This document shows positions 1 through 64,000 of a DNA stretch of 64,000 bases, in pieces. How positions within the stretch are numbered: the first letter of the stretch is position 1; every line of letters begins with the position of its first letter. Under the pieces are notes generated by a model, which ran no database searches, was not told where the DNA came from, and saw only the letters and a list, made by a program, of their open reading frames with translations. Location of the stretch: NCBI GenBank assembly GCA_947463325.1, contig CANHQT010000004.1, positions 48,810-112,809 of the forward strand. Direction: 5' to 3'. The translations under genes and the position numbers were made by a program. This DNA is from Sphingomonadaceae bacterium. GTDB lineage: Bacteria > Pseudomonadota > Alphaproteobacteria > Sphingomonadales > Sphingomonadaceae.

Positions 1-25
1 AGCGGGCGTTCGGCGGCCTGTTCCC

Positions 26-1777
26 CTATTCGGCAGCCATTGCCAGCGGCATCGTCTGCGGCCCGCGGATGACCTTGCCCGGCACCGGGCCCTGCATCAC
101 GCCGTCGCGGAAAGTGACCGCGCCCGATTTCACCGTCGCAACATAGCCTTCGGCCTTTTGCAGCAGCCGCTTGCCGCCTGCCGGAAGATCAAAGGCAAGC
201 CAAGGTTTGCCCAGCTTGAGCCGTTGAAGATCGATCACATTAACGTCCGCGAGCAGGCCCGGGGCGAGCAAGCCGCGATCCTCCAGCCCATAGAGCAGCG
301 CGGTATCGCGGCACTGGCGGCGAATCGCATGTTCGAGCGGAATGCGGTTGCCCCGGCGCCGGTCGCGCACCCAATGCTGGAGCATGAAGGTGGGCGAAGC
401 AGCATCGCAGATGGTCCCGCAATGCGCGCCACCATCCGACAGCGAGTTCACCGTATCATCGCTGCGCTGGAGGCTTTCGAGGAAATCGAGATTGCCGTCA
501 GCATAGTTGAGGATGGGGAGGTAAGCGAAGCCGGTGGCATCGTCGCGGCACAGCAGGTCATAGGCATATTCCGCCGGATCGACTCCGGCCGCTGCGGCGC
601 GGGCGGCGATGCTCGCTTCCGGCCCCGGCTCGTAATCGAAATCCTCGCCCATCTCATACTGCATCGCAAAGCCGGCGCTGACGACCATGACGAGGCCGAC
701 GATATCCTCCGGCACCTCGCTATAATCATTGGCTTCGGACAGAAGCTGCGCCTTGAAGGCGGGATCAAGCAGCTTTGCCCTTTGTTCTTCCCAAGGGAGC
801 TCGGCGATCGCCAGCCAGGACGGGCGGAAGCGGAAGGGATGCACGGTGCCGCGCCAGGCCATGATGATGCCGTTGCCGCGCAGTGCGATCTGCGCGACGA
901 TGTTGGCGCCATTGTCATTTTCGGCGCGCATCGAGGCGATCTGTTCGTCGAGCGGCATTTCCTTGGCGATGCTTTGCAGCGCGGCATAGGTGCAGGGAAG
1001 GCCGGTTTCCCGGCTCATCGCGCCCATCCAGCCGAACTCGTCCCATTCGCGGCGCATGTCGCTCGCCATTTCAAAGACGCCATGGCCGACACGGCCCATG
1101 GCGCGGCCGATGGCGATCAGCTCTTCCTTGGTGGCGGTGGTGCCGGGCACCACCTCCCCATCGACCGAGCGGTGGAGCACGGTGCGGCTGGTCGAGAAGC
1201 CGAGCGCGCCGGCGCGAACGCCCTCTTCGACGATATCGGCCATCGCTGCGATGTCATCCTCGGTCGGAATGGCACCCGGGCGTTCACGATCCCCCAGCAC
1301 ATAAGCGCGCACTGCGCCATGCGGCACATGGGTGCCGACATCGACGGTGCGGGGGAGCTTTTCCAGCGCATCAAGATATTCCGGGAAGCTTTCCCAGTCC
1401 CACTTCATCCCTTCGGCGAGCGCGGTGCCGGGAATGTCCTCCACCCCTTCCATCAGGCCGATCAGCCAGTCATGCCGGTCAGGCCGAGCAGGGGCGAAGC
1501 CGACGCCGCAATTGCCCATGACGACGGTGGTGACGCCGTGCCAGCTGGACGGCGCCATTTCCTGATCCCAGGTCGCCTGCCCGTCATAATGGGTGTGGAT
1601 GTCCACGAAACCGGGTGTGACGATACAGCCGGTTGCGTCAATCTCCTCACGGCCCGATGCCGTCACGGTGCCGACGATGCTGATGCGATCCCCGTCGATC
1701 GCGACATCGCCTGTGAAGGGCGCGCCGCCGCTGCCGTCGACAATGGTACCGCCGCGAATCACCAGATCATGGGCCAT
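26..1777 (-). CDS. D-aminoacylase-like amidohydrolase
   Basis: Amidohydrolase-superfamily enzyme of the N-acyl-D-amino-acid deacylase type, expected to hydrolyse an N-acyl or related amide bond in the cytoplasm. The N-terminus carries the composite beta-sandwich ([13 protein letters not shown]) and the metal-binding HxH motif in [10 protein letters not shown]. Near the C-terminus SDGGAH supplies the late Asp/His region of the fold. The tracked ORF starts 11 codons upstream, but the Met of [10 protein letters not shown] at 1777 is preceded by GGAGAGAG and is preferred, giving about 583 residues, which is normal for the family. It diverges from the kinase/acyl-CoA dehydrogenase pair, so the two transcripts may share a control region. 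The substrate cannot be told from sequence. Confidence 0.87.
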
Positions 1778-1905
1778 GACTCTCTCCTCACCGTTTCCCC
1801 CGTCATGCACGCGAGAGAATCCGTTGCTAACCGCAACCTCTCATATCGGGCCGCGCCTCTCAAGTGCTTGACTTGAGGCGCGCGCCAAGCCGACAACCGA
1901 CGGCG

Positions 1906-3267
1906 ATGGGAAAGAGGCAAGAATTCGAAACGGCGCTTTCGGCCGTGCTGGCGCGCATTGCGCCGGGCAGTATCGCGGGGCTTGCCCGCCTGTCCGGCGG
2001 AGCGAACATGGAAAGCTGGTCGATCGACTGGCTTGGCCATGATGGGGAGGCACAGGGCTTCATCCTGCGGCGATCGCCTTCGCCGGAATGGAGCGCGGGC
2101 CGGCCGTTCGGCCTCGCGACCGAAGCTGCGCTGGTGCAGGCGGCGCGTGCAGGCGGCGTGCTGGCGCCCGAGGTGGTGGCGGCGCTGGCGCCCGGAGACG
2201 GGCTGGGCGATGGTTATGTGATGCGGCGGATTGAGGCCGAGGTGAACCCGGCCGCGATTCTGGCAAACCCCGCGCCGACACTGATCCACGACATCGGACG
2301 CGAGCTGGCGCGCATCCATGCCCTGCCGCTGAATGCCCTGCCCGCAGATATCCCGACGCTCGACACAGCGGGAGGGCTGGCGGATCTGAAGCAGCGCTTC
2401 ATCGACTATGGCGGGGATAGACCGATCATCGCCGCGGCGATCCGCTGGCTTGAAACGCACATCCCCGCGCCCGCGCCGCCAGTGCTGGTGCATGGCGATT
2501 TCCGCATGGGCAATCTGATGGCGGGGCCGGATGGCCTGGCCGGCGTGCTCGACTGGGAACTGGCGCACGTCGGCGATGCGCATGAGGACCTTGCCTATGG
2601 CTGCATGACGGTGTGGCGCTTTGCCGGGCATGACCGGCCAGCGTTCGGCCTGTCCGATCTGGAAACGCTGTTCGCGGCCTATGCAGAGGCAAGTGGTGTC
2701 AACGTCGAACCGGCGCGGTTCCGTTTCTGGCTGATCTACCGCACCTTGTGGTGGGCGCTGGGCTGCTTGCAGATGGGCGCCATCTGGCGGAGCGGTGTCG
2801 ATGCCAGCCTGGAACGGGCGGTGATCGCAAGGCGCACGGTGGAACAGGAGCTGGACCTGCTGTTGCTGCTGGAGGAGGAAGTCCCGGCCGACATCCGTCA
2901 TGCCGGGGTCGCCGGCTTGCAGGAAGAAGCACCATCCCTTGCCACCGGTGAGACCAGTGCCGCAGAGCTGGTCGGTGCCGTCGCCGACTGGATTGCAGCG
3001 GAGGTAAAGCCAGGGGCGCAGGGACGCGCGAAGTTCATGGCGGCGGTGGCGATCAATGCGCTGGGCATGGTACGGCGCGAGCTGGAGGCGCCGGTCGCCC
3101 ATACCGACAAGGCACTGGCAGACGATCTGTTGAGCGGGGTTGTGACACTGGCAACGCCGGGGCTGCTGGCGCGGCTGCGGGCCCTCGCGCTCGCAAAGCT
3201 CGCCAATGACGTTCCCAAATATCCGGCGCTCGGCGTCGCACGGCAAAAATGGATGAAACGCCCGTAA
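1906..3267 (+). CDS. APH-fold phosphotransferase with C-terminal DUF6285-like extension
   Basis: Aminoglycoside-phosphotransferase/choline-kinase-fold small-molecule kinase. The Brenner-type catalytic loop is visible as VLVHGDFRMGN (about residues 193-203) and the metal-binding Asp as VLDWE about 20 residues later. After the kinase domain (to about residue 330) there is an extra alpha-helical region of about 110 residues (AAELVGAVADWIA to the end) that resembles DUF6285. It lies 16 bp before an acyl-CoA dehydrogenase gene. That pairing is known from vertebrate ACAD10/11 fusions and from the bacterial LvaA/LvaC pair of levulinate catabolism, so phosphorylation of a 4-hydroxyacyl-CoA is a reasonable inference. 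The start is uncertain: GTG at 1864 or ATG at 1906, neither with a clear ribosome binding site. Confidence 0.82.
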   Translation: MGKRQEFETALSAVLARIAPGSIAGLARLSGGANMESWSIDWLGHDGEAQGFILRRSPSPEWSAGRPFGLATEAALVQAARAGGVLAPEVVAALAPGDGLGDGYVMRRIEAEVNPAAILANPAPTLIHDIGRELARIHALPLNALPADIPTLDTAGGLADLKQRFIDYGGDRPIIAAAIRWLETHIPAPAPPVLVHGDFRMGNLMAGPDGLAGVLDWELAHVGDAHEDLAYGCMTVWRFAGHDRPAFGLSDLETLFAAYAEASGVNVEPARFRFWLIYRTLWWALGCLQMGAIWRSGVDASLERAVIARRTVEQELDLLLLLEEEVPADIRHAGVAGLQEEAPSLATGETSAAELVGAVADWIAAEVKPGAQGRAKFMAAVAINALGMVRRELEAPVAHTDKALADDLLSGVVTLATPGLLARLRALALAKLANDVPKYPALGVARQKWMKRP

Positions 3268-3283
3268 GGGGGGAGAGGAAAAG

Positions 3284-4570
3284 ATGGATTTCAGTCTGCC
3301 GCAGGATTTGCTCGACTATCTCGACGAGCTGGACCGGTTCATCGAGGCGGAGATCAAGCCGCTTGAGGAGGCGGACGACAATATCCGTTTCTTTGACCAC
3401 CGCCGCGAATGGGCACGCACCGATTTCGACAATGGCGGCCTGCCCCGCCACGAATGGGAACAATTGCTGCGCGCCGCTATGCGCAAAGCCGATGCCGCCG
3501 GGCACTGGCGCTTTTCCGCGCCCAAAAAATATGGCGGCAAGGATGGCAGCAATCTGTGGATGGCAGTGATCCGCGACCGTTTCGCGCAGAAGGGTCTGGG
3601 GCTCCACAATGATCTGCAGAACGAGCATTCGATTGTCGGCAACTTCCCCTTTGTCGCCATGTTCGAGGAATGGGGCACGCCCGAGCAGAAAGAAGAGTTC
3701 ATCCTCGGCGGCTTTGCCGGCACGCGGCGCACAGCGTTCGGCCTGACCGAGCCCGAACATGGATCCGACGCAACGCACATGGAAACGCGCGCGGTGCGGG
3801 AAACGCGTGACGGCGTTGACGGCTGGCTGATCAACGGGCGCAAGATGTGGATCACCGGCATGCATGTCGCGACCCATTGCGCGACATTCGCACGCACCAG
3901 CGGCAATGATGGCGACGCGCGCGGCATCACCTGTTTCCTTGTCCCCACCGGCACGCCGGGGATGACGGTCGACGAGTATATGTGGACGTTCAACATGCCG
4001 ACTGACCACCCGCGGATGACATTCCGCGACGTATGGGTGCCGGACAGCGCCATCCTGGGTGTCGAAGGGCGCGGCCTTTCTCTCGCGCAGAGTTTCGTCC
4101 ACCAGAACCGCATCCGGCAGGCGGCGTCATCGCTGGGCGCGGCGACATTCTGTGTCGAGGAAAGCGTGCGCTATGCACGCGAGCGCAAGCCGTTCGGCGA
4201 GGAGCTGGCGCGCAACCAGGGGATCCAGTTCCCGCTGGTCGAGCTGGCGACGCAGTGCGAAATGCTCCGCCTGCTGATCTACAAGACCGCCTGGGACATG
4301 GACCGCATGGAGCATAGCGCGATCGAGCGCGAGCTTTCCGACAAGATTTCCATGTGCAACTACTGGGCGAACCGGCTGGTGTGCGAGGCCGCCGACCGGG
4401 CGATGCAGGTGCATGGCGGTATCGGCTATTCCCGGCACAAACCGTTCGAGCACATCTACCGCCATCACCGGCGTTACCGCATCACCGAGGGCGCAGAGGA
4501 AATCCAGATGCGCAAGGTGGCGGCCTATCTGTTCGGCTATCTGGGGCCGCGAAAGGGCCTGTTTGCCTGA
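3284..4570 (+). CDS. Acyl-CoA dehydrogenase family protein
   Basis: FAD-dependent acyl-CoA dehydrogenase, 428 residues. The family signature FGLTEPEHGSDAT (about 148-160) and the second segment GWLINGRKMWITG are clear. The C-terminal ITEGAEEIQMRKVAAYL corresponds to the region holding the active-site Glu and the FAD/subunit contact in many family members. The start is fixed by a GGAGAGG ribosome binding site 7 bases upstream. It forms a tight two-gene unit with the preceding APH-fold kinase, the same two activities that are fused in ACAD10/ACAD11. The likely role is removal of a phosphorylated or ordinary 4-hydroxy group from an acyl-CoA, or simple alpha,beta-dehydrogenation; the choice is inference. 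It converges on the helicase gene with an 18-bp gap. Confidence 0.92.
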   Translation: MDFSLPQDLLDYLDELDRFIEAEIKPLEEADDNIRFFDHRREWARTDFDNGGLPRHEWEQLLRAAMRKADAAGHWRFSAPKKYGGKDGSNLWMAVIRDRFAQKGLGLHNDLQNEHSIVGNFPFVAMFEEWGTPEQKEEFILGGFAGTRRTAFGLTEPEHGSDATHMETRAVRETRDGVDGWLINGRKMWITGMHVATHCATFARTSGNDGDARGITCFLVPTGTPGMTVDEYMWTFNMPTDHPRMTFRDVWVPDSAILGVEGRGLSLAQSFVHQNRIRQAASSLGAATFCVEESVRYARERKPFGEELARNQGIQFPLVELATQCEMLRLLIYKTAWDMDRMEHSAIERELSDKISMCNYWANRLVCEAADRAMQVHGGIGYSRHKPFEHIYRHHRRYRITEGAEEIQMRKVAAYLFGYLGPRKGLFA

Positions 4571-4588
4571 ACAGACGGTGATCGCCGC

Positions 4589-6427
4589 CTAACGCTTTGG
4601 GCCACGCGGCGGGCGCGCCCCAGCAGGGCGGCCAGGCCCGCGCGAGGCCCCTTGCGGACGCGGGGCGCCTGGCGAACGGGGAGCGCCTGGCGCACGAGGG
4701 CCGCCTTGCGGACGTGATGCGCCCTGGGGGCGCGGGCCACCGTGAGGGCCACGGGGCTTGCCGCCGCCGCCAGAAGGCGGACCACGGCCGATGGTGGGAC
4801 CGCCCGGCGCTGGCGTGATGGCAAGGCCGCTTTCATCCTCTGCGCCGGGTTTCAGCGTGCGGCGCAGCGTGTCGGCGACACGGTCCGCAATGCCGCGCGG
4901 GATTTCCACAAAGCTTTCGTGCATGCCGATGCGGATCGCACCGATATCTCCCCGCGTCACATGCGCGCGGCGGCACAGCAAGGGCAGCAGCCAGCGCGGA
5001 TCGGCATTGTGCCGGCGCCCGGCATCGATGCGGAACCACACGCTATCCTCGAAACCCTCTCGGGGGGCACGCTCGGCGCGCTCCGGCCGGGCGCCGCGCT
5101 CGCGCTGGGGCGGTCCGGTGTCGGGGATCAATTCCTCTGGTCGGGGAAGCGCGGCGCGATGAGCGTGGACGAGCAGCGCGGCAATTTCCTCCGGGCTGCG
5201 CTGTTCAAGCAGCTGCGCTGCAATTGCCGCATCCTCACTATCCGTTTCGATAGGTGCGAGCAGCCGTTCGATGAGGCGGGCGCGGTCGGCAACGACAACC
5301 TCCTCCGCTGTCGGCGGCTGGCGCCATTCGGCCTGAACACCGGCATCGCGCAGCAGCAGCTCGACCCGGCGGCGGCGGGGGTAGGGGACGATAAGGGCGG
5401 CTACGCCCTTTTTCCCTGCGCGCCCCGTGCGGCCCGAGCGGTGCTGGAGCGTTTCGGCATCGCGCGGCAGCTCGACGTGGATAACGAGAGTCAGCGTCGG
5501 CAAGTCGATGCCGCGGGCGGCGACATCGGTGGCGACGCACACGCGGGCGCGCCGATCGCGCAGCGCCTGAAGCGCATGGTTGCGTTCTGACTGGCTGTGT
5601 TCGCCGGAAAGGGCAACGGCAGCAAAGCCGCGTTCCACGAGGCTGGCATGCAGGTGGCGGACATTGTCACGCGTGGCGCAGAAAAGGATGGCGGTATCCG
5701 CCTCATGCAGGCGCAGGAGGTTGACCGCCGCATTCTCGATATCGGCAGGCGCGACGAGGATCGCCTGATAAGCGATGTCGCCGTGGCCGCGATCCGCGCC
5801 GCGCGTTTCGAGCCGCAAGGCATCGCGCTGATACCGTTTGGCGAGCGCGACGATCGGGCGCGGCATGGTGGCGGAGAAGAGCAATGTACGCCGCCCTTCC
5901 GGCGTTGCATCGAGCAGTTCCTCGAGATCTTCGCGAAAGCCCATGTCGAGCATCTCGTCAGCTTCATCGAGGACGGCAACCTTGAGCGCCGACAGGTCTA
6001 GCGCGCCGCGCTCAAGATGGTCGCGCAGTCGGCCGGGCGTGCCGACCACGATCTGCGGGCGAGCAGCGAGCATACGCCGTTCACGCGAGGCATCCATGCC
6101 GCCGACACAGGTGGCGAGGCGCGCGCCGGCATGGGCATAGAGCCAGGCAAGCTCTCGGCTGACCTGAAGCGCCAGTTCACGGGTCGGGGCGACGACGAGC
6201 GCGAGCGGGGCGTGCGCCTCATGCGGGCGATTATCTGCACCGAGCAGATCGGTGGCCATGGCAAGGCCGAAGGCGACGGTTTTCCCTGACCCGGTCTGGG
6301 CGGAGACAATGAGATCACGGGCATGTGCTTCTGGAGACAGGACAGCGGCCTGCACGTCAGTGGGTTCGGCATAGCCGCGCGCGGATATTGCGGCGGCAAG
6401 CGGGGCGGGACAATCAGGAAAGGCCAT
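4589..6427 (-). CDS. DEAD-box ATP-dependent RNA helicase
   Basis: RNA helicase of superfamily 2. Motif I AQTGSGKT (43-50), PTREL (motif Ia, 81-85), TPGR (130-133), DEAD (154-157) and SAT (185-187) are followed by the helicase C domain with HRSGRTGRAGKKG. A DbpA-like RNA-binding fold follows (RWLLPLLCRR ... GDIGAIRIGMHESFVEIP), and the last 60-70 residues are a disordered Gly/Pro/Arg-rich tail typical of CsdA/DeaD-like helicases. Expected roles are ribosome assembly and mRNA unwinding at low temperature. The ATG at 6427 has no good Shine-Dalgarno; a 34-nt hairpin sits 7 bases upstream, which may matter for expression. The gene lies downstream of tRNA-Thr on the same strand. Confidence 0.95.
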   Translation of the reverse strand: MAFPDCPAPLAAAISARGYAEPTDVQAAVLSPEAHARDLIVSAQTGSGKTVAFGLAMATDLLGADNRPHEAHAPLALVVAPTRELALQVSRELAWLYAHAGARLATCVGGMDASRERRMLAARPQIVVGTPGRLRDHLERGALDLSALKVAVLDEADEMLDMGFREDLEELLDATPEGRRTLLFSATMPRPIVALAKRYQRDALRLETRGADRGHGDIAYQAILVAPADIENAAVNLLRLHEADTAILFCATRDNVRHLHASLVERGFAAVALSGEHSQSERNHALQALRDRRARVCVATDVAARGIDLPTLTLVIHVELPRDAETLQHRSGRTGRAGKKGVAALIVPYPRRRRVELLLRDAGVQAEWRQPPTAEEVVVADRARLIERLLAPIETDSEDAAIAAQLLEQRSPEEIAALLVHAHRAALPRPEELIPDTGPPQRERGARPERAERAPREGFEDSVWFRIDAGRRHNADPRWLLPLLCRRAHVTRGDIGAIRIGMHESFVEIPRGIADRVADTLRRTLKPGAEDESGLAITPAPGGPTIGRGPPSGGGGKPRGPHGGPRPQGASRPQGGPRAPGAPRSPGAPRPQGASRGPGRPAGARPPRGPKR

Positions 6428-6434
6428 CGATTAT

Positions 6435-6468
6435 GTTTTTCCGGGTGCGCCATGCGCCACGGAAAAAC
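6435..6468 (-). terminator. Hairpin between tRNA-Thr and helicase
   Basis: GTTTTTCCG and CGGAAAAAC form a perfect 9-bp outer stem around a 16-base segment that can itself pair (GCGC/GCGC). It lies 44 bp beyond the 3' end of tRNA-Thr and 7 bp before the helicase ATG. It could end the tRNA transcript or act as a 5'-UTR structure of the helicase mRNA. There is no long U-run after the stem, so a strong intrinsic terminator is not proven. Confidence 0.45.
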
Positions 6469-6512
6469 GGCCGGATTGCCGATGGACGTGCGTAGGGCAG
6501 ACAATAGGCTGG

Positions 6513-6588
6513 TGGTGCCGCTTACAGGACTCGAACCTGTGACCCCCGCATTACGAATGCGATGCTCTACCAACTGAGCTAAAGCGGC
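6513..6588 (-). tRNA. tRNA-Thr (CGT)
   Basis: The minus strand reads GCCGCTT...AAGCGGC-A-CCA: a perfect 7-bp acceptor stem with encoded CCA, a D arm TAGCTCAGTTGGTAGAGC, an anticodon loop with CGT, and a T arm containing GGTTCGAGTCC. The length is 76 nt including CCA. Anticodon CGT reads ACG threonine codons. Confidence 0.97.
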
Positions 6589-6743
6589 CCGCCGATGCAC
6601 CCGCAAGCTTTGCGGGGCGGCGAGGCCGGTAGCAGCAAGCGCCGCCTGAGACAAGTGCAGCAGGCGGCCGATGCTTAACCGCCCTTTTACTAGTGCTGGC
6701 GCAAAAGCGGTTCCGGACACGAGCGGACCAGGATCCTTAATGC

Positions 6744-8105
6744 ATGGACACGCAGCGCAACGCCTTTGACAGCGACGCCCCAGGGCAAGTCGAGGCGCCG
6801 GGCATCGAAACGCCCCCGGTGATCGGGCAGGACGAGCGCCGGATGCATGTGCGCGCCTACAATTTCTGGGCAAAATTGTTGCAAGGCCGGTCCTTTCCGT
6901 CGATCGAGGCGCTCGACCTCGACCAGCTCGGCGACTTTGGCCACCATGCGGTTCTGCTCGATTTCACCAGCGGCATCGACAATCCGGCGATTTCCTATGT
7001 CGGCGAGACGCTGGCGCGCGAATGCGAGCTGGATGACAGCATCCAGTACATCTCCGAAATCCCGCGCCGATCGCTGCTGTCGCGACTGACCGACCATTAT
7101 CTGCAGATCATCGCCAACCGTGCACCGATCGGTTTTGAAGCCGAGTTCGTCAATGCGCGCGGTTCAACCATTCTCTATCGCGGCGTGCTGCTGCCTTTCT
7201 CGTCCGACGATGACTCCATCGATTTCATCCTCGGCGTGATCAATTGGAAGCAGGCCGCAGAACCGACATTGAGCGATGCGATCAACGCGCAGCTGGCCGA
7301 AGCCGTGTCGCATGCATCCGCCAGCGCCCGCCCGACCCTGCCGATCTGGGGTGACGGACCGGACGCCAGCCACGCCACCATCCCGGGTGGACCGCCCGCG
7401 CCGGCAACGGTCGAGGATCACCGGGACGAGGAACTGCTGCTCGATGCTGTTGCCGCGCTCGACGAAATGGTCGACGGGCCGATCGAGGACGAGGGCGAGC
7501 TGAACCTGGCCGACTGGCTGGCGGGCGCGCGGGCCTGCGCCGATACTGCCGCACAGGCGAATGCGCGCGGGCACAGCGCGCTCTATCAGGCTTTGGGCCG
7601 TGCATGGGGCTTTGCCCGCGCCGCTGAAAGCGATCCCGACGGCTATGCCGAACTGCTCGAGGAAGCAGGTATTACCACTTCCCCGCGCGCGCCGATGACC
7701 CCGGTGGTCAAGCTCGTCTTTGGCATCGCCCACGATAAAACCCGCCTCGCCGAATATGCCGCCGTGCTGGGCTATGCTGCCGAAGAGGGGCTGAGCCCGG
7801 CTGACCTTTCGCAGCACATCTCCGGCTATGAAGGCGGCCTTAAGGCGCTGGTGCGCGCGATCCGCGCACGCAAACGCAATCAAGCGGCAAAGCCGGATCC
7901 TCTAGCTCAAGCCGCTGCCCTGCTGGAGACTGTGCCGGCACTGGGCGCTGTTGACCTGCCCAAGGTGCCGCAAGACGGCACCTATATGAGCCTGCTGGTG
8001 CGCCGCGAGGCGGACGGCCGCCTTTCCGTCATCGGCGGCGCGAACGATGTGCATGGCTCCACCCGCCAACTGATGCGCGATGTCGCTCGCCAACATCGCG
8101 GCTGA
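6744..8105 (+). CDS. PAS-domain protein of unknown role
   Basis: A 453-residue soluble protein. Residues of about 30-175 match the alphaproteobacterial PAS_5-like pattern (FWAKLLQGRSFPS, then AISYVGE, then GSTILYRGVLLPFSSD, ending in a beta strand FILGVINWK). The remaining about 280 residues are largely helical and acidic and lack histidine-kinase, GGDEF, EAL or HTH motifs that I could see. It may therefore be a sensor or scaffold rather than a complete signalling enzyme. It is transcribed toward the NAD-glutamate dehydrogenase gene, with a 184-bp gap that leaves room for a separate promoter. Function is not recognised beyond the PAS region. Confidence 0.8.
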   Translation: MDTQRNAFDSDAPGQVEAPGIETPPVIGQDERRMHVRAYNFWAKLLQGRSFPSIEALDLDQLGDFGHHAVLLDFTSGIDNPAISYVGETLARECELDDSIQYISEIPRRSLLSRLTDHYLQIIANRAPIGFEAEFVNARGSTILYRGVLLPFSSDDDSIDFILGVINWKQAAEPTLSDAINAQLAEAVSHASASARPTLPIWGDGPDASHATIPGGPPAPATVEDHRDEELLLDAVAALDEMVDGPIEDEGELNLADWLAGARACADTAAQANARGHSALYQALGRAWGFARAAESDPDGYAELLEEAGITTSPRAPMTPVVKLVFGIAHDKTRLAEYAAVLGYAAEEGLSPADLSQHISGYEGGLKALVRAIRARKRNQAAKPDPLAQAAALLETVPALGAVDLPKVPQDGTYMSLLVRREADGRLSVIGGANDVHGSTRQLMRDVARQHRG

Positions 8106-8289
8106 GCAGGCCGAGTAAGAAAATTTCACTCGACTGATCGAATCTTTGCGCCGCTAGGGTTGAGCCAGAAGCCCGACAGGCGCATAGGCCGAAGAGGGAA
8201 GGGCTGCAGCGCGCGGTCTGCCGGTGTGCGCCGGTAACGCTACGGCAGAGCCTCCCCCTGATGCGCAGGAAGACGGGCAGGAGCGACCC

Positions 8290-11200
8290 ATGGCGGTACA
8301 GACGGACGGAAAGAGCACAGCAGAAAATGGCACCGGCGAGGCGCCGCCCCGTGCCCTGCTCGTAGCGATCCGCAATGCACTCGCCGACAGCGCCCTGCCT
8401 GACGAGGACATCGACACGTCTGCCGCCGAGCGTGACGAGGCCGCAGCCTTTGTCGCCGCGACCGCGCTGGTGCGCGACGCCGGGACCCCTGCCATCGCGC
8501 TGGAGACTTTAGCCGGCGAAGCGGGCGCCCGCCGGATGCGGCTCGCCATCATCAACGATGACATGCCGTTCCTGGTCGATTCAGTGGCAGGTGCGGTTTC
8601 CAATGCGGGGCTGGTCATCACGCGTATCATCCACCCCGTGGTGGCGGTGCGCCGCAATGCTGACGGACGGCTGACCGACGTGCTCGATCGCGGTGCCAGC
8701 GGCGAGCCGCGCGAATCCATGATCTACATGGAGATGGAGCGGGCCGATGCGCGGACCCGGCGATCATTGCTGGGCGACATTGAGGCGGTGCTGGGGGATG
8801 TGCGGGCTGCGGTGACCGACTGGCAGAAGCTGCAGGCGGCGATGGCCGATGATGCCGCGCGGCTGGGCGATAGCGAGGCATCAGCGCTGCTGCACTGGTT
8901 CCTCGACCGCAATTTCACGCTGCTTGGCCACGAACAGCGTGATCGCAATGGCGCTGCGAGCGGCACGCTGGGCATTTGCCGGAGCGGCGACATGCCGCTG
9001 CTCGCAGCCGCCACGGTGCAGGCAGCGTTCCAGTGGTTCGAGCGGGGCGACCGAGTGCCGCTGATCGTCAAATCGAACCGCACCGCCACGGTCCACCGCC
9101 GGGTGCTGATCGACGTCATCATCATCCCCGTGCACGGCGCGGACGGGATCGAGGCGCTATCGATCCATGCCGGCCTGTGGACCAGTGCCGCGCTGTCGAG
9201 CCCGCCCGAGAAGGTGCCGATGCTGCACACGGCGCTTTCCGAGCTCATCACCAAATTCGGGTTCGATCCTTCGGGTCATGCCGGCAAGGCCCTGGCCCAT
9301 GTGCTGACACAATTGCCGCATGACCTGCTCGTCGCCACGGACAGTGCGCAGCTGGAAGCGATCGCGCTCGACGCCATGTCGATTGCCGACCGGCCGCGCC
9401 CCAAGCTCGCCTTCATCCTTTCGCCGCTGAAGCGCCACCTGTTTGCGTTCGTGTGGCTACCGCGCGACGAGGTTTCGACCGCGCGGCGCACCGCCATCCA
9501 GGACCTGCTGATGGCGCGAACCAATGCCCGGCTGCTGAGCTGGAGCATTTCCATGGAGGATGGCGGCGCGGCGTTGCTGCGTTACACGCTCGACCTGCGC
9601 GACGGCGGCAAGGTGCCGGACGTGCGCGGGCTCGATGCCGAGCTGGAGGAGATGGTGCGCGGCTGGGCACCTGGCGTCGAAGCGGCGCTGGCCCAGCTGG
9701 TCGAGCCAGGCCGCGCCAATGCGCTGGCAGCACGCTTTGCTCAGGCTTTGCCGCAATCCTACCGCCTGACCCACAGCACCGAGGATGCGGCGCAGGACAT
9801 CTTGCGCCTGCGCGACCTTTCCCCCGACCGTCCGGTCAATGTACGGATTGCCGGAGACGGCGAGGCGGCCGGAAAACTGAGGCTCAAAGTCTATAGCGCG
9901 AGCGGAAGCCTGCCACTGTCATCGATGGTGCCGGCGCTCGAGGATTTCGGTTTTGTGGTGCTGCAGGAACTGCCGACCGCGCTGGATGGAATCGACGGCT
10001 ATCATCTGCATGACTTCGGCCTGGGCGACGCGGAGGAAATCGCCGCGGGCACCGACCTTGCCATGGTCGAGCGTGCGGTGGCGGCAGTGCTGGCAGGACA
10101 GGCCGAGAATGACGCCTTCAACCAGCTGGTCAGCGCGGTCGGTATCGACCCCGAGGCAGTCGGCTGGCTGCGCGCATGGTTCCGCTATCTGCGGCAGGCC
10201 GGCGTCACTTATTCCATCCCCACATTCGTGCAGGCATTGCGGGGGGCGCCCGAAGTCACCCGTGCATTGGTCGCGCTGTTCCGCGCCCTGCATGACCCCA
10301 AAGGCGCCAGCCCTGATGCCGCCCAGACCGCGCGCGAGGCGGTGACTGCAGGCCTCGACAAGGTGGCAGCGATCGACGAGGACCGCATCCTGCGCCTGAT
10401 GCAGAGCGTGATCGAAGCGACGCTGCGCACCAACGCCTTTGCGCCCGCCGCCGCCGAAGCATTGGCGTTCAAAATCGACAGTGCAAAGGTCCCGGGCCTG
10501 CCCCAGCCGCTGCCGTGGCGCGAGATTTTCGTTTATTCACCGCGGGTCGAGGGCATCCATTTGCGCGCCGGCCCGGTCGCGCGCGGCGGCCTGCGCTGGT
10601 CCGACCGGCGTGACGATTTCCGCACCGAGATCCTCGGCCTGATGAAAGCGCAGCGGGTCAAGAATGCGTTGATCGTGCCGACCGGCGCCAAGGGCGGATT
10701 TTATCCCAAGCAATTGCCCGACCCGAGCGCGAACCGCGACGCCTGGTTCGCCGAAGGCACCGAATGCTATCGCATCTTCATCCGCACCCTGCTGTCGATC
10801 ACTGACAATCGTGTGGGTGAGACGGTCGTGCATCCCAAGCATGTCGTCATCCGCGATGGTGAGGATCCCTATTTCGTTGTCGCCGCCGACAAAGGCACAG
10901 CAACCTTTTCCGACGTCGCCAATGCCATCGCGCTGGAGCATGACTTCTGGCTGGGCGATGCCTTCGCCAGCGGCGGTTCCAACGGCTATGACCACAAGGC
11001 GATGGGCATCACCGCCAAGGGTGCCTGGTTGTCGGTGCAGCGCCATTTCCGCGAACTTGGCACCGATGTGCAGAGCGATCCGGTAACGGTTGTGGGCGTT
11101 GGCGACATGTCCGGCGACGTGTTCGGCAACGGCATGCTGCTGTCCCAGAGCCTGAAGATCGTCGCGGCATTCGACCACCGCCACATCTTCATCGACCCCG

Positions 11201-12960
11201 CCCCCGATGCGGCGACAAGCTGGGCCGAGCGCAAACGCTTGTTCGAGCTGCCGCGATCAAGCTGGGCCGATTATGATGCCAGCCTGATCTCCACCGGCGG
11301 CGGCGTATATCCGCGCAGCCAAAAGTCGATCGACCTTTCGCCCGAAGCCGCTGCCGCCATCGGCATTGCACCCGGCGCGATCGACCCGGCAACGTTGATG
11401 GCCGCGATCCTCAAGGCGCCGGTCGACCTTATCTGGTTCGGCGGCATCGGCACCTATGTGAAAGCAGCCGCGCAGAACAATGCCGAGGTCGGAGACCCGG
11501 CCAACGACCGTATCCGCGTCGATGCCGAAGCCTTGCGCGCGCGGGTGATTGGCGAGGGCGCGAACCTGGGCGTCACGCAAGCGGCGCGTATTGCCTTCGC
11601 GGGACGCGGCGGGCGCATCAACACCGACTTCATCGACAATAGCGCGGGCGTCGACTGTTCTGACAATGAGGTCAACATCAAGATCGCGCTCAACCGTGAG
11701 GTGCGCGAGGGCCGCCTGGGTGCCGAACCGCGCAACGTGCTGCTCGCCTCCATGACCGATGCGGTGGCGGAACTGGTGCTGGCCGACAACCGGCTGCAGG
11801 CGCTGGCTCTCTCCATCGCCGAGCGGGGCGGGGCAGCGGCGCTGCCTTCCCTCATCCGGCTGATCGAGCATTTCGAGGGGACGGGCAGGCTGGACCGCTT
11901 GGTCGAAGGCCTTGCGTCCAACGACGATCTCACCCGCCGGATGAATGAGCATCGCGGCCTGACGCGGCCCGAGCTGGCGGTGCTGCTTTCCACGGCAAAG
12001 CTGGCCATCCAGGACGCGGCCGAGGACGGCAAGCTGGGCGCCGATCCGCTGATGGACGAGGAGCTGCTCGCGGCCTTCCCGCAGGCGATGGCGGGCGCAC
12101 ATCGCGATGCCATCCTGTCCCACCAGCTGCGCAACGAGATTGTCGCCACCAAGGTCGCCAACCGGCTGGTCAACCGTATGGGTCTGATCCACCCGTTCGA
12201 GCTGGCCGAAGAAGAAGGCGTCGGCATGGCCGATGTCGCCGAGGCCTTTGTGGTTGCCGAGAAGCTGTTCGAGCTTCCCGCACTGTGGGCAAGGATCGAC
12301 AGCGAACCCATGCCCGAGGCGGTGCGTATCGGCCTTTATGGTGAAGTCGCGCTGGAACTGCGCGCGCACATGGCGGACCTCATTCGCAACGCAGTGGCTG
12401 ACCGCAGCCTCGCACGTTGCGTGGCCGAGCTGTCACCGGGCATTGCGCTGCTGGACCGGCAGAGTGACCGGCTGATCCGCCCTGCAGGGCGCGAGGCGGC
12501 GGATGCTTTCCAGCGCCGTCTGGAAGATCAGGGCACACCGACCGATTTGGCGCGGGCCATCGTTCATCTGGCGGAAGTCGACGGGGCGGTGGGCATCGTT
12601 TCGCTCGCGACGCGCACGGGCACTGACCCCGCCGCACTGACGACCGCCTTTGGCGCTTTGGGCCAAGCCACCGGCCTCGACTGGGCACAGGGCGCAGCGA
12701 TGACGATGGCGCCGGTCGACCCGTGGGAGCGACTGCTCGTGGCAGGCCTCGCCCGCGATTTCCAGCAGATGCGGCTCGATACCATCGCGCGTCTGGGCGG
12801 CGAAGCTGAGGCGGCTGCAAATGGCTGGCTGGCACGCAATGACGCGCGGGTGCGGCAGTTCCGCACCTTTGTCGACCGCGCCAAACTGAGCCCGCAGCCG
12901 TCCCCGGCGATGCTGGCCCAGCTGGCAGGGCAGGCACGCACGCTGCTGGCACGCGCCTGA
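8290..12960 (+). CDS. gdhB: NAD-specific glutamate dehydrogenase (180-kDa class)
   Basis: Oxidatively deaminates L-glutamate to 2-oxoglutarate and ammonia with NAD+, feeding amino-acid carbon into the TCA cycle. At about 1556 residues it is the large L_180 type with a long N-terminal regulatory part. The catalytic core is visible as GGLRWSDRRDDFRTEILGLMKAQ (about 763-785) with the lysine-bearing NALIVPTGAKGGF just after, and the nucleotide-binding segment GVGDMSGDVFGNGML at about 935. The tracked ORF begins 22 codons earlier; ATG 8290 has CAGGAG at a good distance and gives the expected MAVQTDG start. The gene symbol follows usage for this family and is not certain for this organism. Confidence 0.95.
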   Translation: MAVQTDGKSTAENGTGEAPPRALLVAIRNALADSALPDEDIDTSAAERDEAAAFVAATALVRDAGTPAIALETLAGEAGARRMRLAIINDDMPFLVDSVAGAVSNAGLVITRIIHPVVAVRRNADGRLTDVLDRGASGEPRESMIYMEMERADARTRRSLLGDIEAVLGDVRAAVTDWQKLQAAMADDAARLGDSEASALLHWFLDRNFTLLGHEQRDRNGAASGTLGICRSGDMPLLAAATVQAAFQWFERGDRVPLIVKSNRTATVHRRVLIDVIIIPVHGADGIEALSIHAGLWTSAALSSPPEKVPMLHTALSELITKFGFDPSGHAGKALAHVLTQLPHDLLVATDSAQLEAIALDAMSIADRPRPKLAFILSPLKRHLFAFVWLPRDEVSTARRTAIQDLLMARTNARLLSWSISMEDGGAALLRYTLDLRDGGKVPDVRGLDAELEEMVRGWAPGVEAALAQLVEPGRANALAARFAQALPQSYRLTHSTEDAAQDILRLRDLSPDRPVNVRIAGDGEAAGKLRLKVYSASGSLPLSSMVPALEDFGFVVLQELPTALDGIDGYHLHDFGLGDAEEIAAGTDLAMVERAVAAVLAGQAENDAFNQLVSAVGIDPEAVGWLRAWFRYLRQAGVTYSIPTFVQALRGAPEVTRALVALFRALHDPKGASPDAAQTAREAVTAGLDKVAAIDEDRILRLMQSVIEATLRTNAFAPAAAEALAFKIDSAKVPGLPQPLPWREIFVYSPRVEGIHLRAGPVARGGLRWSDRRDDFRTEILGLMKAQRVKNALIVPTGAKGGFYPKQLPDPSANRDAWFAEGTECYRIFIRTLLSITDNRVGETVVHPKHVVIRDGEDPYFVVAADKGTATFSDVANAIALEHDFWLGDAFASGGSNGYDHKAMGITAKGAWLSVQRHFRELGTDVQSDPVTVVGVGDMSGDVFGNGMLLSQSLKIVAAFDHRHIFIDPAPDAATSWAERKRLFELPRSSWADYDASLISTGGGVYPRSQKSIDLSPEAAAAIGIAPGAIDPATLMAAILKAPVDLIWFGGIGTYVKAAAQNNAEVGDPANDRIRVDAEALRARVIGEGANLGVTQAARIAFAGRGGRINTDFIDNSAGVDCSDNEVNIKIALNREVREGRLGAEPRNVLLASMTDAVAELVLADNRLQALALSIAERGGAAALPSLIRLIEHFEGTGRLDRLVEGLASNDDLTRRMNEHRGLTRPELAVLLSTAKLAIQDAAEDGKLGADPLMDEELLAAFPQAMAGAHRDAILSHQLRNEIVATKVANRLVNRMGLIHPFELAEEEGVGMADVAEAFVVAEKLFELPALWARIDSEPMPEAVRIGLYGEVALELRAHMADLIRNAVADRSLARCVAELSPGIALLDRQSDRLIRPAGREAADAFQRRLEDQGTPTDLARAIVHLAEVDGAVGIVSLATRTGTDPAALTTAFGALGQATGLDWAQGAAMTMAPVDPWERLLVAGLARDFQQMRLDTIARLGGEAEAAANGWLARNDARVRQFRTFVDRAKLSPQPSPAMLAQLAGQARTLLARA

Positions 12961-13090
12961 CCGCGAGCGGCCGGGTTCGCCAGCACCACAGGCCGACACG
13001 CAATTTTTGCGTGGAGCCTTTGCGGCCCATGCAGCGTTCATTCCTCCATCACCGGCCTGCTGCCGTGGCAGGCCGCCGAGGAGAATGGAC

Positions 13091-13339
13091 ATGAGCATTT
13101 TGAGACTGATGGTCGCCGGTGCCGGTGGCTATGCCGCTTGGCACTGGTGGCAACACAGCCATCCATCGCGCGCGGAGCCAGCAGCCTTTGCCAATGGTGA
13201 AAGCGAACCCGCGAACTTCGACCAGACCCGCTCTGCTGGCCCGGAGGGAATGCGGGACGCCACGAAGAGCCGCGAGTGGGACAAGGTCGACCAGGCCGCA
13301 GACGAGAGCTTCCCGGCAAGCGACTCGCCGGCCTACTGA
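13091..13339 (+). CDS. Small protein with C-terminal SFPASD motif
   Basis: An 82-residue protein with a short apolar N-terminal segment (LRLMVAGAGGYAAWHWW) and a hydrophilic, acidic C-terminal half ending in DQAADESFPASDSPAY. The D/E-E-SFPASD-P motif recurs at the C-terminus of many small uncharacterised bacterial proteins; its function is unknown to me. Two starts six bases apart are possible (13085 and 13091). GAGGAG lies 8 bases before the second, so 13091 is preferred. It converges on the ABC permease gene with a 9-bp gap and follows the NAD-GDH gene at 130 bp. Confidence 0.72.
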   Translation: MSILRLMVAGAGGYAAWHWWQHSHPSRAEPAAFANGESEPANFDQTRSAGPEGMRDATKSREWDKVDQAADESFPASDSPAY

Positions 13340-13348
13340 CCGCTCGCC

Positions 13349-15883
13349 CTATAGCTGCCTGAGCGCACTCGCCGGGCGGACCGACATGAGCGGGATGGAG
13401 CCGGCAAGGCCGATGCCGAGCGTGACCGCCGCACCGCCGAGCAGCGTGGCGGCGACCACACCCCAATCGGGTGCCCAGGTGAAATCGAACAGCTGGACGA
13501 TGACGAACCAGGCTGCCCCCGCCCCAAGCGCGAAGGCAAGCGCGGCGAGCACCGCAGCGAGCAGCGCATATTCGAGCGCCTGAGCGCCGAGCACCTGCCA
13601 GCGGGTCGCGCCGAGCGTCTTCATGATGACGCTGTCATAAGCGCGTGACTGGCGCGAGGCGGCGATGGCGCCGATCAGCACAGCGATGCCGGCGAGGATG
13701 GCGATCGACGCCGCAGCGAGGATGGCGCCTGCCATCTGTTCGAGCAGCACCGTGACCTGCCCGATCACTTCGCCCACCGCGATGATCGAGACGGTCGGGA
13801 AGGCGGCGAGCAATGCGCGAGTGAGGCCGGGGTCGGGCGAGCCATCAGTGGTCAGCGTCGCAGCGAACGTATGCGGCGCGCTGGCAAGCGCGCTGGGCGA
13901 GAAGACCATGATATAGTTGAAGCCCATCGTGTCCCAGTTGATGCGGCGGAGCGAGGCAATGCGCGCCTCTATCTCCCGCCCCAGGACATTGACGGTGATC
14001 GTGTCCCCGACACGGACGCCGATGGTGTTGGCGGCTTCCTCATCAAGGCTGACGAGGGGAGGGCCGGCATAGTCGGGCGCCCACCATTCACCGGCGGTAA
14101 GTTCGCTGCCTTCGGGCAAGGTTGGCGCGTAGGTGACGCCGCGTTCACCGCGCAGGAACCATGCGCCGTCGGGCAGTTCCTCAAGCTCCGAGACGCGCTG
14201 GCCGGCATAGGCGACGATCGTGCCGCGCAGCGCAGGGACCATGTTGAGCTCTGCTTGCGGCGCACGTTCGGCGACGATGGCGCGGAACTGGTCCTGCCCG
14301 GTCGAAGGGATGTCGAGGATGAAATTGTCGGGCGCCTCACGCGGGACGCTGCGCTCAATCTCCGCAGTCAGGCTGGTCTGGATCGCCGCCAGCGTGACGA
14401 ACAGGGTGAGCGCGAGGCCAAGCGCGATGACCAGAGCGGGCGTCTGCGAGCCCGGGCGGTAGAGATTGGCGATGGCGAGGCGGAACAGCGGACGGCGCGG
14501 GCGCGGGACAGCGCGCGCGGCGCGGCGGACGGCCGATCCCACGCCGAGCAGAAGGAGCAGAACAGCCGCCACCGATGCGAGCACTCCGGCCGAGAAGAGC
14601 GGTTCGCGTGCAGTGATCAAGGCGAGCGCGACAATGCCGGTTGCGGCCAGCGCGACCTGGAGGATGGTGCGCCGGTCAACGCCGCCGCCGCCTTCGATAC
14701 GCGAGCGGAACAGTGCGGCGGCCGGCTGGGTGCGGGCCCGCGCGAGCGGCGGCAGGGTGAAGGCGAGGGCGATGAGCAGGCCGTAGGCCGCGGCGCTCGC
14801 CAATGCGACAGGGTGGAGGGAGAATCCGGGCTGGACCGGCAGCGCATTGCCGATGAGTGCGACCAGCAGCGGCGGCGAGACTGCGCCGATCACCAGCCCC
14901 GCAAGAATGGCGAGCAGGGTCACCGCCCCCACCTGAAGCAGATAGATGCGCAGCACATCGCCGCTGCCCGCGCCGAGCACCTTTAACGTCGCGATGCTGC
15001 CGCGCTTGGTCGCGAGGTAGGAGGAAACGCCGTTGGAGACGCCGATCCCCGCCACCACCAGAGCGGTGAGGCCGATCAGCGAGAGGAACTGGCCCATGCG
15101 TTCGATAAAGCGGTTGGCACCGGGCGAGGCGCGATCGCGGCTCTTCACCTCGACGCCAGCGTCCTTGAGCTCGCGGCTCAAATCGTCGGTAAGGGTCGCC
15201 ACGTCTGCGCCGGGTGCGGTGCGGACGCGATATTTGGATTCATAGAGGCTGCCGGGCTGAAGGAGGCCGGTCCGGCGCACCCCTTCGATGCTGGTGATAG
15301 CAACGGGACCGAGGGTGAAGCCTTCGCCGACACGGTCCGGTTCCGTCCCGATGATGCCCGCGATGCGGAAGGTAGCGGTGCCGTAGCGCAGATTATCCCC
15401 CACCCCGAGAGCGAGCCGCTCCGCCAGGCCGGGGCCGATATAGAGGCTGTCAGCGGCGGGGGGCGGCGCGGGGCGGCCATCAGCGAGCGTCAATGTGCCA
15501 TAGAGCGGATAGGTTGCGTCGACCGCCTTCAGCTCGGAGAGGACGGCATCGGGGCCGCCATCCGCCGAGGCATCGGCGCGCTGCGCCATCGCGCGCATGC
15601 GGATGGTTTCACTGAGCACGCCGAGATCGTCGAAGCGGGCCTTTTCCTCCGCTGTCGCCTCACGCTGGGAGACGGCGAATTCGATGTCACCACCGAGGAG
15701 GATTTGGCCGCGCGCGGCGAGCTCCGCGGTGATGGCGCTGGTCAGGCTGGCGATGGCAGCGAGGGTGCCGACGCCGAGCAGAAGGCAGATGAAGAGGAGC
15801 CTCAGACCCCGGAAACCGGTGTGGAGATCGCGCCGGGCAATCGTCCATGCGGCGCGCCATGACAGCGCGTTGGCGCTGCTCAC
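13349..15883 (-). CDS. FtsX-like ABC transporter permease (YbbP type)
   Basis: An 844-residue inner-membrane protein with an N-terminal TM helix (LRLLFICLLLGVGTLAAIASL), a large periplasmic MacB-like domain, and two FtsX blocks: TM helices around 270-390 (LSLIGLTALVVAGIGVSNG and following) and at the C-terminus (AGAILAAASIAILAGIAVLIGAIA and following). This double-FtsX layout is that of YbbP. It overlaps the ATP-binding gene upstream by 4 bp, so the two are co-translated. The pair is expected to move a hydrophobic or lipidic compound, or to couple ATP hydrolysis to periplasmic work. The nearby divergent TesA-like esterase repeats the E. coli ybbA-ybbP/tesA neighbourhood. Confidence 0.92.
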   Translation of the reverse strand: MSSANALSWRAAWTIARRDLHTGFRGLRLLFICLLLGVGTLAAIASLTSAITAELAARGQILLGGDIEFAVSQREATAEEKARFDDLGVLSETIRMRAMAQRADASADGGPDAVLSELKAVDATYPLYGTLTLADGRPAPPPAADSLYIGPGLAERLALGVGDNLRYGTATFRIAGIIGTEPDRVGEGFTLGPVAITSIEGVRRTGLLQPGSLYESKYRVRTAPGADVATLTDDLSRELKDAGVEVKSRDRASPGANRFIERMGQFLSLIGLTALVVAGIGVSNGVSSYLATKRGSIATLKVLGAGSGDVLRIYLLQVGAVTLLAILAGLVIGAVSPPLLVALIGNALPVQPGFSLHPVALASAAAYGLLIALAFTLPPLARARTQPAAALFRSRIEGGGGVDRRTILQVALAATGIVALALITAREPLFSAGVLASVAAVLLLLLGVGSAVRRAARAVPRPRRPLFRLAIANLYRPGSQTPALVIALGLALTLFVTLAAIQTSLTAEIERSVPREAPDNFILDIPSTGQDQFRAIVAERAPQAELNMVPALRGTIVAYAGQRVSELEELPDGAWFLRGERGVTYAPTLPEGSELTAGEWWAPDYAGPPLVSLDEEAANTIGVRVGDTITVNVLGREIEARIASLRRINWDTMGFNYIMVFSPSALASAPHTFAATLTTDGSPDPGLTRALLAAFPTVSIIAVGEVIGQVTVLLEQMAGAILAAASIAILAGIAVLIGAIAASRQSRAYDSVIMKTLGATRWQVLGAQALEYALLAAVLAALAFALGAGAAWFVIVQLFDFTWAPDWGVVAATLLGGAAVTLGIGLAGSIPLMSVRPASALRQL

Positions 15884-16584
15884 GCCGGCACGCGATCGGC
15901 AACGATGCGGCCGTCCTTCATTTCCACGATGCGGTCGCAGCGCTGGGCGAGTGCGGGATCATGGGTGATGATCACGAGGGTCGCCCCTTGCGCGGCGCGG
16001 CGGGCGAAGAGGAGATCGATGATCGCTTCGCCCGTCGCGGCATCGAGATTGCCGGTGGGTTCGTCAGCAAAAATAATCTCCGGTCCGGCCGCGACAGCGC
16101 GGGCGATGGCGACGCGCTGCTGCTCGCCGCCCGACAGCTGGGTCGGGTAATGATCGAGCCGGTGGCCGAGGCCGACCGCTTCAAGTTCGCGCGCGGCGAC
16201 GGCGAAGGCATCGGCCTCTCCCGCGAGTTCGAGCGGAACGGCGACATTTTCCAGCGCCGTCATCGTCGGCAGCAGGTGGAAGCTTTGCAGCACGATGCCG
16301 ATGCGGCCACGCCGCGCAGTGGCAAGGCCATCCTCGTCCAGCGTGCCATAATCGATGCCGGCGACCTGCACTTCGCCGCCGCTGGCACGTTCGAGGCCCG
16401 ACAAAACCGCCATCAGCGAGGATTTGCCCGAGCCCGATGCGCCGAGGATGGCAAGGCTTTCCCCCTGCGGGATGGCCAGATCGACACCCTTTAAAATTTC
16501 GACCGGCGCCTCACGCGAGCCGAGGGTGAGGGTGACATTGCGACCGCGGATCGCAATATGGGGGTCATTGCCGGTTCCGTGCAT
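15880..16584 (-). CDS. ABC transporter ATP-binding protein (YbbA/LolD type)
   Basis: ABC ATPase of the LolD/MacB/YbbA group, partner of the adjacent FtsX permease (4-bp overlap). Walker A is GASGSGKSS, the signature motif QLSGGEQQRVAIARA, and Walker B EIIFADEPTGNLD with a downstream TH switch histidine (IITHDPAL). From MHGTGNDPH the protein is 234 residues, the usual length; the tracked ORF runs 37 codons further into the divergent esterase gene. No good ribosome binding site precedes 16584, so the start is only chosen by family length. Divergent from the TesA-like esterase with about 19 bp between starts. Confidence 0.88.
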   Translation of the reverse strand: MHGTGNDPHIAIRGRNVTLTLGSREAPVEILKGVDLAIPQGESLAILGASGSGKSSLMAVLSGLERASGGEVQVAGIDYGTLDEDGLATARRGRIGIVLQSFHLLPTMTALENVAVPLELAGEADAFAVAARELEAVGLGHRLDHYPTQLSGGEQQRVAIARAVAAGPEIIFADEPTGNLDAATGEAIIDLLFARRAAQGATLVIITHDPALAQRCDRIVEMKDGRIVADRVPA

Positions 16585-16603
16585 GATGAGGAGAGCGCTT
16601 TCG

Positions 16604-17332
16604 ATGGCCTGGACGATGGTGCAATGGCTGGCTGCCGGGGGCGCCGCCATTTTGTTGACTGCTTGCTCAGATGGTGGCGCGGGCGGCAGCGACAAGGGCA
16701 GTCGCAGCGCAGATGAAGCGAACGCATCGCTGACTGTTGCGCCGACGGCACAGGTCAGCGCCGATGCGCCGCTGGTGGTGGCGTTCGGCGACAGCCTTTA
16801 CGCGGGCTATGGCCTCGACGCCGGCGAGGGTTTCGCCCCCGAGTTGCAGCGGCGGCTGGCGGCGGCCGGGACCGAAGCCGCTGTGTTCAATGCCGGGGTT
16901 TCGGGTGATACCACGGCGGCGGGGCTGGCGCGGCTTGCCTTCACGCTCGATGGCCTTCCCAAAAAGCCTGCGCTGGTGATCATCGGCCTCGGCGGCAATG
17001 ACATGCTGCGCGGTATCGGGCCGGAAACGACGCGATCCAACCTCGACGCGATGCTGGCCGAACTCGACCGGCGCGGCATTCCGGCCATGCTGACGGGGAT
17101 GCTGGCGCCGCCCAATTTGGGCGAGGATTATCGCACCGCCTTTGACGCCATCTATCCTGAACTGGCGCGCAAGCATGACGCGGCGCTCTATCCCTTTTTC
17201 CTTGAAGGTCTGGTCGGCAACCGCGCGCTGTTCCTGCCCGACGGGATCCACCCGACAGCGGAAGGGATCGACATGGTCGCCGAGAAGGTCGCGCCGGTCG
17301 TGGCCGGGGCACTGGGCGACGCGCAACGCTGA
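16604..17332 (+). CDS. TesA-like arylesterase / SGNH lipoprotein
   Basis: A 242-residue GDSL/SGNH hydrolase. Block I FGDSLYAGYG carries the nucleophilic serine, GLGGNDMLRG is block III with the oxyanion Asn, and DGIHPTAEGID supplies the Asp-x-x-His pair. The N-terminus (MVQWLAAGGAAILLTACS) is a lipoprotein signal with lipobox LTAC, so the enzyme is probably anchored in the periplasm. Start 16604 is chosen because GAGGAGAG lies 8 bases upstream and it gives a proper signal peptide; the tracked ORF is 83 codons longer. TesA enzymes hydrolyse acyl esters and thioesters. It is divergent from the YbbAP-like ABC genes, an association also seen in E. coli. Confidence 0.92.
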   Translation: MAWTMVQWLAAGGAAILLTACSDGGAGGSDKGSRSADEANASLTVAPTAQVSADAPLVVAFGDSLYAGYGLDAGEGFAPELQRRLAAAGTEAAVFNAGVSGDTTAAGLARLAFTLDGLPKKPALVIIGLGGNDMLRGIGPETTRSNLDAMLAELDRRGIPAMLTGMLAPPNLGEDYRTAFDAIYPELARKHDAALYPFFLEGLVGNRALFLPDGIHPTAEGIDMVAEKVAPVVAGALGDAQR

Positions 17333-17338
17333 GCTGAA

Positions 17339-17352
17339 TTGACCCACATCAA
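17339..17352. promoter_or_regulatory. Candidate FNR/FixK-type site
   Basis: TTGACCCACATCAA matches the FNR/FixK consensus TTGAT-N4-ATCAA at 9 of 10 defined positions. It lies 65 bp before the start of the 35-residue membrane protein and 7 bp after the esterase stop. The match is by eye; no search was run. Confidence 0.45.
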
Positions 17353-17416
17353 GGCGGAGCCGCGGCTGGCCTGCCATTCCCTTGTGCATCAGACGCGCAA
17401 GAGGAGTGAAAGCGCC

Positions 17417-17524
17417 ATGTTCGACCATTTCAATCAGGCCCCGGTGTTGCTGTTCATGGGGATGATGGCCTGTTTCGGCCTGACCCTGCTCTACGTTTCC
17501 GTTGAGGACGCGATCCGGCACTGA
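17417..17524 (+). CDS. 35-residue single-pass membrane protein
   Basis: A short ORF starting MFDHFNQAPVLLF, with one apolar stretch (VLLFMGMMACFGLTLLYV) long enough to span a membrane and a charged tail ending DAIRH. AGGAG stands 10 bases before ATG 17417; the track's TTG start at 17339 has no such site and would destroy the FNR-like box. Small proteins of this kind are often accessory subunits of membrane complexes, and the upstream FNR/FixK-like box would fit a low-oxygen role, but this is inference. It ends 4 bp before the convergent SDR gene. Confidence 0.55.
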   Translation: MFDHFNQAPVLLFMGMMACFGLTLLYVSVEDAIRH

Positions 17525-17528
17525 GCAG

Positions 17529-18287
17529 TCAAAGGCTCTGGCCGTCGTCGACCGTGAGGGTCGCACCGGTGGTCGAGCCGCTGGCGTCCGAGCAGAAGTA
17601 AAGCACCGCACCGTCGAGCGATTCGACGGGTTGCAGGCGGCGGCGGTGGAAGGCGGCAATCTGTGCCTGACCGCCGGGCGTATCGAACCAGTCACCGGCA
17701 ATCTCCGTTGCGATATAGCCGGGCTGGATGGTGTTGACGGTAATACCGATCCGCACCCATTCCCGCGCCAGATTGCGCCCGAGATGTGCGACCGCCGCCT
17801 TGCCCGCGGCATAGGCTGCATCGCCCTGCCCCGTCATGCCCGCAGTGATCGAGCCGATGAGGAGAATGCGCCCGCGCGTGCCTATGCCGTGGGCGATCAT
17901 GCGCCGCGCGGCCTCCCGCGCGGTCAGATAGACGCCGGTGAAATTGGTGTCGGTGAGCTGCCGCAGTGCCTCCACCGAAACATCGGTCGAGCGGCCGGGA
18001 GCAGCCATGCCGGCGTTGGCGATGACCGTATCGATCGGACCCAAGGCCGCCTCTGCCGCATCAAAGGCAGCGATGATCGAGGCTTCGTCTGTCACATCCA
18101 TCGGCACGGCGACCGCCTTGCCCTGCCCGAGTTCTTGCGCCAGCACCGCCACCCGTTCCACCCGGCGTGCGCCGAGCACCACCCGCGCACCCGCCGAAAC
18201 AGCGAGCCGCGCGAAATGCGCGCCGAGGCCGGAGGAAGCACCGGTGATGAGGAGCGTGCGCCCTTCAAGCGGGAGGGGTGTCGTCAT
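17529..18287 (-). CDS. SDR-family oxidoreductase
   Basis: A classical short-chain dehydrogenase/reductase of 252 residues: cofactor loop TGASSGLG near residue 15, NAG (VIANAG) at about 92, a catalytic serine in ILLIGSITAG and the YxxxK motif as YAAGKAAV. The C-terminal part (QPGYIATEIAGDWF) is the usual substrate loop. The start overlaps the stop of the FAD oxidoreductase gene by 4 bp (ATGA), so the two are a translationally coupled pair and may act on the same substrate. The specific substrate is not recognisable. Confidence 0.92.
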   Translation of the reverse strand: MTTPLPLEGRTLLITGASSGLGAHFARLAVSAGARVVLGARRVERVAVLAQELGQGKAVAVPMDVTDEASIIAAFDAAEAALGPIDTVIANAGMAAPGRSTDVSVEALRQLTDTNFTGVYLTAREAARRMIAHGIGTRGRILLIGSITAGMTGQGDAAYAAGKAAVAHLGRNLAREWVRIGITVNTIQPGYIATEIAGDWFDTPGGQAQIAAFHRRRLQPVESLDGAVLYFCSDASGSTTGATLTVDDGQSL

Positions 18288-19909
18288 CCGAACATCCTTG
18301 CAAACAGGCCGCGATCGCGCAGAATCTCATGCGCGGCATTATGGCCGGGCGCGCCGGTGACGCCGCCACCGGGGTGGGTGCCCGATCCGCACATGTAGAG
18401 ACCCGCAATCGGCCCGCGATAATCCCCATGGCCAAGCACCGGCCGCGCCGACCAGAGCTGATCGAGGCTCATGTGGCCGTGGAAAATATCCCCGCCGACA
18501 AGGCCGAATTTGCGTTCGAGATCGAGCGGGGAATGGATCTGCCGCGCGATGATCGAGGATTTGAAATTGGGGGCGTGGGCGGTGACGGTATCAATGATGT
18601 GATCGGCCACTTCATCGCGCACATCATCCCAGCCGCGCGGTCGCCCATCCGGCCCGGGTGGCAAATCAAAGGCAAATTGCTGGCAGAACAGGCTGGCGAC
18701 ATGCGCGCCCGGCGGGGCAAGACTGTCATCAACGGTCGAGGGGATCTTGATTTCAACGATCGGCGCTTTTGACCAGCCGTGAAGCCGGGCATCGTCCCAA
18801 GCCTGATCCATATAATCGAGGCCGGGGGCGATGATGATGCCGGCGGTATGGTGTTCGGCGAGGGTCTTGCCGGGCAGCACGGTGAAGTCGGGCAGTTCCG
18901 AGAGCGCGACATTCATCCGGAAAGTGCCGGAGCCGGTGCGGTATCCGGCCATGGCGCGGCGGAAATCGGCCGGCAGGTCCGAGGCGTCGACCATGTCACG
19001 ATAGAGGAGCGCAGGGCCGACGTTGGCCGCGACAGTGCGCGCGGCAATTTCCTCCCCGCCGACCAGGCGCACCCCGGCGACACGGCCGCCATCGATCAGC
19101 AGGTGATCGACCGGCGTTTCGAGGCTGATTTCCACCCCGGCATCCATACAGGCCGCGGCCATCGCCTGAGTGATTGCGCCCATGCCGCCGACAGCATGAC
19201 CCCAGGCGCCCTTGGTTCCGTTGACCTCTCCAAACACGTGGTGGAGCAGCACATAGGCCGAGCCGGGGGTCGAGACGCCACCGTAATTGCCGACCACCGC
19301 ATCAAAGGCGAAGGCGGATTTCACCACATCGCTTTCATACCAGCGGTCGAGGAAGCTGCGCGCGCTGGCGACGAACATGGCCAGCACATCGCGCTGGGCA
19401 TCAATCGGCAGCCGTGCGAGCGCGCGGCCCTGAACGATTCCGGAGAGCAGATCACGCAAACCACCGCCGGCGTTGGGCGGCGTGCGCAAGGCCATGTCAC
19501 GCAGCACATCCGCCACCCGTTCGAGCGCGGATTCATAAGCCGGGAAGGCCTCTGCATCGGCCTGCGAGAAGCGGGCGAACTCCGCCTGCGTGCGCGCGGT
19601 GCCGCCGCCCAGTTTCAGATATGTGTCGGGGAAGGGGAAGAAGTTGGAGATCGTCCGTTCAATGACGCGATAGCCGTGATCGGCGAGGCGCATATCCGCG
19701 ATCACCTTGGGCCGCAGCAAGCTGACGGTATAGCTGGCGGTCGAGTTGCGAAAGCCGGGGGCGAATTCCTCCGTCACCGCAGCGCCGCCGACAATGTGGC
19801 GCCGTTCGAGCACCCGCACCTTCATACCCGCACGCGCGAGATAGAAGGCGCAGACCAGGCCATTGTGGCCGCCGCCGATGATCAGCGCATCATATTGTCT
19901 GGTGCCCAT
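18284..19909 (-). CDS. FAD-dependent oxidoreductase, PYROXD2/CrtI-like
   Basis: A 541-residue flavoprotein of the phytoene-desaturase-like superfamily, closest in appearance to PYROXD2. The dinucleotide-binding motif is YDALIIGGGHNGLVCA, followed by LERRHIVGGAAVTEEFAPGF. Near the C-terminus MCGSGTHPGGGVTGAPGHNAA is the second FAD-binding motif typical of the CrtI/PYROXD2 group. The tracked ORF extends 189 codons upstream in a frame without similarity; MGTRQYD at 19909, after AGGG, is the natural start. It is coupled to the downstream SDR gene. The substrate is unknown, and no carotenoid genes are nearby to support a pigment role. Confidence 0.9.
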   Translation of the reverse strand: MGTRQYDALIIGGGHNGLVCAFYLARAGMKVRVLERRHIVGGAAVTEEFAPGFRNSTASYTVSLLRPKVIADMRLADHGYRVIERTISNFFPFPDTYLKLGGGTARTQAEFARFSQADAEAFPAYESALERVADVLRDMALRTPPNAGGGLRDLLSGIVQGRALARLPIDAQRDVLAMFVASARSFLDRWYESDVVKSAFAFDAVVGNYGGVSTPGSAYVLLHHVFGEVNGTKGAWGHAVGGMGAITQAMAAACMDAGVEISLETPVDHLLIDGGRVAGVRLVGGEEIAARTVAANVGPALLYRDMVDASDLPADFRRAMAGYRTGSGTFRMNVALSELPDFTVLPGKTLAEHHTAGIIIAPGLDYMDQAWDDARLHGWSKAPIVEIKIPSTVDDSLAPPGAHVASLFCQQFAFDLPPGPDGRPRGWDDVRDEVADHIIDTVTAHAPNFKSSIIARQIHSPLDLERKFGLVGGDIFHGHMSLDQLWSARPVLGHGDYRGPIAGLYMCGSGTHPGGGVTGAPGHNAAHEILRDRGLFARMFG

Positions 19910-19999
19910 GCGTATCCCTAACGCCGAAGGGGCGGGGTAGGAAAGAGGGGCATGAGGCGGTATCGGCAAGAGAAAGTTCGCAACGAGGGAAGCATTGCC

Positions 20000-20755
20000 A
20001 TGGCCACACGCACCGCACTGGTGACCGGCGCCACATCCGGGTTCGGCGCGGCGATTGCGCGGGCCCTCACCAGCGCAGGCTGGCGGGTGATCGCGACCGG
20101 GCGGCGCAGCGAACGGCTGGAGGCGCTGAAAGCCGAACTGGGCGCGGACAGGCTGCTGCCCGTGACGCTCGACATGCGCGACGGCGATGCCATCCGCGCG
20201 ATGGTGGCCGGCCTGCCCGAAGGCTGGCGCGAGATCGACTGCCTGATCAACAATGCCGGCCTCGCGCTCGGCACCGGGCCGGCGCAAGCATCCGACCCGA
20301 AGCAGTGGGAGGAGATGGTTGCGACCAACATCTCCGGCCTCATCGCCATCACCCATACGCTGCTGCCCGCGCTGATCGCGGCCAAGGGCGCGATCATCAA
20401 CATGTCCTCTGTCGCCGCGACCTACCCCTATGCCGGCGGCAATGTGTATGGCGGGACCAAGGCGTTTGTCCGGCAATTCTCACTGGGGCTGCGGTCCGAC
20501 CTCGCCGGGACAGGGGTGCGCGTCACCTCTATCGAGCCGGGCATGGCGGAGACCGAGTTCACGCTGGTGCGCACCGGCGGCAACCGCGCGGCGAGCGATG
20601 CGCTCTACTCTGGCGCCGATCCGATGACGGCGGAGGACATCGCCGCCACTGTGCTGTGGATCGCGACACTGCCGCCGCACCTCAACATCAACACCATCGA
20701 GATGATGCCGGTGCGGCAGAGCTTTGCCGGCTTTGCCGTGACGCGAGAGGGGTAA
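20000..20755 (+). CDS. SDR-family oxidoreductase, YdfG-like
   Basis: A 251-residue short-chain dehydrogenase with TGATSGFG at residues 9-16, INNAG in the middle, INMSSVAA with the catalytic Ser and YGGTKAFV for Tyr/Lys. The layout (RVTSIEPGMAETEF and the C-terminal LPPHLNINTIEMMPVRQSF) is that of YdfG, the NADP-dependent 3-hydroxy acid / serine dehydrogenase group. Start 20000 follows GAGGGA; the 16 codons upstream in the track are not family sequence. It is separated by only 6 bp from kynA and heads that operon, which is unusual for a kynurenine cluster. Confidence 0.92.
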   Translation: MATRTALVTGATSGFGAAIARALTSAGWRVIATGRRSERLEALKAELGADRLLPVTLDMRDGDAIRAMVAGLPEGWREIDCLINNAGLALGTGPAQASDPKQWEEMVATNISGLIAITHTLLPALIAAKGAIINMSSVAATYPYAGGNVYGGTKAFVRQFSLGLRSDLAGTGVRVTSIEPGMAETEFTLVRTGGNRAASDALYSGADPMTAEDIAATVLWIATLPPHLNINTIEMMPVRQSFAGFAVTREG

Positions 20756-20761
20756 GCCACC

Positions 20762-21526
20762 ATGGCCGACGGCGTGACCTATGACAGCTATTTGAGGCTC
20801 GACGCGATCCTTTCCGCGCAGGAGCCGAAGTCTGACCGGCATGACGAGCTGCTGTTCATCGTCATCCACCAGACCAAGGAGCTGTGGCTGAAACAGATCA
20901 TCGCCGAGCTTGAGCTGGCGCTTGATCTGGTGCGCGGCGACCGGCTGACCGAGGCGTACAAGGGCCTTGCCCGGGTGAGCCGCATCCAGGCGGTAATGAC
21001 CCTGTCGTGGGACGTGCTGACCACCATGACCCCGGCGGATTATACGCGGTTCCGCCATGTGCTGGGGACGAGCAGCGGTTTCCAGTCCGACCAGTTCCGC
21101 ACGGTCGAGGTCATGCTGGGCGTGCGCGAAGGGCCGATGCTGGGGCCGATGACGATCGATGCAGCGGCAAGGCCAAGCCTGTGGGACGAGGCCAATGCGG
21201 CGGCAGCGCGGGCGGGGTTGCCGGTGCCGGACGCCGCGCTCACCCGCGACTGGGCCAAACCCTATCGCGCAGACGGAGGGGTAGAGGCGGCCTGGGCCGA
21301 GGTCTATCGCGCGCCGGACACCTATTGGGCGCTCTACCAGCTCGCCGAGAAGCTGGTCGATATTGACGACGCGATGGCGAGCTGGCGCCACCGCCATGTG
21401 CTGACCGTCAGCCGGATCATCGGCGGCAAGCGCGGGACCGGCGGGACAGCGGGCGTGCCCTATCTCGAATCGACGCTGACGAAGCGCGCCTTTCCCGAAC
21501 TCTGGTCGCTGAGGACTCTCCTTTGA
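20762..21526 (+). CDS. kynA: Tryptophan 2,3-dioxygenase
   Basis: Heme dioxygenase that opens the indole ring of L-tryptophan to N-formylkynurenine, the first step of the kynurenine pathway. Visible landmarks are YDSYLRLDAIL, the active-site segment HDELLFIVIHQTKELWLKQ, the RFRHVLGTSSGFQS substrate loop, and the proximal heme histidine region ASWRHRHVLTVSRIIGGKRGTGGT. At 254 residues it has bacterial length. It sits between an SDR gene (6 bp upstream) and a kynureninase-like gene whose TTG start overlaps the kynA stop, so all three are likely one mRNA. No formamidase gene is visible here. Confidence 0.97.
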   Translation: MADGVTYDSYLRLDAILSAQEPKSDRHDELLFIVIHQTKELWLKQIIAELELALDLVRGDRLTEAYKGLARVSRIQAVMTLSWDVLTTMTPADYTRFRHVLGTSSGFQSDQFRTVEVMLGVREGPMLGPMTIDAAARPSLWDEANAAAARAGLPVPDAALTRDWAKPYRADGGVEAAWAEVYRAPDTYWALYQLAEKLVDIDDAMASWRHRHVLTVSRIIGGKRGTGGTAGVPYLESTLTKRAFPELWSLRTLL

Positions 21527-22677
21527 GCGCAGGCGATTTCCGTCACCTGTTCCAGCGCAGCATCGCAGCGGCGCCGGGGCGGCTCCATTTCGCGGCGCAC
21601 AGCCACCATCTGTGGCCTGATGCCTCCTATGTCGGGCAGATCGCCGCGTGGGAGGATGCGGCACGGCTTGCCGACCGCAAGTGGGAGCGGGTGATGGGCG
21701 AGCTGTGGCCCGCAGCCCAGCACCATGTCGCGGACGAGCTGAAGCTGCCCGACCCGGCGAGCGTGGTCTTTTCCTCCAACACGCATGACTTCCTGCTGCG
21801 CATCGCCTCCGCCATCGCCGAGCGGCCGTTGCGGCTCTTGTCCGGCGACGGGGAGTTTCACAGTTTCCGGCGGCAGGCGGCGCGCTGGGTGGAAGCGGGG
21901 GAGGTCGAGTGGCGCACGGTCGCGGGCGGAGCAGGCATGGGCGGGAAGCTCGCCGAGGCCGCGAGGGCATATGAGCCGCACCTGATCATCGCCAGCCATG
22001 TCGGATTTTCGACCGGGGCTATCGCCGATGATCTGGCCGAGGTCGCGGCGCTGTGCCGCCCTGAGGGGCCATGGCTGATTGTGGACGGCTATCATGGCTT
22101 TATGGCGCTGGAGAGCGACTTTGCCGCGCTGGCGCCGCGAGCCTTTTACACCGGGGGCGGGTATAAATATGCGATGGCGGGGGAAGGCTGTGCTTTCTTG
22201 CACGCGCCGCCGGGCTATGCCGCGCGCCCCGTTGCGACCGGATGGTATGCCGAGTTTGACGATCTGTCGCTGCCGCCCGGTGCGGTGGGATATGCCCCCG
22301 ATGCGCGGCGGTTGCTGGGATCAACATTCGACCCGTCCGGGCTGTACCGTTTTGTCGCGGTGCGCGATTGCCTGGCCAGCGAAGGGCTGACCACGGCAGC
22401 GATCAGCGCGCATTGCGCGGCGCTGAAAGCGCAGTTCCTGAACGGGATCGAGGGGACAGCGCTGGCGGGGGCGGAGGTGCTCAACCCCGCAGCGGCAGAG
22501 GAGCCGCAGGCGCGGTTCGTGGCGCTGCGGCACGCGGATGCGCCGCGCTGGCAGGCAGAGCTGATGGACGCGGACGTGGTGACCGACGTGCGCGGCGATG
22601 TGCTGCGGCTCGGCTTTGGCCTGTACCAGACAGCGCGCGATGTCGACGCGCTGCTGGGGGAAGTGGCGCGGCTCTAG
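21523..22677 (+). CDS. Kynureninase-like class V aminotransferase-fold enzyme
   Basis: A 384-residue PLP enzyme of fold type I, class V. LIVDGYHGFMA holds the Asp that contacts the pyridine nitrogen, and FYTGGGYKYAMAGEG holds the likely Schiff-base lysine. Position directly behind kynA (TTG start overlapping the TGA stop by 3 bases, TTGA, with GAGGA upstream) suggests that it cleaves kynurenine to anthranilate and alanine. The N-terminal AAHSHHLWPD differs from the LDGNSLG seen in standard KynU, so it may be a distant kynureninase or a related lyase. Its stop shares the palindrome CTAG with the stop of the convergent membrane-protein gene. Confidence 0.8.
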   Translation: MSAGDFRHLFQRSIAAAPGRLHFAAHSHHLWPDASYVGQIAAWEDAARLADRKWERVMGELWPAAQHHVADELKLPDPASVVFSSNTHDFLLRIASAIAERPLRLLSGDGEFHSFRRQAARWVEAGEVEWRTVAGGAGMGGKLAEAARAYEPHLIIASHVGFSTGAIADDLAEVAALCRPEGPWLIVDGYHGFMALESDFAALAPRAFYTGGGYKYAMAGEGCAFLHAPPGYAARPVATGWYAEFDDLSLPPGAVGYAPDARRLLGSTFDPSGLYRFVAVRDCLASEGLTTAAISAHCAALKAQFLNGIEGTALAGAEVLNPAAAEEPQARFVALRHADAPRWQAELMDADVVTDVRGDVLRLGFGLYQTARDVDALLGEVARL

Positions 22678-23063
22678 CCGGCTGCGCTGTCTTCCGCTTT
22701 CGGGCGGGTGGCGAACCAGGCGACGATGAACAGCAGCAGCAGCAAACCATCAATCATGCCGGCGACGAACGGGCCGGAGGGGGCCTGCACACGGCCCTGT
22801 GACCAAAGCCAGAGGATCGGCACGAAGAAGGCGATTTTTTCGAGGAAGGTGAAGGGCATCAGCACGCGCCAGCGCACCGGATCCATCGCGATGAACAGGA
22901 ACAGGAACTGCCAGACCAGCGCGGTCCCGTGAAAACCGTAATAAAATTCCGGCTGGGCGATGCGGAAGGGCAGCAGGCCCGCGCTCTCGGCAAACAGGCC
23001 GGGGACGATGGCGAGGATCCCGAAAATACCGGCGAGCGCATAAACAATGCGGGCAAAACGCAT
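22674..23063 (-). CDS. Small four-helix membrane protein
   Basis: About 129 residues with four apolar segments (IVYALAGIFGILAIVPGLF; ALVWQFLFLFIAMDPV; FLEKIAFFVPILWLW; AGMIDGLLLLLFIVAWFA), so an inner-membrane protein. It resembles small uncharacterised four-TM proteins found in many bacteria; no function can be assigned. ATG 23063 has AGGGG about 9 bases upstream; the track starts three codons earlier at a GTG. It is convergent with the kynureninase-like gene. Confidence 0.75.
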   Translation of the reverse strand: MRFARIVYALAGIFGILAIVPGLFAESAGLLPFRIAQPEFYYGFHGTALVWQFLFLFIAMDPVRWRVLMPFTFLEKIAFFVPILWLWSQGRVQAPSGPFVAGMIDGLLLLLFIVAWFATRPKAEDSAAG

Positions 23064-23171
23064 GGGTGACACCCCTTTCCCTATAGTCCCGAAGCCGAGT
23101 CCAGCACGGCACCGTTACGGTTGCAACAGGATGTTGACGGTTCGGCAACCGCGACCGTGGTGGGAAGGGCC

Positions 23172-23762
23172 ATGCGCCACCACCCGCCCGCCCCCCGCCA
23201 CAGCCCGACGGGCCTGCCCCCAACCGGCCCGCGGAACCCGCAAAGGCAAGGAAAAGGCCGATTCTTCGCGGCCGCCACCGCCATATTGATCAGCGGCGCG
23301 GCGCTGGCCGGATGGCCGATGGCCGAGGCGGCAGCGGAAAAAGACGGCCGCGAGGCGCCCAGGATCGCTTCCATTATGGGGGCATCCGAAGCGGGCGGAT
23401 CCGATGTGATCCGCGGGATGCGGTTCAGCCTGTGCGAGGGCAGCGGCGGAACCAATTGCGTGGTCGACGGGGACACTTTCCGGCTGGCCGGCGAGCGGAT
23501 CCGCATCGCCGACATCGACACGCCGGAAACCCACCGGCCACAATGCCCGGCGGAAGCCGCGCTGGGCGAGGCCGCGACACGGCGGCTGCACGCGCTGCTC
23601 AACGCCGGCACCTTCACGCTGCAAAGCATCGACCGCGATACCGACCGTTTCGGCCGCAAGCTGCGCATCGTGACGCGCGGCGGCGAGAGCATCGGCGGGC
23701 AGCTGGTGCGCGAAGGGCTGGCGCGGCCCTATCGTGGCGGGCCGCGCGCCGGCTGGTGCTGA
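23172..23762 (+). CDS. Secreted thermonuclease-like (SNase) protein
   Basis: A 196-residue staphylococcal-nuclease-domain protein. VVDGDTFRLAGERIRIADIDTPE gives the first catalytic Asp/Arg block and DRDTDRFGRKLRIV the late strand with the second Arg. The family usually has Glu in this middle region, where EAALGEAATRRL is seen. An apolar stretch at about 32-52 (FFAAATAILISGAALAG) after a basic, proline-rich leader suggests export or a membrane anchor. Start 23172 follows GGAAGG. Expected activity is Ca-dependent cleavage of DNA or RNA outside the cytoplasm. Confidence 0.85.
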   Translation: MRHHPPAPRHSPTGLPPTGPRNPQRQGKGRFFAAATAILISGAALAGWPMAEAAAEKDGREAPRIASIMGASEAGGSDVIRGMRFSLCEGSGGTNCVVDGDTFRLAGERIRIADIDTPETHRPQCPAEAALGEAATRRLHALLNAGTFTLQSIDRDTDRFGRKLRIVTRGGESIGGQLVREGLARPYRGGPRAGWC

Positions 23763-23798
23763 ACCCCCAAACCTACCCCCGGCGCTAACCCCCCCGGC

Positions 23799-24137
23799 CT
23801 AATCATACAGCGAGGTCGCGCAGGAGAGGCACAGCGCCGCTTCATGCTGCACCCCGAGCCGGCGAGGGTCGATCCCCTGCCCGCAGCGGGCGCAGACCCC
23901 GTAGGTGCCGGCATCGAGGCGGCTGATGGCAGCCCTGACTGCGGCAATCTCCAGCATGATCAGTGCTTCCTCCCCTTCCAGCACCTCATCATCTTCCTTT
24001 TCGGTGGCAGCCTCGCTGCTGTCCGGATTGACCGGTTCGATGCGCGCGGCGTGGACATGGGCGGCGCGCACCTGCAGCTCGGCAAGGCGGCTAGCGAGCT
24101 GCTCGCGGATGGTTTCAGGATCGAGGACCATGAACAT
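23799..24137 (-). CDS. DksA/TraR-type zinc-finger protein
   Basis: A 112-residue protein with an N-terminal coiled-coil-forming region and a C-terminal four-cysteine zinc finger, CARCGQGIDPRRLG ... CLSCATSLYD, as in DksA/TraR proteins that insert into the RNA polymerase secondary channel. It is shorter than DksA itself (about 150), and the acidic coiled-coil tip is not clear, so its regulatory activity is uncertain. ATG 24137 lies behind AGGAGG and overlaps the stop of the DUF465 gene by one base (TGATG), so translation is coupled. Confidence 0.87.
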   Translation of the reverse strand: MFMVLDPETIREQLASRLAELQVRAAHVHAARIEPVNPDSSEAATEKEDDEVLEGEEALIMLEIAAVRAAISRLDAGTYGVCARCGQGIDPRRLGVQHEAALCLSCATSLYD

Positions 24138-24388
24138 CACACCTCCTGCCGGGCGGCGGCAAGCAGCGCCGCGACCTGATCCAACAGGGTGAGCCGTTCA
24201 CGCTTCAGCGATTCGAGCGCCTCATCCCCCAGCGGCTCGACCTCTGCTGCGCTGCGGTGAATGGTCCGGTTCACCTCATGATAGCGATCAGCCAGCTTGA
24301 TGAAGTGCGGATCCTCCAGCTTCAGCCGGTGGAGGAGCGCGGTGTCCGCGGGGAATTCCGCGGCGAGCTCATGCGGTGTGTGGGTCAT
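24137..24388 (-). CDS. YdcH / DUF465 family protein
   Basis: An 83-residue protein beginning MTHTPHELAAEFP, with HRLKLEDPHFIKLADRYHEVNRTIHR and a C-terminal heptad-like LKRERLTLLDQVAALL, which is the DUF465/YdcH pattern. The family forms short helical hairpins of unknown function. ATG 24388 has GGGAGAG upstream; the track start is 11 codons earlier. It is co-transcribed with the DksA/TraR-type gene. Confidence 0.88.
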   Translation of the reverse strand: MTHTPHELAAEFPADTALLHRLKLEDPHFIKLADRYHEVNRTIHRSAAEVEPLGDEALESLKRERLTLLDQVAALLAAARQEV

Positions 24389-24429
24389 AGTCTCTCCCTT
24401 CAGGCGACGACGATGCGACACTTATGGAC

Positions 24430-25320
24430 ACCGGCCCCGATGCGCGCATTGCGTTGAATCAAAAGCACTCGATGGGAGTTGGTTCCGCTCGGGAGAGAAA
24501 GAAGAGGGTTAACGCTGGGGCGCGGGGGGAAAGGGAGAAGGGTTCGCGCAGAGGCTGTTGGATTTGGGGATGCGCCGATCCTGTCGCGGGACTTCGGTTT
24601 GAAAAGCGAAGCGCGGTCGGCAGGAATCGGTGGCGCCCTGCCCGTTGGCGGCGCAATGCCGTTCGACCGGGGAGCCGGAGGGTCAGCCAGGGTGGCCCGA
24701 TCAGCGGCGGAGGCGGGCTGACACGCCCCCGCGCAAGCCGGAAGCGGGGCCGTGCGTGCCGGCGGCTGGCGAGGGGCAGGCCGGATAGGCCCGCCGCGTT
24801 GCGCCAGTCGCGCTTACCATTCACGCATGCGCCCTGCCGGCAGTGGCCGCTCTCAACGAACCAGCCCCGACGGTCAGCCATGACATAAGCGTTGTTGCCG
24901 GTCCTCGGCCCCGCGCCGTCCGCCGCGGGCCCTTCGCGAAGGGTGGCCGCGTGTCCGGTGCAAGGCCCTGGGTTCTTCCACCGACCCCATGCCATGGTGA
25001 CAGACGCCAGCGATGCACGCCCCCCAGGGAGGCCGGGCACCGCCCAATCCCCGCGATTTGGCGCACGAGAGGGAGTCCTCTGGCCAGAAAGCCACCCCAT
25101 CCACGCCGACCGCTATGCCGGCCCATCGGGGGTTGCCCAACTCACCAGCCCGCCAACCCGCCCGAAGTGCGATTCCGGACGGACGAGTGGGATTTACCTA
25201 ACCTATTTGGTTGTAGAAGTCAATCGCATAAGGCACGCCGATGCGACCCATCAGGAGCGAAGCACTGAGCAGTTAAGGCTGGCGAGACTTGTAAGTTACG
25301 CGGTAAAAAATAGATTGCGC
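24430..25320. other. Gene-free GC-rich stretch, unexplained
   Basis: About 890 bp between the DUF465 gene and the HEPN gene. Several long open frames overlap on both strands (for example 24459-25100 minus, 213 aa), but none has recognisable domains or an acceptable ribosome binding site, and they are rich in Arg/Pro/Gly as expected for shadow frames. There are inverted repeats: GTCAGCC/GGCTGAC around 24682-24722 and the palindrome CCCTTCGCGAAGGG at 24930-24943. The last 150 bp become AT-richer toward the HEPN gene. I looked for tmRNA, RNase P, SRP and 6S signatures and saw none. Confidence 0.4.
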
Positions 25321-25324
25321 GTCA

Positions 25325-25834
25325 CTATATGGACACTTGAGAGTTCCAATCCCGGATGAGCGAACCTAAACGTGCCATATCGCGATCTGATAATACGCCG
25401 CTGTGCATTATAACATTTCTAGAACGTTCAACGATCTCGAAGACACTTTTAACCCACTCGATATTGGGTAGATACGCCTCAAACTTGTCTAGATTGTTGG
25501 CGATTATATTTGCTAAATTTGGAAGCATAGTGAACTTGATTGGACTACCCCCTCGCTGGACATGCCAACGCACTTGCTGCTCTGCCTCCATTCGCTTCCG
25601 CGCATCCGATCTAATCCGCTCCGACACGCACTTGTCCCACCAATCCTCGCCCTCGGCCTCAAGCAGGACGCGTGTCACAAGCTCGGTATCTAGCACATCG
25701 ACGCCAAGAGTTTTGCGTAGAGCCTCCGCGTCAAAGCTTAAGTCATGGCGCTTTTTGCGCCCAGCACGGTCCAGTGCGGCGTCAGTCAGTTGCCCCTTGA
25801 AGACAAAGCTGTATGCTTCATCATACAAGCTCAT
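25325..25834 (-). CDS. HEPN-domain protein (Swt1-like), putative effector RNase
   Basis: A 169-residue protein whose C-terminal helices contain RNVIMHSG, an R-x4-H motif of HEPN ribonuclease-type domains, in a context (VKSVFEIVERSRNVIMHSGVL) close to the Swt1-like HEPN group. HEPN proteins act as RNases in toxin-antitoxin, abortive-infection and CRISPR effector systems. The start ATG overlaps the stop of the DUF5343 gene by 4 bp, so the two proteins are made together. Base composition is clearly more AT-rich than the neighbours and codon use differs, which supports transfer. The assignment is from motif only. Confidence 0.72.
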   Translation of the reverse strand: MSLYDEAYSFVFKGQLTDAALDRAGRKKRHDLSFDAEALRKTLGVDVLDTELVTRVLLEAEGEDWWDKCVSERIRSDARKRMEAEQQVRWHVQRGGSPIKFTMLPNLANIIANNLDKFEAYLPNIEWVKSVFEIVERSRNVIMHSGVLSDRDMARLGSLIRDWNSQVSI

Positions 25835-26478
25835 CCTAAGTGCTCGCGCAGGCTCCGGAATAGCGCATCGTAAACAGCGGGATCACGAGATTCCGGGAGA
25901 ATAATTTGAATATTATAGTGAAGACCGTTCACGGATAGACGAGGCAGCCTCTTTTTTCTTAATGGAATTTTATCGCTTTCTGCATCATCAAAAATATCTT
26001 CGTTGTCATCCTCTATATCAGAATCTATGTCATCTTCAGGAGCGCGCCTGACCTGCTCGAAGTCAGCCAGTTTGCACAAACTTGAGAACGTCATCGCCAT
26101 TTTGCCAATGACTGTTTCACCGTATTGGCCCTGGGTCAGGGTCTTCAATTTATTTGTTAAATCTACTCTACTTAACTTATGGGCATTGATATTTACATCG
26201 AACAGATCTTTATAGGCATATCGGATGCCTTCCGCCATAACTACTCGAGCTTGACCAGCATCTAAGTATGCAAAGTACCTAGACGTTGGCTTGCCTTGAT
26301 CATCGAGAAATCCAAGCGCCTTGAGAACTCCGATTATGAGGCGGTCAGGGGACGCTTTAAAATCTAGAGACTGAAGAAATCGAACAGTAAACCGCTCAGG
26401 CGCTTTAGCTTGTTGTATAGCCTCCAAAATCGCCGTCAAGTTCTTGGTGCTGGTCAAATATGCAGATGGGAGAGCCAT
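25831..26478 (-). CDS. DUF5343 domain protein
   Basis: A 215-residue protein matching the DUF5343 pattern: MALPSAYLTSTKNLTAILEAIQ, then LIIGVLKALGFLDDQGKPTSRYFAYLD, then the basic LTNKLKTLTQGQYGE. The N-terminal part resembles a winged-helix unit. After about residue 150 an acidic stretch (DSDIEDDNEDIFDDAES) leads to a last domain with RLSVNGLHYNIQIILPESRD. It is coupled by a 4-bp overlap to the HEPN gene and begins three bases after the stop of an nrdB-like fragment, whose last codons (GGCGGAT) provide the only Shine-Dalgarno-like sequence. AT-rich relative to the window. The function of DUF5343 is not known to me. Confidence 0.8.
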   Translation of the reverse strand: MALPSAYLTSTKNLTAILEAIQQAKAPERFTVRFLQSLDFKASPDRLIIGVLKALGFLDDQGKPTSRYFAYLDAGQARVVMAEGIRYAYKDLFDVNINAHKLSRVDLTNKLKTLTQGQYGETVIGKMAMTFSSLCKLADFEQVRRAPEDDIDSDIEDDNEDIFDDAESDKIPLRKKRLPRLSVNGLHYNIQIILPESRDPAVYDALFRSLREHLG

Positions 26479-26481
26479 ACT

Positions 26482-26583
26482 TTAATCCGCCGCAATCGCC
26501 GGAGCGCTGAACATGTCTTCGTCGCCATGATCGACGGCTACGGTTTCGCCTGCCTTAGCGCACTGGCGCTTATCGAAGTTGAC
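26482..26583 (-). pseudogene. Diverged copy of the nrdB 3' end
   Basis: About 100 bp encode FDKRQCAKAGETVAVDHGDEDMFSAPAIAAD and a stop; the real nrdB (26929-27981) ends in FDKRQRAKVGETVADNDGEEDMFSAAGIAAE and a stop. By my count 22 of 31 residues agree, and most DNA differences look silent or conservative. Similarity stops upstream of FDKRQ. The copy is in the same orientation, about 350 bp downstream of the nrdB stop, directly before DUF5343. It is best read as a remnant left by integration or recombination at the nrdB 3' end. Confidence 0.8.
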
Positions 26584-26781
26584 TCGGAAGATCGCCCTGG
26601 CACCACGGATTACGCCGCCCAATGGCGTGGCGAATTCAAACGGTTGATTGGACGAGGGCGCCATCAAGAAAACTCGGACAGTTGATGCTCAGAGGGCGAA
26701 TAGTGAATGAATGCAGTTTTGAGTCAAGTCGAGTTAACTATTTAGATAGCAGGATGTGTTGAGACAGGATTCAGTATAATA

Positions 26782-26796
26782 CATTGAAATTCAATG
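26782..26796. repeat. 15-bp perfect palindrome in AT-rich patch
   Basis: CATTGAA-A-TTCAATG lies in an AT-rich stretch between the nrdB fragment and nrdB. It may be a regulator site or a junction left from integration; no protein can be named. Confidence 0.4.
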
Positions 26797-26823
26797 ATTA
26801 AGCGGAGATCGAGCGCCCACCAC

Positions 26824-26862
26824 CCCGCGCAAACAAGTGCGGCGCGGGATTACCTCCCGCGC
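26824..26862 (-). terminator. Alternative hairpins downstream of nrdB
   Basis: Three 7-base blocks CCCGCGC, GCGCGGG and CCCGCGC (26824-30, 26842-48, 26856-62) allow two mutually exclusive hairpins with loops of 11 and 7 bases. They sit about 70 bp past the nrdB stop on its strand and may end or attenuate the nrdAB transcript. No U-run follows. Confidence 0.45.
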
Positions 26863-26928
26863 CGTCACTATGCGCTGTGCGCTGATGGGGAAGTGGGGGC
26901 GCGGTTGTGGGCGCGCCCTCGCTCCGGC

Positions 26929-27981
26929 TTACTCCGCCGCAATCCCTGCTGCGCTGAACATGTCTTCCTCGCCATCATTGTCGGCGACGGTTTCGCCCAC
27001 CTTGGCGCGCTGGCGCTTGTCGAAGCTGGACCAGACATCATTCCAATCCCCGCGGGTCGCGGCCTTTGAATATTCGGTCGCGCGGGTTTCGAAGAAGTTG
27101 GCGTGTTCCACACCGTTGAGCAGCGGGGCGAGCCAAGGCAGCGGGTGTTCATCGATCATGTAGATCGGCTGGAAGCCCAGCTGACCAAGGCGCCAGTCGG
27201 CGATGTAGCGGATGTAGCGCTTAATTTCCTTTGGCGTCATGCCGGGGACCGGGCCCTGTTCAAAGGCGAGGTCGATGAAGGCATCTTCCAGACGCACCGT
27301 TTTCTGGCAGCAATCCAGAATATCGTCGCGCACCGCGGGGGTCAGGCAATCGCGTTCCTTGACGAAGGCATGGAACAGGCGGGTGATCCCCTCACAATGC
27401 AGGCTTTCATCGCGGATCGACCAGCTGACGATCTGACCCATGCCCTTCATCTTGTTGAAGCGCGGGAAGTTCATCAGCATCGCGAAGGAGGCGAACAGCT
27501 GAAGCCCTTCGGTAAAGCCACCGAACATGGCGAGCGTGCGGGCGATATCCTCATCATTATCGACACCGAAGGTGTTCAGATAATCATGCTTGTCCTTCAT
27601 TTCCTTGTACTGAAGGAACATGCCATATTCGCTCTCGGGCATGCCGATGGTGTCGAGCAGGTGGCTGTAGGCCGCGATATGCACCGTCTCCATATTGGAG
27701 AAGGCGGTCAGCATCATCTTGACCTCAGTCGGCTTGAACACGCGGCCATAATGTTCGTGGTAGCAATTCTGCACCTCGACATCGGCCTGCGTGAAGAAGC
27801 GGAAAATCTGGGTCAACAGGTTACGCTCATGATCGGACAGCTTTTGCGCCCAATCGCGGCAATCCTCACCCAGCGGCACTTCTTCCGGCAGCCAGTGGAT
27901 CTGTTGCTGGCGCTTCCAGAAATCATAGGCCCAGGGATATTGGAACGGCTTATACTGGGCGCGGGCTTCGGTGAGGGACAT
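26929..27981 (-). CDS. nrdB: Ribonucleoside-diphosphate reductase subunit beta, class Ia
   Basis: Small subunit of aerobic ribonucleotide reductase, which houses the diferric-tyrosyl radical cofactor needed by NrdA. Metal-ligand regions are visible: EVQNCYHEHYGRVF and METVHIAAYSHLLDTIG early, and DESLHCEGITRLFH later, with the radical tyrosine in the YSHLL segment. The C-terminal tail EEDMFSAAGIAAE is the flexible peptide that docks on NrdA. It is 350 residues, of normal length. It follows nrdA by 77 bp on the same strand. A diverged copy of its 3' end lies downstream. Confidence 0.97.
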   Translation of the reverse strand: MSLTEARAQYKPFQYPWAYDFWKRQQQIHWLPEEVPLGEDCRDWAQKLSDHERNLLTQIFRFFTQADVEVQNCYHEHYGRVFKPTEVKMMLTAFSNMETVHIAAYSHLLDTIGMPESEYGMFLQYKEMKDKHDYLNTFGVDNDEDIARTLAMFGGFTEGLQLFASFAMLMNFPRFNKMKGMGQIVSWSIRDESLHCEGITRLFHAFVKERDCLTPAVRDDILDCCQKTVRLEDAFIDLAFEQGPVPGMTPKEIKRYIRYIADWRLGQLGFQPIYMIDEHPLPWLAPLLNGVEHANFFETRATEYSKAATRGDWNDVWSSFDKRQRAKVGETVADNDGEEDMFSAAGIAAE

Positions 27982-28058
27982 CGGTTTTTCCTCGGATCAA
28001 TCATTTGCAAACCCCCTCTCCCGATCGGGGAGAGGGTCTATTCAAGGCACTGGTCAGA

Positions 28059-29999
28059 TTACTGGCAGGCCAAGCATTCATCATAGTCGGTGGTGGTCGC
28101 CAGCTCGAACTTTGGCGCATCCGGCGTGTTATCCGCCTCCACCCCACCGGCGAAGCCCGCGCGCTGCACGCTCTTTGACCGGAGATAATAGAGCGACTTG
28201 ATGCCCAATTCCCATGCGCGGAAATGCAGCATCATCAGATCCCACTTCTCCACATCCGCGGGGATGAAGAGATTGAGGCTGGTCGCCTGATCGATATAGG
28301 GCGTGCGGTCCGCCGCGAGCTCCAGCAGCCAGCGCTGGTCAATCTCGAAGCTGGTCTTGAACACGTCCTTTTCCTCTGTGGTGAGGAAATCGAGGTGAGC
28401 GACGCTGCCGCCCTTTTCGAGGATCGAGTTCCAGACGGAATCGCTGTTCTTCGCCTTTTCCACCAGCATCTTTTCAAGGTGCGGGTTCTTGATCGAGAAG
28501 CTGCCCGACAGCGTCTTGTGCGTATAGATGTTGGCCGGGATGGGTTCGATACAGGCCGAAGTGCCGCCAGCGATGATCGAGATCGACGCGGTCGGCGCGA
28601 TCGCCATCTTGCAGCTGAACCGTTCCATCACGCCCTGATCGGCAGCATCGGGGCACGGCCCGCGTTCCTGCGCGAGCAGCATCGAGGCGGCGTCCACCTG
28701 TTCGCGGATGTGGCGGAAGATCTTGAGGTTATAGGCCTTGGCCATCGCCCCTTCGAACGGCAGCTGCCGCGCCTGAAGGAAGCTGTGGAAGCCCATGACG
28801 CCGAGGCCGACGCTGCGTTCACGCATCGCGCTATATTTGGCGCGGGCCATCTCATCCGGTGCGCGGTCGATATAATCCTGCAGGACATTATCGAGGAAGC
28901 GCATCACATCCTCAATGAAGCCCTTTTCCTCATTCCACTCATCCCAGGTTTCGAGGTTGAGCGAGGACAGGCAGCACACCGCCGTCCGGTCATTACCGAG
29001 ATGGTCGCGGCCGGTGGGCAGGGTGATTTCCGAGCAGAGGTTGGAGGTCGAGACCTTCAAGCCCAGTTCGCGGTGATGCTTTGGCATCATCCGGTTCACC
29101 TGATCGATGAAGATGATGTAGGGTTCACCCGTCGCGAGGCGGGTTTCCACCAGCTTCTGGAACAGGCTGCGCGCATCGACAGTGCCGCGTTCCGAGCCAT
29201 CACGCGGGCTCTTGAGCTTGAATTCGGCGCCATCACGCACCGCTTCCATGAACTCGTCCGTGACGAGCACGCCATGGTGGAGGTTCAGCGCCTTGCGGTT
29301 GAAGTCACCCGAAGGTTTGCGGATTTCGAGGAACTCCTCAATCTCCGGATGGCTGATGTCGAGATAGCAGGCGGCCGAGCCGCGACGCAGCGAACCCTGC
29401 GAAATGGCAAGGGTAAGGCTGTCCATCACGCGCACGAAGGGGATGATGCCGCTGGTCTTGCCATTGAGGCCGACCGGCTCACCAATGCCGCGCACGCTGC
29501 CCCAATAGGTGCCGATGCCGCCACCGCGGCTGGCGAGCCAGACATTCTCGTTCCAGGTGCCGACAATCGCTTCGAGGCTGTCTTCGACCGAGTTGAGATA
29601 GCAGCTGATGGGCAGACCGCGACCGGTGCCGCCGTTCGACAGCACAGGCGTCGCCGGCATGAACCAGAGCTTTGAAATGGCATCATAGACGCGCTGGGCG
29701 TGCGCCTCATCATCGGCATAGGCCGCAGCGACGCGGGCGAAGAGATCCTGATAGGTTTCGCCGGGCAGCAGATAGCGATCGTTCAGCGTATCCTTGCCGA
29801 AATCGGTCAGCAGGACATCGCGCGAGGCATCGGTCACGACATTGAAGCGCCGCTCGGCAACGGTCTTCGAATCCACGGGCGCGGGCGCGGGCGCCGCAGC
29901 CTCCACCTTCGTAGACTCCTCAGTTACAGAGCGTTCTTCCAACTGGGTTGCCACCTTTTCACTCTCCTCGGCGCGCGTATCGCGAAAATCCATATCCAT
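28059..29999 (-). CDS. nrdA: Ribonucleoside-diphosphate reductase subunit alpha, class Ia
   Basis: Large catalytic subunit that reduces NDPs to dNDPs. Active-site landmarks are GLPISCYLNSV (first cysteine), the NLCSEITLPT / AVCCLSSLNLETW segment around the radical cysteine, and the C-terminal ECLACQ pair that is re-reduced by thioredoxin. The N-terminus has a variable acidic leader (EESTKVEAAAPAPAPVDS) and no obvious ATP-cone, so overall activity control by dATP at that site may be absent. The start is set at MDMDFRD (29999 or 29993); the track runs 39 codons further without family similarity. Tandem NrdR-like boxes lie about 190-235 bp upstream. Confidence 0.95.
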   Translation of the reverse strand: MDMDFRDTRAEESEKVATQLEERSVTEESTKVEAAAPAPAPVDSKTVAERRFNVVTDASRDVLLTDFGKDTLNDRYLLPGETYQDLFARVAAAYADDEAHAQRVYDAISKLWFMPATPVLSNGGTGRGLPISCYLNSVEDSLEAIVGTWNENVWLASRGGGIGTYWGSVRGIGEPVGLNGKTSGIIPFVRVMDSLTLAISQGSLRRGSAACYLDISHPEIEEFLEIRKPSGDFNRKALNLHHGVLVTDEFMEAVRDGAEFKLKSPRDGSERGTVDARSLFQKLVETRLATGEPYIIFIDQVNRMMPKHHRELGLKVSTSNLCSEITLPTGRDHLGNDRTAVCCLSSLNLETWDEWNEEKGFIEDVMRFLDNVLQDYIDRAPDEMARAKYSAMRERSVGLGVMGFHSFLQARQLPFEGAMAKAYNLKIFRHIREQVDAASMLLAQERGPCPDAADQGVMERFSCKMAIAPTASISIIAGGTSACIEPIPANIYTHKTLSGSFSIKNPHLEKMLVEKAKNSDSVWNSILEKGGSVAHLDFLTTEEKDVFKTSFEIDQRWLLELAADRTPYIDQATSLNLFIPADVEKWDLMMLHFRAWELGIKSLYYLRSKSVQRAGFAGGVEADNTPDAPKFELATTTDYDECLACQ

Positions 30000-30186
30000 G
30001 CCCCGCACAGTCTGACGGCAGCGGCGATGATTCGCCACCCCCTTTGTTCTTAATATGTTCGAATCAGGCATCCCCCCTGATCCTTGCCCAAGCCGGACGG
30101 TGAGGGAACGCGCCATAATGGCGGAGGAAACAGAGGTGGAAACCGCTTCCCCGTCAGTCGACTAGAGCAGCCAACTGCCATGCCTG

Positions 30187-30234
30187 ACACAATCTGTAGG
30201 GTGCCCTCACCGGCTGACCCACCACACATAGTGC
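30187..30234 (-). promoter_or_regulatory. Tandem NrdR-box candidate upstream of nrdAB
   Basis: On the minus strand 30202-30187 reads ACCCTACAGATTGTGT (12 of 16 to ACACTATATATAGTGT) and 30234-30219 reads GCACTATGTGTGGTGG (11 of 16, with an intact CACTAT half). The starts are 32 bp apart, the spacing known for cooperative NrdR pairs. The remainder of 30000-30462 contains no supported gene; it holds the nrdAB promoter region and untranslated leader. Confidence 0.55.
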
Positions 30235-30462
30235 CACAGCGGCTGACTCTGACAAGATGATTAATGACCGATTAGCGACTCAGTTCGTCGTCGTATCAGG
30301 GCGCTTCGTCGCAAGGCCAAAATTGCTGCAATGCAGCGACGCGCGGATGTTCCAGTGTTTTTCATGTCGGCAAGAGAACGAACAGGGATCAGCGCGGAAA
30401 TTTTTCTGCCGAACTGAGCGGTTATCGGCAGCTGTGAAACAGCGCCGTTATGGCCACCCCGG

Positions 30463-30861
30463 TCAGGCCGGTTCGAGCGTCACGGTGCAGGGCGCTCCCT
30501 CCGCCAGCCCCTCCGCTTTGCGCACGCTGGCCTTGACCGGGAGCAGCCAGCCGGGCGGATCGCGGCTGGGGAAGATCGAGGTCTGCCAGGCGGTCGCGCC
30601 GATCGTTGCGGTGACGCGCAGCGAGGCAAAGCCGCCGCGACGGGAAAGGCCGCGCGCCGCGGCATAAGCGGCGATCGCCGCTCCGGCCTCCCCATCGATG
30701 GTCACAAAATGCCAGGCGGCGTTGGTGCGCGCGCCATCCTTTGCCCGCCACACCCACATCGGTGCGCTGTGATGCCACAGCGGCGCGGCGGCAGGCACCG
30801 GGCCATCGGTAATGCCGAGTTCTTCGGCGAGGAAGCGCGCGAGGGCGGGATCGTCCGGCAT
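30463..30861 (-). CDS. DUF1905 domain protein
   Basis: A 132-residue protein. The C-terminal 85 residues match DUF1905: WHFVTIDGEAGAAIAAYAAARG, RRGGFASLRVTATIGATAWQTSIFPSRD, then GWLLPVKASVRKAEGLAEG. This family adopts a small beta-barrel and is often linked to YdeI-like proteins; its function is unknown. The N-terminal 40 residues are less conserved. It lies 33 bp after the HD-domain gene on the same strand, probably in the same operon. Confidence 0.85.
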   Translation of the reverse strand: MPDDPALARFLAEELGITDGPVPAAAPLWHHSAPMWVWRAKDGARTNAAWHFVTIDGEAGAAIAAYAAARGLSRRGGFASLRVTATIGATAWQTSIFPSRDPPGWLLPVKASVRKAEGLAEGAPCTVTLEPA

Positions 30862-30893
30862 GGCTGCCTCTGCCCTGCCCGCGCCGGTGCAGC

Positions 30894-31484
30894 CTATTCC
30901 GCCAGCGCTTTCTTGTAGATGCTGCGCTGCGGCTTTTCGAACAGCTTCATCACCATCGGCTCGAAAAATTCGAGCGGGGCGCTGTCATAATTGGGATCAA
31001 AGGCGGTCTGATCATATTTGGCGCAGAATTCCGCGCACGCCTCGAAATGCGGGTGGCCGCGGAACTGCTCCCGCATATCCTTATCAAGGCCGATATAGTC
31101 GAAGAAATAATAGCCCTGGAAAATGCCGTGGTTCTCGCAGATCCAATGCTCCTCCTCCGAGACGAAGGGCTTGAGGATCGCGGCGGCGATATCCGGATGA
31201 TTATAGGCGCCGAGCGTGTCGCCAATGTCATGCAGCAGCGCCATCACCACATAGCTGTCACTGCGCCCGTCGCGATGCGCGCGGGTCGCGGTCTGTAGGC
31301 AGTGGGTCAGCCGGTCGACGGGAAAGCCGCCATAATCATCGGCAAGCAGTTTCAAATGATCGAGCACACGCCGGCCACCCTGCGGCGAATGTTCACGCGC
31401 ACAGGCCCCGATAATGTCCCAATCGGCCTGCGTGCCATGCTCCAACGCGGTGAATTGCGCGCGCGGCGCGATAAGGCTGTCCAT
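30894..31484 (-). CDS. HD-domain protein, PhnZ/MIOX-like oxygenase candidate
   Basis: A 196-residue HD-superfamily protein. From the start MDSLIAPRAQ, the likely metal ligands are H61, H85-D86 (LLHDIGD), H96 (YNHPD), H119 (ENHG) and D158 (KYDQ). This resembles the six-ligand set of the mixed-valent diiron oxygenase PhnZ (H34, H58-D59, H80, H104, D161); the H-to-HD spacing of 24 is the same. Such enzymes oxidatively cleave C-P or C-C bonds. A plain HD phosphohydrolase is the alternative. The tracked ORF runs 83 codons upstream through the repeat region; GGAGAGGG precedes ATG 31484. Confidence 0.78.
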   Translation of the reverse strand: MDSLIAPRAQFTALEHGTQADWDIIGACAREHSPQGGRRVLDHLKLLADDYGGFPVDRLTHCLQTATRAHRDGRSDSYVVMALLHDIGDTLGAYNHPDIAAAILKPFVSEEEHWICENHGIFQGYYFFDYIGLDKDMREQFRGHPHFEACAEFCAKYDQTAFDPNYDSAPLEFFEPMVMKLFEKPQRSIYKKALAE

Positions 31485-31577
31485 ATACTCGCCCTCTCCC
31501 GGCTGTTGTTGGCGGGGAGGATAGGGGGGAAAGGCTGCGGTTTGCAAGCGGGGGGTGCCCGGGATCAGCGCGGCGCG

Positions 31578-31731
31578 GACGGGCGAGACTGCCGCGCCTG
31601 CGGCTTGGCATTTCGCTGTCACCTTCGTCCCCCGGACGGATGTCAGGGTACCCTTCGCTGCGCTACGGGATTTCGATATCGCATTCGCCCCCCCGACGGG
31701 CGAGACTGCCGCGCCTGCGGCTTGGCATTTC
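31578..31731. repeat. 37-bp direct repeat pair plus dispersed repeat blocks
   Basis: A 37-base unit starting GACGGGCGAGACTGCC and ending TTGGCATTTC occurs identically at 31578-31614 and 31695-31731. Between them lie CGTCCCCCGGACGGATGTC (31626-31644) and CCCTTCGCTGCGCTACGGG (31651-31669). Both of these short blocks recur near tRNA-Tyr (51509-51563), and the second also at 50714-50737. The unit is an extragenic repeat family downstream of tRNA-Ala. Confidence 0.8.
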
Positions 31732-31767
31732 ATTTTTCAGATCGTCCCCCGGACGATCAGAAAAATG
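31731..31767 (-). terminator. Long hairpin downstream of tRNA-Ala
   Basis: CATTTTTC-a-GATCGTCC, CCC loop, GGACGATC-a-GAAAAATG: 16 pairs with one mismatch, 4 bp from the encoded CCA of tRNA-Ala on its strand. Probably a tRNA terminator derived from the repeat family. Confidence 0.6.
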
Positions 31768-31770
31768 AAA

Positions 31771-31846
31771 TGGTGGAGCCTAGCGGGATCGAACCGCTGA
31801 CCTCCTGCATGCCATGCAGGCGCTCTCCCAGCTGAGCTAAGGCCCC
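31771..31846 (-). tRNA. tRNA-Ala (GGC)
   Basis: The minus strand reads GGGGCCT...AGGCTCC-A-CCA, with D arm TAGCTCAGCTGGGAGAGC, anticodon stem CCTGC/GCAGG with loop ATGGCAT (anticodon GGC) and T arm GCGGTTCGATCCCGC. It is 76 nt including an encoded CCA. One G-U pair occurs in the acceptor stem. Confidence 0.97.
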
Positions 31847-31952
31847 GTTCCATTTCGGGCGCCGGGCGTTGTTCCCGGCGGCAAGGCGCGCCCCTTAACC
31901 GAGGGGGCGCCCGTTTTGCAAGGGGCGAATCCGCCCCTTGGCCATCATCGGA

Positions 31953-32282
31953 TCAGATTTCCTCGTCGCCGTCGTCGCCCGCGGCAACGCCGAGATCGTC
32001 ATCGCCGCCGAGATCGACGTCATTGTCCGGCGAGACATTGTCGTCATCGACATCGACGTCGAGATCGAGATCGGTATCCGCCACGACCACTTCGGCTTCG
32101 GGTTCGGCAACGCCGGCCTTCATCTGCTCGAACGGCATCGGCTGCTTCGACTTGAGCACAGGCTCAGGATTCCAGGCATAGCCGCAGTTGATGCAGCTGA
32201 CCGGATCATCCTTGGTCAGGTCATAGAAACGCGTGGCGCATTTGGGACAGCTGCGCTTCGTGCCCCACTCAGGCTTGATCAT
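31953..32282 (-). CDS. TIGR02300 family acidic protein (FYDLN motif)
   Basis: A 109-residue protein with a small zinc-ribbon-like N-terminus, WGTKRSCPKCATRFYDLTKDDPVSCINCGYAW, containing two CxxC pairs and the name-giving FYDLN-type motif (here FYDLT), and a long acidic tail rich in Asp/Val/Glu. The family is restricted mainly to Alphaproteobacteria and has no known function; the order next to aroA is common. Start 32282 is the Met of MIKPEWGTKR. It is divergent from aroA, with 124 bp between starts. Confidence 0.9.
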   Translation of the reverse strand: MIKPEWGTKRSCPKCATRFYDLTKDDPVSCINCGYAWNPEPVLKSKQPMPFEQMKAGVAEPEAEVVVADTDLDLDVDVDDDNVSPDNDVDLGGDDDLGVAAGDDGDEEI

Positions 32283-32406
32283 CGTCCAACCATTCTCGCA
32301 TGAAAATCGGGCCGTCGCGGGCGTGAAATGCTGCCCCGAAAGGCGGCCTGCGACGAATCGGCGGGGCATTGCCAGAAAGGCAGGGCGCTGTCAAAAGCCC
32401 GGCCGC

Positions 32407-33798
32407 ATGACCCAGCACCCCGCCAGCGCCACTCGCTTTGCCCCTTGCGGGCCGTTGACGGGCATGGTGCGCGTACCCGGCGACAAATCCATCAGCCACC
32501 GCGCGCTGATGCTTTCCGCCCTCGCGGTCGGGGAGAGCCGCATCACGGGGCTGCTCGAAGGCGAGGATGTGCTGGCCACCGCCGCAGCGATGAAGGCCTT
32601 CGGCGCAGTCATTCTGCCGCCTGACGGCGGGGGTTCGCCTTCCTCTAGCGCAGGCGCTAGCGGCGGCCATGCCGACCAGCGTGGCACATGGACAGTCTAT
32701 GGCGTCGGCGTGGGCGGGTTGCTGCAGCCGGCATCGGCGCTCGACATGGGCAATTCGGGGACATCGACCCGGCTGCTCATGGGCCTTGTCGCCAGCCATG
32801 CGGTAACCGCCACCTTCATCGGCGATGCCAGCCTGTCGAAGCGGCCGATGGGCCGCGTGATCGACCCGCTCTCTAGCATGGGCGCGGACATCAGTGCTTC
32901 CCCCGGCGGGCGGTTGCCGCTGATGGTGCGCGGCATCGTCCCGGCGGTGCCGATGAGCTACACGCTCCCGGTTGCTTCGGCGCAGGTCAAATCGGCAATC
33001 CTGCTCGCGGGCCTCAACACGCCGGGTGTCACCGAAGTAATCGAGCCCGTGCCGACGCGCGACCATAGCGAGCGGATGCTCGCCGGGTTCGGTGCGGATC
33101 TGACGGTCGAGGAAGTGGCGGGCACACGCCACATCCGCGTGCGCGGCGAGGCCGAGCTGAAGCCGCAGACGATCGAAGTGCCGGGCGATCCATCCTCCGC
33201 CGCCTTCCCCATCGTCGCCGCGCTGGTGACGCCGGGGAGCGAGGTGACGGTGACCAATGTCGGCATGAACCCGACGCGCACCGGCATCTATCGCATGCTC
33301 GAGGCAATGGGCGCCGACCTTTCCTACACCAACGAGCGCATCGTCGGCGGCGAGCCGGTGGCGGATGTGACCGCGCGGCACAGCACGCTCAACGCGATCG
33401 AGGTGCCGCCCGAAGTCGTGCCATCGATGGTCGACGAATTCCCGATCTTCTTCGTCGCCGCGGCGATGGCGCACGGCACAACGCGCGCGAGCGGGCTTGA
33501 GGAGCTGCGCGTCAAGGAATCCGACCGGCTGGCGCTGATGGCGGGCGGGCTGATGGCGCTGGGCGTGCACATCGACGAAGGCGAAAGCAGCATCGCCATG
33601 ACCGGAACCGGCGGCGAGCCATTGCCCGGCGTGCCCGCCAACCCGCCGCTGATCCACGCCGAACTCGACCACCGTATCGCGATGAGCTTTGCCGTCGCCG
33701 GCCTCAACACCCGCGGCGGCCTTTCCATCGACGACATGAGCCCGGTCGCGACAAGCTTTCCCGGGTTCGAGGATATGCTGAGGGGGTTGGCGGGGTGA
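32407..33798 (+). CDS. aroA: 3-phosphoshikimate 1-carboxyvinyltransferase (EPSP synthase)
   Basis: Sixth step of the shikimate pathway, joining PEP to shikimate 3-phosphate. The class II-like features [64 protein letters not shown] and RVKESDRL are present. The glycine of GNSGT is kept, where the glyphosate-insensitive CP4 enzyme has alanine. After residue 60 there is a Gly/Ser-rich insert ([18 protein letters not shown]) that most homologues lack. Start 32407 is the first Met in family register. It is followed at 10 bp by cmk, in the common aroA-cmk-rpsA order. Confidence 0.96.
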
Positions 33799-33808
33799 TG
33801 GGTACCCC

Positions 33809-34447
33809 ATGATCATCGCCGTCGACGGCCCGACCGCTTCGGGCAAGGGGACGATTGCCAAGGCGCTGGCCGCGCATTTCGGCATACCGCACCTCGACAC
33901 GGGCCTGCTTTATCGTGCGGTGGGGCGGCAGGTGGCCCTGTGCGGGGGCGACCCCGATGATGCGGCCGATGCGCTGGCGGCGTGCGACTTTGACGAGGCG
34001 CTGCTGGCCGATCCGGTGCTGCGCGACGAGGCGACGGGGAGCCTTGCCAGCCGTGTTTCCACCCACCCCGCGGTGCGTGCGGCATTATTCGAGCGGCAGC
34101 GCGCCTTTGCAACGCAAGGCGCCGGCGCGGTGCTCGACGGGCGCGACATCGGCACCGTGATCGCGCCCGATGCCACCGTGAAGCTGTTTGTAACGGCAAG
34201 CGTTGATGCCCGCGCGCACCGGCGCTGGCGCGAGATGATCGGGCGGTTGGGGGCAGACTCCGCCCCGCCACTGGCCACCATCGCTGCCGATCTTGCGGCG
34301 CGCGATGCCCGTGACGCAGGACGGAGCAGCGCACCGTTGGTCGCCGCGCCCGATGCAGTGATGCTCGATACCTCCGCGCTCGATGCCGCAGGAGCGATCG
34401 CGGCAGCCATCGCCATTGTCGAACGGGCCATCGCTGAAAAAGGGTGA
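33809..34447 (+). CDS. cmk: (d)CMP kinase
   Basis: Transfers phosphate from ATP to CMP/dCMP. At 212 residues, the P-loop is [19 protein letters not shown], the CMP-binding region [12 protein letters not shown], and the second substrate block [16 protein letters not shown] short lid with [13 protein letters not shown] follows. It sits 10 bp after aroA and 208 bp before rpsA. Confidence 0.96.
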
Positions 34448-34655
34448 GTGCGGCCTATTTCCTTGCTTTTTGCGGTTGGGAGGCATAGGGGCGCCCGGTC
34501 CCGACGGAAGTGATTCTGCAAGGGATGCTCCGGCTTGCATGCGGCAACCGGGGCAGCATCGGCCCTTTTGGCCCGTTTCCGGCAATCCCGCCGGGGCGGA
34601 GGAAAGACCGGCGGAACCAACCGCCTGGCCGGAAAAATGATCGAAGGACTACCTC

Positions 34656-36374
34656 ATGGCCTCTACGGCACACCCCACGCGCGACGATTTTGCCGCGCTG
34701 CTCAATGAAACGCTCGGCGGCGCTGACACCCAGTTCGAAGGCCGCGTCGTCAAGGGCACCATCACCGCCATCGAAAACGACCTCGCCGTCATCGACGTCG
34801 GCCTGAAGTCGGAAGGCCGCGTGCCGCTGCGCGAATTCGCAGCACCGGGCCAGAAGGCCGACCTCAAGGTCGGTGACGAAGTCGAAGTGTTCGTTGACCG
34901 CGTCGAAAACGCCATGGGCGAAGCGATGCTGAGCCGCGATCGCGCCCGCCGCGAAGCCGCCTGGGACCGCCTGGAAGGCGAGTTCGCCAAGGAAGGTCGC
35001 GTCGACGGCGTTATCTTCGGTCGCGTCAAGGGCGGCTTCACCGTCGACCTGGGCGGCGCCGTGGCGTTCCTGCCCGGCAGCCAGGTGGACATCCGCCCGG
35101 TCCGCGACGTGCAGCCGCTGATGGACCTGCCGCAGCCGTTCCAGATCCTCAAGATGGATCGCCGCCGTGGCAACATCGTCGTGTCGCGCCGCGCCATCCT
35201 CGAAGAAACCCGCGCCGAACAGCGTTCGGGCCTCATCCAGAACCTCGCCGAAGGCCAGATCATCGACGGCGTCGTCAAGAACATCACCGATTATGGTGCG
35301 TTCGTTGACCTGGGCGGCATCGACGGCCTGCTGCATGTCACCGACATGAGCTACAAGCGCGTCAACCACCCGAGCGAAGTCATCGCCATCGGTGACACCG
35401 TGCGCGTCCAGATCGTCCGCATCAACAAGGACACGCAGCGCATCAGCCTGGGCATGAAGCAGCTGGAATCGGATCCGTGGGAAGGCGCAATGGCCAAGTA
35501 CCCGATCGGTGCCAAAATCTCCGGCCGCGTCACCAACATCACCGAATATGGTGCGTTCGTCGAACTCGAGCCGGGCATCGAAGGCCTGGTCCACGTCTCG
35601 GAAATGAGCTGGACCAAGAAGAACGTCCATCCGGGCAAGATCGTTTCGACCAGCCAGGAAGTCGAAGTGTCGATCATCGAGGTCGACAGCGACAAGCGCC
35701 GCATCAGCCTGGGCCTCAAGCAGGCCCAGTCCAACCCGTGGGAAGCCTTTGCCGAGGCCCATCCGGTGGGTTCGACCGTGGAAGGCGAAGTCAAGAACGC
35801 GACCGAATTCGGCCTGTTCATCGGCCTGCCCGGCGACGTCGACGGCATGGTCCACATGTCCGACATCGCCTGGGGCATCACCGGCGAGGAAGCGCTGGCG
35901 CTGCACCGCAAGGGCGAGCCTGTCCAGGCCGTCGTTCTCGACGTCGATGTCGAGAAGGAGCGCATCAGCCTCGGCATGAAGCAGCTCGAAAAGGGCGCCC
36001 CGGCGGTTGCCGCATCGGGCGGCACGAGCAGCGGTTCGGCCCTCAAGAAGAACGAAGTCGTGACCGTGACCGTTCTGGAAGTGCGTGACGGCGGCCTTGA
36101 AGTGCAGGTCGGCGAAGATGGCGCAACCGGCTTCATCAAGCGTAGCGACCTGGGTCGCGACCGTGACGAGCAGCGCCCCGAGCGGTTCCAGGTCGGCCAG
36201 AAGTTCGACGCAATGGTCACCGGCTTCGACCGGTCGAAGAAGCCGACCTTCTCTGTGAAGGCGATGCAGATCGCCGAAGAAAAGCAGGCAGTCGAACAAT
36301 ATGGCTCGTCCGATTCGGGCGCGTCGCTGGGCGATATTCTCGGCGAAGCGCTGAAGGCCAAGCGCGAGGGCTGA
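34656..36374 (+). CDS. rpsA: 30S ribosomal protein S1
   Basis: Binds mRNA and helps start translation on the 30S subunit. The 572-residue protein has repeated S1 OB-folds; linkers such as GFTVDLGGAVAFLPGSQVD, NITDYGAFVDLGGIDGLLH and NITEYGAFVELEPGIEGLVH mark domains 2-4, and three further repeats follow. The 208-bp leader before ATG (34448-34655) contains possible stems (GGCGGAACCAACCGCC) and a purine-rich GGAGGAAAG far from the start, so autogenous control through the leader is plausible as in other bacteria. A strong intrinsic terminator follows. Confidence 0.97.
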   Translation: MASTAHPTRDDFAALLNETLGGADTQFEGRVVKGTITAIENDLAVIDVGLKSEGRVPLREFAAPGQKADLKVGDEVEVFVDRVENAMGEAMLSRDRARREAAWDRLEGEFAKEGRVDGVIFGRVKGGFTVDLGGAVAFLPGSQVDIRPVRDVQPLMDLPQPFQILKMDRRRGNIVVSRRAILEETRAEQRSGLIQNLAEGQIIDGVVKNITDYGAFVDLGGIDGLLHVTDMSYKRVNHPSEVIAIGDTVRVQIVRINKDTQRISLGMKQLESDPWEGAMAKYPIGAKISGRVTNITEYGAFVELEPGIEGLVHVSEMSWTKKNVHPGKIVSTSQEVEVSIIEVDSDKRRISLGLKQAQSNPWEAFAEAHPVGSTVEGEVKNATEFGLFIGLPGDVDGMVHMSDIAWGITGEEALALHRKGEPVQAVVLDVDVEKERISLGMKQLEKGAPAVAASGGTSSGSALKKNEVVTVTVLEVRDGGLEVQVGEDGATGFIKRSDLGRDRDEQRPERFQVGQKFDAMVTGFDRSKKPTFSVKAMQIAEEKQAVEQYGSSDSGASLGDILGEALKAKREG

Positions 36375-36410
36375 CCGCCCCCGCAAGGGTCAAGTAATTG
36401 AAATTAAAGA

Positions 36411-36440
36411 AGGGCGCCCGCAAAACGGGCGCCCTTTTCT
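36411..36440 (+). terminator. Intrinsic terminator of rpsA
   Basis: AGGGCGCCCG, loop CAAAA, CGGGCGCCCT followed by TTTTCTTT: a perfect 10-bp GC-rich stem with a U-rich tail, 37 bp after the rpsA stop. Confidence 0.9.
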
Positions 36441-36645
36441 TTGTCATAACTTGATCGAAACAACCAAGAAACCGCAGGATATTGCTTTACGCATCGTTCA
36501 CCGATACTTCCAAAGAGACGGCGTAAGCAGAGACACCATCAACCGGAAGCCGCTCGACCGGTCCATTTCCGGCAGCGGCGCAAAAACGAGTCGCTAAACT
36601 CTCTGCAGGGCCGCCAAGCGGTCCCTTAAAAAAGGTGGGGAATAT

Positions 36646-36927
36646 ATGATCCGTTCGGAACTCGTGCAGCGATTGTGCGAACTCAACCCCGAACTCAAGA
36701 CTGCCGAAGTCGAAGCGATTACCGATTGTTTCTTTGAAACGATCGTCGAGCAGTTGGCGGCTGGTGGGCGCGTTGAACTGCGCGGGTTTGGAGCATTTTC
36801 CGTGCGTTCGCGCGAAGCACGCATCGGCCGCAATCCGCGGACGGGGGAAGCCGTGCCGGTGCCGGCCAAGCAGGTCGTCCACTTCAAGGCAGGCAAGGAA
36901 ATTCGCCAGCGGCTCAACGCCAGCTGA
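36646..36927 (+). CDS. ihfB: Integration host factor subunit beta
   Basis: A 93-residue HU/IHF-fold DNA-bending protein, starting [17 protein letters not shown]. The [28 protein letters not shown] segment is the beta-arm signature with the intercalating Pro-containing tip RNPRTG. It matches IHF-beta rather than HU by the N-terminus and by the rpsA-ihfB gene order. It carries its own promoter, since a terminator precedes it. It pairs with IHF-alpha, which is not in this window. Confidence 0.93.
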
Positions 36928-36984
36928 GTCTTCATTCTGCGCCGTGCTTGCAAAGCCTGCCCTGCTGCGACAGGTGGGCGCAAT

Positions 36985-37070
36985 GCGGACGTGGCGGAAT
37001 CGGTAGACGCAGCGGACTTAAAATCCGTTTTCCCCTGGAAGTGCGGGTTCGAGTCCCGCCGTCCGCACCA
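36985..37070 (+). tRNA. tRNA-Leu (TAA)
   Basis: GCGGACG...CGTCCGC-A-CCA acceptor stem, D arm TGGCGGAATCGGTAGACGCA, anticodon loop CTTAAAA (TAA), an extended variable arm (TTTTCCCCTGGAAGT) typical of a class II tRNA, and T arm GCGGGTTCGAGTCCCGC. It is 86 nt with an encoded CCA. Confidence 0.97.
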
Positions 37071-37129
37071 GAATTTTCCTGTTTCAACGCCTTTTGCTTC
37101 AACACCGCTTACGCTTATGGTGGCTGACA

Positions 37130-38593
37130 ATGTTGCGTTGCGCCCGCCTGTTCATCCCTGCCCTGCTGATGATCGCCCTGCCGGGGTGTTCGCTGTTCGG
37201 CAACGACGGGCCGGTGCCGGTGGCAGCGATCGGCGCGCTCAACCGCAATCCGGATCGCGCGCCAGCCCCCTATTCGCTGCCTGACCGGCTGCTGCTCGAC
37301 GCGACAGCCGGCGGGCTGGTGCGCTTTGCCGCTGACGGGCAGGTGGAAGCGGGCCTCGCCGAGCGTTGGACCGTGATTGACGACGGGCGGTCCTATATCT
37401 TTCGTCTGCGCGATGCGCGCTGGCCCAATGGCCGGCCGGTGCGCAGCAGCGAAGTGGCCCAACTGCTCCAGCAGAAGATGACGTCACAGCGCCTGCGCCC
37501 AGCCCTGCGCGGCGAATTTCGCGCGGTGCGGGACGTGCGCGCCATGACCAGCCGGGTGATCGAGATCCGGCTGACGCGGCCGATGCCTGACCTACTCGAC
37601 CTGTTGAGCCAGCCGGACATGGCAATCATCCGGCGCGGGCAGGGCTGGGGCCCCTGGCGGGCGCGCTGGACCGGGGGAACCGCCGCCCTTTACCCCGAAC
37701 CGATGCCCGGCGCCGACGGGAGCATAGAGGCAGAGGCCGACCCTGAAGCCGCTGCCCTGCTGTGGGGAACGGGCGCGGCCGCCGCCATCGCCCAGTTCGA
37801 AGCCGGAGAGGCGCAAGCCGTGCTGGGCGGCCGGTTCGAAAACTGGCCGTTGGTTGCCGCGGCCGACATCCCCACGGAACGGATCATCATCGATCCGGTG
37901 CAGGGGCTGTTCGGCCTTGCTGTTGTCAGCGAGCGCGGCGTGCTGGCCAGCGCCGAAGGTAGGGCCGCAATCGCCATGGCGATCGACCGGTCAGCGGTAG
38001 CGGCCACATTCGATGCACAAGGCTATCAACCCCGCATATCGTTGCGCGGCAATAGCGAAGAAGGCGTGGCGCCGCCGACCTTGCCCGAATGGCAAACGCT
38101 GAGCCGCGACGAGCGGATCGCGAGGGGGCGGGCGCTGGTGGCGGATGCAGCCGATAGCGATGCGGTGCTGCGCATCGCCCTGCCCGACGGGCCGGGCGCG
38201 CGGCTGCTGTTCGCCCGCCTGTCCTTCGACCTCGGCCTGATCGGGGTGGAGGCAAGGCGCGTGGCGATGAATGCCGATGCCGACCTGCGCCTGATCGACG
38301 AGGTGGCACCGAGCGATGATCCGGCATGGGTGCTGCGCCGGTTAGGCTGCGGCCGGGGCTTCATCTGCGATGCCGCCAGCCGATCGGCGCTGAGGGCCAT
38401 CGACGAGGCGACCGATGCCGCCGCACGCGCCGCCGCCATTGCAGAAGCTGAGAGCATGATGACCGCGCATGGCGGCTTCATCGCGCTGGGCAATCCGCTG
38501 CGCTGGAACCTCGCCAGCCAGCGCCTGACGGGCATCCGCCCCAATGCACGTTCGCGCCACAGCTTGATTCGGCTGCTGCCATCCCCAGATTAG
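37130..38593 (+). CDS. Solute-binding lipoprotein, family 5 (peptide type)
   Basis: About 487 residues. The signal segment FIPALLMIALPGC ends in a lipobox with Cys about residue 20, so this is a lipoprotein anchored at the membrane. The mature part follows the SBP_bac_5 plan: LLLDATAGGLVRFAADGQVEAGLAERWTV, YIFRLRDARWPNGRPVRSSEV, IEIRLTRPMPDLLDLL. ABC partners are missing: neither neighbour is a permease or ATPase, so it may serve a distant transporter or a non-transport role. Start 37130 is the Met closest to the signal peptide; the track's upstream start is less likely. It follows tRNA-Leu by 60 bp. Confidence 0.82.
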   Translation: MLRCARLFIPALLMIALPGCSLFGNDGPVPVAAIGALNRNPDRAPAPYSLPDRLLLDATAGGLVRFAADGQVEAGLAERWTVIDDGRSYIFRLRDARWPNGRPVRSSEVAQLLQQKMTSQRLRPALRGEFRAVRDVRAMTSRVIEIRLTRPMPDLLDLLSQPDMAIIRRGQGWGPWRARWTGGTAALYPEPMPGADGSIEAEADPEAAALLWGTGAAAAIAQFEAGEAQAVLGGRFENWPLVAAADIPTERIIIDPVQGLFGLAVVSERGVLASAEGRAAIAMAIDRSAVAATFDAQGYQPRISLRGNSEEGVAPPTLPEWQTLSRDERIARGRALVADAADSDAVLRIALPDGPGARLLFARLSFDLGLIGVEARRVAMNADADLRLIDEVAPSDDPAWVLRRLGCGRGFICDAASRSALRAIDEATDAAARAAAIAEAESMMTAHGGFIALGNPLRWNLASQRLTGIRPNARSRHSLIRLLPSPD

Positions 38594-38659
38594 GGGCGGC
38601 AAGGATCGCCCCAATGCCTGCCGGTTCCGACCGTGCGGCGGCAAGGCGCACAGGAGTGC

Positions 38660-39106
38660 ATGGTGACCCGTCCCGTTTCCCCCGACCAGATTGACGCGCT
38701 GTTTGCCGGTCTCGGCATCGATACGCGCAACCCCGCCCAGATCCGCCAGCGTGTCGAAACGCTGGAGCTGCTGCTGGAACGCAGCCTTGTCATCCCCGGC
38801 ACCAACCGGGCGGTGGGCCTTGATTCCATTATCGGCCTGGTGCCGGTGATCGGCGATGTCATCACCGCCGCAATGGGTGCCTATATCGTATGGGAGGCCC
38901 GCAACCTCGGCATGTCCAAATGGCAGCTGACGCGCATGGCCGGCAATGTCGCGTTCGATACGGTGCTGGGTGCAGTGCCGGTGGCAGGCGATGTCTTTGA
39001 CTTTCTGTTCCGGTCCAACAGCCGGAACCTGCGCATCATCAAACGTCACCTCGACAAGCATCATCCGGGCACGCGGGTGATTGAAGGCACCGTGCTGCCG
39101 CGGTGA
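38660..39106 (+). CDS. DUF4112 membrane-associated protein
   Basis: About 148 residues. RQRVETLELLLERSLVIPGTNRAVGLDSIIGLVPVIGDVITAAMGAYIVWEA and then FDTVLGAVPVAGDVFDFLFRSN are the two halves of DUF4112, with two amphipathic or membrane segments carrying GLVPVIGD / GAVPVAGD repeats. Function is unknown. AGGAG precedes ATG 38660 by only 3 bases and the next GTG (38663) by 6, so either may be used. Confidence 0.87.
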   Translation: MVTRPVSPDQIDALFAGLGIDTRNPAQIRQRVETLELLLERSLVIPGTNRAVGLDSIIGLVPVIGDVITAAMGAYIVWEARNLGMSKWQLTRMAGNVAFDTVLGAVPVAGDVFDFLFRSNSRNLRIIKRHLDKHHPGTRVIEGTVLPR

Positions 39107-39143
39107 AGCGGCGGGGGCGTGACCAGCCCTTGTCCAACCCTGA

Positions 39144-40406
39144 TCAGTTGTCCGGCCGGTCCGTCCAGCGCGGCGCATTCGCGAAATCCGCTTCGCGGAA
39201 CGGGCGCTCGTTGAAGACATAGGGATAATAATAGCGCCGCAGCTGTTCATGGAACCGGCGTATCTCATCCTGATAGTCGAGCTGCGCGCGCAAATCCGTC
39301 CGGGCGAGCCGGTGCAAGGCATATTGCACCCCGACCGCGGGCAGCACCCATCCAGCCAAGCGGGTTTCCGCATCGCGGGCGAGCAGCGCCTGGCGATAGG
39401 TTGCGACCTGCGGCGCCACGGCCACATCGCCGAGGTGCTGGAAGGCATAATACCATTTCCAGTGAAAGCCGCTTTCGACCTCCGCCACATCAGCCCATTC
39501 GGGATAGAGCCTGACGAAGGCGGCCATGGTGTCTTCCCTTGGCCTGTCCCACCCGGCGTGCACTTCCTCCCGCTGGGCCAGAGTGAGTTCGACACCCTGC
39601 CTGACCGGATGACGATCATTGATCGCCAGCAAGGCGAGCGTCGGCACAATCAGCGTGATGACCAGCCAGAGCGCGGACAGCATCGCCGCATTGGCAACCG
39701 AGGCGCGCGTTGCGCGGGCGATGAGCAGGATCAACAGCGTCCAGATCAGCGCATAGACAAGGCTGATCAGCAAAAAGGGCGCAACCTGTGCCGGTGCAGC
39801 CTCTGCGGCGATGGCACCAATCGCCAAGGGCAGCGCCACTGCCAGCCAGGCGAGCCCGACCCGCAAAATGACGCGGCGACCCCACAGCCAGCGCGGCGAA
39901 CGCGCCATCACGGTCAGCATCTGCGCCCGACCGGCCTCCCGTTCCGATGACCGGCTGTCGTGCAGCAGGCCGATCAGGAAAATCGGCATCAGATAGGTGA
40001 GGACAAAGGCCCAGTCGAACCGGCCGGGCAGAGCGAGTTCGGCGTTATAGCTTTCGCTTTCCTGCAACTGTCCTTCGAGGCCAAGGGCGCGCACCCTGAG
40101 CACATAGGGGGCGACATCACGCTGGCCGAGCGCCGCGAACGCCATCGCCGACGGGGAATCCCAGGTGGCATGGGCGGTGTAATAAGCGGCATTGCCAGCA
40201 TCCCCTTCCACCGACACCCAGCGCGCGATGGCGGCTTCATCCGCTTGCTGTTGCGGCTGGATACGATCGATCACCTGATGCTGCCGGTGCACCTCCGCCA
40301 GTCCGGCGATGACCGCAGCAATGCTGAGGACCGCGAGCAGCAGCAGACTGACCACAGCCAGTCTTTGCCGCGTCAGCAGCCGCCATTCATGCCGCCAGAG
40401 GGTCAT
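39144..40406 (-). CDS. ABC-2 type permease, DUF3526 family (second copy)
   Basis: A 420-residue membrane protein: an N-terminal TM helix (LAVVSLLLLAVLSIAAVIAGL), a large extracytoplasmic loop with SPSAMAFAALGQRDVAPYVLRVRALG, then five TM helices from FVLTYLMPIFLIGLLHD onward, with the cytoplasmic SSEREAGRAQMLTVMARSPRWLWGRR between them. It ends in a long soluble tail rich in aromatic and charged residues. This is the DUF3526 plan. ATG 40406 overlaps the stop of the first permease by 4 bp. The pair and the ATPase form one operon transcribed away from the TonB receptor gene. Confidence 0.88.
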   Translation of the reverse strand: MTLWRHEWRLLTRQRLAVVSLLLLAVLSIAAVIAGLAEVHRQHQVIDRIQPQQQADEAAIARWVSVEGDAGNAAYYTAHATWDSPSAMAFAALGQRDVAPYVLRVRALGLEGQLQESESYNAELALPGRFDWAFVLTYLMPIFLIGLLHDSRSSEREAGRAQMLTVMARSPRWLWGRRVILRVGLAWLAVALPLAIGAIAAEAAPAQVAPFLLISLVYALIWTLLILLIARATRASVANAAMLSALWLVITLIVPTLALLAINDRHPVRQGVELTLAQREEVHAGWDRPREDTMAAFVRLYPEWADVAEVESGFHWKWYYAFQHLGDVAVAPQVATYRQALLARDAETRLAGWVLPAVGVQYALHRLARTDLRAQLDYQDEIRRFHEQLRRYYYPYVFNERPFREADFANAPRWTDRPDN

Positions 40407-41851
40407 GCGACGCTCCGCCGCAGCGAGCGGATGGCGGCCATGACCAGCACGCCCGCCAGCCCGAACCAGATGGCGAGCCACAGGGCGGCAGGGGCAGCCG
40501 AGCGCAACTGCGCGCCCGGATCCGCCGCCTGATATTCGAAATCGGGCAAGGCCTGCCAATTGTCCGTATCTATCCGCACGCGGCGCGCAGCATCAGGATC
40601 ACTGTTCCGCCTGCTGTCATCATCAAAGGTCAGCACTTCGGCCTGCAGGCGGTTGAGCTGCTGCACGATGGAGTAGCGATAGGCCTCTGCCTGCGCCAGA
40701 AAGCGGCGATGCGCCTCCAGATCGGTGCCCGCCGCGCGCATCGAGAAATCGCGCATGGCAATGGTCGGGCTGAGCGCGGACGCCATCAGCGCAAAATGGC
40801 TTTGCCGCCGCTGTTCGGCAGCGAGCTGTTCGGCATAGCGTTCGAACAGCAGCGAGCTCATCCGCTCACCCTCCAGCGCCAGCAGGCCGCGATAATTGAC
40901 GGGCAGATCCTCCACCCGCTCAACGCCATAGCGATCGAGCACCGATTGTCTGAAGGCGGCGAAATGCGGATCATCGGGGTTGTGGCTGTCCCCCATCTGC
41001 CGGAGATCACGCTGGATCGCGATATCGGTTTCCAACCGGGTCGGGGCCGGATGGGCGGCAAAGGCAAGGTCAGGCGCAACCCTCGGCACGAGGATGGCGA
41101 AGGCGGCCCAGATCGACAGCAGCAGCAGCAAGGCACCCCGGCTGGTCGAGGCCCGCGCCGATATGAACAGGATAAGCGCCGCCCAGATGGCGAGATAGGC
41201 CGCATAGGCCAAAGCGAGCATAAGCGCGGGAAGCAGCGGCGCCCCCTCCGTCATCACCAGCCAGCCGAGCGCGATGGCACCCGGTGCGCCGAGCAGCGCG
41301 GCCGCCGCGAGCAGCGCCAGCAGCTTTCCCGAGACCAGTTGCGGCGCGCGCAACCCCTGGGCCATCGCCTGCCGCAAGGTGCCGGCTTCGCGTTCACGCA
41401 CAACCACCCCGAAGCCGATGAAGATCAGGACCAGCGGCGCGAGAATTTGAAGGACAAAGGCCGGCGTCAATGTTCCGAAGCGGGCGAGCAGGGAGGATTG
41501 GCGGACATCGCCGAAGTTGGCGCTGTTCTGCCGATGCCCCTCCAGATAGATGCTGTTGCCGGTGAAGGCGTCCACCCCGGGATCGAAAGCAGCCAGCGGG
41601 GGCGGCACGCGAAAGACGAAATGGCCATAATGCACCACCCGGTGGGGATGTCGCGCCGGCTGGCCATCAAAACGCGTATCCGCCTCCGCCTGAAAACGCT
41701 CGCGCATATCGGCATTGGCATCCCGGTGCGCGATGCTGGTCAGCGCAGCGGCAATCGACAAGAGGATGGTGAGGAGGATCGCGACCACCGCCACACGGTT
41801 GCGCGCCATGCTGATCAGGTCATTGCGGCATACCCGCGCAACCGGGTTCAT
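40403..41851 (-). CDS. ABC-2 type permease, DUF3526 family (first copy)
   Basis: A 482-residue membrane protein with the same layout as the next gene: TM1 VAVVAILLTILLSIAAALTSI, a periplasmic loop with VHYGHFVFRVPPPLAAFDPGVDAFTG, and a six-helix block whose cytoplasmic EREAGTLRQAMAQGLRAPQLVSGK is the typical coupling region. Two such subunits probably form the heterodimeric channel of one exporter. Overlaps the ATPase gene (41848) by 4 bp and the second permease by 4 bp. Confidence 0.9.
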   Translation of the reverse strand: MNPVARVCRNDLISMARNRVAVVAILLTILLSIAAALTSIAHRDANADMRERFQAEADTRFDGQPARHPHRVVHYGHFVFRVPPPLAAFDPGVDAFTGNSIYLEGHRQNSANFGDVRQSSLLARFGTLTPAFVLQILAPLVLIFIGFGVVVREREAGTLRQAMAQGLRAPQLVSGKLLALLAAAALLGAPGAIALGWLVMTEGAPLLPALMLALAYAAYLAIWAALILFISARASTSRGALLLLLSIWAAFAILVPRVAPDLAFAAHPAPTRLETDIAIQRDLRQMGDSHNPDDPHFAAFRQSVLDRYGVERVEDLPVNYRGLLALEGERMSSLLFERYAEQLAAEQRRQSHFALMASALSPTIAMRDFSMRAAGTDLEAHRRFLAQAEAYRYSIVQQLNRLQAEVLTFDDDSRRNSDPDAARRVRIDTDNWQALPDFEYQAADPGAQLRSAAPAALWLAIWFGLAGVLVMAAIRSLRRSVA

Positions 41852-42573
41852 GCGGCCTTGCTCTCACCATAGCGGCGGTGAAGGGCCATGACATCGACGC
41901 CGTCCGCAACGGTGACGATTTCCACCAATCGTCCGGCATCAAGAAAGCCGATCCGGTCGGCGCAATCCGCCGCGCCCAGCAGATCATGGGTGACCATCAG
42001 AATGGCCCGGCCCTTTGTGCGCATAGTGTGGAGCAAAGCCGTGAAGTCCGCGGTTGCGCGCGGATCGAGCCCGCTGGTCGGCTCATCAAGCAACAACAGC
42101 GGCGCTTCGCGCAGCAGCGCGAGGGCAATGGCCACCTTTTGCCGCATGCCTTTGGAAAAAGCGGTGACCCGCCGGTCATGCGCATCGGCAGCGAGACCGG
42201 CTTCCAAGAGCGCGGCGCCAATGGCAGCACGGGGCGGTTCGGCCCCGGCCAGCGCCATGAAGTAAGCGATATTCTCCGCCGCGCTCAAATGCTCATAGAG
42301 GGCGACATTTTCCGGCAGATAGGCGATTTTCTGCCGCGCCTGTTCCGGATCCGCCGCCGGATTGGTGCCAGCCACGGCTATCGACCCCGCGCTGGGCGTG
42401 AGAAAGCCCATGATGGCGGCCAAGGTGGTCGATTTGCCCGCGCCATTGCCGCCGAGCAGCGCGAAAATCTCCCCCGCCGCGACATCCAGCGACAGATCAT
42501 GAACGATCGTCCGGCTCGATCGCTCGATACTGACGGACTCTATGGTCAAGGCAGGGACTGGCGCTGTGTTCAT
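41848..42573 (-). CDS. ABC transporter ATP-binding protein for DUF3526 exporter
   Basis: About 241 residues. Walker A is LLGGNGAGKST, the signature motif is degenerate (AFSKGMRQKVAIALALL, lacking the classical LSGGQ), and Walker B LLLLDEPTSGLDPRA is followed by the switch histidine in MVTHDLLG. This CcmA/NosF-like signature is usual for ABC-2 exporters. The start is taken at ATG 42573; the tracked TTG at 42609 is less likely. It lies divergent from the TonB-receptor gene, with 150 bp between starts where both promoters must sit. Confidence 0.9.
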   Translation of the reverse strand: MNTAPVPALTIESVSIERSSRTIVHDLSLDVAAGEIFALLGGNGAGKSTTLAAIMGFLTPSAGSIAVAGTNPAADPEQARQKIAYLPENVALYEHLSAAENIAYFMALAGAEPPRAAIGAALLEAGLAADAHDRRVTAFSKGMRQKVAIALALLREAPLLLLDEPTSGLDPRATADFTALLHTMRTKGRAILMVTHDLLGAADCADRIGFLDAGRLVEIVTVADGVDVMALHRRYGESKAA

Positions 42574-42723
42574 GAGATCTTCGTTCGTGAAACGATGGCC
42601 TGATGTCAATGGTATATCATCTCTTATTGACGCTCGTGCACCACTTGCCTAGGTGCGTAACACTATATCATGCCCGCAGCGGTCCTGCGGGCTGATTTGT
42701 TTCACAACCAAGGGACTATTTCG

Positions 42724-44862
42724 ATGCGCACTTCGCTGATCGCCGTTGCAGCCATGATGCTGGCGACGCCGGCCTTTGCCCAGGATGGATCGGGGAACCA
42801 ACCCAGCGCCGAAAGCGAGTCAGGCGACATTGTCGTCAGCTATATCCGCCAAGCCTATCGCGGGGAGTTCGCCCCGCGCGAGACACCGCAATCGGTTGGC
42901 GAGATTGACAGAGCCGCCATCGAAGATGCGGGCGCGCTGCGCCTGCCCGAAGCCCTGGATCTGGTCGCATCCGTTTCGCGCCAGAATAATCTTGGTGGCT
43001 TTTTTGATGCCTTTGCTGTGCGCGGGTTCGCCGGCGACGAGAATTTCCCCAGCAATTATCTGGTGAACGGTTTCAACGGCGGACGCGGCTTCGGCGGCGT
43101 GCGCGACACCGCAGGTATCGAGCGGATCGAAGTTCTGCGTGGCCCGACGGCAGCACTTTATGGCCGCGGGGAACCGGGCGGCAGCGTCAATCTGATCACC
43201 AAGCAGCCCGAATTTGGTCGCCTGTTCGGCTCTGTATCCGCGCAGATCGGCAGTTTTGACCGCTATCGCGGCGATATCGACGCCAACCTGCCTTTGGGCA
43301 ATTCCCTGTCCATCCGGTTGATCGGCTATACCGAAGAAGCGGGGAGTTTCCGCAATCGCCCTGACAGCGACCGGCGCGGGTTCCTGCCGTCCGTCGCGGT
43401 GAAACTGGGCGCGGACACGACGGCGCGCTATGATCTGGAATGGACGCAGACCCGTGCGCCCTTCGATCGCGGCACCATCGCGCCCAACGGCCAGTTCGGT
43501 TTCGTATCGCGCAGACTGTTCCTCGGCGAACCGGGCGATGGCCGCCATGTCGCGGACGTCCTTGGCCACCAATTGCAGATCGAGCATCGTTTTTCGGATG
43601 CATGGAGCCTGCTGGTCGGCGGCAGCTATCGCGAAACCAGCCTGGAAGGATTCTCGTCCGATCCGGAACTGGTGCGTTCGCGCCAGCGGCTTTACCAGGA
43701 CGGCCGGTCCCTGTCGCGCCAGCGCCGGTCGCGCGACTATGATGCCGAACATCTGGTGTTGCGCGCCGAATTGGCGGGCGATGTCGAATTGGCCGGTATG
43801 CGGCACCGCATCCTGATCGGCATCGACTATGATGATTACCAGAATGATCAGGTCTTCCGCCGTTTCCGCCCGCCGGCAGTCAGCGGCAACCCGAGCGCGC
43901 AGGCAGGCTATGTCTTCGATATCCTGAACCCGGTTTACGGCCGTTTCCCGCTGCCAACGCCGGGACCGTTGACCGACCGGCTGGATGAACAGCGCGCGAT
44001 CGGCATTTATCTGCAGGACCAGATCACGCTGAGCGATCGCTTTGCGGTACGTTTTGGCGGCCGGTACGACAATTATAATCTGCAGTCGCTCAACCGGCTG
44101 AACGCCGACGCCGACGAACGCGACTATGAACGGTTCAGCCCGCAGCTCGGCCTGGTCTTTACCGCGAGCCAGCAACTGTCGCTCTATGCCGCCTATGGCG
44201 AAGGATTCCGGCCCAATCTGGCCGCCGATGCCGCCGGCAATCTGTTCGATCCGGAAACCAGCCGGTCCTATGAAGTGGGCGCCAAATTCGGCCTGCTCGA
44301 CGACGCCATTCAGGGCACGCTGGCGCTGTTTTCCATGAACAAGCGCAATGTGCTGGCGGCTGACCCGCTCAATCCGGGCTTTTCGACCACCATCGGTGCC
44401 GCCCGCAGCCGCGGTCTGGAGTTCGATGTGACCGGCCGTCTGCCGGGCAATATCGATGTCATCCTGTCCTATGCCTATATCGACGCGGAAGCGCGCGCGG
44501 CCGTGCTGGATCCCAATTTCGGGTTGCAGATCAGGGTCGGTGACCCGTTGATCAACATCCCCAAGCACACGCTGGCAGCACAGATCGCCAAGACGGTCGA
44601 TATCGCCGATACATCTCTGCGGCTGGGTGTGGGCGTGCAGCATACCGGGCGCCGGCTGGGGGAAACGGCCACCACTTTCTTCCTGCCATCGCACACGCTG
44701 GTTCGTGCCTTTGCCGAATGGACCATCTCCGACAATCTCGAAGCCTTTGTGACAGTCAACAACCTCCTCAACGACACCTGGTATGCCAACAGCTTTGCAA
44801 CGCTGTTCCTGCAACCGGGCACGCCGCGTGACGCGGCCCTTGGCCTGCGCATCCGATTCTAA
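42724..44862 (+). CDS. TonB-dependent receptor, ferric-siderophore type
   Basis: A 712-residue outer-membrane receptor with a signal peptide (MRTSLIAVAAMMLATPAFAQ), a plug with AVRGFAGDENFPSNYLVNGF and VRDTAGIERIEVLRGPTAALYGRGEPGGSVNLITKQP, and a beta-barrel that ends in LGLRIRF, with the terminal Phe recognised by the BAM complex. The plug resembles FhuA/FpvA-type siderophore receptors. No clear TonB box or Fur box was identified by eye. It is followed by a PepSY protein, a common pairing for reduction or release of iron from siderophores. Confidence 0.93.
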   Translation: MRTSLIAVAAMMLATPAFAQDGSGNQPSAESESGDIVVSYIRQAYRGEFAPRETPQSVGEIDRAAIEDAGALRLPEALDLVASVSRQNNLGGFFDAFAVRGFAGDENFPSNYLVNGFNGGRGFGGVRDTAGIERIEVLRGPTAALYGRGEPGGSVNLITKQPEFGRLFGSVSAQIGSFDRYRGDIDANLPLGNSLSIRLIGYTEEAGSFRNRPDSDRRGFLPSVAVKLGADTTARYDLEWTQTRAPFDRGTIAPNGQFGFVSRRLFLGEPGDGRHVADVLGHQLQIEHRFSDAWSLLVGGSYRETSLEGFSSDPELVRSRQRLYQDGRSLSRQRRSRDYDAEHLVLRAELAGDVELAGMRHRILIGIDYDDYQNDQVFRRFRPPAVSGNPSAQAGYVFDILNPVYGRFPLPTPGPLTDRLDEQRAIGIYLQDQITLSDRFAVRFGGRYDNYNLQSLNRLNADADERDYERFSPQLGLVFTASQQLSLYAAYGEGFRPNLAADAAGNLFDPETSRSYEVGAKFGLLDDAIQGTLALFSMNKRNVLAADPLNPGFSTTIGAARSRGLEFDVTGRLPGNIDVILSYAYIDAEARAAVLDPNFGLQIRVGDPLINIPKHTLAAQIAKTVDIADTSLRLGVGVQHTGRRLGETATTFFLPSHTLVRAFAEWTISDNLEAFVTVNNLLNDTWYANSFATLFLQPGTPRDAALGLRIRF

Positions 44863-44877
44863 CGCGCGATGGAAAAA

Positions 44878-44917
44878 GCTGTGGCCAGTCGATCGATAAT
44901 CGACCACTGGCCGCAGC
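44878..44917 (+). other. Stem-loop between receptor and PepSY genes
   Basis: GCTGTGGCCAGT and ACTGGCCGCAGC pair over 12 positions with one G-U/T-C difference around a 16-base, self-complementary loop. It lies 16 bp after the receptor stop, without a U-run, and may tune expression of the PepSY gene or protect mRNA. Confidence 0.4.
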
Positions 44918-44946
44918 GTCCCATCGGGTGAAGAGGAGAGGCCCAC

Positions 44947-46053
44947 ATGTCCGCTCGTCGGCTGGTGCAACGCGCGCATGCGTGGCTCGGCCTGTCAGTC
45001 GGGCTGATCATCGTCCTGATCAGCACGACCGGATCGCTGCTGGTCTTCTATCCGGAGATTGACGCGGCGCTCCATCCAGCGGTGCAATCCGGAGAGATCG
45101 CAGACGATGCCGATCTGATCCGCGCCGAGGAGACATTGCGCGCATCCTATCCCGATCGCACCGGCCCCTGGCGGCTGGAGGTGACGGGGCAGCCAGGCGC
45201 CATTCCCGCCCGCTATTATAATCCACCGGAAACAGCGGGGCGCGCCTTTGCCCCCATGATGCTGTGGGTCAGCCCGGATGGCCGCGAGGTCGTGCGGACC
45301 GAATTCTGGGGCGATTATGCCATGACCTTCATCTACGACCTGCATTACCGGCTGCTGGCAGAGGGCGCGGGCGCCAAGCTGGTGGGCTATATCGGTCTGG
45401 TGGCCGTCATTCTTGTGCTGACCGGCCTGTGGAGTTTCTGGCCGCGCGGTTCATGGGCAAAGGCCCTCGCACTGCGGCTGCGCGGACACCCGCTGCGCCG
45501 CTGGCGTGATGCCCACAAGCTTGTTGGTCTGATCGGCCTCATCCCCTTGCTGATGCTGTTTGCGACGGGCGCCATGCTGGCATTGCCGGAGGAGAGCGAG
45601 ACGGTGCTGTCCCCCATCATCGGCAAGCCTGATCGCCAAAGCGCACCAGCGGTTCCGCCATTGCCGGTCGCGGCCGACCTTAGCGCCGCGCTCGCGCTTG
45701 CCCGCACGCAATTTCCCCAAGCGCGGCTGGCATGGATCGAAACCCCCGGAACAGAGGGCTGCTGCTTTCGCTTTCGTTTCCAGATTTCAGGCGACCCCAG
45801 CCGCCGCTTTCCGCACAGCTATGTCTGGGTGACCCGCAGCGGATCGACCATCGTTCAAAGCATCGATGCCAATGCCGCCAATGCGCATAGCCGGCTGCTC
45901 AATTGGCTCCACCCGCTGCATGACGGTTCGTTCGGCGGTCTGACCACCCGCATCCTGACCGCAGCAATGGGCCTCTTCCCCTTAATCCTGTTTGTCACCG
46001 GCCTTTACCGCTGGCGGTTGCGGCGCAAACAGCTGCGAGACGCTGGCTGTTGA
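44947..46053 (+). CDS. PepSY-associated TM-helix protein
   Basis: A 368-residue membrane protein of the PepSY_TM family with four apolar helices: LSVGLIIVLISTTGSLLVF, VGYIGLVAVILVLTGLWSFW, LVGLIGLIPLLMLFATGAML and ILTAAMGLFPLILFVTGLYRWRLR. HAWLGL and DLHYRLL near the first helix and HKLVGLIG and WLHPLHDG at the later ones supply histidines for possible heme. Members adjoining TonB-dependent siderophore receptors act as ferric-siderophore reductases. Here a good AGGAGAG precedes ATG 44947 by 5 bases. Linked to the receptor gene by an 84-bp gap. Confidence 0.9.
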   Translation: MSARRLVQRAHAWLGLSVGLIIVLISTTGSLLVFYPEIDAALHPAVQSGEIADDADLIRAEETLRASYPDRTGPWRLEVTGQPGAIPARYYNPPETAGRAFAPMMLWVSPDGREVVRTEFWGDYAMTFIYDLHYRLLAEGAGAKLVGYIGLVAVILVLTGLWSFWPRGSWAKALALRLRGHPLRRWRDAHKLVGLIGLIPLLMLFATGAMLALPEESETVLSPIIGKPDRQSAPAVPPLPVAADLSAALALARTQFPQARLAWIETPGTEGCCFRFRFQISGDPSRRFPHSYVWVTRSGSTIVQSIDANAANAHSRLLNWLHPLHDGSFGGLTTRILTAAMGLFPLILFVTGLYRWRLRRKQLRDAGC

Positions 46054-46068
46054 TAGAGTTGAAATGCC

Positions 46069-46115
46069 GCGGCCGGCGGCTCCACCAAGGGAACCGCCGG
46101 CCGCATGCATTTTTA
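46069..46115. terminator. Terminator between PepSY and autotransporter genes
   Basis: GCGGCCGGCGG (46069-46079) pairs with CCGCCGGCCGC (46094-46104), followed by ATGCATTTTT. It lies 15 bp after the PepSY stop and before the convergent autotransporter stop, so it can serve the plus-strand transcript and probably both. Confidence 0.75.
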
Positions 46116-46126
46116 TCCGGCAATGA

Positions 46127-49100
46127 TCAGAAGCGAAGCGAGATCGCTGCCCGATAGGTATCGTTGCGCACACCGGAGCGCCCAAAGTTGGTGTCCGCTG
46201 CCAGCGACAGCGACAGGTTGCCGGTGTCGACAGTGAGGCCGCCGGTCAGTTCCACCCAATTCTTGTCCTGACCCGCCATGCGGAACAGCACATTGCCGCC
46301 GACGCCGCCCACGAAATTGGCACCAAAGCCGGCCGCCGGATCGCGGAATTCGTGGACATAGTTGACGGTAACGTTCGGGCGAACCTTGCCCTTGCCCTGG
46401 AGGACGAGGCCAAGACGGCTCTGGATGCTACGATAATCGCTGCGGGCGATTTGCAGCGCCGAGGGCCCGCCGGTTTCCAGCGACCGCGAGAAATCGATCA
46501 GGCTGCTGCGGAGCGAAGCGCGGGGACCGAAACGGATCGGGCCTTCACTGGATTCCGCACCGATGCCGACTTCGCTGAGCACCGCCAGTGCATCTTCCTG
46601 CGAGCGCAGGACCAGATTGCCCGGCACCAGCACATCCGGCCGCTCCGTCGATGTCGAAAGCAGACCGGCACTGAGCTGCAGGTCGACATAGACAGTCGAG
46701 CCCAACTGCTGCTTGCCGTACAGGGTGCCCTGATAGAGTTGGCCGTCCGCCGACTGACCGCCGACCGAGGTCGTGCCGTCAAGATCGGTGTAAGAAAGCG
46801 CGATACCAAGAATGCCACGGTCCCCAACCTCTGTTTCGAGGCCGGAGGAGACGAAGAAGCCGTCGAAGGCATCACGCGGGCCGGCGACGAGCGAGCCCGC
46901 GAGCGGGCGGCTCGACCCTTCGACATAGCCCACAGCGAGGAAGCCGCTCATGGTATCCGGCAGTTCGGATTCGGCAATCATCGGCTGGGCTGCGACATCC
47001 GACATTACCGACATCGCGGCAGCAGGATTGCCCATCGCCCGGTCAAGCGCGGCCACCTGCACCGGACGCCCGTAGAAGGCCATCGACCCGCCCAGATTGC
47101 CCGGGACGAGGCCGAGCACACGGTTGCGGATCAGCCCGCTACCGGTATCCAGTGCCGAGATACCCAGCGCGTTTTGCAGCTCTTCTGCCCGCGGGGCCAG
47201 CGCCTCAAGCGTCGCCTGGATGGTCGCCGCATTCTGCAGATCGAGAACATCGAAGATCCGGCTCAGCGCGCCCGGTGCCCGGTTGCGGTCGAGCAACGAG
47301 GCATAGTTGCGCTGAACCTGCGACGCCTGATTGACCACGTTTGCGTAGCTGTTGGCGTTGATCCGGACCTGCACACTGTTGGCGTTGTAGATCAGCACCG
47401 GCTGCAAGATGGCGCTGAGCGCTGTCGGGGCCTGGAACGTACCTGTCATCCCGCCCTGCGCGGTGAGAACAGTATAAAGGTCCCCGAAGCGGATTATCGA
47501 GCCTGTGACCGGCGCCAAGGAAATGCGGCCGCCCAGCGTTGCAATGCCATTGGTGGCAGCACCCTGCGCGTTGGAGCTTTCCGCCGCAACGGCAATGCGG
47601 TCCGAAACGCCGTTGCCGCCAGTGTTGACGAACAGGTTAGAGCCCGACGACAGCACCAGATTGCCGCCAAAGGTCAGCGTACCGATGGTCGTATCCGTGC
47701 CGCCGGTGATCGTGCCCAGAACATTGGTGGTGAAAGGCGCGTTGATCCGCCCGGTGCCCATCAGGCCACCGCCCGCGAGGAGGAAATCCCCACGCGACGT
47801 CAATGTGCCGTTGACAGTCATGACACCGGCAAACTGGCGCACATCGATGAGGCTGGTGAGCGAGCCCGCCGATGCGATCGACAGACGCGAACCGGCACCC
47901 CCGATGGCAAAGCGGTCCACAACCACAACGCTGTCGAGCGTCGTCGTGCCATTGGCGGTCAGCGTCACATCAAAATAACGGCCGATGGCACCGGTGGCGC
48001 GCACCGGATCGACATTATTAGGAACGAAATTGGTCGCGCCCGCCAGACCGTTGGCAATCGTCGGCGCCGGTGTCGGCATCAGCGCAGCGATGTTGAACGC
48101 CTCCGGCGAAGTGGCACTGACGAAACCGCCATTGAACTCCATAGTCTCTGCCCCGCCGTCCGGCTGGATCGCAGACCCAGACGTGCCGATCGGGCGTTGA
48201 TCATTGGTCAAAGTGCCGGTGGCAACATTGAGGCAGCTGCTGGAACCGCCTGACTGGAAGCACATTTCCCCGAAACCGTTGCCGGTACCGGCATTCTGCT
48301 GACCGAGAGTCGATGGGACTCCATTCACCAGCTGGCCGTTGGCACCGATGACGAAATAGTTGGGATCGTTGACGGTCACCCAGTTGGCAGCATCGGTCCA
48401 CAGGCGGTCACCGGCGACATTGGTGACATAGCGATAGGGATTGTTCTCGGCGATCCAGTCCCAATAGAGGTAGAGCGGCTGGTAGAAGGACACAGTGCCA
48501 TAGCCGTTGGCGGGCTGACCGTTGAAGAAACGGGTATAGCCGCCGGACAGCACCCCGGTGATGACTTCACGGGCAAAGAAGCCCTGCAAAATGAGCGGTC
48601 CGCCCGAATCGCCCCCTGCGGTGCTTCCTTCGGTCGGCGTGGTGCCGCGCACCCGCGCATTATCCCGGAACGCGTTGAAATCGAACGGGCTGGCGCCCGA
48701 AAGGCCACGGCGGGGATCATCGAAGTCGATGAAGTAGAGATTCTGGGTCGGGCTGGTCGATGAACCAAACAGGAAGGTTTCGAACGTCCGCAGATCCGTG
48801 AGCGCGCCGATCACATTTTCCGCCACACGGCGACGGAAATCCGAATTGGACGCAGAACCGGTGGTGGCATTGCCATGCCGGCCATAGCCGGCGATCTGGA
48901 CGTTATAGCCCGTACCCGCAGCCGTCACAGTCGGCGTAGGCAGAGGCGAGAAGAGCAGGGCCCAGGTCGGCACATTCGCCGCAGGGGTATCAAGCGTCGC
49001 GGTTGCGACATCGCCGAACAGGAAGCTGCGGGCCGCAGGATCGAGCGACAACGGGCTGTATCGAACCTGATTCACATTATAGAGGAACTGCGCCGGGTTC

Positions 49101-49693
49101 GACAGGTGGCGCAGCGCATTGGGCTGGCCGCCGATCGTGGCGTTGATCCAGCGCTGGAGCGCCGGCAGATTGTCAGCCGCGAAGCCGAAGCTGATCGGCA
49201 CGCCGCCCGACCCGGAACCATAAGCGGTCGCCGCGCGCGTGTTGACACAGTGGGCCGCAAACAGAACCGTGCGCGGGTTGATGAGCGAACCGGTGCACAG
49301 ACCGATGAAGCCATTTCCCTGATCGACCACCATCTGGCCAACGCCCGTCACATTGACGGGATCCCGCGCCGTGGTGGAGGTGCCGGGATCGGCAATGACG
49401 ATCTGCGGTTCGGGGATGACATGCGCCGGCACCAGCGAGGTGGGGCCCTTTGCGGTCACGACCGGCGTGGCTGAATTATGCGGAACCGGGGCGACCATCG
49501 ATGCCGGGAGCATCGGGCCGGCAACCGACGGGCCATTAACCGACACAGTGTCAGCCGAGTCACCCGCGAGCAAATCTGCGGAGACAATCGACTGGGCAGT
49601 AGCAGGCGTCGCAGCGATCAGCGCGACCAATGCTGCAGAAAGCATGAAGGCCGAGCGACCCGAGCCGCCAGCGGTGCGAGGATATGCGATCAT
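46127..49693 (-). CDS. Autotransporter with trypsin-like serine protease domain
   Basis: An 1188-residue secreted surface protein. The signal peptide (ends ATPATAQ) is followed by an S1-type protease with the histidine in VLFAAHCVN, the aspartate region DVATATLDTP and the active serine in STAGGDSGGPLIL. A beta-helical autotransporter passenger (GVMTVNGTLTSRGDFLLAGGGLMGTGRINAP, GTLTFGGNLVLSSGSNL) and a translocator barrel of about 280 residues that ends in RAAISLRF complete it. A PATR-like repeat before the barrel is visible. The protein presumably cleaves itself or host/environmental proteins at the cell surface. It is transcribed alone; the 240-bp upstream gap holds no gene. Confidence 0.92.
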   Translation of the reverse strand: MIAYPRTAGGSGRSAFMLSAALVALIAATPATAQSIVSADLLAGDSADTVSVNGPSVAGPMLPASMVAPVPHNSATPVVTAKGPTSLVPAHVIPEPQIVIADPGTSTTARDPVNVTGVGQMVVDQGNGFIGLCTGSLINPRTVLFAAHCVNTRAATAYGSGSGGVPISFGFAADNLPALQRWINATIGGQPNALRHLSNPAQFLYNVNQVRYSPLSLDPAARSFLFGDVATATLDTPAANVPTWALLFSPLPTPTVTAAGTGYNVQIAGYGRHGNATTGSASNSDFRRRVAENVIGALTDLRTFETFLFGSSTSPTQNLYFIDFDDPRRGLSGASPFDFNAFRDNARVRGTTPTEGSTAGGDSGGPLILQGFFAREVITGVLSGGYTRFFNGQPANGYGTVSFYQPLYLYWDWIAENNPYRYVTNVAGDRLWTDAANWVTVNDPNYFVIGANGQLVNGVPSTLGQQNAGTGNGFGEMCFQSGGSSSCLNVATGTLTNDQRPIGTSGSAIQPDGGAETMEFNGGFVSATSPEAFNIAALMPTPAPTIANGLAGATNFVPNNVDPVRATGAIGRYFDVTLTANGTTTLDSVVVVDRFAIGGAGSRLSIASAGSLTSLIDVRQFAGVMTVNGTLTSRGDFLLAGGGLMGTGRINAPFTTNVLGTITGGTDTTIGTLTFGGNLVLSSGSNLFVNTGGNGVSDRIAVAAESSNAQGAATNGIATLGGRISLAPVTGSIIRFGDLYTVLTAQGGMTGTFQAPTALSAILQPVLIYNANSVQVRINANSYANVVNQASQVQRNYASLLDRNRAPGALSRIFDVLDLQNAATIQATLEALAPRAEELQNALGISALDTGSGLIRNRVLGLVPGNLGGSMAFYGRPVQVAALDRAMGNPAAAMSVMSDVAAQPMIAESELPDTMSGFLAVGYVEGSSRPLAGSLVAGPRDAFDGFFVSSGLETEVGDRGILGIALSYTDLDGTTSVGGQSADGQLYQGTLYGKQQLGSTVYVDLQLSAGLLSTSTERPDVLVPGNLVLRSQEDALAVLSEVGIGAESSEGPIRFGPRASLRSSLIDFSRSLETGGPSALQIARSDYRSIQSRLGLVLQGKGKVRPNVTVNYVHEFRDPAAGFGANFVGGVGGNVLFRMAGQDKNWVELTGGLTVDTGNLSLSLAADTNFGRSGVRNDTYRAAISLRF

Positions 49694-49933
49694 CGAGCCG
49701 AATCTCCCATCTCGTAAAATTGGTGATGCACGGGGAGGTATCGAGACTCTGACGCGGGTGCAATTTCAATTCATGCGAAAAGAGAGGGACAGATGCTGCC
49801 GTGCTTTTTCTGTCCAATATTGTTGTATTGGGTGACTCAGGGGGGCGAGCCGTGCGGTTGACCTGACCTTGCGAACCACATTCACTGGTACCATGATCAC
49901 AGCGACAGGCAGCACGAAGAAAAAGAGCGTAAG

Positions 49934-50692
49934 ATGCGGTTCCTGAAGGATTTGTTTCGAATCCGGCATGCAGCGCCGGTCGCGCGCGGGCCGATCAGCG
50001 ACGCGCAGTTCCGCATCAATGTGATCGAAAACTGCCAGCTATGGTTGAGCGAGCGGGAGGATATCCTGCACAAAAAACTCCGCGCCGATCCGCCGGAGCA
50101 TCCCGGCGACCTGTTCTACACGCTCGAAAAGCTGTCCCAATATGCGCTCGAGCTGGCGATGATCGACTGGCGCGAGGGGAAGGATCCCTCGCCCTGGTTG
50201 GCCGAGGTTCGCTCGGCCTTTGCTACCGCGCTGGCGGTGCGGCCGGACATAATGGTTGGCCATCGCAACCCCGGCCACATGGCCCTTCTCTCCGACCTGA
50301 TGGAATGGGACCTGCCATTCGAGACGGCCCCGCCGGGCGAAGAAGACCTCAAATATGCGATGATCTGGATGGACCGGTGGATCATCGCCGGCCTGTCCGA
50401 TCCGTCATGCTGGCCACTGAAGGCCGAGGCGCCGGCGACCAAGATCCAGTTCATCAACACCTGCCTTGACGATTATTGGGCGCTGCTGACCGGCCAGATC
50501 GACCCCGAGGAAGGGATGCGCCGCTGCATCCGCAATTACGAACGCCGAGCGACCCACCCCACATTCAAGGCGCTGCGATCCATCGATGCCGGTGGGCGAT
50601 ACAATGCGCTTTTCATCGACCTGACGCTCGCCGCGATCATGAAGAAGCGCGGGCTGGTTTCAGGCAGCGTGCATGACTGGCGGTGGGGGTAG
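49934..50692 (+). CDS. Hypothetical alpha-helical protein
   Basis: A 252-residue protein, predicted to be soluble and mostly helical. Recognisable short segments such as YTLEKLSQYALELAMIDWREG, WLAEVRSAFATALAVRPDIM and MWMDRWII-like motifs give a resemblance to polymorphic-toxin immunity proteins, but I cannot name a family. The apolar content is low and no signal peptide is present. Start 49934 is preceded by the purine-rich AAAGAGCG. The gene is flanked by dispersed repeats and a frameshifted gene, an accessory setting. Function unknown. Confidence 0.62.
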   Translation: MRFLKDLFRIRHAAPVARGPISDAQFRINVIENCQLWLSEREDILHKKLRADPPEHPGDLFYTLEKLSQYALELAMIDWREGKDPSPWLAEVRSAFATALAVRPDIMVGHRNPGHMALLSDLMEWDLPFETAPPGEEDLKYAMIWMDRWIIAGLSDPSCWPLKAEAPATKIQFINTCLDDYWALLTGQIDPEEGMRRCIRNYERRATHPTFKALRSIDAGGRYNALFIDLTLAAIMKKRGLVSGSVHDWRWG

Positions 50693-50713
50693 GGTGTAAC
50701 GACGGCCGGTGCA

Positions 50714-50737
50714 CGCCCTTCGCTGCGCTTCGGGACT
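50714..50737. repeat. Dispersed repeat block
   Basis: CGCCCTTCGCTGCGCTTCGG matches blocks at 31651 and 51510. It is one copy of a short family found in intergenic DNA of this window. Confidence 0.65.
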
Positions 50738-50794
50738 CACAATTGCCGTGGAAAGAATAACTCTGCCTGTAATGATCGCAAACGAAGGTTAGCA

Positions 50795-51431
50795 TCAAAG
50801 CTTTTCTAGCTTGCTCTGAAGCCTCGCGATACGGGCGTCCCAATCGCCTTTCCAACCTTGAGACTGGGCTTGCAGGCATATGCCTAGCGCCTCTGCGACT
50901 TCGCCACGCTTCTCGAGAATAATGGCAAGCTGTTTATAGCCATGATGTGATGGCAAGAACCCAAGCCCCCCCCAAGGCATCCTCTCTCAGGAACGCTTCG
51001 GCTGCTTGTGGTGCGATCGCAATTTGATCTCGACAAGCAATAATGGCGCGCTCCTGAGCAAAGCTATCAATATCTCGCCAACGGTAATAGACTTCAGCCT
51101 TAGCCTGATAGGTAAAGTGCTTGGTCAAGACGCTCGGAGAAATGGCGAGCAATTCCTCTGCCTTGTCCACAATGCGAAAACCGATTGTCCGATCAGCCTC
51201 TTTCTTGAACCAGCACGCCAAGTTCGAAAGAACCTTGCTTGGGTCATAATGAGGCCCGCTTGTATCGCCCTCAATCAGGACGCGCCCACCATCGCTTCCT
51301 CCCATCGGTTGATAGGTCGAAACAATGTGCTCTCGTTCGGCAAGATCGAATTCAATAAGCCACCAGTCGGCTAGATTGGCTTGTGCGATAAATCCGCCGA
51401 CTGGACTGGTCTTTTTTGAAAACGGCCACAT
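50795..51431 (-). pseudogene. TPR-like protein gene split by a G8 frameshift
   Basis: Two frames on the minus strand meet at a run of eight G (C run at 50956-50963). The upstream frame (165 aa, MWPFSKKTSPVGG...) ends after DALGGAWVLAITSWL. The downstream frame reads GLGFLPSHHGYKQLAIILEKRGEVAEALGICLQAQ. With seven G the frames join as DALGGLGFLPSHHGYK into one protein of about 210 residues, with helical TPR-like C-terminal repeats. So the gene is broken, phase-variable, slippage-decoded, or a sequencing error. The joined protein has no recognised function; it lies near tRNA-Tyr in repeat-rich DNA. Confidence 0.7.
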
Positions 51432-51508
51432 TGATGCAATCTCCGATTGTCACCGCTTAGCAGCCTAGTGCCCGGGAAGCTCGCATTTGTGCTCCGGACG
51501 GCCTGTGC

Positions 51509-51563
51509 GCGCCCTTCGCTTCGCTTCGGGATTTCATTGCCGCATCCGTCCCCCGGACGGATG
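51509..51563 (-). repeat. Repeat block and hairpin downstream of tRNA-Tyr
   Basis: CGCCCTTCGCTTCGCTTCGG then the hairpin CATCCGTCC-CCC-GGACGGATG (51543-51563). The same two elements lie downstream of tRNA-Ala. The hairpin lies 12 bp past the tRNA CCA and may terminate its transcript. Confidence 0.7.
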
Positions 51564-51575
51564 TCGGAAATGAAA

Positions 51576-51662
51576 TGGTGGACAGGGCTGGATTCGAACC
51601 AGCGTACGACAACGTCGGGCAGATTTACAGTCTGCTGCCTTTAACCACTCGGCCACCTGTCC
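51576..51662 (-). tRNA. tRNA-Tyr (GTA)
   Basis: The minus strand reads GGACAGG...CCTGTCC-A-CCA with D arm TGGCCGAGTGGTTAAAGGCA, anticodon loop CTGTAAA (GTA), a long variable arm (CCCGACGTTGTCGTAC) and T arm GCTGGTTCGAATCCAGC. It is 87 nt with an encoded CCA; a typical class II tRNA. Confidence 0.97.
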
Positions 51663-51790
51663 CCAAGATCCGCGGTGCCTGCCGTCATGCGGCGGGCGGG
51701 CGGCGCGGTTATCCGCCGCCGGCTCGGGAGAGGGGCGCAATGGCGAATGGCCGCTTGCCTGTCAATCAGGCGTGTGAAAAAGCGATAACC

Positions 51791-52561
51791 ATGCGACACC
51801 GTGACAAATCTTCGCGCAGCGACAGCCGCCTCGTCCGCCTGTGGGGCCGCCACGCCGTGCTCGCCGCGCTTGCCAACCCGCACCGCGAGGTGCGCCGCCT
51901 GTGGGGCACGCGCGAGGCGCTGGCGATGATCGATCTGCCGCCGGTCCTTGCCATCACCCCCGCCGGTGCCGGCGATCTGGCAGGCATGGTGCCGGCCGGC
52001 GCCCCGCATCAGGGGCTGGTTGCCGAAGTCGAGCCGTTGCCCGACCGGTTCCTCGACGAGTTTCGCGAGCCGGAGGATGATGACCGGCGGGCCATATTGG
52101 TGCTCGACCAGGTGACTGACCCGCAGAATGTCGGCGCGATCCTGCGATCCGCTGCCGCGTTCGACGCGGTCGCCATCGTCACACAGGACCGGCACAGCCC
52201 GCCCGAGAGTGGCACCATCGCGCGCGCGGCATCAGGCGCGCTGGAGATTGTGCCCTGGGTGCGGGTGGTCAACCTCGCCCGCGCGCTCGATGAGCTGGCC
52301 GAATCGGGATATTGGCGCATCGGCCTCGCCGGAGAGGCGCAGGACACGCTGGGCAAGGCGCTCGACGGTGCGGTGCGTGCCGCATTGGTGCTGGGCGCCG
52401 AGGGGCCGGGGATGCGGCACAATATCGGCGAGCATTGCGATCAGCTCGCGCGGCTGCCGATCAGCCCTCGCATGGAGAGCCTCAACGTATCGAATGCAGC
52501 AGCAATCGCGCTCTATGCCGCCGCCGAAGCAAGCGGCCAGAGGGGGGCTCAGTCTTCCTGA
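51791..52561 (+). CDS. rlmB: 23S rRNA (guanosine-2'-O-)-methyltransferase, RlmB type
   Basis: A 256-residue SPOUT/TrmH enzyme that ribose-methylates a guanosine of 23S rRNA. SpoU motif 1 is DQVTDPQNVGAILRSAAAF, motif 2 LVLGAEGPGM and motif 3 LNVSNAAAIALYAA; together they make the knotted SAM site. The N-terminal substrate-binding domain (LWGRHAVLAALANP) supports RlmB over TrmH. The tracked ORF begins 72 codons upstream inside tRNA-Tyr; ATG 51791 is the natural start. The 3' end overlaps the ferredoxin gene by 13 bp, convergent. Confidence 0.92.
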   Translation: MRHRDKSSRSDSRLVRLWGRHAVLAALANPHREVRRLWGTREALAMIDLPPVLAITPAGAGDLAGMVPAGAPHQGLVAEVEPLPDRFLDEFREPEDDDRRAILVLDQVTDPQNVGAILRSAAAFDAVAIVTQDRHSPPESGTIARAASGALEIVPWVRVVNLARALDELAESGYWRIGLAGEAQDTLGKALDGAVRAALVLGAEGPGMRHNIGEHCDQLARLPISPRMESLNVSNAAAIALYAAAEASGQRGAQSS

Positions 52562-52866
52562 GCGATCGTCACCTTCAGCCCGTCAAGATCGGCGCTGAAG
52601 GGGATCTGGCACGAGAGGCGCGAAGTGGCGTCGCGGCGCGAGCTTGAATCGAGAAGGTCATTTTCATCATCGCCCATCGGCGCGACCTTGCCCGCAAAGG
52701 CCGGATCGACATGGATGTGGCATGTCGCGCAGGAGCAGCAACCACCGCACAGCGCGAGCAGCTCATCAAAGCCGGCATCGCGGATAACTTCCATCACGGT
52801 GAGGCTGGTATCGCCTTCGATCGCATGTTCGGTGCCATCGCGGGTCACGACGATCAGCTTTGCCAT
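52549..52866 (-). CDS. 2Fe-2S ferredoxin (adrenodoxin type)
   Basis: A 105-residue electron carrier. Cysteine ligands are in LALCGGCCSCATCHIHV and SRLSCQIP near the C-terminus, the C-x5-C-x2-C-x~36-C pattern of vertebrate-type (adrenodoxin, terpredoxin) ferredoxins, which feed P450s or iron-sulfur assembly. Start 52866 (MAKLIVVTRDG) is in family register. It shares 13 bp of its end with rlmB on the opposite strand. Confidence 0.92.
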   Translation of the reverse strand: MAKLIVVTRDGTEHAIEGDTSLTVMEVIRDAGFDELLALCGGCCSCATCHIHVDPAFAGKVAPMGDDENDLLDSSSRRDATSRLSCQIPFSADLDGLKVTIAQED

Positions 52867-52996
52867 GTGCAGCTTTCCCTCAATCCGGTTTGGGCGCAAG
52901 AAACGGGACGACCCGATCTGTGCGAACGCGGCTATGCGCAGGTGGCGCGGATGAATCAAGTGACAAGAATGTCAGCGAGGGCGGAGGGACAAGGGC

Positions 52997-53620
52997 ATGG
53001 GTTTGAGTGCGCAGCAATTGAAAGGATCGCTCGATGCGCTGGCGGGCGTGGACGCGGACATTGCGCGCAGCCTGGCCGCAGTCGGCTATCCCGAGCCGCG
53101 GCTGCGCGAGCGCGGCTATGCCACCATGCTGCGCACCATTGTCGGCCAGCAAGTGAGCGTGGCGGCGGCGGCATCGGTCTGGGCAAAGCTGGAAACCACA
53201 TTGGGTGCGGGCTGCAACCCCGAGGCGCTGGTCGGGGCGAGCGAGGAGGCTCTGCGCGCCTGCGGCCTATCCCGCCAGAAACAGGGCTATGCCCGCAGCC
53301 TGGCGACGCTGGTGCTGGCCGGCGAGGTCGATCTGCACGCGCTGCCCGCCGACGATGAGGAGGCCATCGCGCAGCTCACCCGCATCAAGGGCATCGGACG
53401 CTGGTCAGCGGAAATCTATCTGTTGTTTGCAGAAGGACGCCCCGACATCTGGCCGGCGGGCGATCTGGCGGTGCAGGAAGCGCTGGCGCGCATCAAGCGG
53501 CTGGAGGCGCGGCCCGACGAGAAGGCGGCGCGGGTAATCGCCGAAGGATGGCGCCCGCTCCGCGGGGCGGCGGCGATCTTCGCCTGGCACTATTACTCGC
53601 AAAGTCGTGAACCGGTTTGA
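52997..53620 (+). CDS. DNA-3-methyladenine glycosylase, AlkA/HhH type
   Basis: A 207-residue base-excision repair enzyme that removes alkylated purines. The core helix-hairpin-helix LTRIKGIGRWSAEIYLLFAEGRPDIWPAGDLAVQEAL holds the conserved catalytic Asp (PAGD). The shorter length and missing N-terminal TBP-like domain place it with the MAG/AlkA-like bacterial glycosylases rather than E. coli AlkA. Divergent from the ferredoxin gene, sharing the short intergenic region. Confidence 0.92.
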   Translation: MGLSAQQLKGSLDALAGVDADIARSLAAVGYPEPRLRERGYATMLRTIVGQQVSVAAAASVWAKLETTLGAGCNPEALVGASEEALRACGLSRQKQGYARSLATLVLAGEVDLHALPADDEEAIAQLTRIKGIGRWSAEIYLLFAEGRPDIWPAGDLAVQEALARIKRLEARPDEKAARVIAEGWRPLRGAAAIFAWHYYSQSREPV

Positions 53621-53714
53621 GGTTTATGTCCGTTATTCACATTCGCAGCAAAAAAGCTGCCGTTCAGGAAGCGACCCCATTGCTGCCATTTCAAGAGAGG
53701 GCTAATTTGCGCCA

Positions 53715-54104
53715 GTGAACCGCGCTTTGCTCCTATTGGTTCTGTCCCTTGCTGTGGGCGCCTGTGATGACGCTTGCACCAACGAAGTCCTAACCCGACT
53801 TGTTTCGCCAGATGGCAAGCACGAAGCGGTGATGTTTCAACGCCACTGCGGCGCGACTAGCGGATACTCGACGCAAATCTCGATTGTGGAAGCCGGACAA
53901 GCCGCAGCAGGAGGAGGCAATACGTTCCGCGCGGATGACGATCATGGGGCCGCAAAAGTCGGAGATTGGGGCGGCTCATGGGCTGAAATCAAATGGCTTG
54001 CCTCAGACCACCTACTCATCCGGCATGCCGATAAGTCTCGGATCTTTGAACAGGATAATTCGGTTGCTGGCGTTTCGGTCAGCTACGAAACCGTCGCGAT
54101 GTAA
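53715..54104 (+). CDS. Small lipoprotein of unknown function
   Basis: A 129-residue protein with a lipoprotein signal (MNRALLLLVLSLAVGAC, lipobox AVGAC). The mature part, VSPDGKHEAVMFQRHCGATSGYSTQISIV and SWAEIKWLASDHLLIRH, resembles a recurrent uncharacterised bacterial family; three cysteines after the lipid Cys could make a disulfide. GTG start 53715 lacks a strong ribosome binding site. Location probably the periplasmic face of a membrane. The sequence after the stop to 54306 contains no supported gene. Confidence 0.68.
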   Translation: MNRALLLLVLSLAVGACDDACTNEVLTRLVSPDGKHEAVMFQRHCGATSGYSTQISIVEAGQAAAGGGNTFRADDDHGAAKVGDWGGSWAEIKWLASDHLLIRHADKSRIFEQDNSVAGVSVSYETVAM

Positions 54105-54306
54105 GCGGCAACTTCCCACCCAGTTTCAGTCATTCGGCTACCGCTCGGACCAGCCGGAAACCCGCCATCCAGACAGCGCCGGATTGTTGCAGTAGTGCTG
54201 ATGGCAGAGGCGCGGCGCTTCCAGCAACAAGGCTGGATTTCCGCCAGCGACACGCCATTCCATGCATGTCTGACGCCTGTTTTTCACTGGATAGTGCCTG
54301 GCCTGA

Positions 54307-56895
54307 TCATTCGATTTGGGAGCGGAGCTGCACCACAAATTGCCCTGCCGGGCCGCCACCGGGCAATGTGCCTTTGGGATTGATGCACACGTGCCGGACC
54401 TGCGGGTCGTAACCGGCAGCGGGCGTATAGGTGCATTGCGCGAAGGATGCGGGCGCAGCCGCGCTATTGGAGAAGCGCAGATCCGTCGTCGGCGTCAGGG
54501 TGAGGCCGGGCGTGCCGCTCTGGAACCCGACTATGCCGCCGAGGGCCGGTGTAACGGCGTTGTAGAAGGCATGCGCGGGATCCAGCCTGATCGCGACGAA
54601 GATAGAGTCCGCATCGGTGCTGCCGGTACCGGCATTGCTGACAGTCGTCGTCAGAAGGATATCATTGCCGGGCGTGGCAAAGGGATTGTCAGCCGGAGGA
54701 ACGAAGACTTCGGACGAGATGGCAACGGTCAATGCCGCCACTCCGTCCGCCGTGGCGACGGCGGAAAATTCCGAGCTAATGTCCCAAGACCCGGCAGCCG
54801 TGCGCCGGCTGGTGGTGGCCGAGATAATGTCGCCGATCGCCACCGGTTGCAGCGTGGCGAGCGTGCCCGTGTAGCTTTGCACCCCACCAGCATGGTTGAC
54901 ATCGACATGGCCGAGATAGCGTTCCCCTTCACCGAAGCCGGTCGGATCAGCCACGCTGTTGGCGAAAAATTCGATCCGGTAGCCATTCGCGGCCGCAGGA
55001 GCATCGAGCGTGACGCGGTAGGTCAGCTGGGTTGGGGCGGAAACGATAGCGCGATTGATCTGCGGGAAGTTGAGCAAATCATTTGCCCCTGCATCCCCAT
55101 CGCCCGCGTCATTGGCTGTGACCCCGTTGTTACCCAGATCGATCCCCAGCAGGCCGTTGGCAAAGATGCGGTTGCCAAGCAGCGCAGCGCGGGTGGCATT
55201 TTCCAGCTGAATTCCATTGCGGCTGTTATCACGGACAGTGTTGCCGATTAGGCGGATGTTGCTGCCGTTGGAGTTCACATTCACCCCAGATTGGTTGGCG
55301 GAGGCGATGACATTGCCCTGGATGGTCACATCGCTGGCATTGGCGATTGATATGCCATTGAGCGCTCCGGTGATCTCATTTCCTTCGGAAGAGCCAGCGC
55401 CGCCGATCAGCACGGTGGTGATGCTGTCCGAGGAAAAGCGGATGCCGTCCCCGGCATTGAGCAGCTGCGCAGACAATGTGCGGTTGAAGCCGATGATGTT
55501 CGACTGGATGCGGATCTGGCCATCGGACGGGCCAATGCGGTCATCGGTTTCCAGCATGATGCCCGCGCCGCCATTGTTACCGGAAATGAGATTGCGCGTG
55601 ATGTCCCGCCAGGTGGCGGTGCCCATGAAATTGTTGATCGCCACACCATTGGCGCGCGCAGCCATCCCGGCGGGATCGGTGCCGATGAAATTGCCGCGGA
55701 TGGCGGTGTCTGTGCTGCCCGCTTCGGTCACGACCCCGGCGACGACATTGGCGGAGATGACATTGCCCTGACCCGCATTGAGCCCGCCGATCCGCGCGCT
55801 GGCCCCTCTGACAAGGACGCCTCTGGCGTTGGCGCTGCTCGTGCCATTGGCGAGCAGGCCGAGATAATTGCACTGGATCGTGGCATTGCTGCTGCCCGCC
55901 ACGGTGAAAACGGCATTGTCGAAGCCGGTAAGGGACAGGCCCCTGATGGTCTGGTTGGCGCCGCCCAGCTGGAAGCCGTTGAACCCTCCGCCGCGCACAT
56001 TGACCCGCAAGTCATGCCCGTTCCCCGCCCACAGATCGCGGCATTGGGTGCCGGACTGGGTGGTACCGTCAATGGTGAGGCCGTTGGCGGTGAGGTTCGG
56101 CAGAATGGACGAGAGGGTGATCGTGTGCGGCCCTGCGCCGGGGATGGCAAAGGTGACAGTCGAGGCACCGCTTTGCGCATTGGCGAACTGGATCGCTGCC
56201 CGCAGTGACCCGGCGCCGCTGTCATTTGTGTTGGTGACCACCAGCGGGTTGGAGACGCTGACCCGCACGTTGCGAATGCCGATAATCTCGGAATTGCTGG
56301 GCAGAGCAACCCACGCCACGCTGGCGATTGTGATCCCCGCATTGACCGAGGTCTGATCGATCCGAAAGCCGATGAAGCCCCCGGCAGCGCCGCTGACCGT
56401 GGTAGGCCCGGTGACGTTGAAGACAGCCCCGTTGCTCAGCGTGACCACGATCTGTGATCGCTGGCTGCCATCATTCCAGTCCCAATATTCCAGCCCGAAC
56501 CCGAAGGCGCGCGCGGCAGGGGTGAACGTCACCCGCCCGTTACCAATGGCCGGATCGGACACTGCCGTATAAATACCGGGCAGCGTGGGCGGAGAGGGCG
56601 TCCAGTTCAAGCAGGTGCGCAGGCTGACGCAATAAGAGGAGGAGCCGAAGCCGGACGTGCCTTGCCCGATCAGCGTGAAGCCGTTCCACTGTTCGGGCGT
56701 GACGGTTGGGACCGGGCGGTCCGCAGTGATGCTGGTGAATCCTTCCACCGTGGTCGTCACGCCCGCGGACGGAAGCGCGGCGGTGTAGCTCGCTTCGCTG
56801 GTGAAGGTCGTCAGCGTCTGCGCACCAGCGATGTGCGGCGTCAAACAGACCAGCCACAGCAAAGCCGTCACCCAGAATATTCTCAGCTTCAGCAC
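54307..56895 (-). CDS. Secreted right-handed beta-helix repeat protein
   Basis: An 862-residue exported protein. The signal peptide ends AGAQ. A beta-sandwich domain to about residue 220 is followed by right-handed parallel beta-helix coils (VTNTNDSGAGSLRAAIQFAN ... GLTIDGTTQSG ... NLISGNNGGAGIML ... GNTVRDNSRNGIQLENATRAALLGNRIF), as in polymorphic-outer-membrane and pectate-lyase-like proteins. A DUF11-like domain (LTTTVSNAGTGSTDADSIFVAI) closes the protein. No catalytic motif or outer-membrane anchor was seen, so an adhesin or structural role is as likely as polysaccharide cleavage. Transcribed alone; the 249 bp upstream hold no gene. Confidence 0.85.
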   Translation of the reverse strand: MLKLRIFWVTALLWLVCLTPHIAGAQTLTTFTSEASYTAALPSAGVTTTVEGFTSITADRPVPTVTPEQWNGFTLIGQGTSGFGSSSYCVSLRTCLNWTPSPPTLPGIYTAVSDPAIGNGRVTFTPAARAFGFGLEYWDWNDGSQRSQIVVTLSNGAVFNVTGPTTVSGAAGGFIGFRIDQTSVNAGITIASVAWVALPSNSEIIGIRNVRVSVSNPLVVTNTNDSGAGSLRAAIQFANAQSGASTVTFAIPGAGPHTITLSSILPNLTANGLTIDGTTQSGTQCRDLWAGNGHDLRVNVRGGGFNGFQLGGANQTIRGLSLTGFDNAVFTVAGSSNATIQCNYLGLLANGTSSANARGVLVRGASARIGGLNAGQGNVISANVVAGVVTEAGSTDTAIRGNFIGTDPAGMAARANGVAINNFMGTATWRDITRNLISGNNGGAGIMLETDDRIGPSDGQIRIQSNIIGFNRTLSAQLLNAGDGIRFSSDSITTVLIGGAGSSEGNEITGALNGISIANASDVTIQGNVIASANQSGVNVNSNGSNIRLIGNTVRDNSRNGIQLENATRAALLGNRIFANGLLGIDLGNNGVTANDAGDGDAGANDLLNFPQINRAIVSAPTQLTYRVTLDAPAAANGYRIEFFANSVADPTGFGEGERYLGHVDVNHAGGVQSYTGTLATLQPVAIGDIISATTSRRTAAGSWDISSEFSAVATADGVAALTVAISSEVFVPPADNPFATPGNDILLTTTVSNAGTGSTDADSIFVAIRLDPAHAFYNAVTPALGGIVGFQSGTPGLTLTPTTDLRFSNSAAAPASFAQCTYTPAAGYDPQVRHVCINPKGTLPGGGPAGQFVVQLRSQIE

Positions 56896-57144
56896 GACGC
56901 CCAGTTCACCTTAGTGTTTTTTGTCCAACAGACTGCCGCCGCACATCATTCTGGGAACAACGCTCGCAAGCCTGCCGCAATGCTCAACGAAGCAAGTGGC
57001 AGATTAGTAAGACTCTGACGGGTTTGTTTCGGCGCCAACCGTTAACGCGCGCTTGCGAATTACGCCTAATTCGAGGTGATCAGCGGGGAGATTTGCGATC
57101 GCGAAACCGCATGACGCAGAGGCGCAAAGCCAGCGTGGCGCCGG

Positions 57145-57666
57145 TCAGCGTGTCGCCTGGGTGAGGCGGGGGTTGAGGCGCATCACTTCATCAAGGAAGG
57201 CGCGGGGATTGCGGAAATGGCGGCTGTCGCGATTGACCGCGAGGCCGAATAGGGCGGCGCCCTCCATCACGAAATGGACGCAGTTGCGGCGGCGGAGATT
57301 GTAACTCGGCTGCGCCTGTGCGCGCCAGCGGGCAACGAAGGCCATCAGGCGGGCATAGCCGGCATCATCAAGGCGCAGGACAAAATGCGGGCGCGACGTG
57401 GGCCGCGCCATATATTCCGCCGACACGGTTTCCATCATCCCTTCGACCGAGCCGAGCAGGATGCCCGGCGTGATGCGGCGCGCGGTGAAGCCGATGTTGG
57501 TATCAATCACCTCCCCGGTTTCGAGCCGCCCGCGCAGGACAATGAAGGCGTGCGGGTAATTCTGGTCACGCTCATGGCTCCAGAAGGTCGCGATCACCTC
57601 CGCCCGGACAGGCGAGGCGACGGTCGAGACGAGCAAGGCGAGGGCAATCAGGAGAAAGCGAAGCAT
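57145..57666 (-). CDS. Exported protein with permuted NlpC/LRAT-like motif
   Basis: A 173-residue protein with a signal peptide (MLRFLLIALALLVSTVASPVRA). YPHAFIVLRG then, about 85 residues later, RRRNCVHFVMEGAALFGL resemble the His and Cys boxes of circularly permuted papain-like (NlpC/P60, LRAT) enzymes; NC-x-HF is frequent in this group. If so it may hydrolyse an amide or thioester in the periplasm. The family assignment is tentative. It diverges from the SDR gene at 57802. Confidence 0.62.
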   Translation of the reverse strand: MLRFLLIALALLVSTVASPVRAEVIATFWSHERDQNYPHAFIVLRGRLETGEVIDTNIGFTARRITPGILLGSVEGMMETVSAEYMARPTSRPHFVLRLDDAGYARLMAFVARWRAQAQPSYNLRRRNCVHFVMEGAALFGLAVNRDSRHFRNPRAFLDEVMRLNPRLTQATR

Positions 57667-57801
57667 CGTTTCGCCTTAGTATCGGGCCAGCGGCGCCGGC
57701 GCCAGCCATTGCGCGATTGCCGACATTGCTGAAAGTAACGCTTGATTTCCAGTGCCGGCTCATGGCCATGCTGCGCGGGACATAGGAACGGGAGGGAGCG
57801 C

Positions 57802-58617
57802 ATGGCGCGCAAGGCGATTTTCATCACGGGCGGCGGATCCGGCATCGGGCGCGCCGTGGCACGGCATTTTGCTGGGCAGGGCTGGTTGGTCGGCATTGCC
57901 GACATCAACGAGGCCGGCATGCGCGAGACGGCAGCGATGCTGCCCGACGGCCTCAGCACCACGCACCGGCTCGACGTGCGCGACCGCGACCATTGGGCGG
58001 CGGCGCTGGCGGACTTTGCCAAGGTGAGCGAAGGCCGGCTCGACGTCTTGTTCAACAATGCCGGCGTCGGCCTGGGCGGGCCGATTGACGATTTTCCGGC
58101 AACCGATTCCGACACGGTGATCGACATCAACCTCAAAGGGGTGATCAACGGGATTCAGGCGGCGATGCCGCTCCTCAAAGCCACGCCGGGCAGCACGATC
58201 CTCAACACCGGATCGGCTTCGGGCTATTATGGCGCGGCAGGCCTTTCGGTCTATTCGGCCACCAAATTCGGCGTGCGCGCAATCACCGAAGCGCTCGACA
58301 TCGAACTGGAGCCACATGGCATCCGCGTGCGTGACATCATGCCGGGATTCATAGACACGCCTTTGCTCGACCGCGTGGTGCCGGGCACCAACGAGACCAG
58401 CCGCGACAAGGTGATGCAGGCGGGCCTCGAATTCACGCCGGTCGAAACAGTCGCCGCACTCGCATGGGACGCGGTGCATGGCGATGCGGTACACACCGCT
58501 GTCGGCAAGACCGCCCGCCGCCTCGCCTTTGCGGCGCGCTGGATGCCGGGCCGCTTGCGCAGGCAGATGAAGAAGGGCCGCCGGCCCGACGGCGGCAGCA
58601 CGCTGTTGGGACGTTAA
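57802..58617 (+). CDS. SDR-family oxidoreductase
   Basis: A 271-residue short-chain dehydrogenase: [14 protein letters not shown] cofactor loop, [18 protein letters not shown] with the catalytic Ser and [11 protein letters not shown] with Tyr-x3-Lys. It has an extended basic C-terminus ([16 protein letters not shown]) seen in many sphingomonad SDRs. Start 57802 follows GGGAGG; the track is 20 codons longer. Its TAA stop shares the tetranucleotide TTAA with the stop of the PCD gene on the other strand. Substrate unknown. Confidence 0.92.
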
Positions 58618-58901
58618 ACCAACGCGTCGATCGCGGCGGCCATGCGGGCGTCGCGTTCGGACAGGCCATCGGCATCATGGGTGGTGAGCGCGATGGTGAC
58701 GCGGTTGTAGACGTTCGACCATTCGGGATGATGGTCCTGCGCCTCGGCGAGCAAGGCGACGCGCGTCATGAAGGCGAAAGCCTGACTGAAATCGGCGAAG
58801 CGGAAGGTGCGGGTGATGGCGTCGCGCCCATCCTCCATAGCCCAGTCGGGGTGCGCGGCGAGCAGCGCGGCGCGGGCAGCATCGTCAAGCTTTGCGACCA
58901 T
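58614..58901 (-). CDS. 4a-hydroxytetrahydrobiopterin dehydratase (PCD/PhhB)
   Basis: Small pterin-recycling enzyme, about 95 residues: [72 protein letters not shown] is the full PCD pattern, with the [11 protein letters not shown] active-site motif. It dehydrates the 4a-hydroxypterin left by aromatic hydroxylases. No phenylalanine hydroxylase gene is near. Starts at 58901 or 58913 both fit; the track's long N-terminus crosses a dispersed repeat. Confidence 0.92.
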
Positions 58902-58960
58902 GGGTGCGTTCATCCTTCCAACGTCATCGAGGGGCAATTCAGAGCAGGTGCTGGCCCAGC

Positions 58961-58997
58961 CCTGGATGGCTTCGTCACTTCGGTCCTCGCAATGACG
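58961..58997. repeat. Dispersed intergenic palindromic repeat
   Basis: A 37-base stretch whose complementary strand contains ATTGCGAGGACCGAAGTGAC and translates as [12 protein letters not shown], a sequence familiar from many intergenic repeats of sphingomonads and other Alphaproteobacteria. It lies between the PCD and zincin genes. Confidence 0.6.
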
Positions 58998-59046
58998 GGC
59001 CAAGGGGCTTTCGACAAGGCCGGAACTTGCCGTTAAGGAGGGGCCG

Positions 59047-59448
59047 ATGACGGCTGCCCTGCCCCGTTTTGCCCCTGATGCTGCCGCGATGGAGACGGTT
59101 GCGCTGGCGGCATGGGCGGCGCTGCCGGAGCAGTTCCGGGCGCATCTCCATGCCGTGGTATTCCGCGTCGAGGAATTTGCCGATGATGCGGTGCTGGAAT
59201 CGCTCGGCATCGAGAGCCCCTATGACCTCACCGGCCTCTACGAAGGGCGGCCACTGGGGCAGAAGGGCAATATCGCGACCGGCGACTTGCCCGACATCGT
59301 GCGCCTCTATCGCGTGCCCATCCTGCTCGAATGGATCGAAAGCGGGGAGGAGCTGGAGCATCTGGTGCGCCATGTGCTGATCCACGAGATCGGCCATCAT
59401 TTCGGCCTGTCCGACGAAGATATGCACGCCATCGAGGATGCCGCGTGA
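59047..59448 (+). CDS. Zincin-like metallopeptidase (PF06262-type)
   Basis: A 133-residue protein with [18 protein letters not shown], the HExxH...xxH/E zinc site of the minimal zincin family. It lacks transmembrane or signal segments, so is probably cytoplasmic. Its stop overlaps the GTG start of ccmA by 4 bp (GTGA), making it the head of the ccmAB operon. Gene order zincin-ccmA occurs in other Alphaproteobacteria; functional link unknown. A purine-rich AAGGAGGGG lies just before ATG 59047. Confidence 0.92.
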
Positions 59449-60053
59449 GCGGGGCGTTGTTGCTCGCGGCAGAGGGCCTTGCCTGCATCCGCGGCGACCG
59501 GTTGCTGTGGCGGGGTATCAGCCTGTCACTCGCGCCGGGCGATGCGGTGATGCTGACGGGCGCGAACGGTATCGGCAAATCGAGCCTGATCCGCATCCTC
59601 GGCGGCCTGTTGCCCCCTGCGGCGGGAACAGTGGCGCGCCATGCGCGCACCGCCATGGTCGATGAGCGCCATGCGCTCGACGCGCACCTGCCGCTCGGCC
59701 AAGCCCTCGGCCAGTGGGCGGCGATCGACGGGACAGGAACGGCGGGCGTCCATACAGCGATGGACCGGCTCGGCATCGCCCACCTTGCTGACGTGCCGCC
59801 GCGCTATTTCTCCACGGGGCAGAAAAAGCGCGCAGCACTGGCGCGGCTGATTGCGAGTGACGCGCCACTGTGGCTGCTCGACGAGCCCGCCAATGGCCTC
59901 GACCGCGATGGCGTGGCGCTTACCGAAGCGCTGATTGCGGCGCATCGCGCGGCAGGCGGCGCGGTGGTGTGCGCGAGCCATTTGCCGCTGACACTGGGCG
60001 AGGCGCAGACCATCGACATGGCGGCGCACCGCCCGAGCGAGACGGTATCATGA
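59445..60053 (+). CDS. ccmA: Cytochrome c biogenesis ATP-binding protein CcmA
   Basis: A 202-residue ABC ATPase of the CcmABCD heme-handling complex. Walker A is LTGANGIGKSS, the signature YFSTGQKKRAALARL (with the CcmA-typical STGQ form) and Walker B LWLLDEPANGLD. The GTG start overlaps the zincin stop by 4 bp and the TGA stop overlaps ccmB by 4 bp. Confidence 0.95.
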   Translation: MSGALLLAAEGLACIRGDRLLWRGISLSLAPGDAVMLTGANGIGKSSLIRILGGLLPPAAGTVARHARTAMVDERHALDAHLPLGQALGQWAAIDGTGTAGVHTAMDRLGIAHLADVPPRYFSTGQKKRAALARLIASDAPLWLLDEPANGLDRDGVALTEALIAAHRAAGGAVVCASHLPLTLGEAQTIDMAAHRPSETVS

Positions 60054-60700
60054 GCACGCTGCTTCGCCTCATCCGGCGCGACCTTACCGCCGAGTGGAGC
60101 AGCGGGAGCTGGTGGCTGCCGGTCGCCTTCTTCCTGCTGGTCGCGACGCTCTATCCCTTTGCGGTGGGGACGGACGCGCAATTGCTGGCGCGCACCGGCG
60201 GCGGCATCCTCTGGGTGGCGGCGCTGCTCGCCGCGCTGCTGCCGGTCGAGCGATTGTTCGCGCCCGATTTCGATGCCGGCGTGCTCGACCAGCTCGCCTT
60301 GCGCGGCCTTGCCGACGAAAGCGTGGCGGCGGCGCGCCTCCTGTCCCACACGCTGGGTTTTGCCGTGCCGCTGCTGATCGCGACGGTGCCGGGGGCGGCG
60401 CTGCTGGGGCTGGAGCAGGAAACATGGCAGCGGCTGGTGATCGGCCTTGCCATCGGCGCGCCGGGGCTGGCGGGCCTTTCCGTCACCATCGCCGCGATCA
60501 CGCTCGGCCAGCGGGGGAGCGGCGCGTTGGGCGGGCTGATGCTGTTGCCGCTGGGGGTGCCGGTGCTGATTTTCGGCGCAGGGATGCTCGACCCGATGGG
60601 GAGCAGCGCGATGCTGTTCCTATGCGCGGCATCGCTGCTGCTGGTGGCGGTGACGCCGTTCGCGGCCGGTGCGGCGCTGAGGGCGGCGCGGGAACGGTAG
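60050..60700 (+). CDS. ccmB: Heme exporter membrane protein CcmB
   Basis: A 216-residue integral membrane protein with six apolar segments (WWLPVAFFLLVATLYPFAVG; ILWVAALLAALLPVERLF; LLSHTLGFAVPLLIATVPG; LAGLSVTIAAITL; GGLMLLPLGVPVLIFGAGM; LLVAVTPFAAGAAL) and the CcmB-typical N-terminal RLIRRDLTAEW. With CcmA it releases holo-CcmE for cytochrome c maturation. ATG overlaps ccmA's stop. The next gene is on the other strand, so ccmC is not adjacent. Confidence 0.95.
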   Translation: MSTLLRLIRRDLTAEWSSGSWWLPVAFFLLVATLYPFAVGTDAQLLARTGGGILWVAALLAALLPVERLFAPDFDAGVLDQLALRGLADESVAAARLLSHTLGFAVPLLIATVPGAALLGLEQETWQRLVIGLAIGAPGLAGLSVTIAAITLGQRGSGALGGLMLLPLGVPVLIFGAGMLDPMGSSAMLFLCAASLLLVAVTPFAAGAALRAARER

Positions 60701-60709
60701 GCGCTCCGC

Positions 60710-61582
60710 TTAGTCGCGGCTCCAGCGGGCCCAGATGGCGGTGGGGAGGAGGAGGCCGCGGGCTTCCTCGCGGATGGCGAGTTCGCCGGCCTCGACCGTG
60801 CCGCCGAGGTGGCCGAGCGTCTGTTGCAGCAATTCCTGAAGCGCGAGCGCGGAGAGGCGCACGGCATAGACGGTGAGGAAGAGCGCCCGGCTCTGACCGT
60901 CGAGCAACTGCGCGCAATCAGCCAGCAGGCCGGGGAGATGTTCCTCCAGCCGCCACACTTCCCCATCGGGGCCGCGGCCGAACTTGGGCGGATCGAGCAG
61001 GATCGCGTCATAGCGGCGGCCGCGCCGCACCTCTCGCGCGGCGAACTTCACCGCATCGTCGACGATCCAGCGCACCGGCGCATCGGAAAGGCCGGAGAGC
61101 GCCGCATTCTCCCGCGCCTGTGCCACCGATTTCTTCGAGGCATCGACATGCACCACCCGCGCGCCAGCGCTGGCGAGCGCGAGGCTGCCGACGCCGGTGT
61201 AGCCGAACAGGTTGAGAAATTCGGGCGATTCCACCGGTGCGACCTGATCTCGCAGCCAGTGCCACACCGGGGCCATGTCCGGGAAGAAACCGAGGTGACG
61301 GAAGGGAGTGGTGTGGGCGGTGAAGCGCACTTCTTCCCACGCGAGCGGCCAGCCTTCGGCCGGCACGGGCGATTCGAAATACCAGCGGCCGCCACCCTCA
61401 TCGTCCGAGGCGGGGACGAATTCACCATGCGCCTGCCAGTCGGCACTGGCGGGTTGCCACATCGCCTGCGGTTCGGGGCGAATGAAACGATAGTCGCCAT
61501 AGCGTTCGAGCTTTCGCCCGCCGCCGCTGTCGACGAGGCCGAAGTCAGACCAAGGCTCGCCGGTGAGGGTGAGGAGGGTCAT
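60710..61582 (-). CDS. Class I SAM-dependent methyltransferase (RlmI-like)
   Basis: A 290-residue enzyme of the PF10672 group. SAM-binding motif I is FLNLFGYTGVGSLALASAGA, motif II HVDASKKSVAQARENA and the DPPKFG motif (LLDPPKFGRGPDG) resembles NPPY-type nucleobase methyltransferases. Target is probably an RNA cytosine or guanine, but not certain. Start 61582 overlaps thrC's stop by 4 bp, so the two are coupled. Confidence 0.9.
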   Translation of the reverse strand: MTLLTLTGEPWSDFGLVDSGGGRKLERYGDYRFIRPEPQAMWQPASADWQAHGEFVPASDDEGGGRWYFESPVPAEGWPLAWEEVRFTAHTTPFRHLGFFPDMAPVWHWLRDQVAPVESPEFLNLFGYTGVGSLALASAGARVVHVDASKKSVAQARENAALSGLSDAPVRWIVDDAVKFAAREVRRGRRYDAILLDPPKFGRGPDGEVWRLEEHLPGLLADCAQLLDGQSRALFLTVYAVRLSALALQELLQQTLGHLGGTVEAGELAIREEARGLLLPTAIWARWSRD

Positions 61583-62973
61583 GCCCCGCCGTGCCGCAGC
61601 ACAAAATCGCGCACCGCGGCATAATCGCCGGGCAGCGAGACATAGCGTTCCTCACGGTCGAACAAATTGCCGACGCGGCCCGGCAGCACCGGGCGGCGGC
61701 CCGAGGCGCGTTCCACCGCATCGCCGAACTTGGCCGGGTGGGCGGTGGCGAGGGTGACCATCGGGATGGCAGGATCGCCATCATCGGCGCGCGCGGCGGC
61801 GAGGCCGATGGCGGTGTGCGGATCGATGAGTTCGCCTGCCGATTCCCATGCCCAGCGCAAAGCACCGGCCATGGCAGGACCATCAATGGCGGCGCTGGTG
61901 AACAGGGCCGAGGCACCTTCGCGCTGGGCGTTGGTGAGGCGCATCGCGCGGGTCGATTCAAACCCCGCCATCTGCGCGGCCATGGCGGCCCCATCACGCC
62001 CGCCGAGATCGAACAGCAGCCGTTCGAAATTGCTGCTGACCTGAATGTCCATGCTGGGCGTCGCAGTGGGGGTGACGATGCCGGCGCTGTAATCCCCCTG
62101 CGCCAGCGCGCGGTGGAGGATGTCATTGACGTTGGTCGCGACGACCAGACGCGCGACGGGAAGGCCCATGCGCGCGGCGACATAGCCGGCGAACACATCC
62201 CCGAAATTGCCGGTCGGGACCGAGAAGGCGACAGGACGGTGGGGCGCGCCAAGGCGCACAGCGGCATAGAAATAATAGACCACCTGAGCGGCAAGCCGCG
62301 CCCAGTTGATCGAATTGACGGCGGACAGGGTGAGGTGGCCGGTGACATCGGGGTCACCAAACATCCGCTTCACCATCGCCTGGGCATCATCGAAGCTGCC
62401 ATCGATCGCGACATTGTGGACATTGTCCGCAATCACCGTGGTCATCTGCCGCCGCTGCACATCGGAGACGCGGCCCGCCGGGTGGAGCATGACGATCGAG
62501 AGATTTTCACGGCCCGCCACAGCATCAATCGCCGCGCTGCCGGTATCACCGGAGGTCGCCCCGACGATAGTGATATGCCGGTCCGTGCCGGTCAGGAAGC
62601 GTTCGAACAGGAGGCCGAGCAGCTGGAGCGCGACATCCTTGAAAGCGAGCGTGGGCCCGTGGAACAGTTCGAGCAGCCATTGGCGCTGATCAAGCTGTTT
62701 CAGCGGCACCACCGCCGCATGATCGAAACGGGCATAGGCCGCGCGGGTGAGGCTGCGCAGTTCCTCCGCAGTCAGGCTGTCCCCGACAAAGGGCGCGAGG
62801 ACGCGCGCCGCAGTCTCCGCATAATCGAGGCCCGCGAGGTCCGCGATGTCCTGCTGACTCAGCTCAGGCCAGGCCTCGGGCAGATAGAGCCCGCCATCCG
62901 GCGCAAGGCCGGCAAGGGTCACGCCCCTGAAATCGAGCCGGTCGGGTGCGCCGCGGGTGGAACGGTAAAGCAT
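61579..62973 (-). CDS. thrC: Threonine synthase
   Basis: PLP-dependent last step of threonine synthesis, O-phosphohomoserine to threonine. PLP lysine lies in ELFHGPTLAFKDVALQLLG, the glycine-rich SGDTGSAA follows and VPTGNFGDVFAGYVAARMG is the phosphate-binding loop. At 464 residues it is the long class (yeast/E. coli-like) with an N-terminal MLYRSTRGAPD start at 62973. Between SURF1 (about 40 bp upstream) and the methyltransferase in one minus-strand run, a common arrangement in Alphaproteobacteria. Confidence 0.96.
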   Translation of the reverse strand: MLYRSTRGAPDRLDFRGVTLAGLAPDGGLYLPEAWPELSQQDIADLAGLDYAETAARVLAPFVGDSLTAEELRSLTRAAYARFDHAAVVPLKQLDQRQWLLELFHGPTLAFKDVALQLLGLLFERFLTGTDRHITIVGATSGDTGSAAIDAVAGRENLSIVMLHPAGRVSDVQRRQMTTVIADNVHNVAIDGSFDDAQAMVKRMFGDPDVTGHLTLSAVNSINWARLAAQVVYYFYAAVRLGAPHRPVAFSVPTGNFGDVFAGYVAARMGLPVARLVVATNVNDILHRALAQGDYSAGIVTPTATPSMDIQVSSNFERLLFDLGGRDGAAMAAQMAGFESTRAMRLTNAQREGASALFTSAAIDGPAMAGALRWAWESAGELIDPHTAIGLAAARADDGDPAIPMVTLATAHPAKFGDAVERASGRRPVLPGRVGNLFDREERYVSLPGDYAAVRDFVLRHGGA

Positions 62974-63012
62974 GGCCGATCGCCTAGCGGGACGGGACCG
63001 AGCCTGCAACGG

Positions 63013-63663
63013 TCAGTGCCCCTGCCCTTCGCGCCGCCGCCGCCGCAGTGCGAGGACGTAGATCACCGCCGCGGCGAGCGCGAAGAAGAACCATTGGCCA
63101 GCGTAGGCGATATGATTGTTGGGCACGGACGAAGGATCAGGCGGCGCGCTGGCGAGGAGGCCGGGCGCGGGCGTGGCGGAGACAATCATCGGGCGCGGTA
63201 TAGGGCGCGTGCCCATGAGCGTGGCGATGAGGCCGCCTTCGACCGGCTCTGTCGTGGCGATGCCGCTGACTTCCCCGCCGGTCCATTGCGGCTGGAACTG
63301 CGCATCCTCACTCACCCCCATGTCGACGATGAAGCCCGGCCCTTCCGCGCCGCGCTTGCATTCGGCAAGGAAGCGGTAACCGCTGCGGCCGTCCGTGCTA
63401 CGCCCGCCGATCGGGCGCCATGCAGCGACCCCGAGGCAGGTGGCGCTGGCGCGGCGGAACATGGCGCTGTCGGGCATCGGCCCTGCCATGGGGAGGGCGA
63501 TGGATTCTGCCGTGCGGTTGCGTTCATAGGTGGCGAGCAGCGCGTCCTTTTCCCCTGCCCGGCCCCACTGCCAGACACCGAGCGCGATCATCGTCGCGCA
63601 AGCGGCGGCGACGATGATGGTGGGGATGATCGGCCAGCGCTGCGATGTGGGAGCTTCAGTCAT
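63013..63663 (-). CDS. SURF1 family cytochrome oxidase assembly protein
   Basis: A 216-residue inner-membrane protein with two TM helices, IIPTIIVAAACATMIALGVWQWGR at the start and IAYAGQWFFFALAAAVIYVLALR at the end, separated by a periplasmic domain; the GVWQW and NNHIAYAGQWF motifs are SURF1 hallmarks. It assists heme a insertion into CoxA. AGGAAG lies 5 bases before ATG 63663. Lies after coxC on the same strand, with a terminator between. Confidence 0.93.
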   Translation of the reverse strand: MTEAPTSQRWPIIPTIIVAAACATMIALGVWQWGRAGEKDALLATYERNRTAESIALPMAGPMPDSAMFRRASATCLGVAAWRPIGGRSTDGRSGYRFLAECKRGAEGPGFIVDMGVSEDAQFQPQWTGGEVSGIATTEPVEGGLIATLMGTRPIPRPMIVSATPAPGLLASAPPDPSSVPNNHIAYAGQWFFFALAAAVIYVLALRRRRREGQGH

Positions 63664-63737
63664 GGCCGCTTCCTGTCACTGTGGGGCAGTTTCGTCCAGT
63701 CGCGCGGGTGCGTGCATCATCGCAGGAGGGGAAAGCG

Positions 63738-63773
63738 AAAAGGGCGGCCTCGCGTAATGCGGGCCGCCCTTTC
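63738..63773 (-). terminator. Intrinsic terminator downstream of coxC
   Basis: AAGGGCGGCC ... GGCCGCCCTT with a 12-base loop; on the minus strand the stem ends in CCCTTTTCG. It lies 36 bp beyond the coxC stop and separates it from SURF1. Confidence 0.75.
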
Positions 63774-63808
63774 GTTTGCCATGTGCCGGTGGGCACCGAG
63801 CCCACGGA

Positions 63809-64000
63809 TCAGTGGATCGGTGCGCCCCAGCCGCCCCAGACATAGACGACGATGAACAGGAACAGCCACACCACGTCGACGAAGTGCCAGTACCAGGCAG
63901 CGGATTCGAAACCGAAATGCTGCTGCGGGGTGAAGTGGCCCTTATAGGCGCGCACCAGGCAGACGATCAGGAAGATCGTGCCGACCAGCACGTGGAAGCC
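63809..64000 (-). CDS. coxC: Cytochrome c oxidase subunit III, partial (C-terminus)
   Basis: Only the last 63 or so residues are in the window; the start lies beyond 64000. The visible part has two membrane segments, [13 protein letters not shown] and [24 protein letters not shown], with the family motif [21 protein letters not shown]. Subunit III stabilises the aa3 oxidase core. It precedes SURF1 in the usual order. Confidence 0.93.

Follow-up and report, generated by a model that had tools for sequence, protein, structure and literature searches.

The closing stretch of nrdB occurs twice in a 64,000-nucleotide piece of a Sphingomonadaceae genome (hereafter the window): once at the end of the intact gene, and once further downstream, immediately before a gene for a DUF5343 protein. 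How did a second gene end come to lie there, and what does it record about the DNA that it precedes? A first-pass annotation of the window took it as the edge of a foreign module integrated at the nrdB 3′ end. The features of the locus are given below in window coordinates; G016 is the closest relative in the genome collections used.

28059..30116, minus strand: nrdA, for the large chain of ribonucleotide reductase; anchors the locus upstream (Pfam PF02867/PF00317; 89% amino acid identity to G016)
26929..27981, minus strand: nrdB, intact, 350 aa (Pfam PF00268; 94.6% amino acid identity to G016)
26929..27028, minus strand: tail 1, functional 3′ end of nrdB and reference copy of the repeat (repeat search, blastn)
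26840..26864, minus strand: terminator-like hairpin behind nrdB, 10 pairs, 9 of them G-C (consensus scan; weak)
26584..26928, minus strand: spacer of 345 bp between the tails (GC profile, homology searches)
26482..26664, minus strand: open frame of 60 codons ending in tail 2, 27 unrelated and 33 nrdB-like (sequence; no Pfam match)
26482..26581, minus strand: tail 2, the second nrdB 3′ end, probably displaced and decayed, with TAA at 26482-26484 (repeat, conservation, polarity of changes)
25831..26478, minus strand: DUF5343 protein, 215 aa, PDC-M34A (PF17278, E = 2e-41; PADLOC PDC-M34A, E = 2e-74)
25325..25834, minus strand: HEPN (Swt1-like) protein, 169 aa, PDC-M34B (PF18731, E = 4e-6; PADLOC PDC-M34B, E = 2e-54)

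The repeated gene end and the module behind it

The repeat search of the window gave a gap-free direct repeat of 100 nt (26482-26581 and 26929-27028) with 84% identity, the two copies being offset by 447 bp from start to start. When the nrdB end was compared with the 64-kb window by blastn, 97 nt matched at 84.5% (E = 1e-22), and the next match had an E value of only 0.011. Both tails lie on the minus strand and each is closed by TAA; their translations end in NFDKRQCAKAGETVAVDHGDEDMFSAPAIAAD and SFDKRQRAKVGETVADNDGEEDMFSAAGIAAE, with 22 of 32 residues identical over 33 codons (stop included). The whole genome (G000, 2.29 Mb) holds these two nrdB ends only. The first-pass annotation had described the repetition in the same orientation, which was borne out, and its count of 22 of 31 identical codons is close to ours. 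Its boundary at 26583 was about right, but alignable similarity reached only 26581, near codon 318 of nrdB. The stop of tail 2 indeed lies three bases before DUF5343 (TAA, AGT, then the start). GCGGCGGATTAAAGTATG can fairly be read, as that annotation did, as the only ribosome-binding-like sequence of DUF5343, supplied by this copy, although its Shine-Dalgarno match is a weak GGA. An assembly artefact is an unlikely source of tail 2, since the copies are 16% diverged.

The spacer showed low GC from about 26584 to 26800 (0.45–0.50) and host-like GC from about 26800 to 26928 (0.67). Tail 2 fronts the module as first described, but it is not the outer edge of the atypical DNA, because the low-GC part of the spacer lies beyond it. 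No homologue of the 345 bp was found in the organism's own genome, the genus, the other nrdB loci or plasmids. Its six-frame peptides gave nothing convincing against the proteins collected behind nrdB in relatives, and no trace of an integrase or recombinase. The spacer may be a remnant of other cargo. Terminator-like hairpins numbered three, against 2.2 expected in shuffles.

Behind tail 2, the DUF5343 gene (A) adjoins the HEPN gene (B) on the same strand, the latter overlapping the DUF5343 stop by 4 nt and encoding the RX4H HEPN motif as RNVIMH. Both PADLOC models of PDC-M34 were matched by these neighbours at the E values given above, with no clear difference from that system, which is itself a candidate only. 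The pair is thus a candidate defence system of the PDC-M34 type, in which, to judge from the families, a HEPN ribonuclease effector probably works under DUF5343 control. DUF5343 was rare, with hits in 6 of 80 genus genomes (E ≤ 0.001) and 6 of 401 family genomes (E ≤ 1e-10), and in several of these the next gene was HEPN-like (RNFIAH, RNFVAH). No DUF5343 relatives were found on plasmids, phages or viral contigs, and our literature search found no mention of PDC-M34. Pfam detected DUF5343 and HEPN only in the module, and no integrase.

Past the module, the window is very GC-rich between 24459 and 25180 (about 0.6–0.76). An Rfam search of this part gave no RNA family, and short pieces of it resemble DNA downstream of the cargo slot behind nrdB in many Sphingopyxis genomes.

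Origin and age of the second tail

The best match of tail 2 was the nrdB end of its own genome, at 109 bits; the next best in the genus (G111) reached 55 bits. A foreign functional tail is therefore ruled out as its source, and the expectation that one of the tails would match a different lineage failed for both. The two tails also share the linker length and the GETVA residues, whereas linkers vary greatly in other species.

With G016 as outgroup, ten differences fell on the tail 2 branch and three on the tail 1 branch, while three could not be polarised (10:3, two-sided binomial about 0.09). Tail 2 has changed AGIAAE to PAIAAD, so that it is altered at positions −7, −6 and −2 (A, G and E), which are kept in 134, 136 and 145 of 145 nrdB genes, respectively. 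These few conserved residues and the polarity count suggest that tail 2 is likely a decaying relic under relaxed constraint. Functional nrdB tails span the proportion of amino-acid-changing differences seen between the two tails, with 20% of pairs reaching it; dN/dS was set aside as a measure of decay, since functional pairs span the same range.

The altered residues also bear on a different reading, in which tail 2 belongs to a functional short gene (26482-26664) that mimics the NrdA-binding peptide, or to a leader that couples translation to DUF5343. The C-terminus of NrdB binds NrdA, and the 60-codon frame is open and ends 3 nt before DUF5343. However, it is the near-invariant C-terminal residues that have changed, and the frame has no conserved homologue, no good ribosome site and no Pfam match. 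It is probably not a gene, and we consider a function of this kind highly improbable.

The pS value between the tails was 0.30, compared with a pS of 0.37 and a dS of 0.51 for the nrdB body against G016. The duplication is roughly as old as the G016 split, an estimate with a large error on 99 bases. Between our genome and G016 the nrdB tail was slightly more diverged than expected (identity 0.73, under the 5% quantile of 0.74, at a body identity of 0.917), and against G111 it was slightly less diverged than expected from the body. A mosaic break in nrdB was considered; so short and gapped a linker does not allow it to be claimed firmly.

Would a decayed tandem duplication of nrdB account for the pair? 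In such a history the whole gene or its 3′ part was duplicated in this lineage, the second copy was mostly deleted, and the module arrived independently. The tails are each other's best match, equal in length and gap-free, and similar in age to the G016 split or younger, all of which a duplication would give. But the DNA after tail 1 (GCCGGAGCG..) was not copied after tail 2 (AGTATGGCT..), there is no repeat between the two regions, and the outcome is no plain tandem copy; the old tandem duplication named in the first-pass annotation as the counter-case to its own reading was accordingly not what we found. No nrdB body is left before codon 318 either, and a duplication does not account for the module start lying exactly 3 nt past the copied stop, a position that cargo also takes at true docking genes elsewhere. 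We regard this history as unlikely.

The variable slot behind nrdB in sphingomonads

About 146 sphingomonad loci were collected, each with nrdB and the DNA that follows it. Most of them showed a GC dip directly behind nrdB: a 250-bp bin below 50% GC occurred within 1.5 kb of the gene in 78 of 142 loci, compared with 7 of 123 at 3–4.5 kb. The variable DNA that the first-pass annotation proposed to look for behind nrdB in sphingomonads is thus present. Low-GC open reading frames followed nrdB in 97 of 146 loci, and the 160 frames formed 119 clusters; these are mechanical frames from related genomes, and the counts are not independent events. The flank is constant and the cargo of different genomes is non-homologous; in the relatives, foreign, low-GC DNA has a hotspot at this place.

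The cargo was short (about 0.7–2.5 kb) and unlike between genomes, and many restriction, abortive-infection and toxin-antitoxin families were found in it. It included BglII and NaeI endonucleases, MT-A70, C5 and other DNA methylases, as well as Panacea/SocA, AAA_21/AbiEii, Abi_alpha, putAbiC, AIPR, BrnT, FRG, NACHT and ThsB-TIR. For 131 hotspot proteins, no integrase was found among the matches listed (top 25 families per library). A literature search gave no report of a defence slot behind nrdB, most subscription papers lying outside its reach.

An MT-A70 methylase recurred beside a BglII-type endonuclease in about six genomes of several genera (L161:2098-3395, L078, L092, L128, L211 and others). 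A family of about 240 aa without a Pfam match (SRSPRFPSYPLNEAVAYAQRIYEGVHRS...) was seen at L156:5190-5912 and in L121, L102, L144, L180 and L178; it is mostly convergent to nrdB, ends 1–88 nt from the nrdB stop in four of the six genomes, and is a candidate for an unknown defence gene. In G114, a gene for 374 aa with 41% GC (L157:14296-15420) starts 6 nt past the nrdB stop and had no Pfam, NCBIfam or PADLOC match.

The edge at which cargo begins was sharp. In 66 collected loci (L171, L173, L179, L192 and other Sphingopyxis), a gene of about 76 codons (MTEKKKQKLLILSQPQRATLEGL...GGFSV) lies about 120–370 bp behind nrdB; it is weakly winged-helix-like, below cut-off. Conservation stops at its stop codon, and different cargo comes next in nearly every genome. 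Among 58 Sphingopyxis genomes, pairwise identity dropped from 0.98 to 0.26 at the small-gene stop: it was 0.98 just upstream, 0.77 over the stop codon itself, 0.28 across the three bases that follow and about 0.25 beyond. Third positions of the small gene were 79% identical between genomes, a level that would keep a homologous spacer alignable, so the cargo after it is not homologous. The small gene was also considered as an unusually conserved homology arm and rejected, its third positions being less conserved than those of nrdB (0.79 and 0.85).

At its far end the slot has no fixed border, and distal junctions are scattered. In L218, L212, L165 and L160, shared DNA resumes within 30–140 bp, which gives these loci an empty or nearly empty look. 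A palindromic repeat (CCGGATCAAGTCCGG-like) is found close to many distal junctions, and other junctions lie hundreds of bases further. A palindrome of the GGATGCCGGATCAAGTCCGGCATGACG type stands at position 70–170 after the small gene in L218, and at or near many distal junctions; such palindromes may favour illegitimate recombination.

The small gene was not found in the window, G016 or G114, and in the latter two the cargo abuts the nrdB stop itself. The small gene is missing from 79 loci; in 11 of these, the first low-GC frame began no more than 20 nt past the nrdB stop, and 7 more had a convergent low-GC frame ending within 100 nt of it. A cargo start 0–20 nt from the stop of whichever gene lies upstream is frequent in the slot. 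L113 (Sphingomonas sp. UNC305MFCol5.2) carries a DUF5343 gene directly behind nrdB, followed by a gene with the HEPN motif RNECAH. Its DUF5343 protein matches PDC-M34A (E = 1e-39), the second protein gave no family match, and the longest DUF5343 frame begins 33 nt past the nrdB stop, a later ATG being likelier. Modules of the DUF5343/HEPN type thus occur in the slot in two genera. Because cargo abuts the nrdB stop in the same way in L113, G114 and others, the arrangement tail 2-TAA-AGT-ATG looks like an ordinary docked state.

This comparison also weighs on site-specific integration. The first-pass annotation was right that nrdB is followed by a variable spot and that tail 2 marks the nrdB-side start of DUF5343/HEPN, but site-specific integration was not supported. 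The third copy that it proposed to look for at the far border was absent near 24300-25330 and from the rest of the genome, and no att repeats were found. A standard att-flanked island is not what stands here, because its copies would flank DUF5343/HEPN on both sides and there is no far copy. In a modified version, an integrative element would have attached at the nrdB 3′ end, brought in tail 1, displaced the original end (tail 2) and left the 345 bp as its remnant, with DUF5343/HEPN as an older neighbour. Such an element fits the geometry, in which one side has a restored gene end and the other the displaced original, and the 345 bp do include atypical DNA. Against it, the 345 bp hold no integrase or recombinase trace in their six-frame peptides, and no second tail occurred within 1.5–5 kb of nrdB in about 127 relatives. 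The small-gene end, a docking site itself, had no distal repeat in the 58 Sphingopyxis loci, and neither displaced nrdB ends nor displaced small-gene ends were found in other strains, though variable DNA after nrdB is common. Moreover, att repeats are usually shorter, and 16% divergence implies great age. The chance that an integrative element left this repeat appears small to us.

Probable displacement of the nrdB end by cargo exchange

What was found is a likely relic of a gene end downstream of an intact nrdB, still joined to DUF5343. Our preferred explanation, which we hold to be probable, is that cargo turnover at a variable slot for defence genes behind nrdB displaced an nrdB 3′ end and left it as a scar, tail 2. 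A PDC-M34-like module would once have been docked on the nrdB stop, as tail 2-TAA-AGT-ATG still suggests. There it would have drawn on nrdB transcription, with translation possibly starting from the GGAG within the last nrdB codons (GCGGCGGAGTAA). A later recombination, with homology in nrdA/nrdB at one junction and none at the other (homology-facilitated illegitimate recombination), would have produced the order nrdB-tail 1-new DNA-tail 2-old cargo, so that a second nrdB end and 345 bp now lie between nrdB and the module. One junction would fall inside the nrdB end, where alignable similarity begins at 26581. The mirror event, with tail 2 and the module as the incoming piece, is equally possible. 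Tail 2 would then have lost its function and decayed, remaining as the 5′ leader of the module. Neither an intermediate nor an empty state was found among close relatives in the collections; the nearest, G016 (nrdB body dS as above), carries other cargo. No other genome has such a scar, hence the event is rare or unique.

Experiments have demonstrated homology-facilitated illegitimate recombination (PMC3240628), and it has been proposed to explain displaced relics in T6SS and Rhs loci (PMC5361080). The orphan 3′ ends with immunity genes of the Rhs/T6SS loci resemble our locus in the anchor of upstream homology, in the old 3′ part pushed downstream as a relic, and in having neither integration site nor integrase (PMC5361080). 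There the end comes from a toxin gene, whereas here it comes from the housekeeping gene nrdB and the cargo is a candidate phage defence. Defence hotspots between core genes, such as E. coli hotspot #37 (PMC10121019), likewise show one place with high occupancy, many systems and often no recognisable mobile element. Unlike that hotspot, the nrdB slot holds cargo of only the short length given above, cut exactly at the upstream stop codon, in sphingomonad hosts. Islands at gene 3′ ends with att repeats share the second gene-end copy flanking foreign DNA; unlike them, our locus has no integrase and no far-border copy, and its repeat is old and unique to this genome.

A further-reaching idea is that sphingomonads use the slot behind nrdB specifically for exchanging single defence systems, with cargo always joined at the upstream stop codon through a mechanism, perhaps an unknown one, that requires no integrase, and with the duplicated tail as the footprint of one exchange. 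We offer this speculatively and rather doubt it. If it were true, defence genes would be tied to ribonucleotide reductase expression.

Defence genes turn over quickly, and the movement of small defence systems without mobility genes is poorly understood. The nrdAB slot is precise and taxonomically broad, with short, mostly single-system cargo, and one genome with a probable exchange scar may make the mechanism readable from its sequence. The scar on its own is a modest finding, and the defence slot to which it led is the more interesting one; genes without a family that lie behind nrdB in sphingomonads are good candidates for new defence systems.
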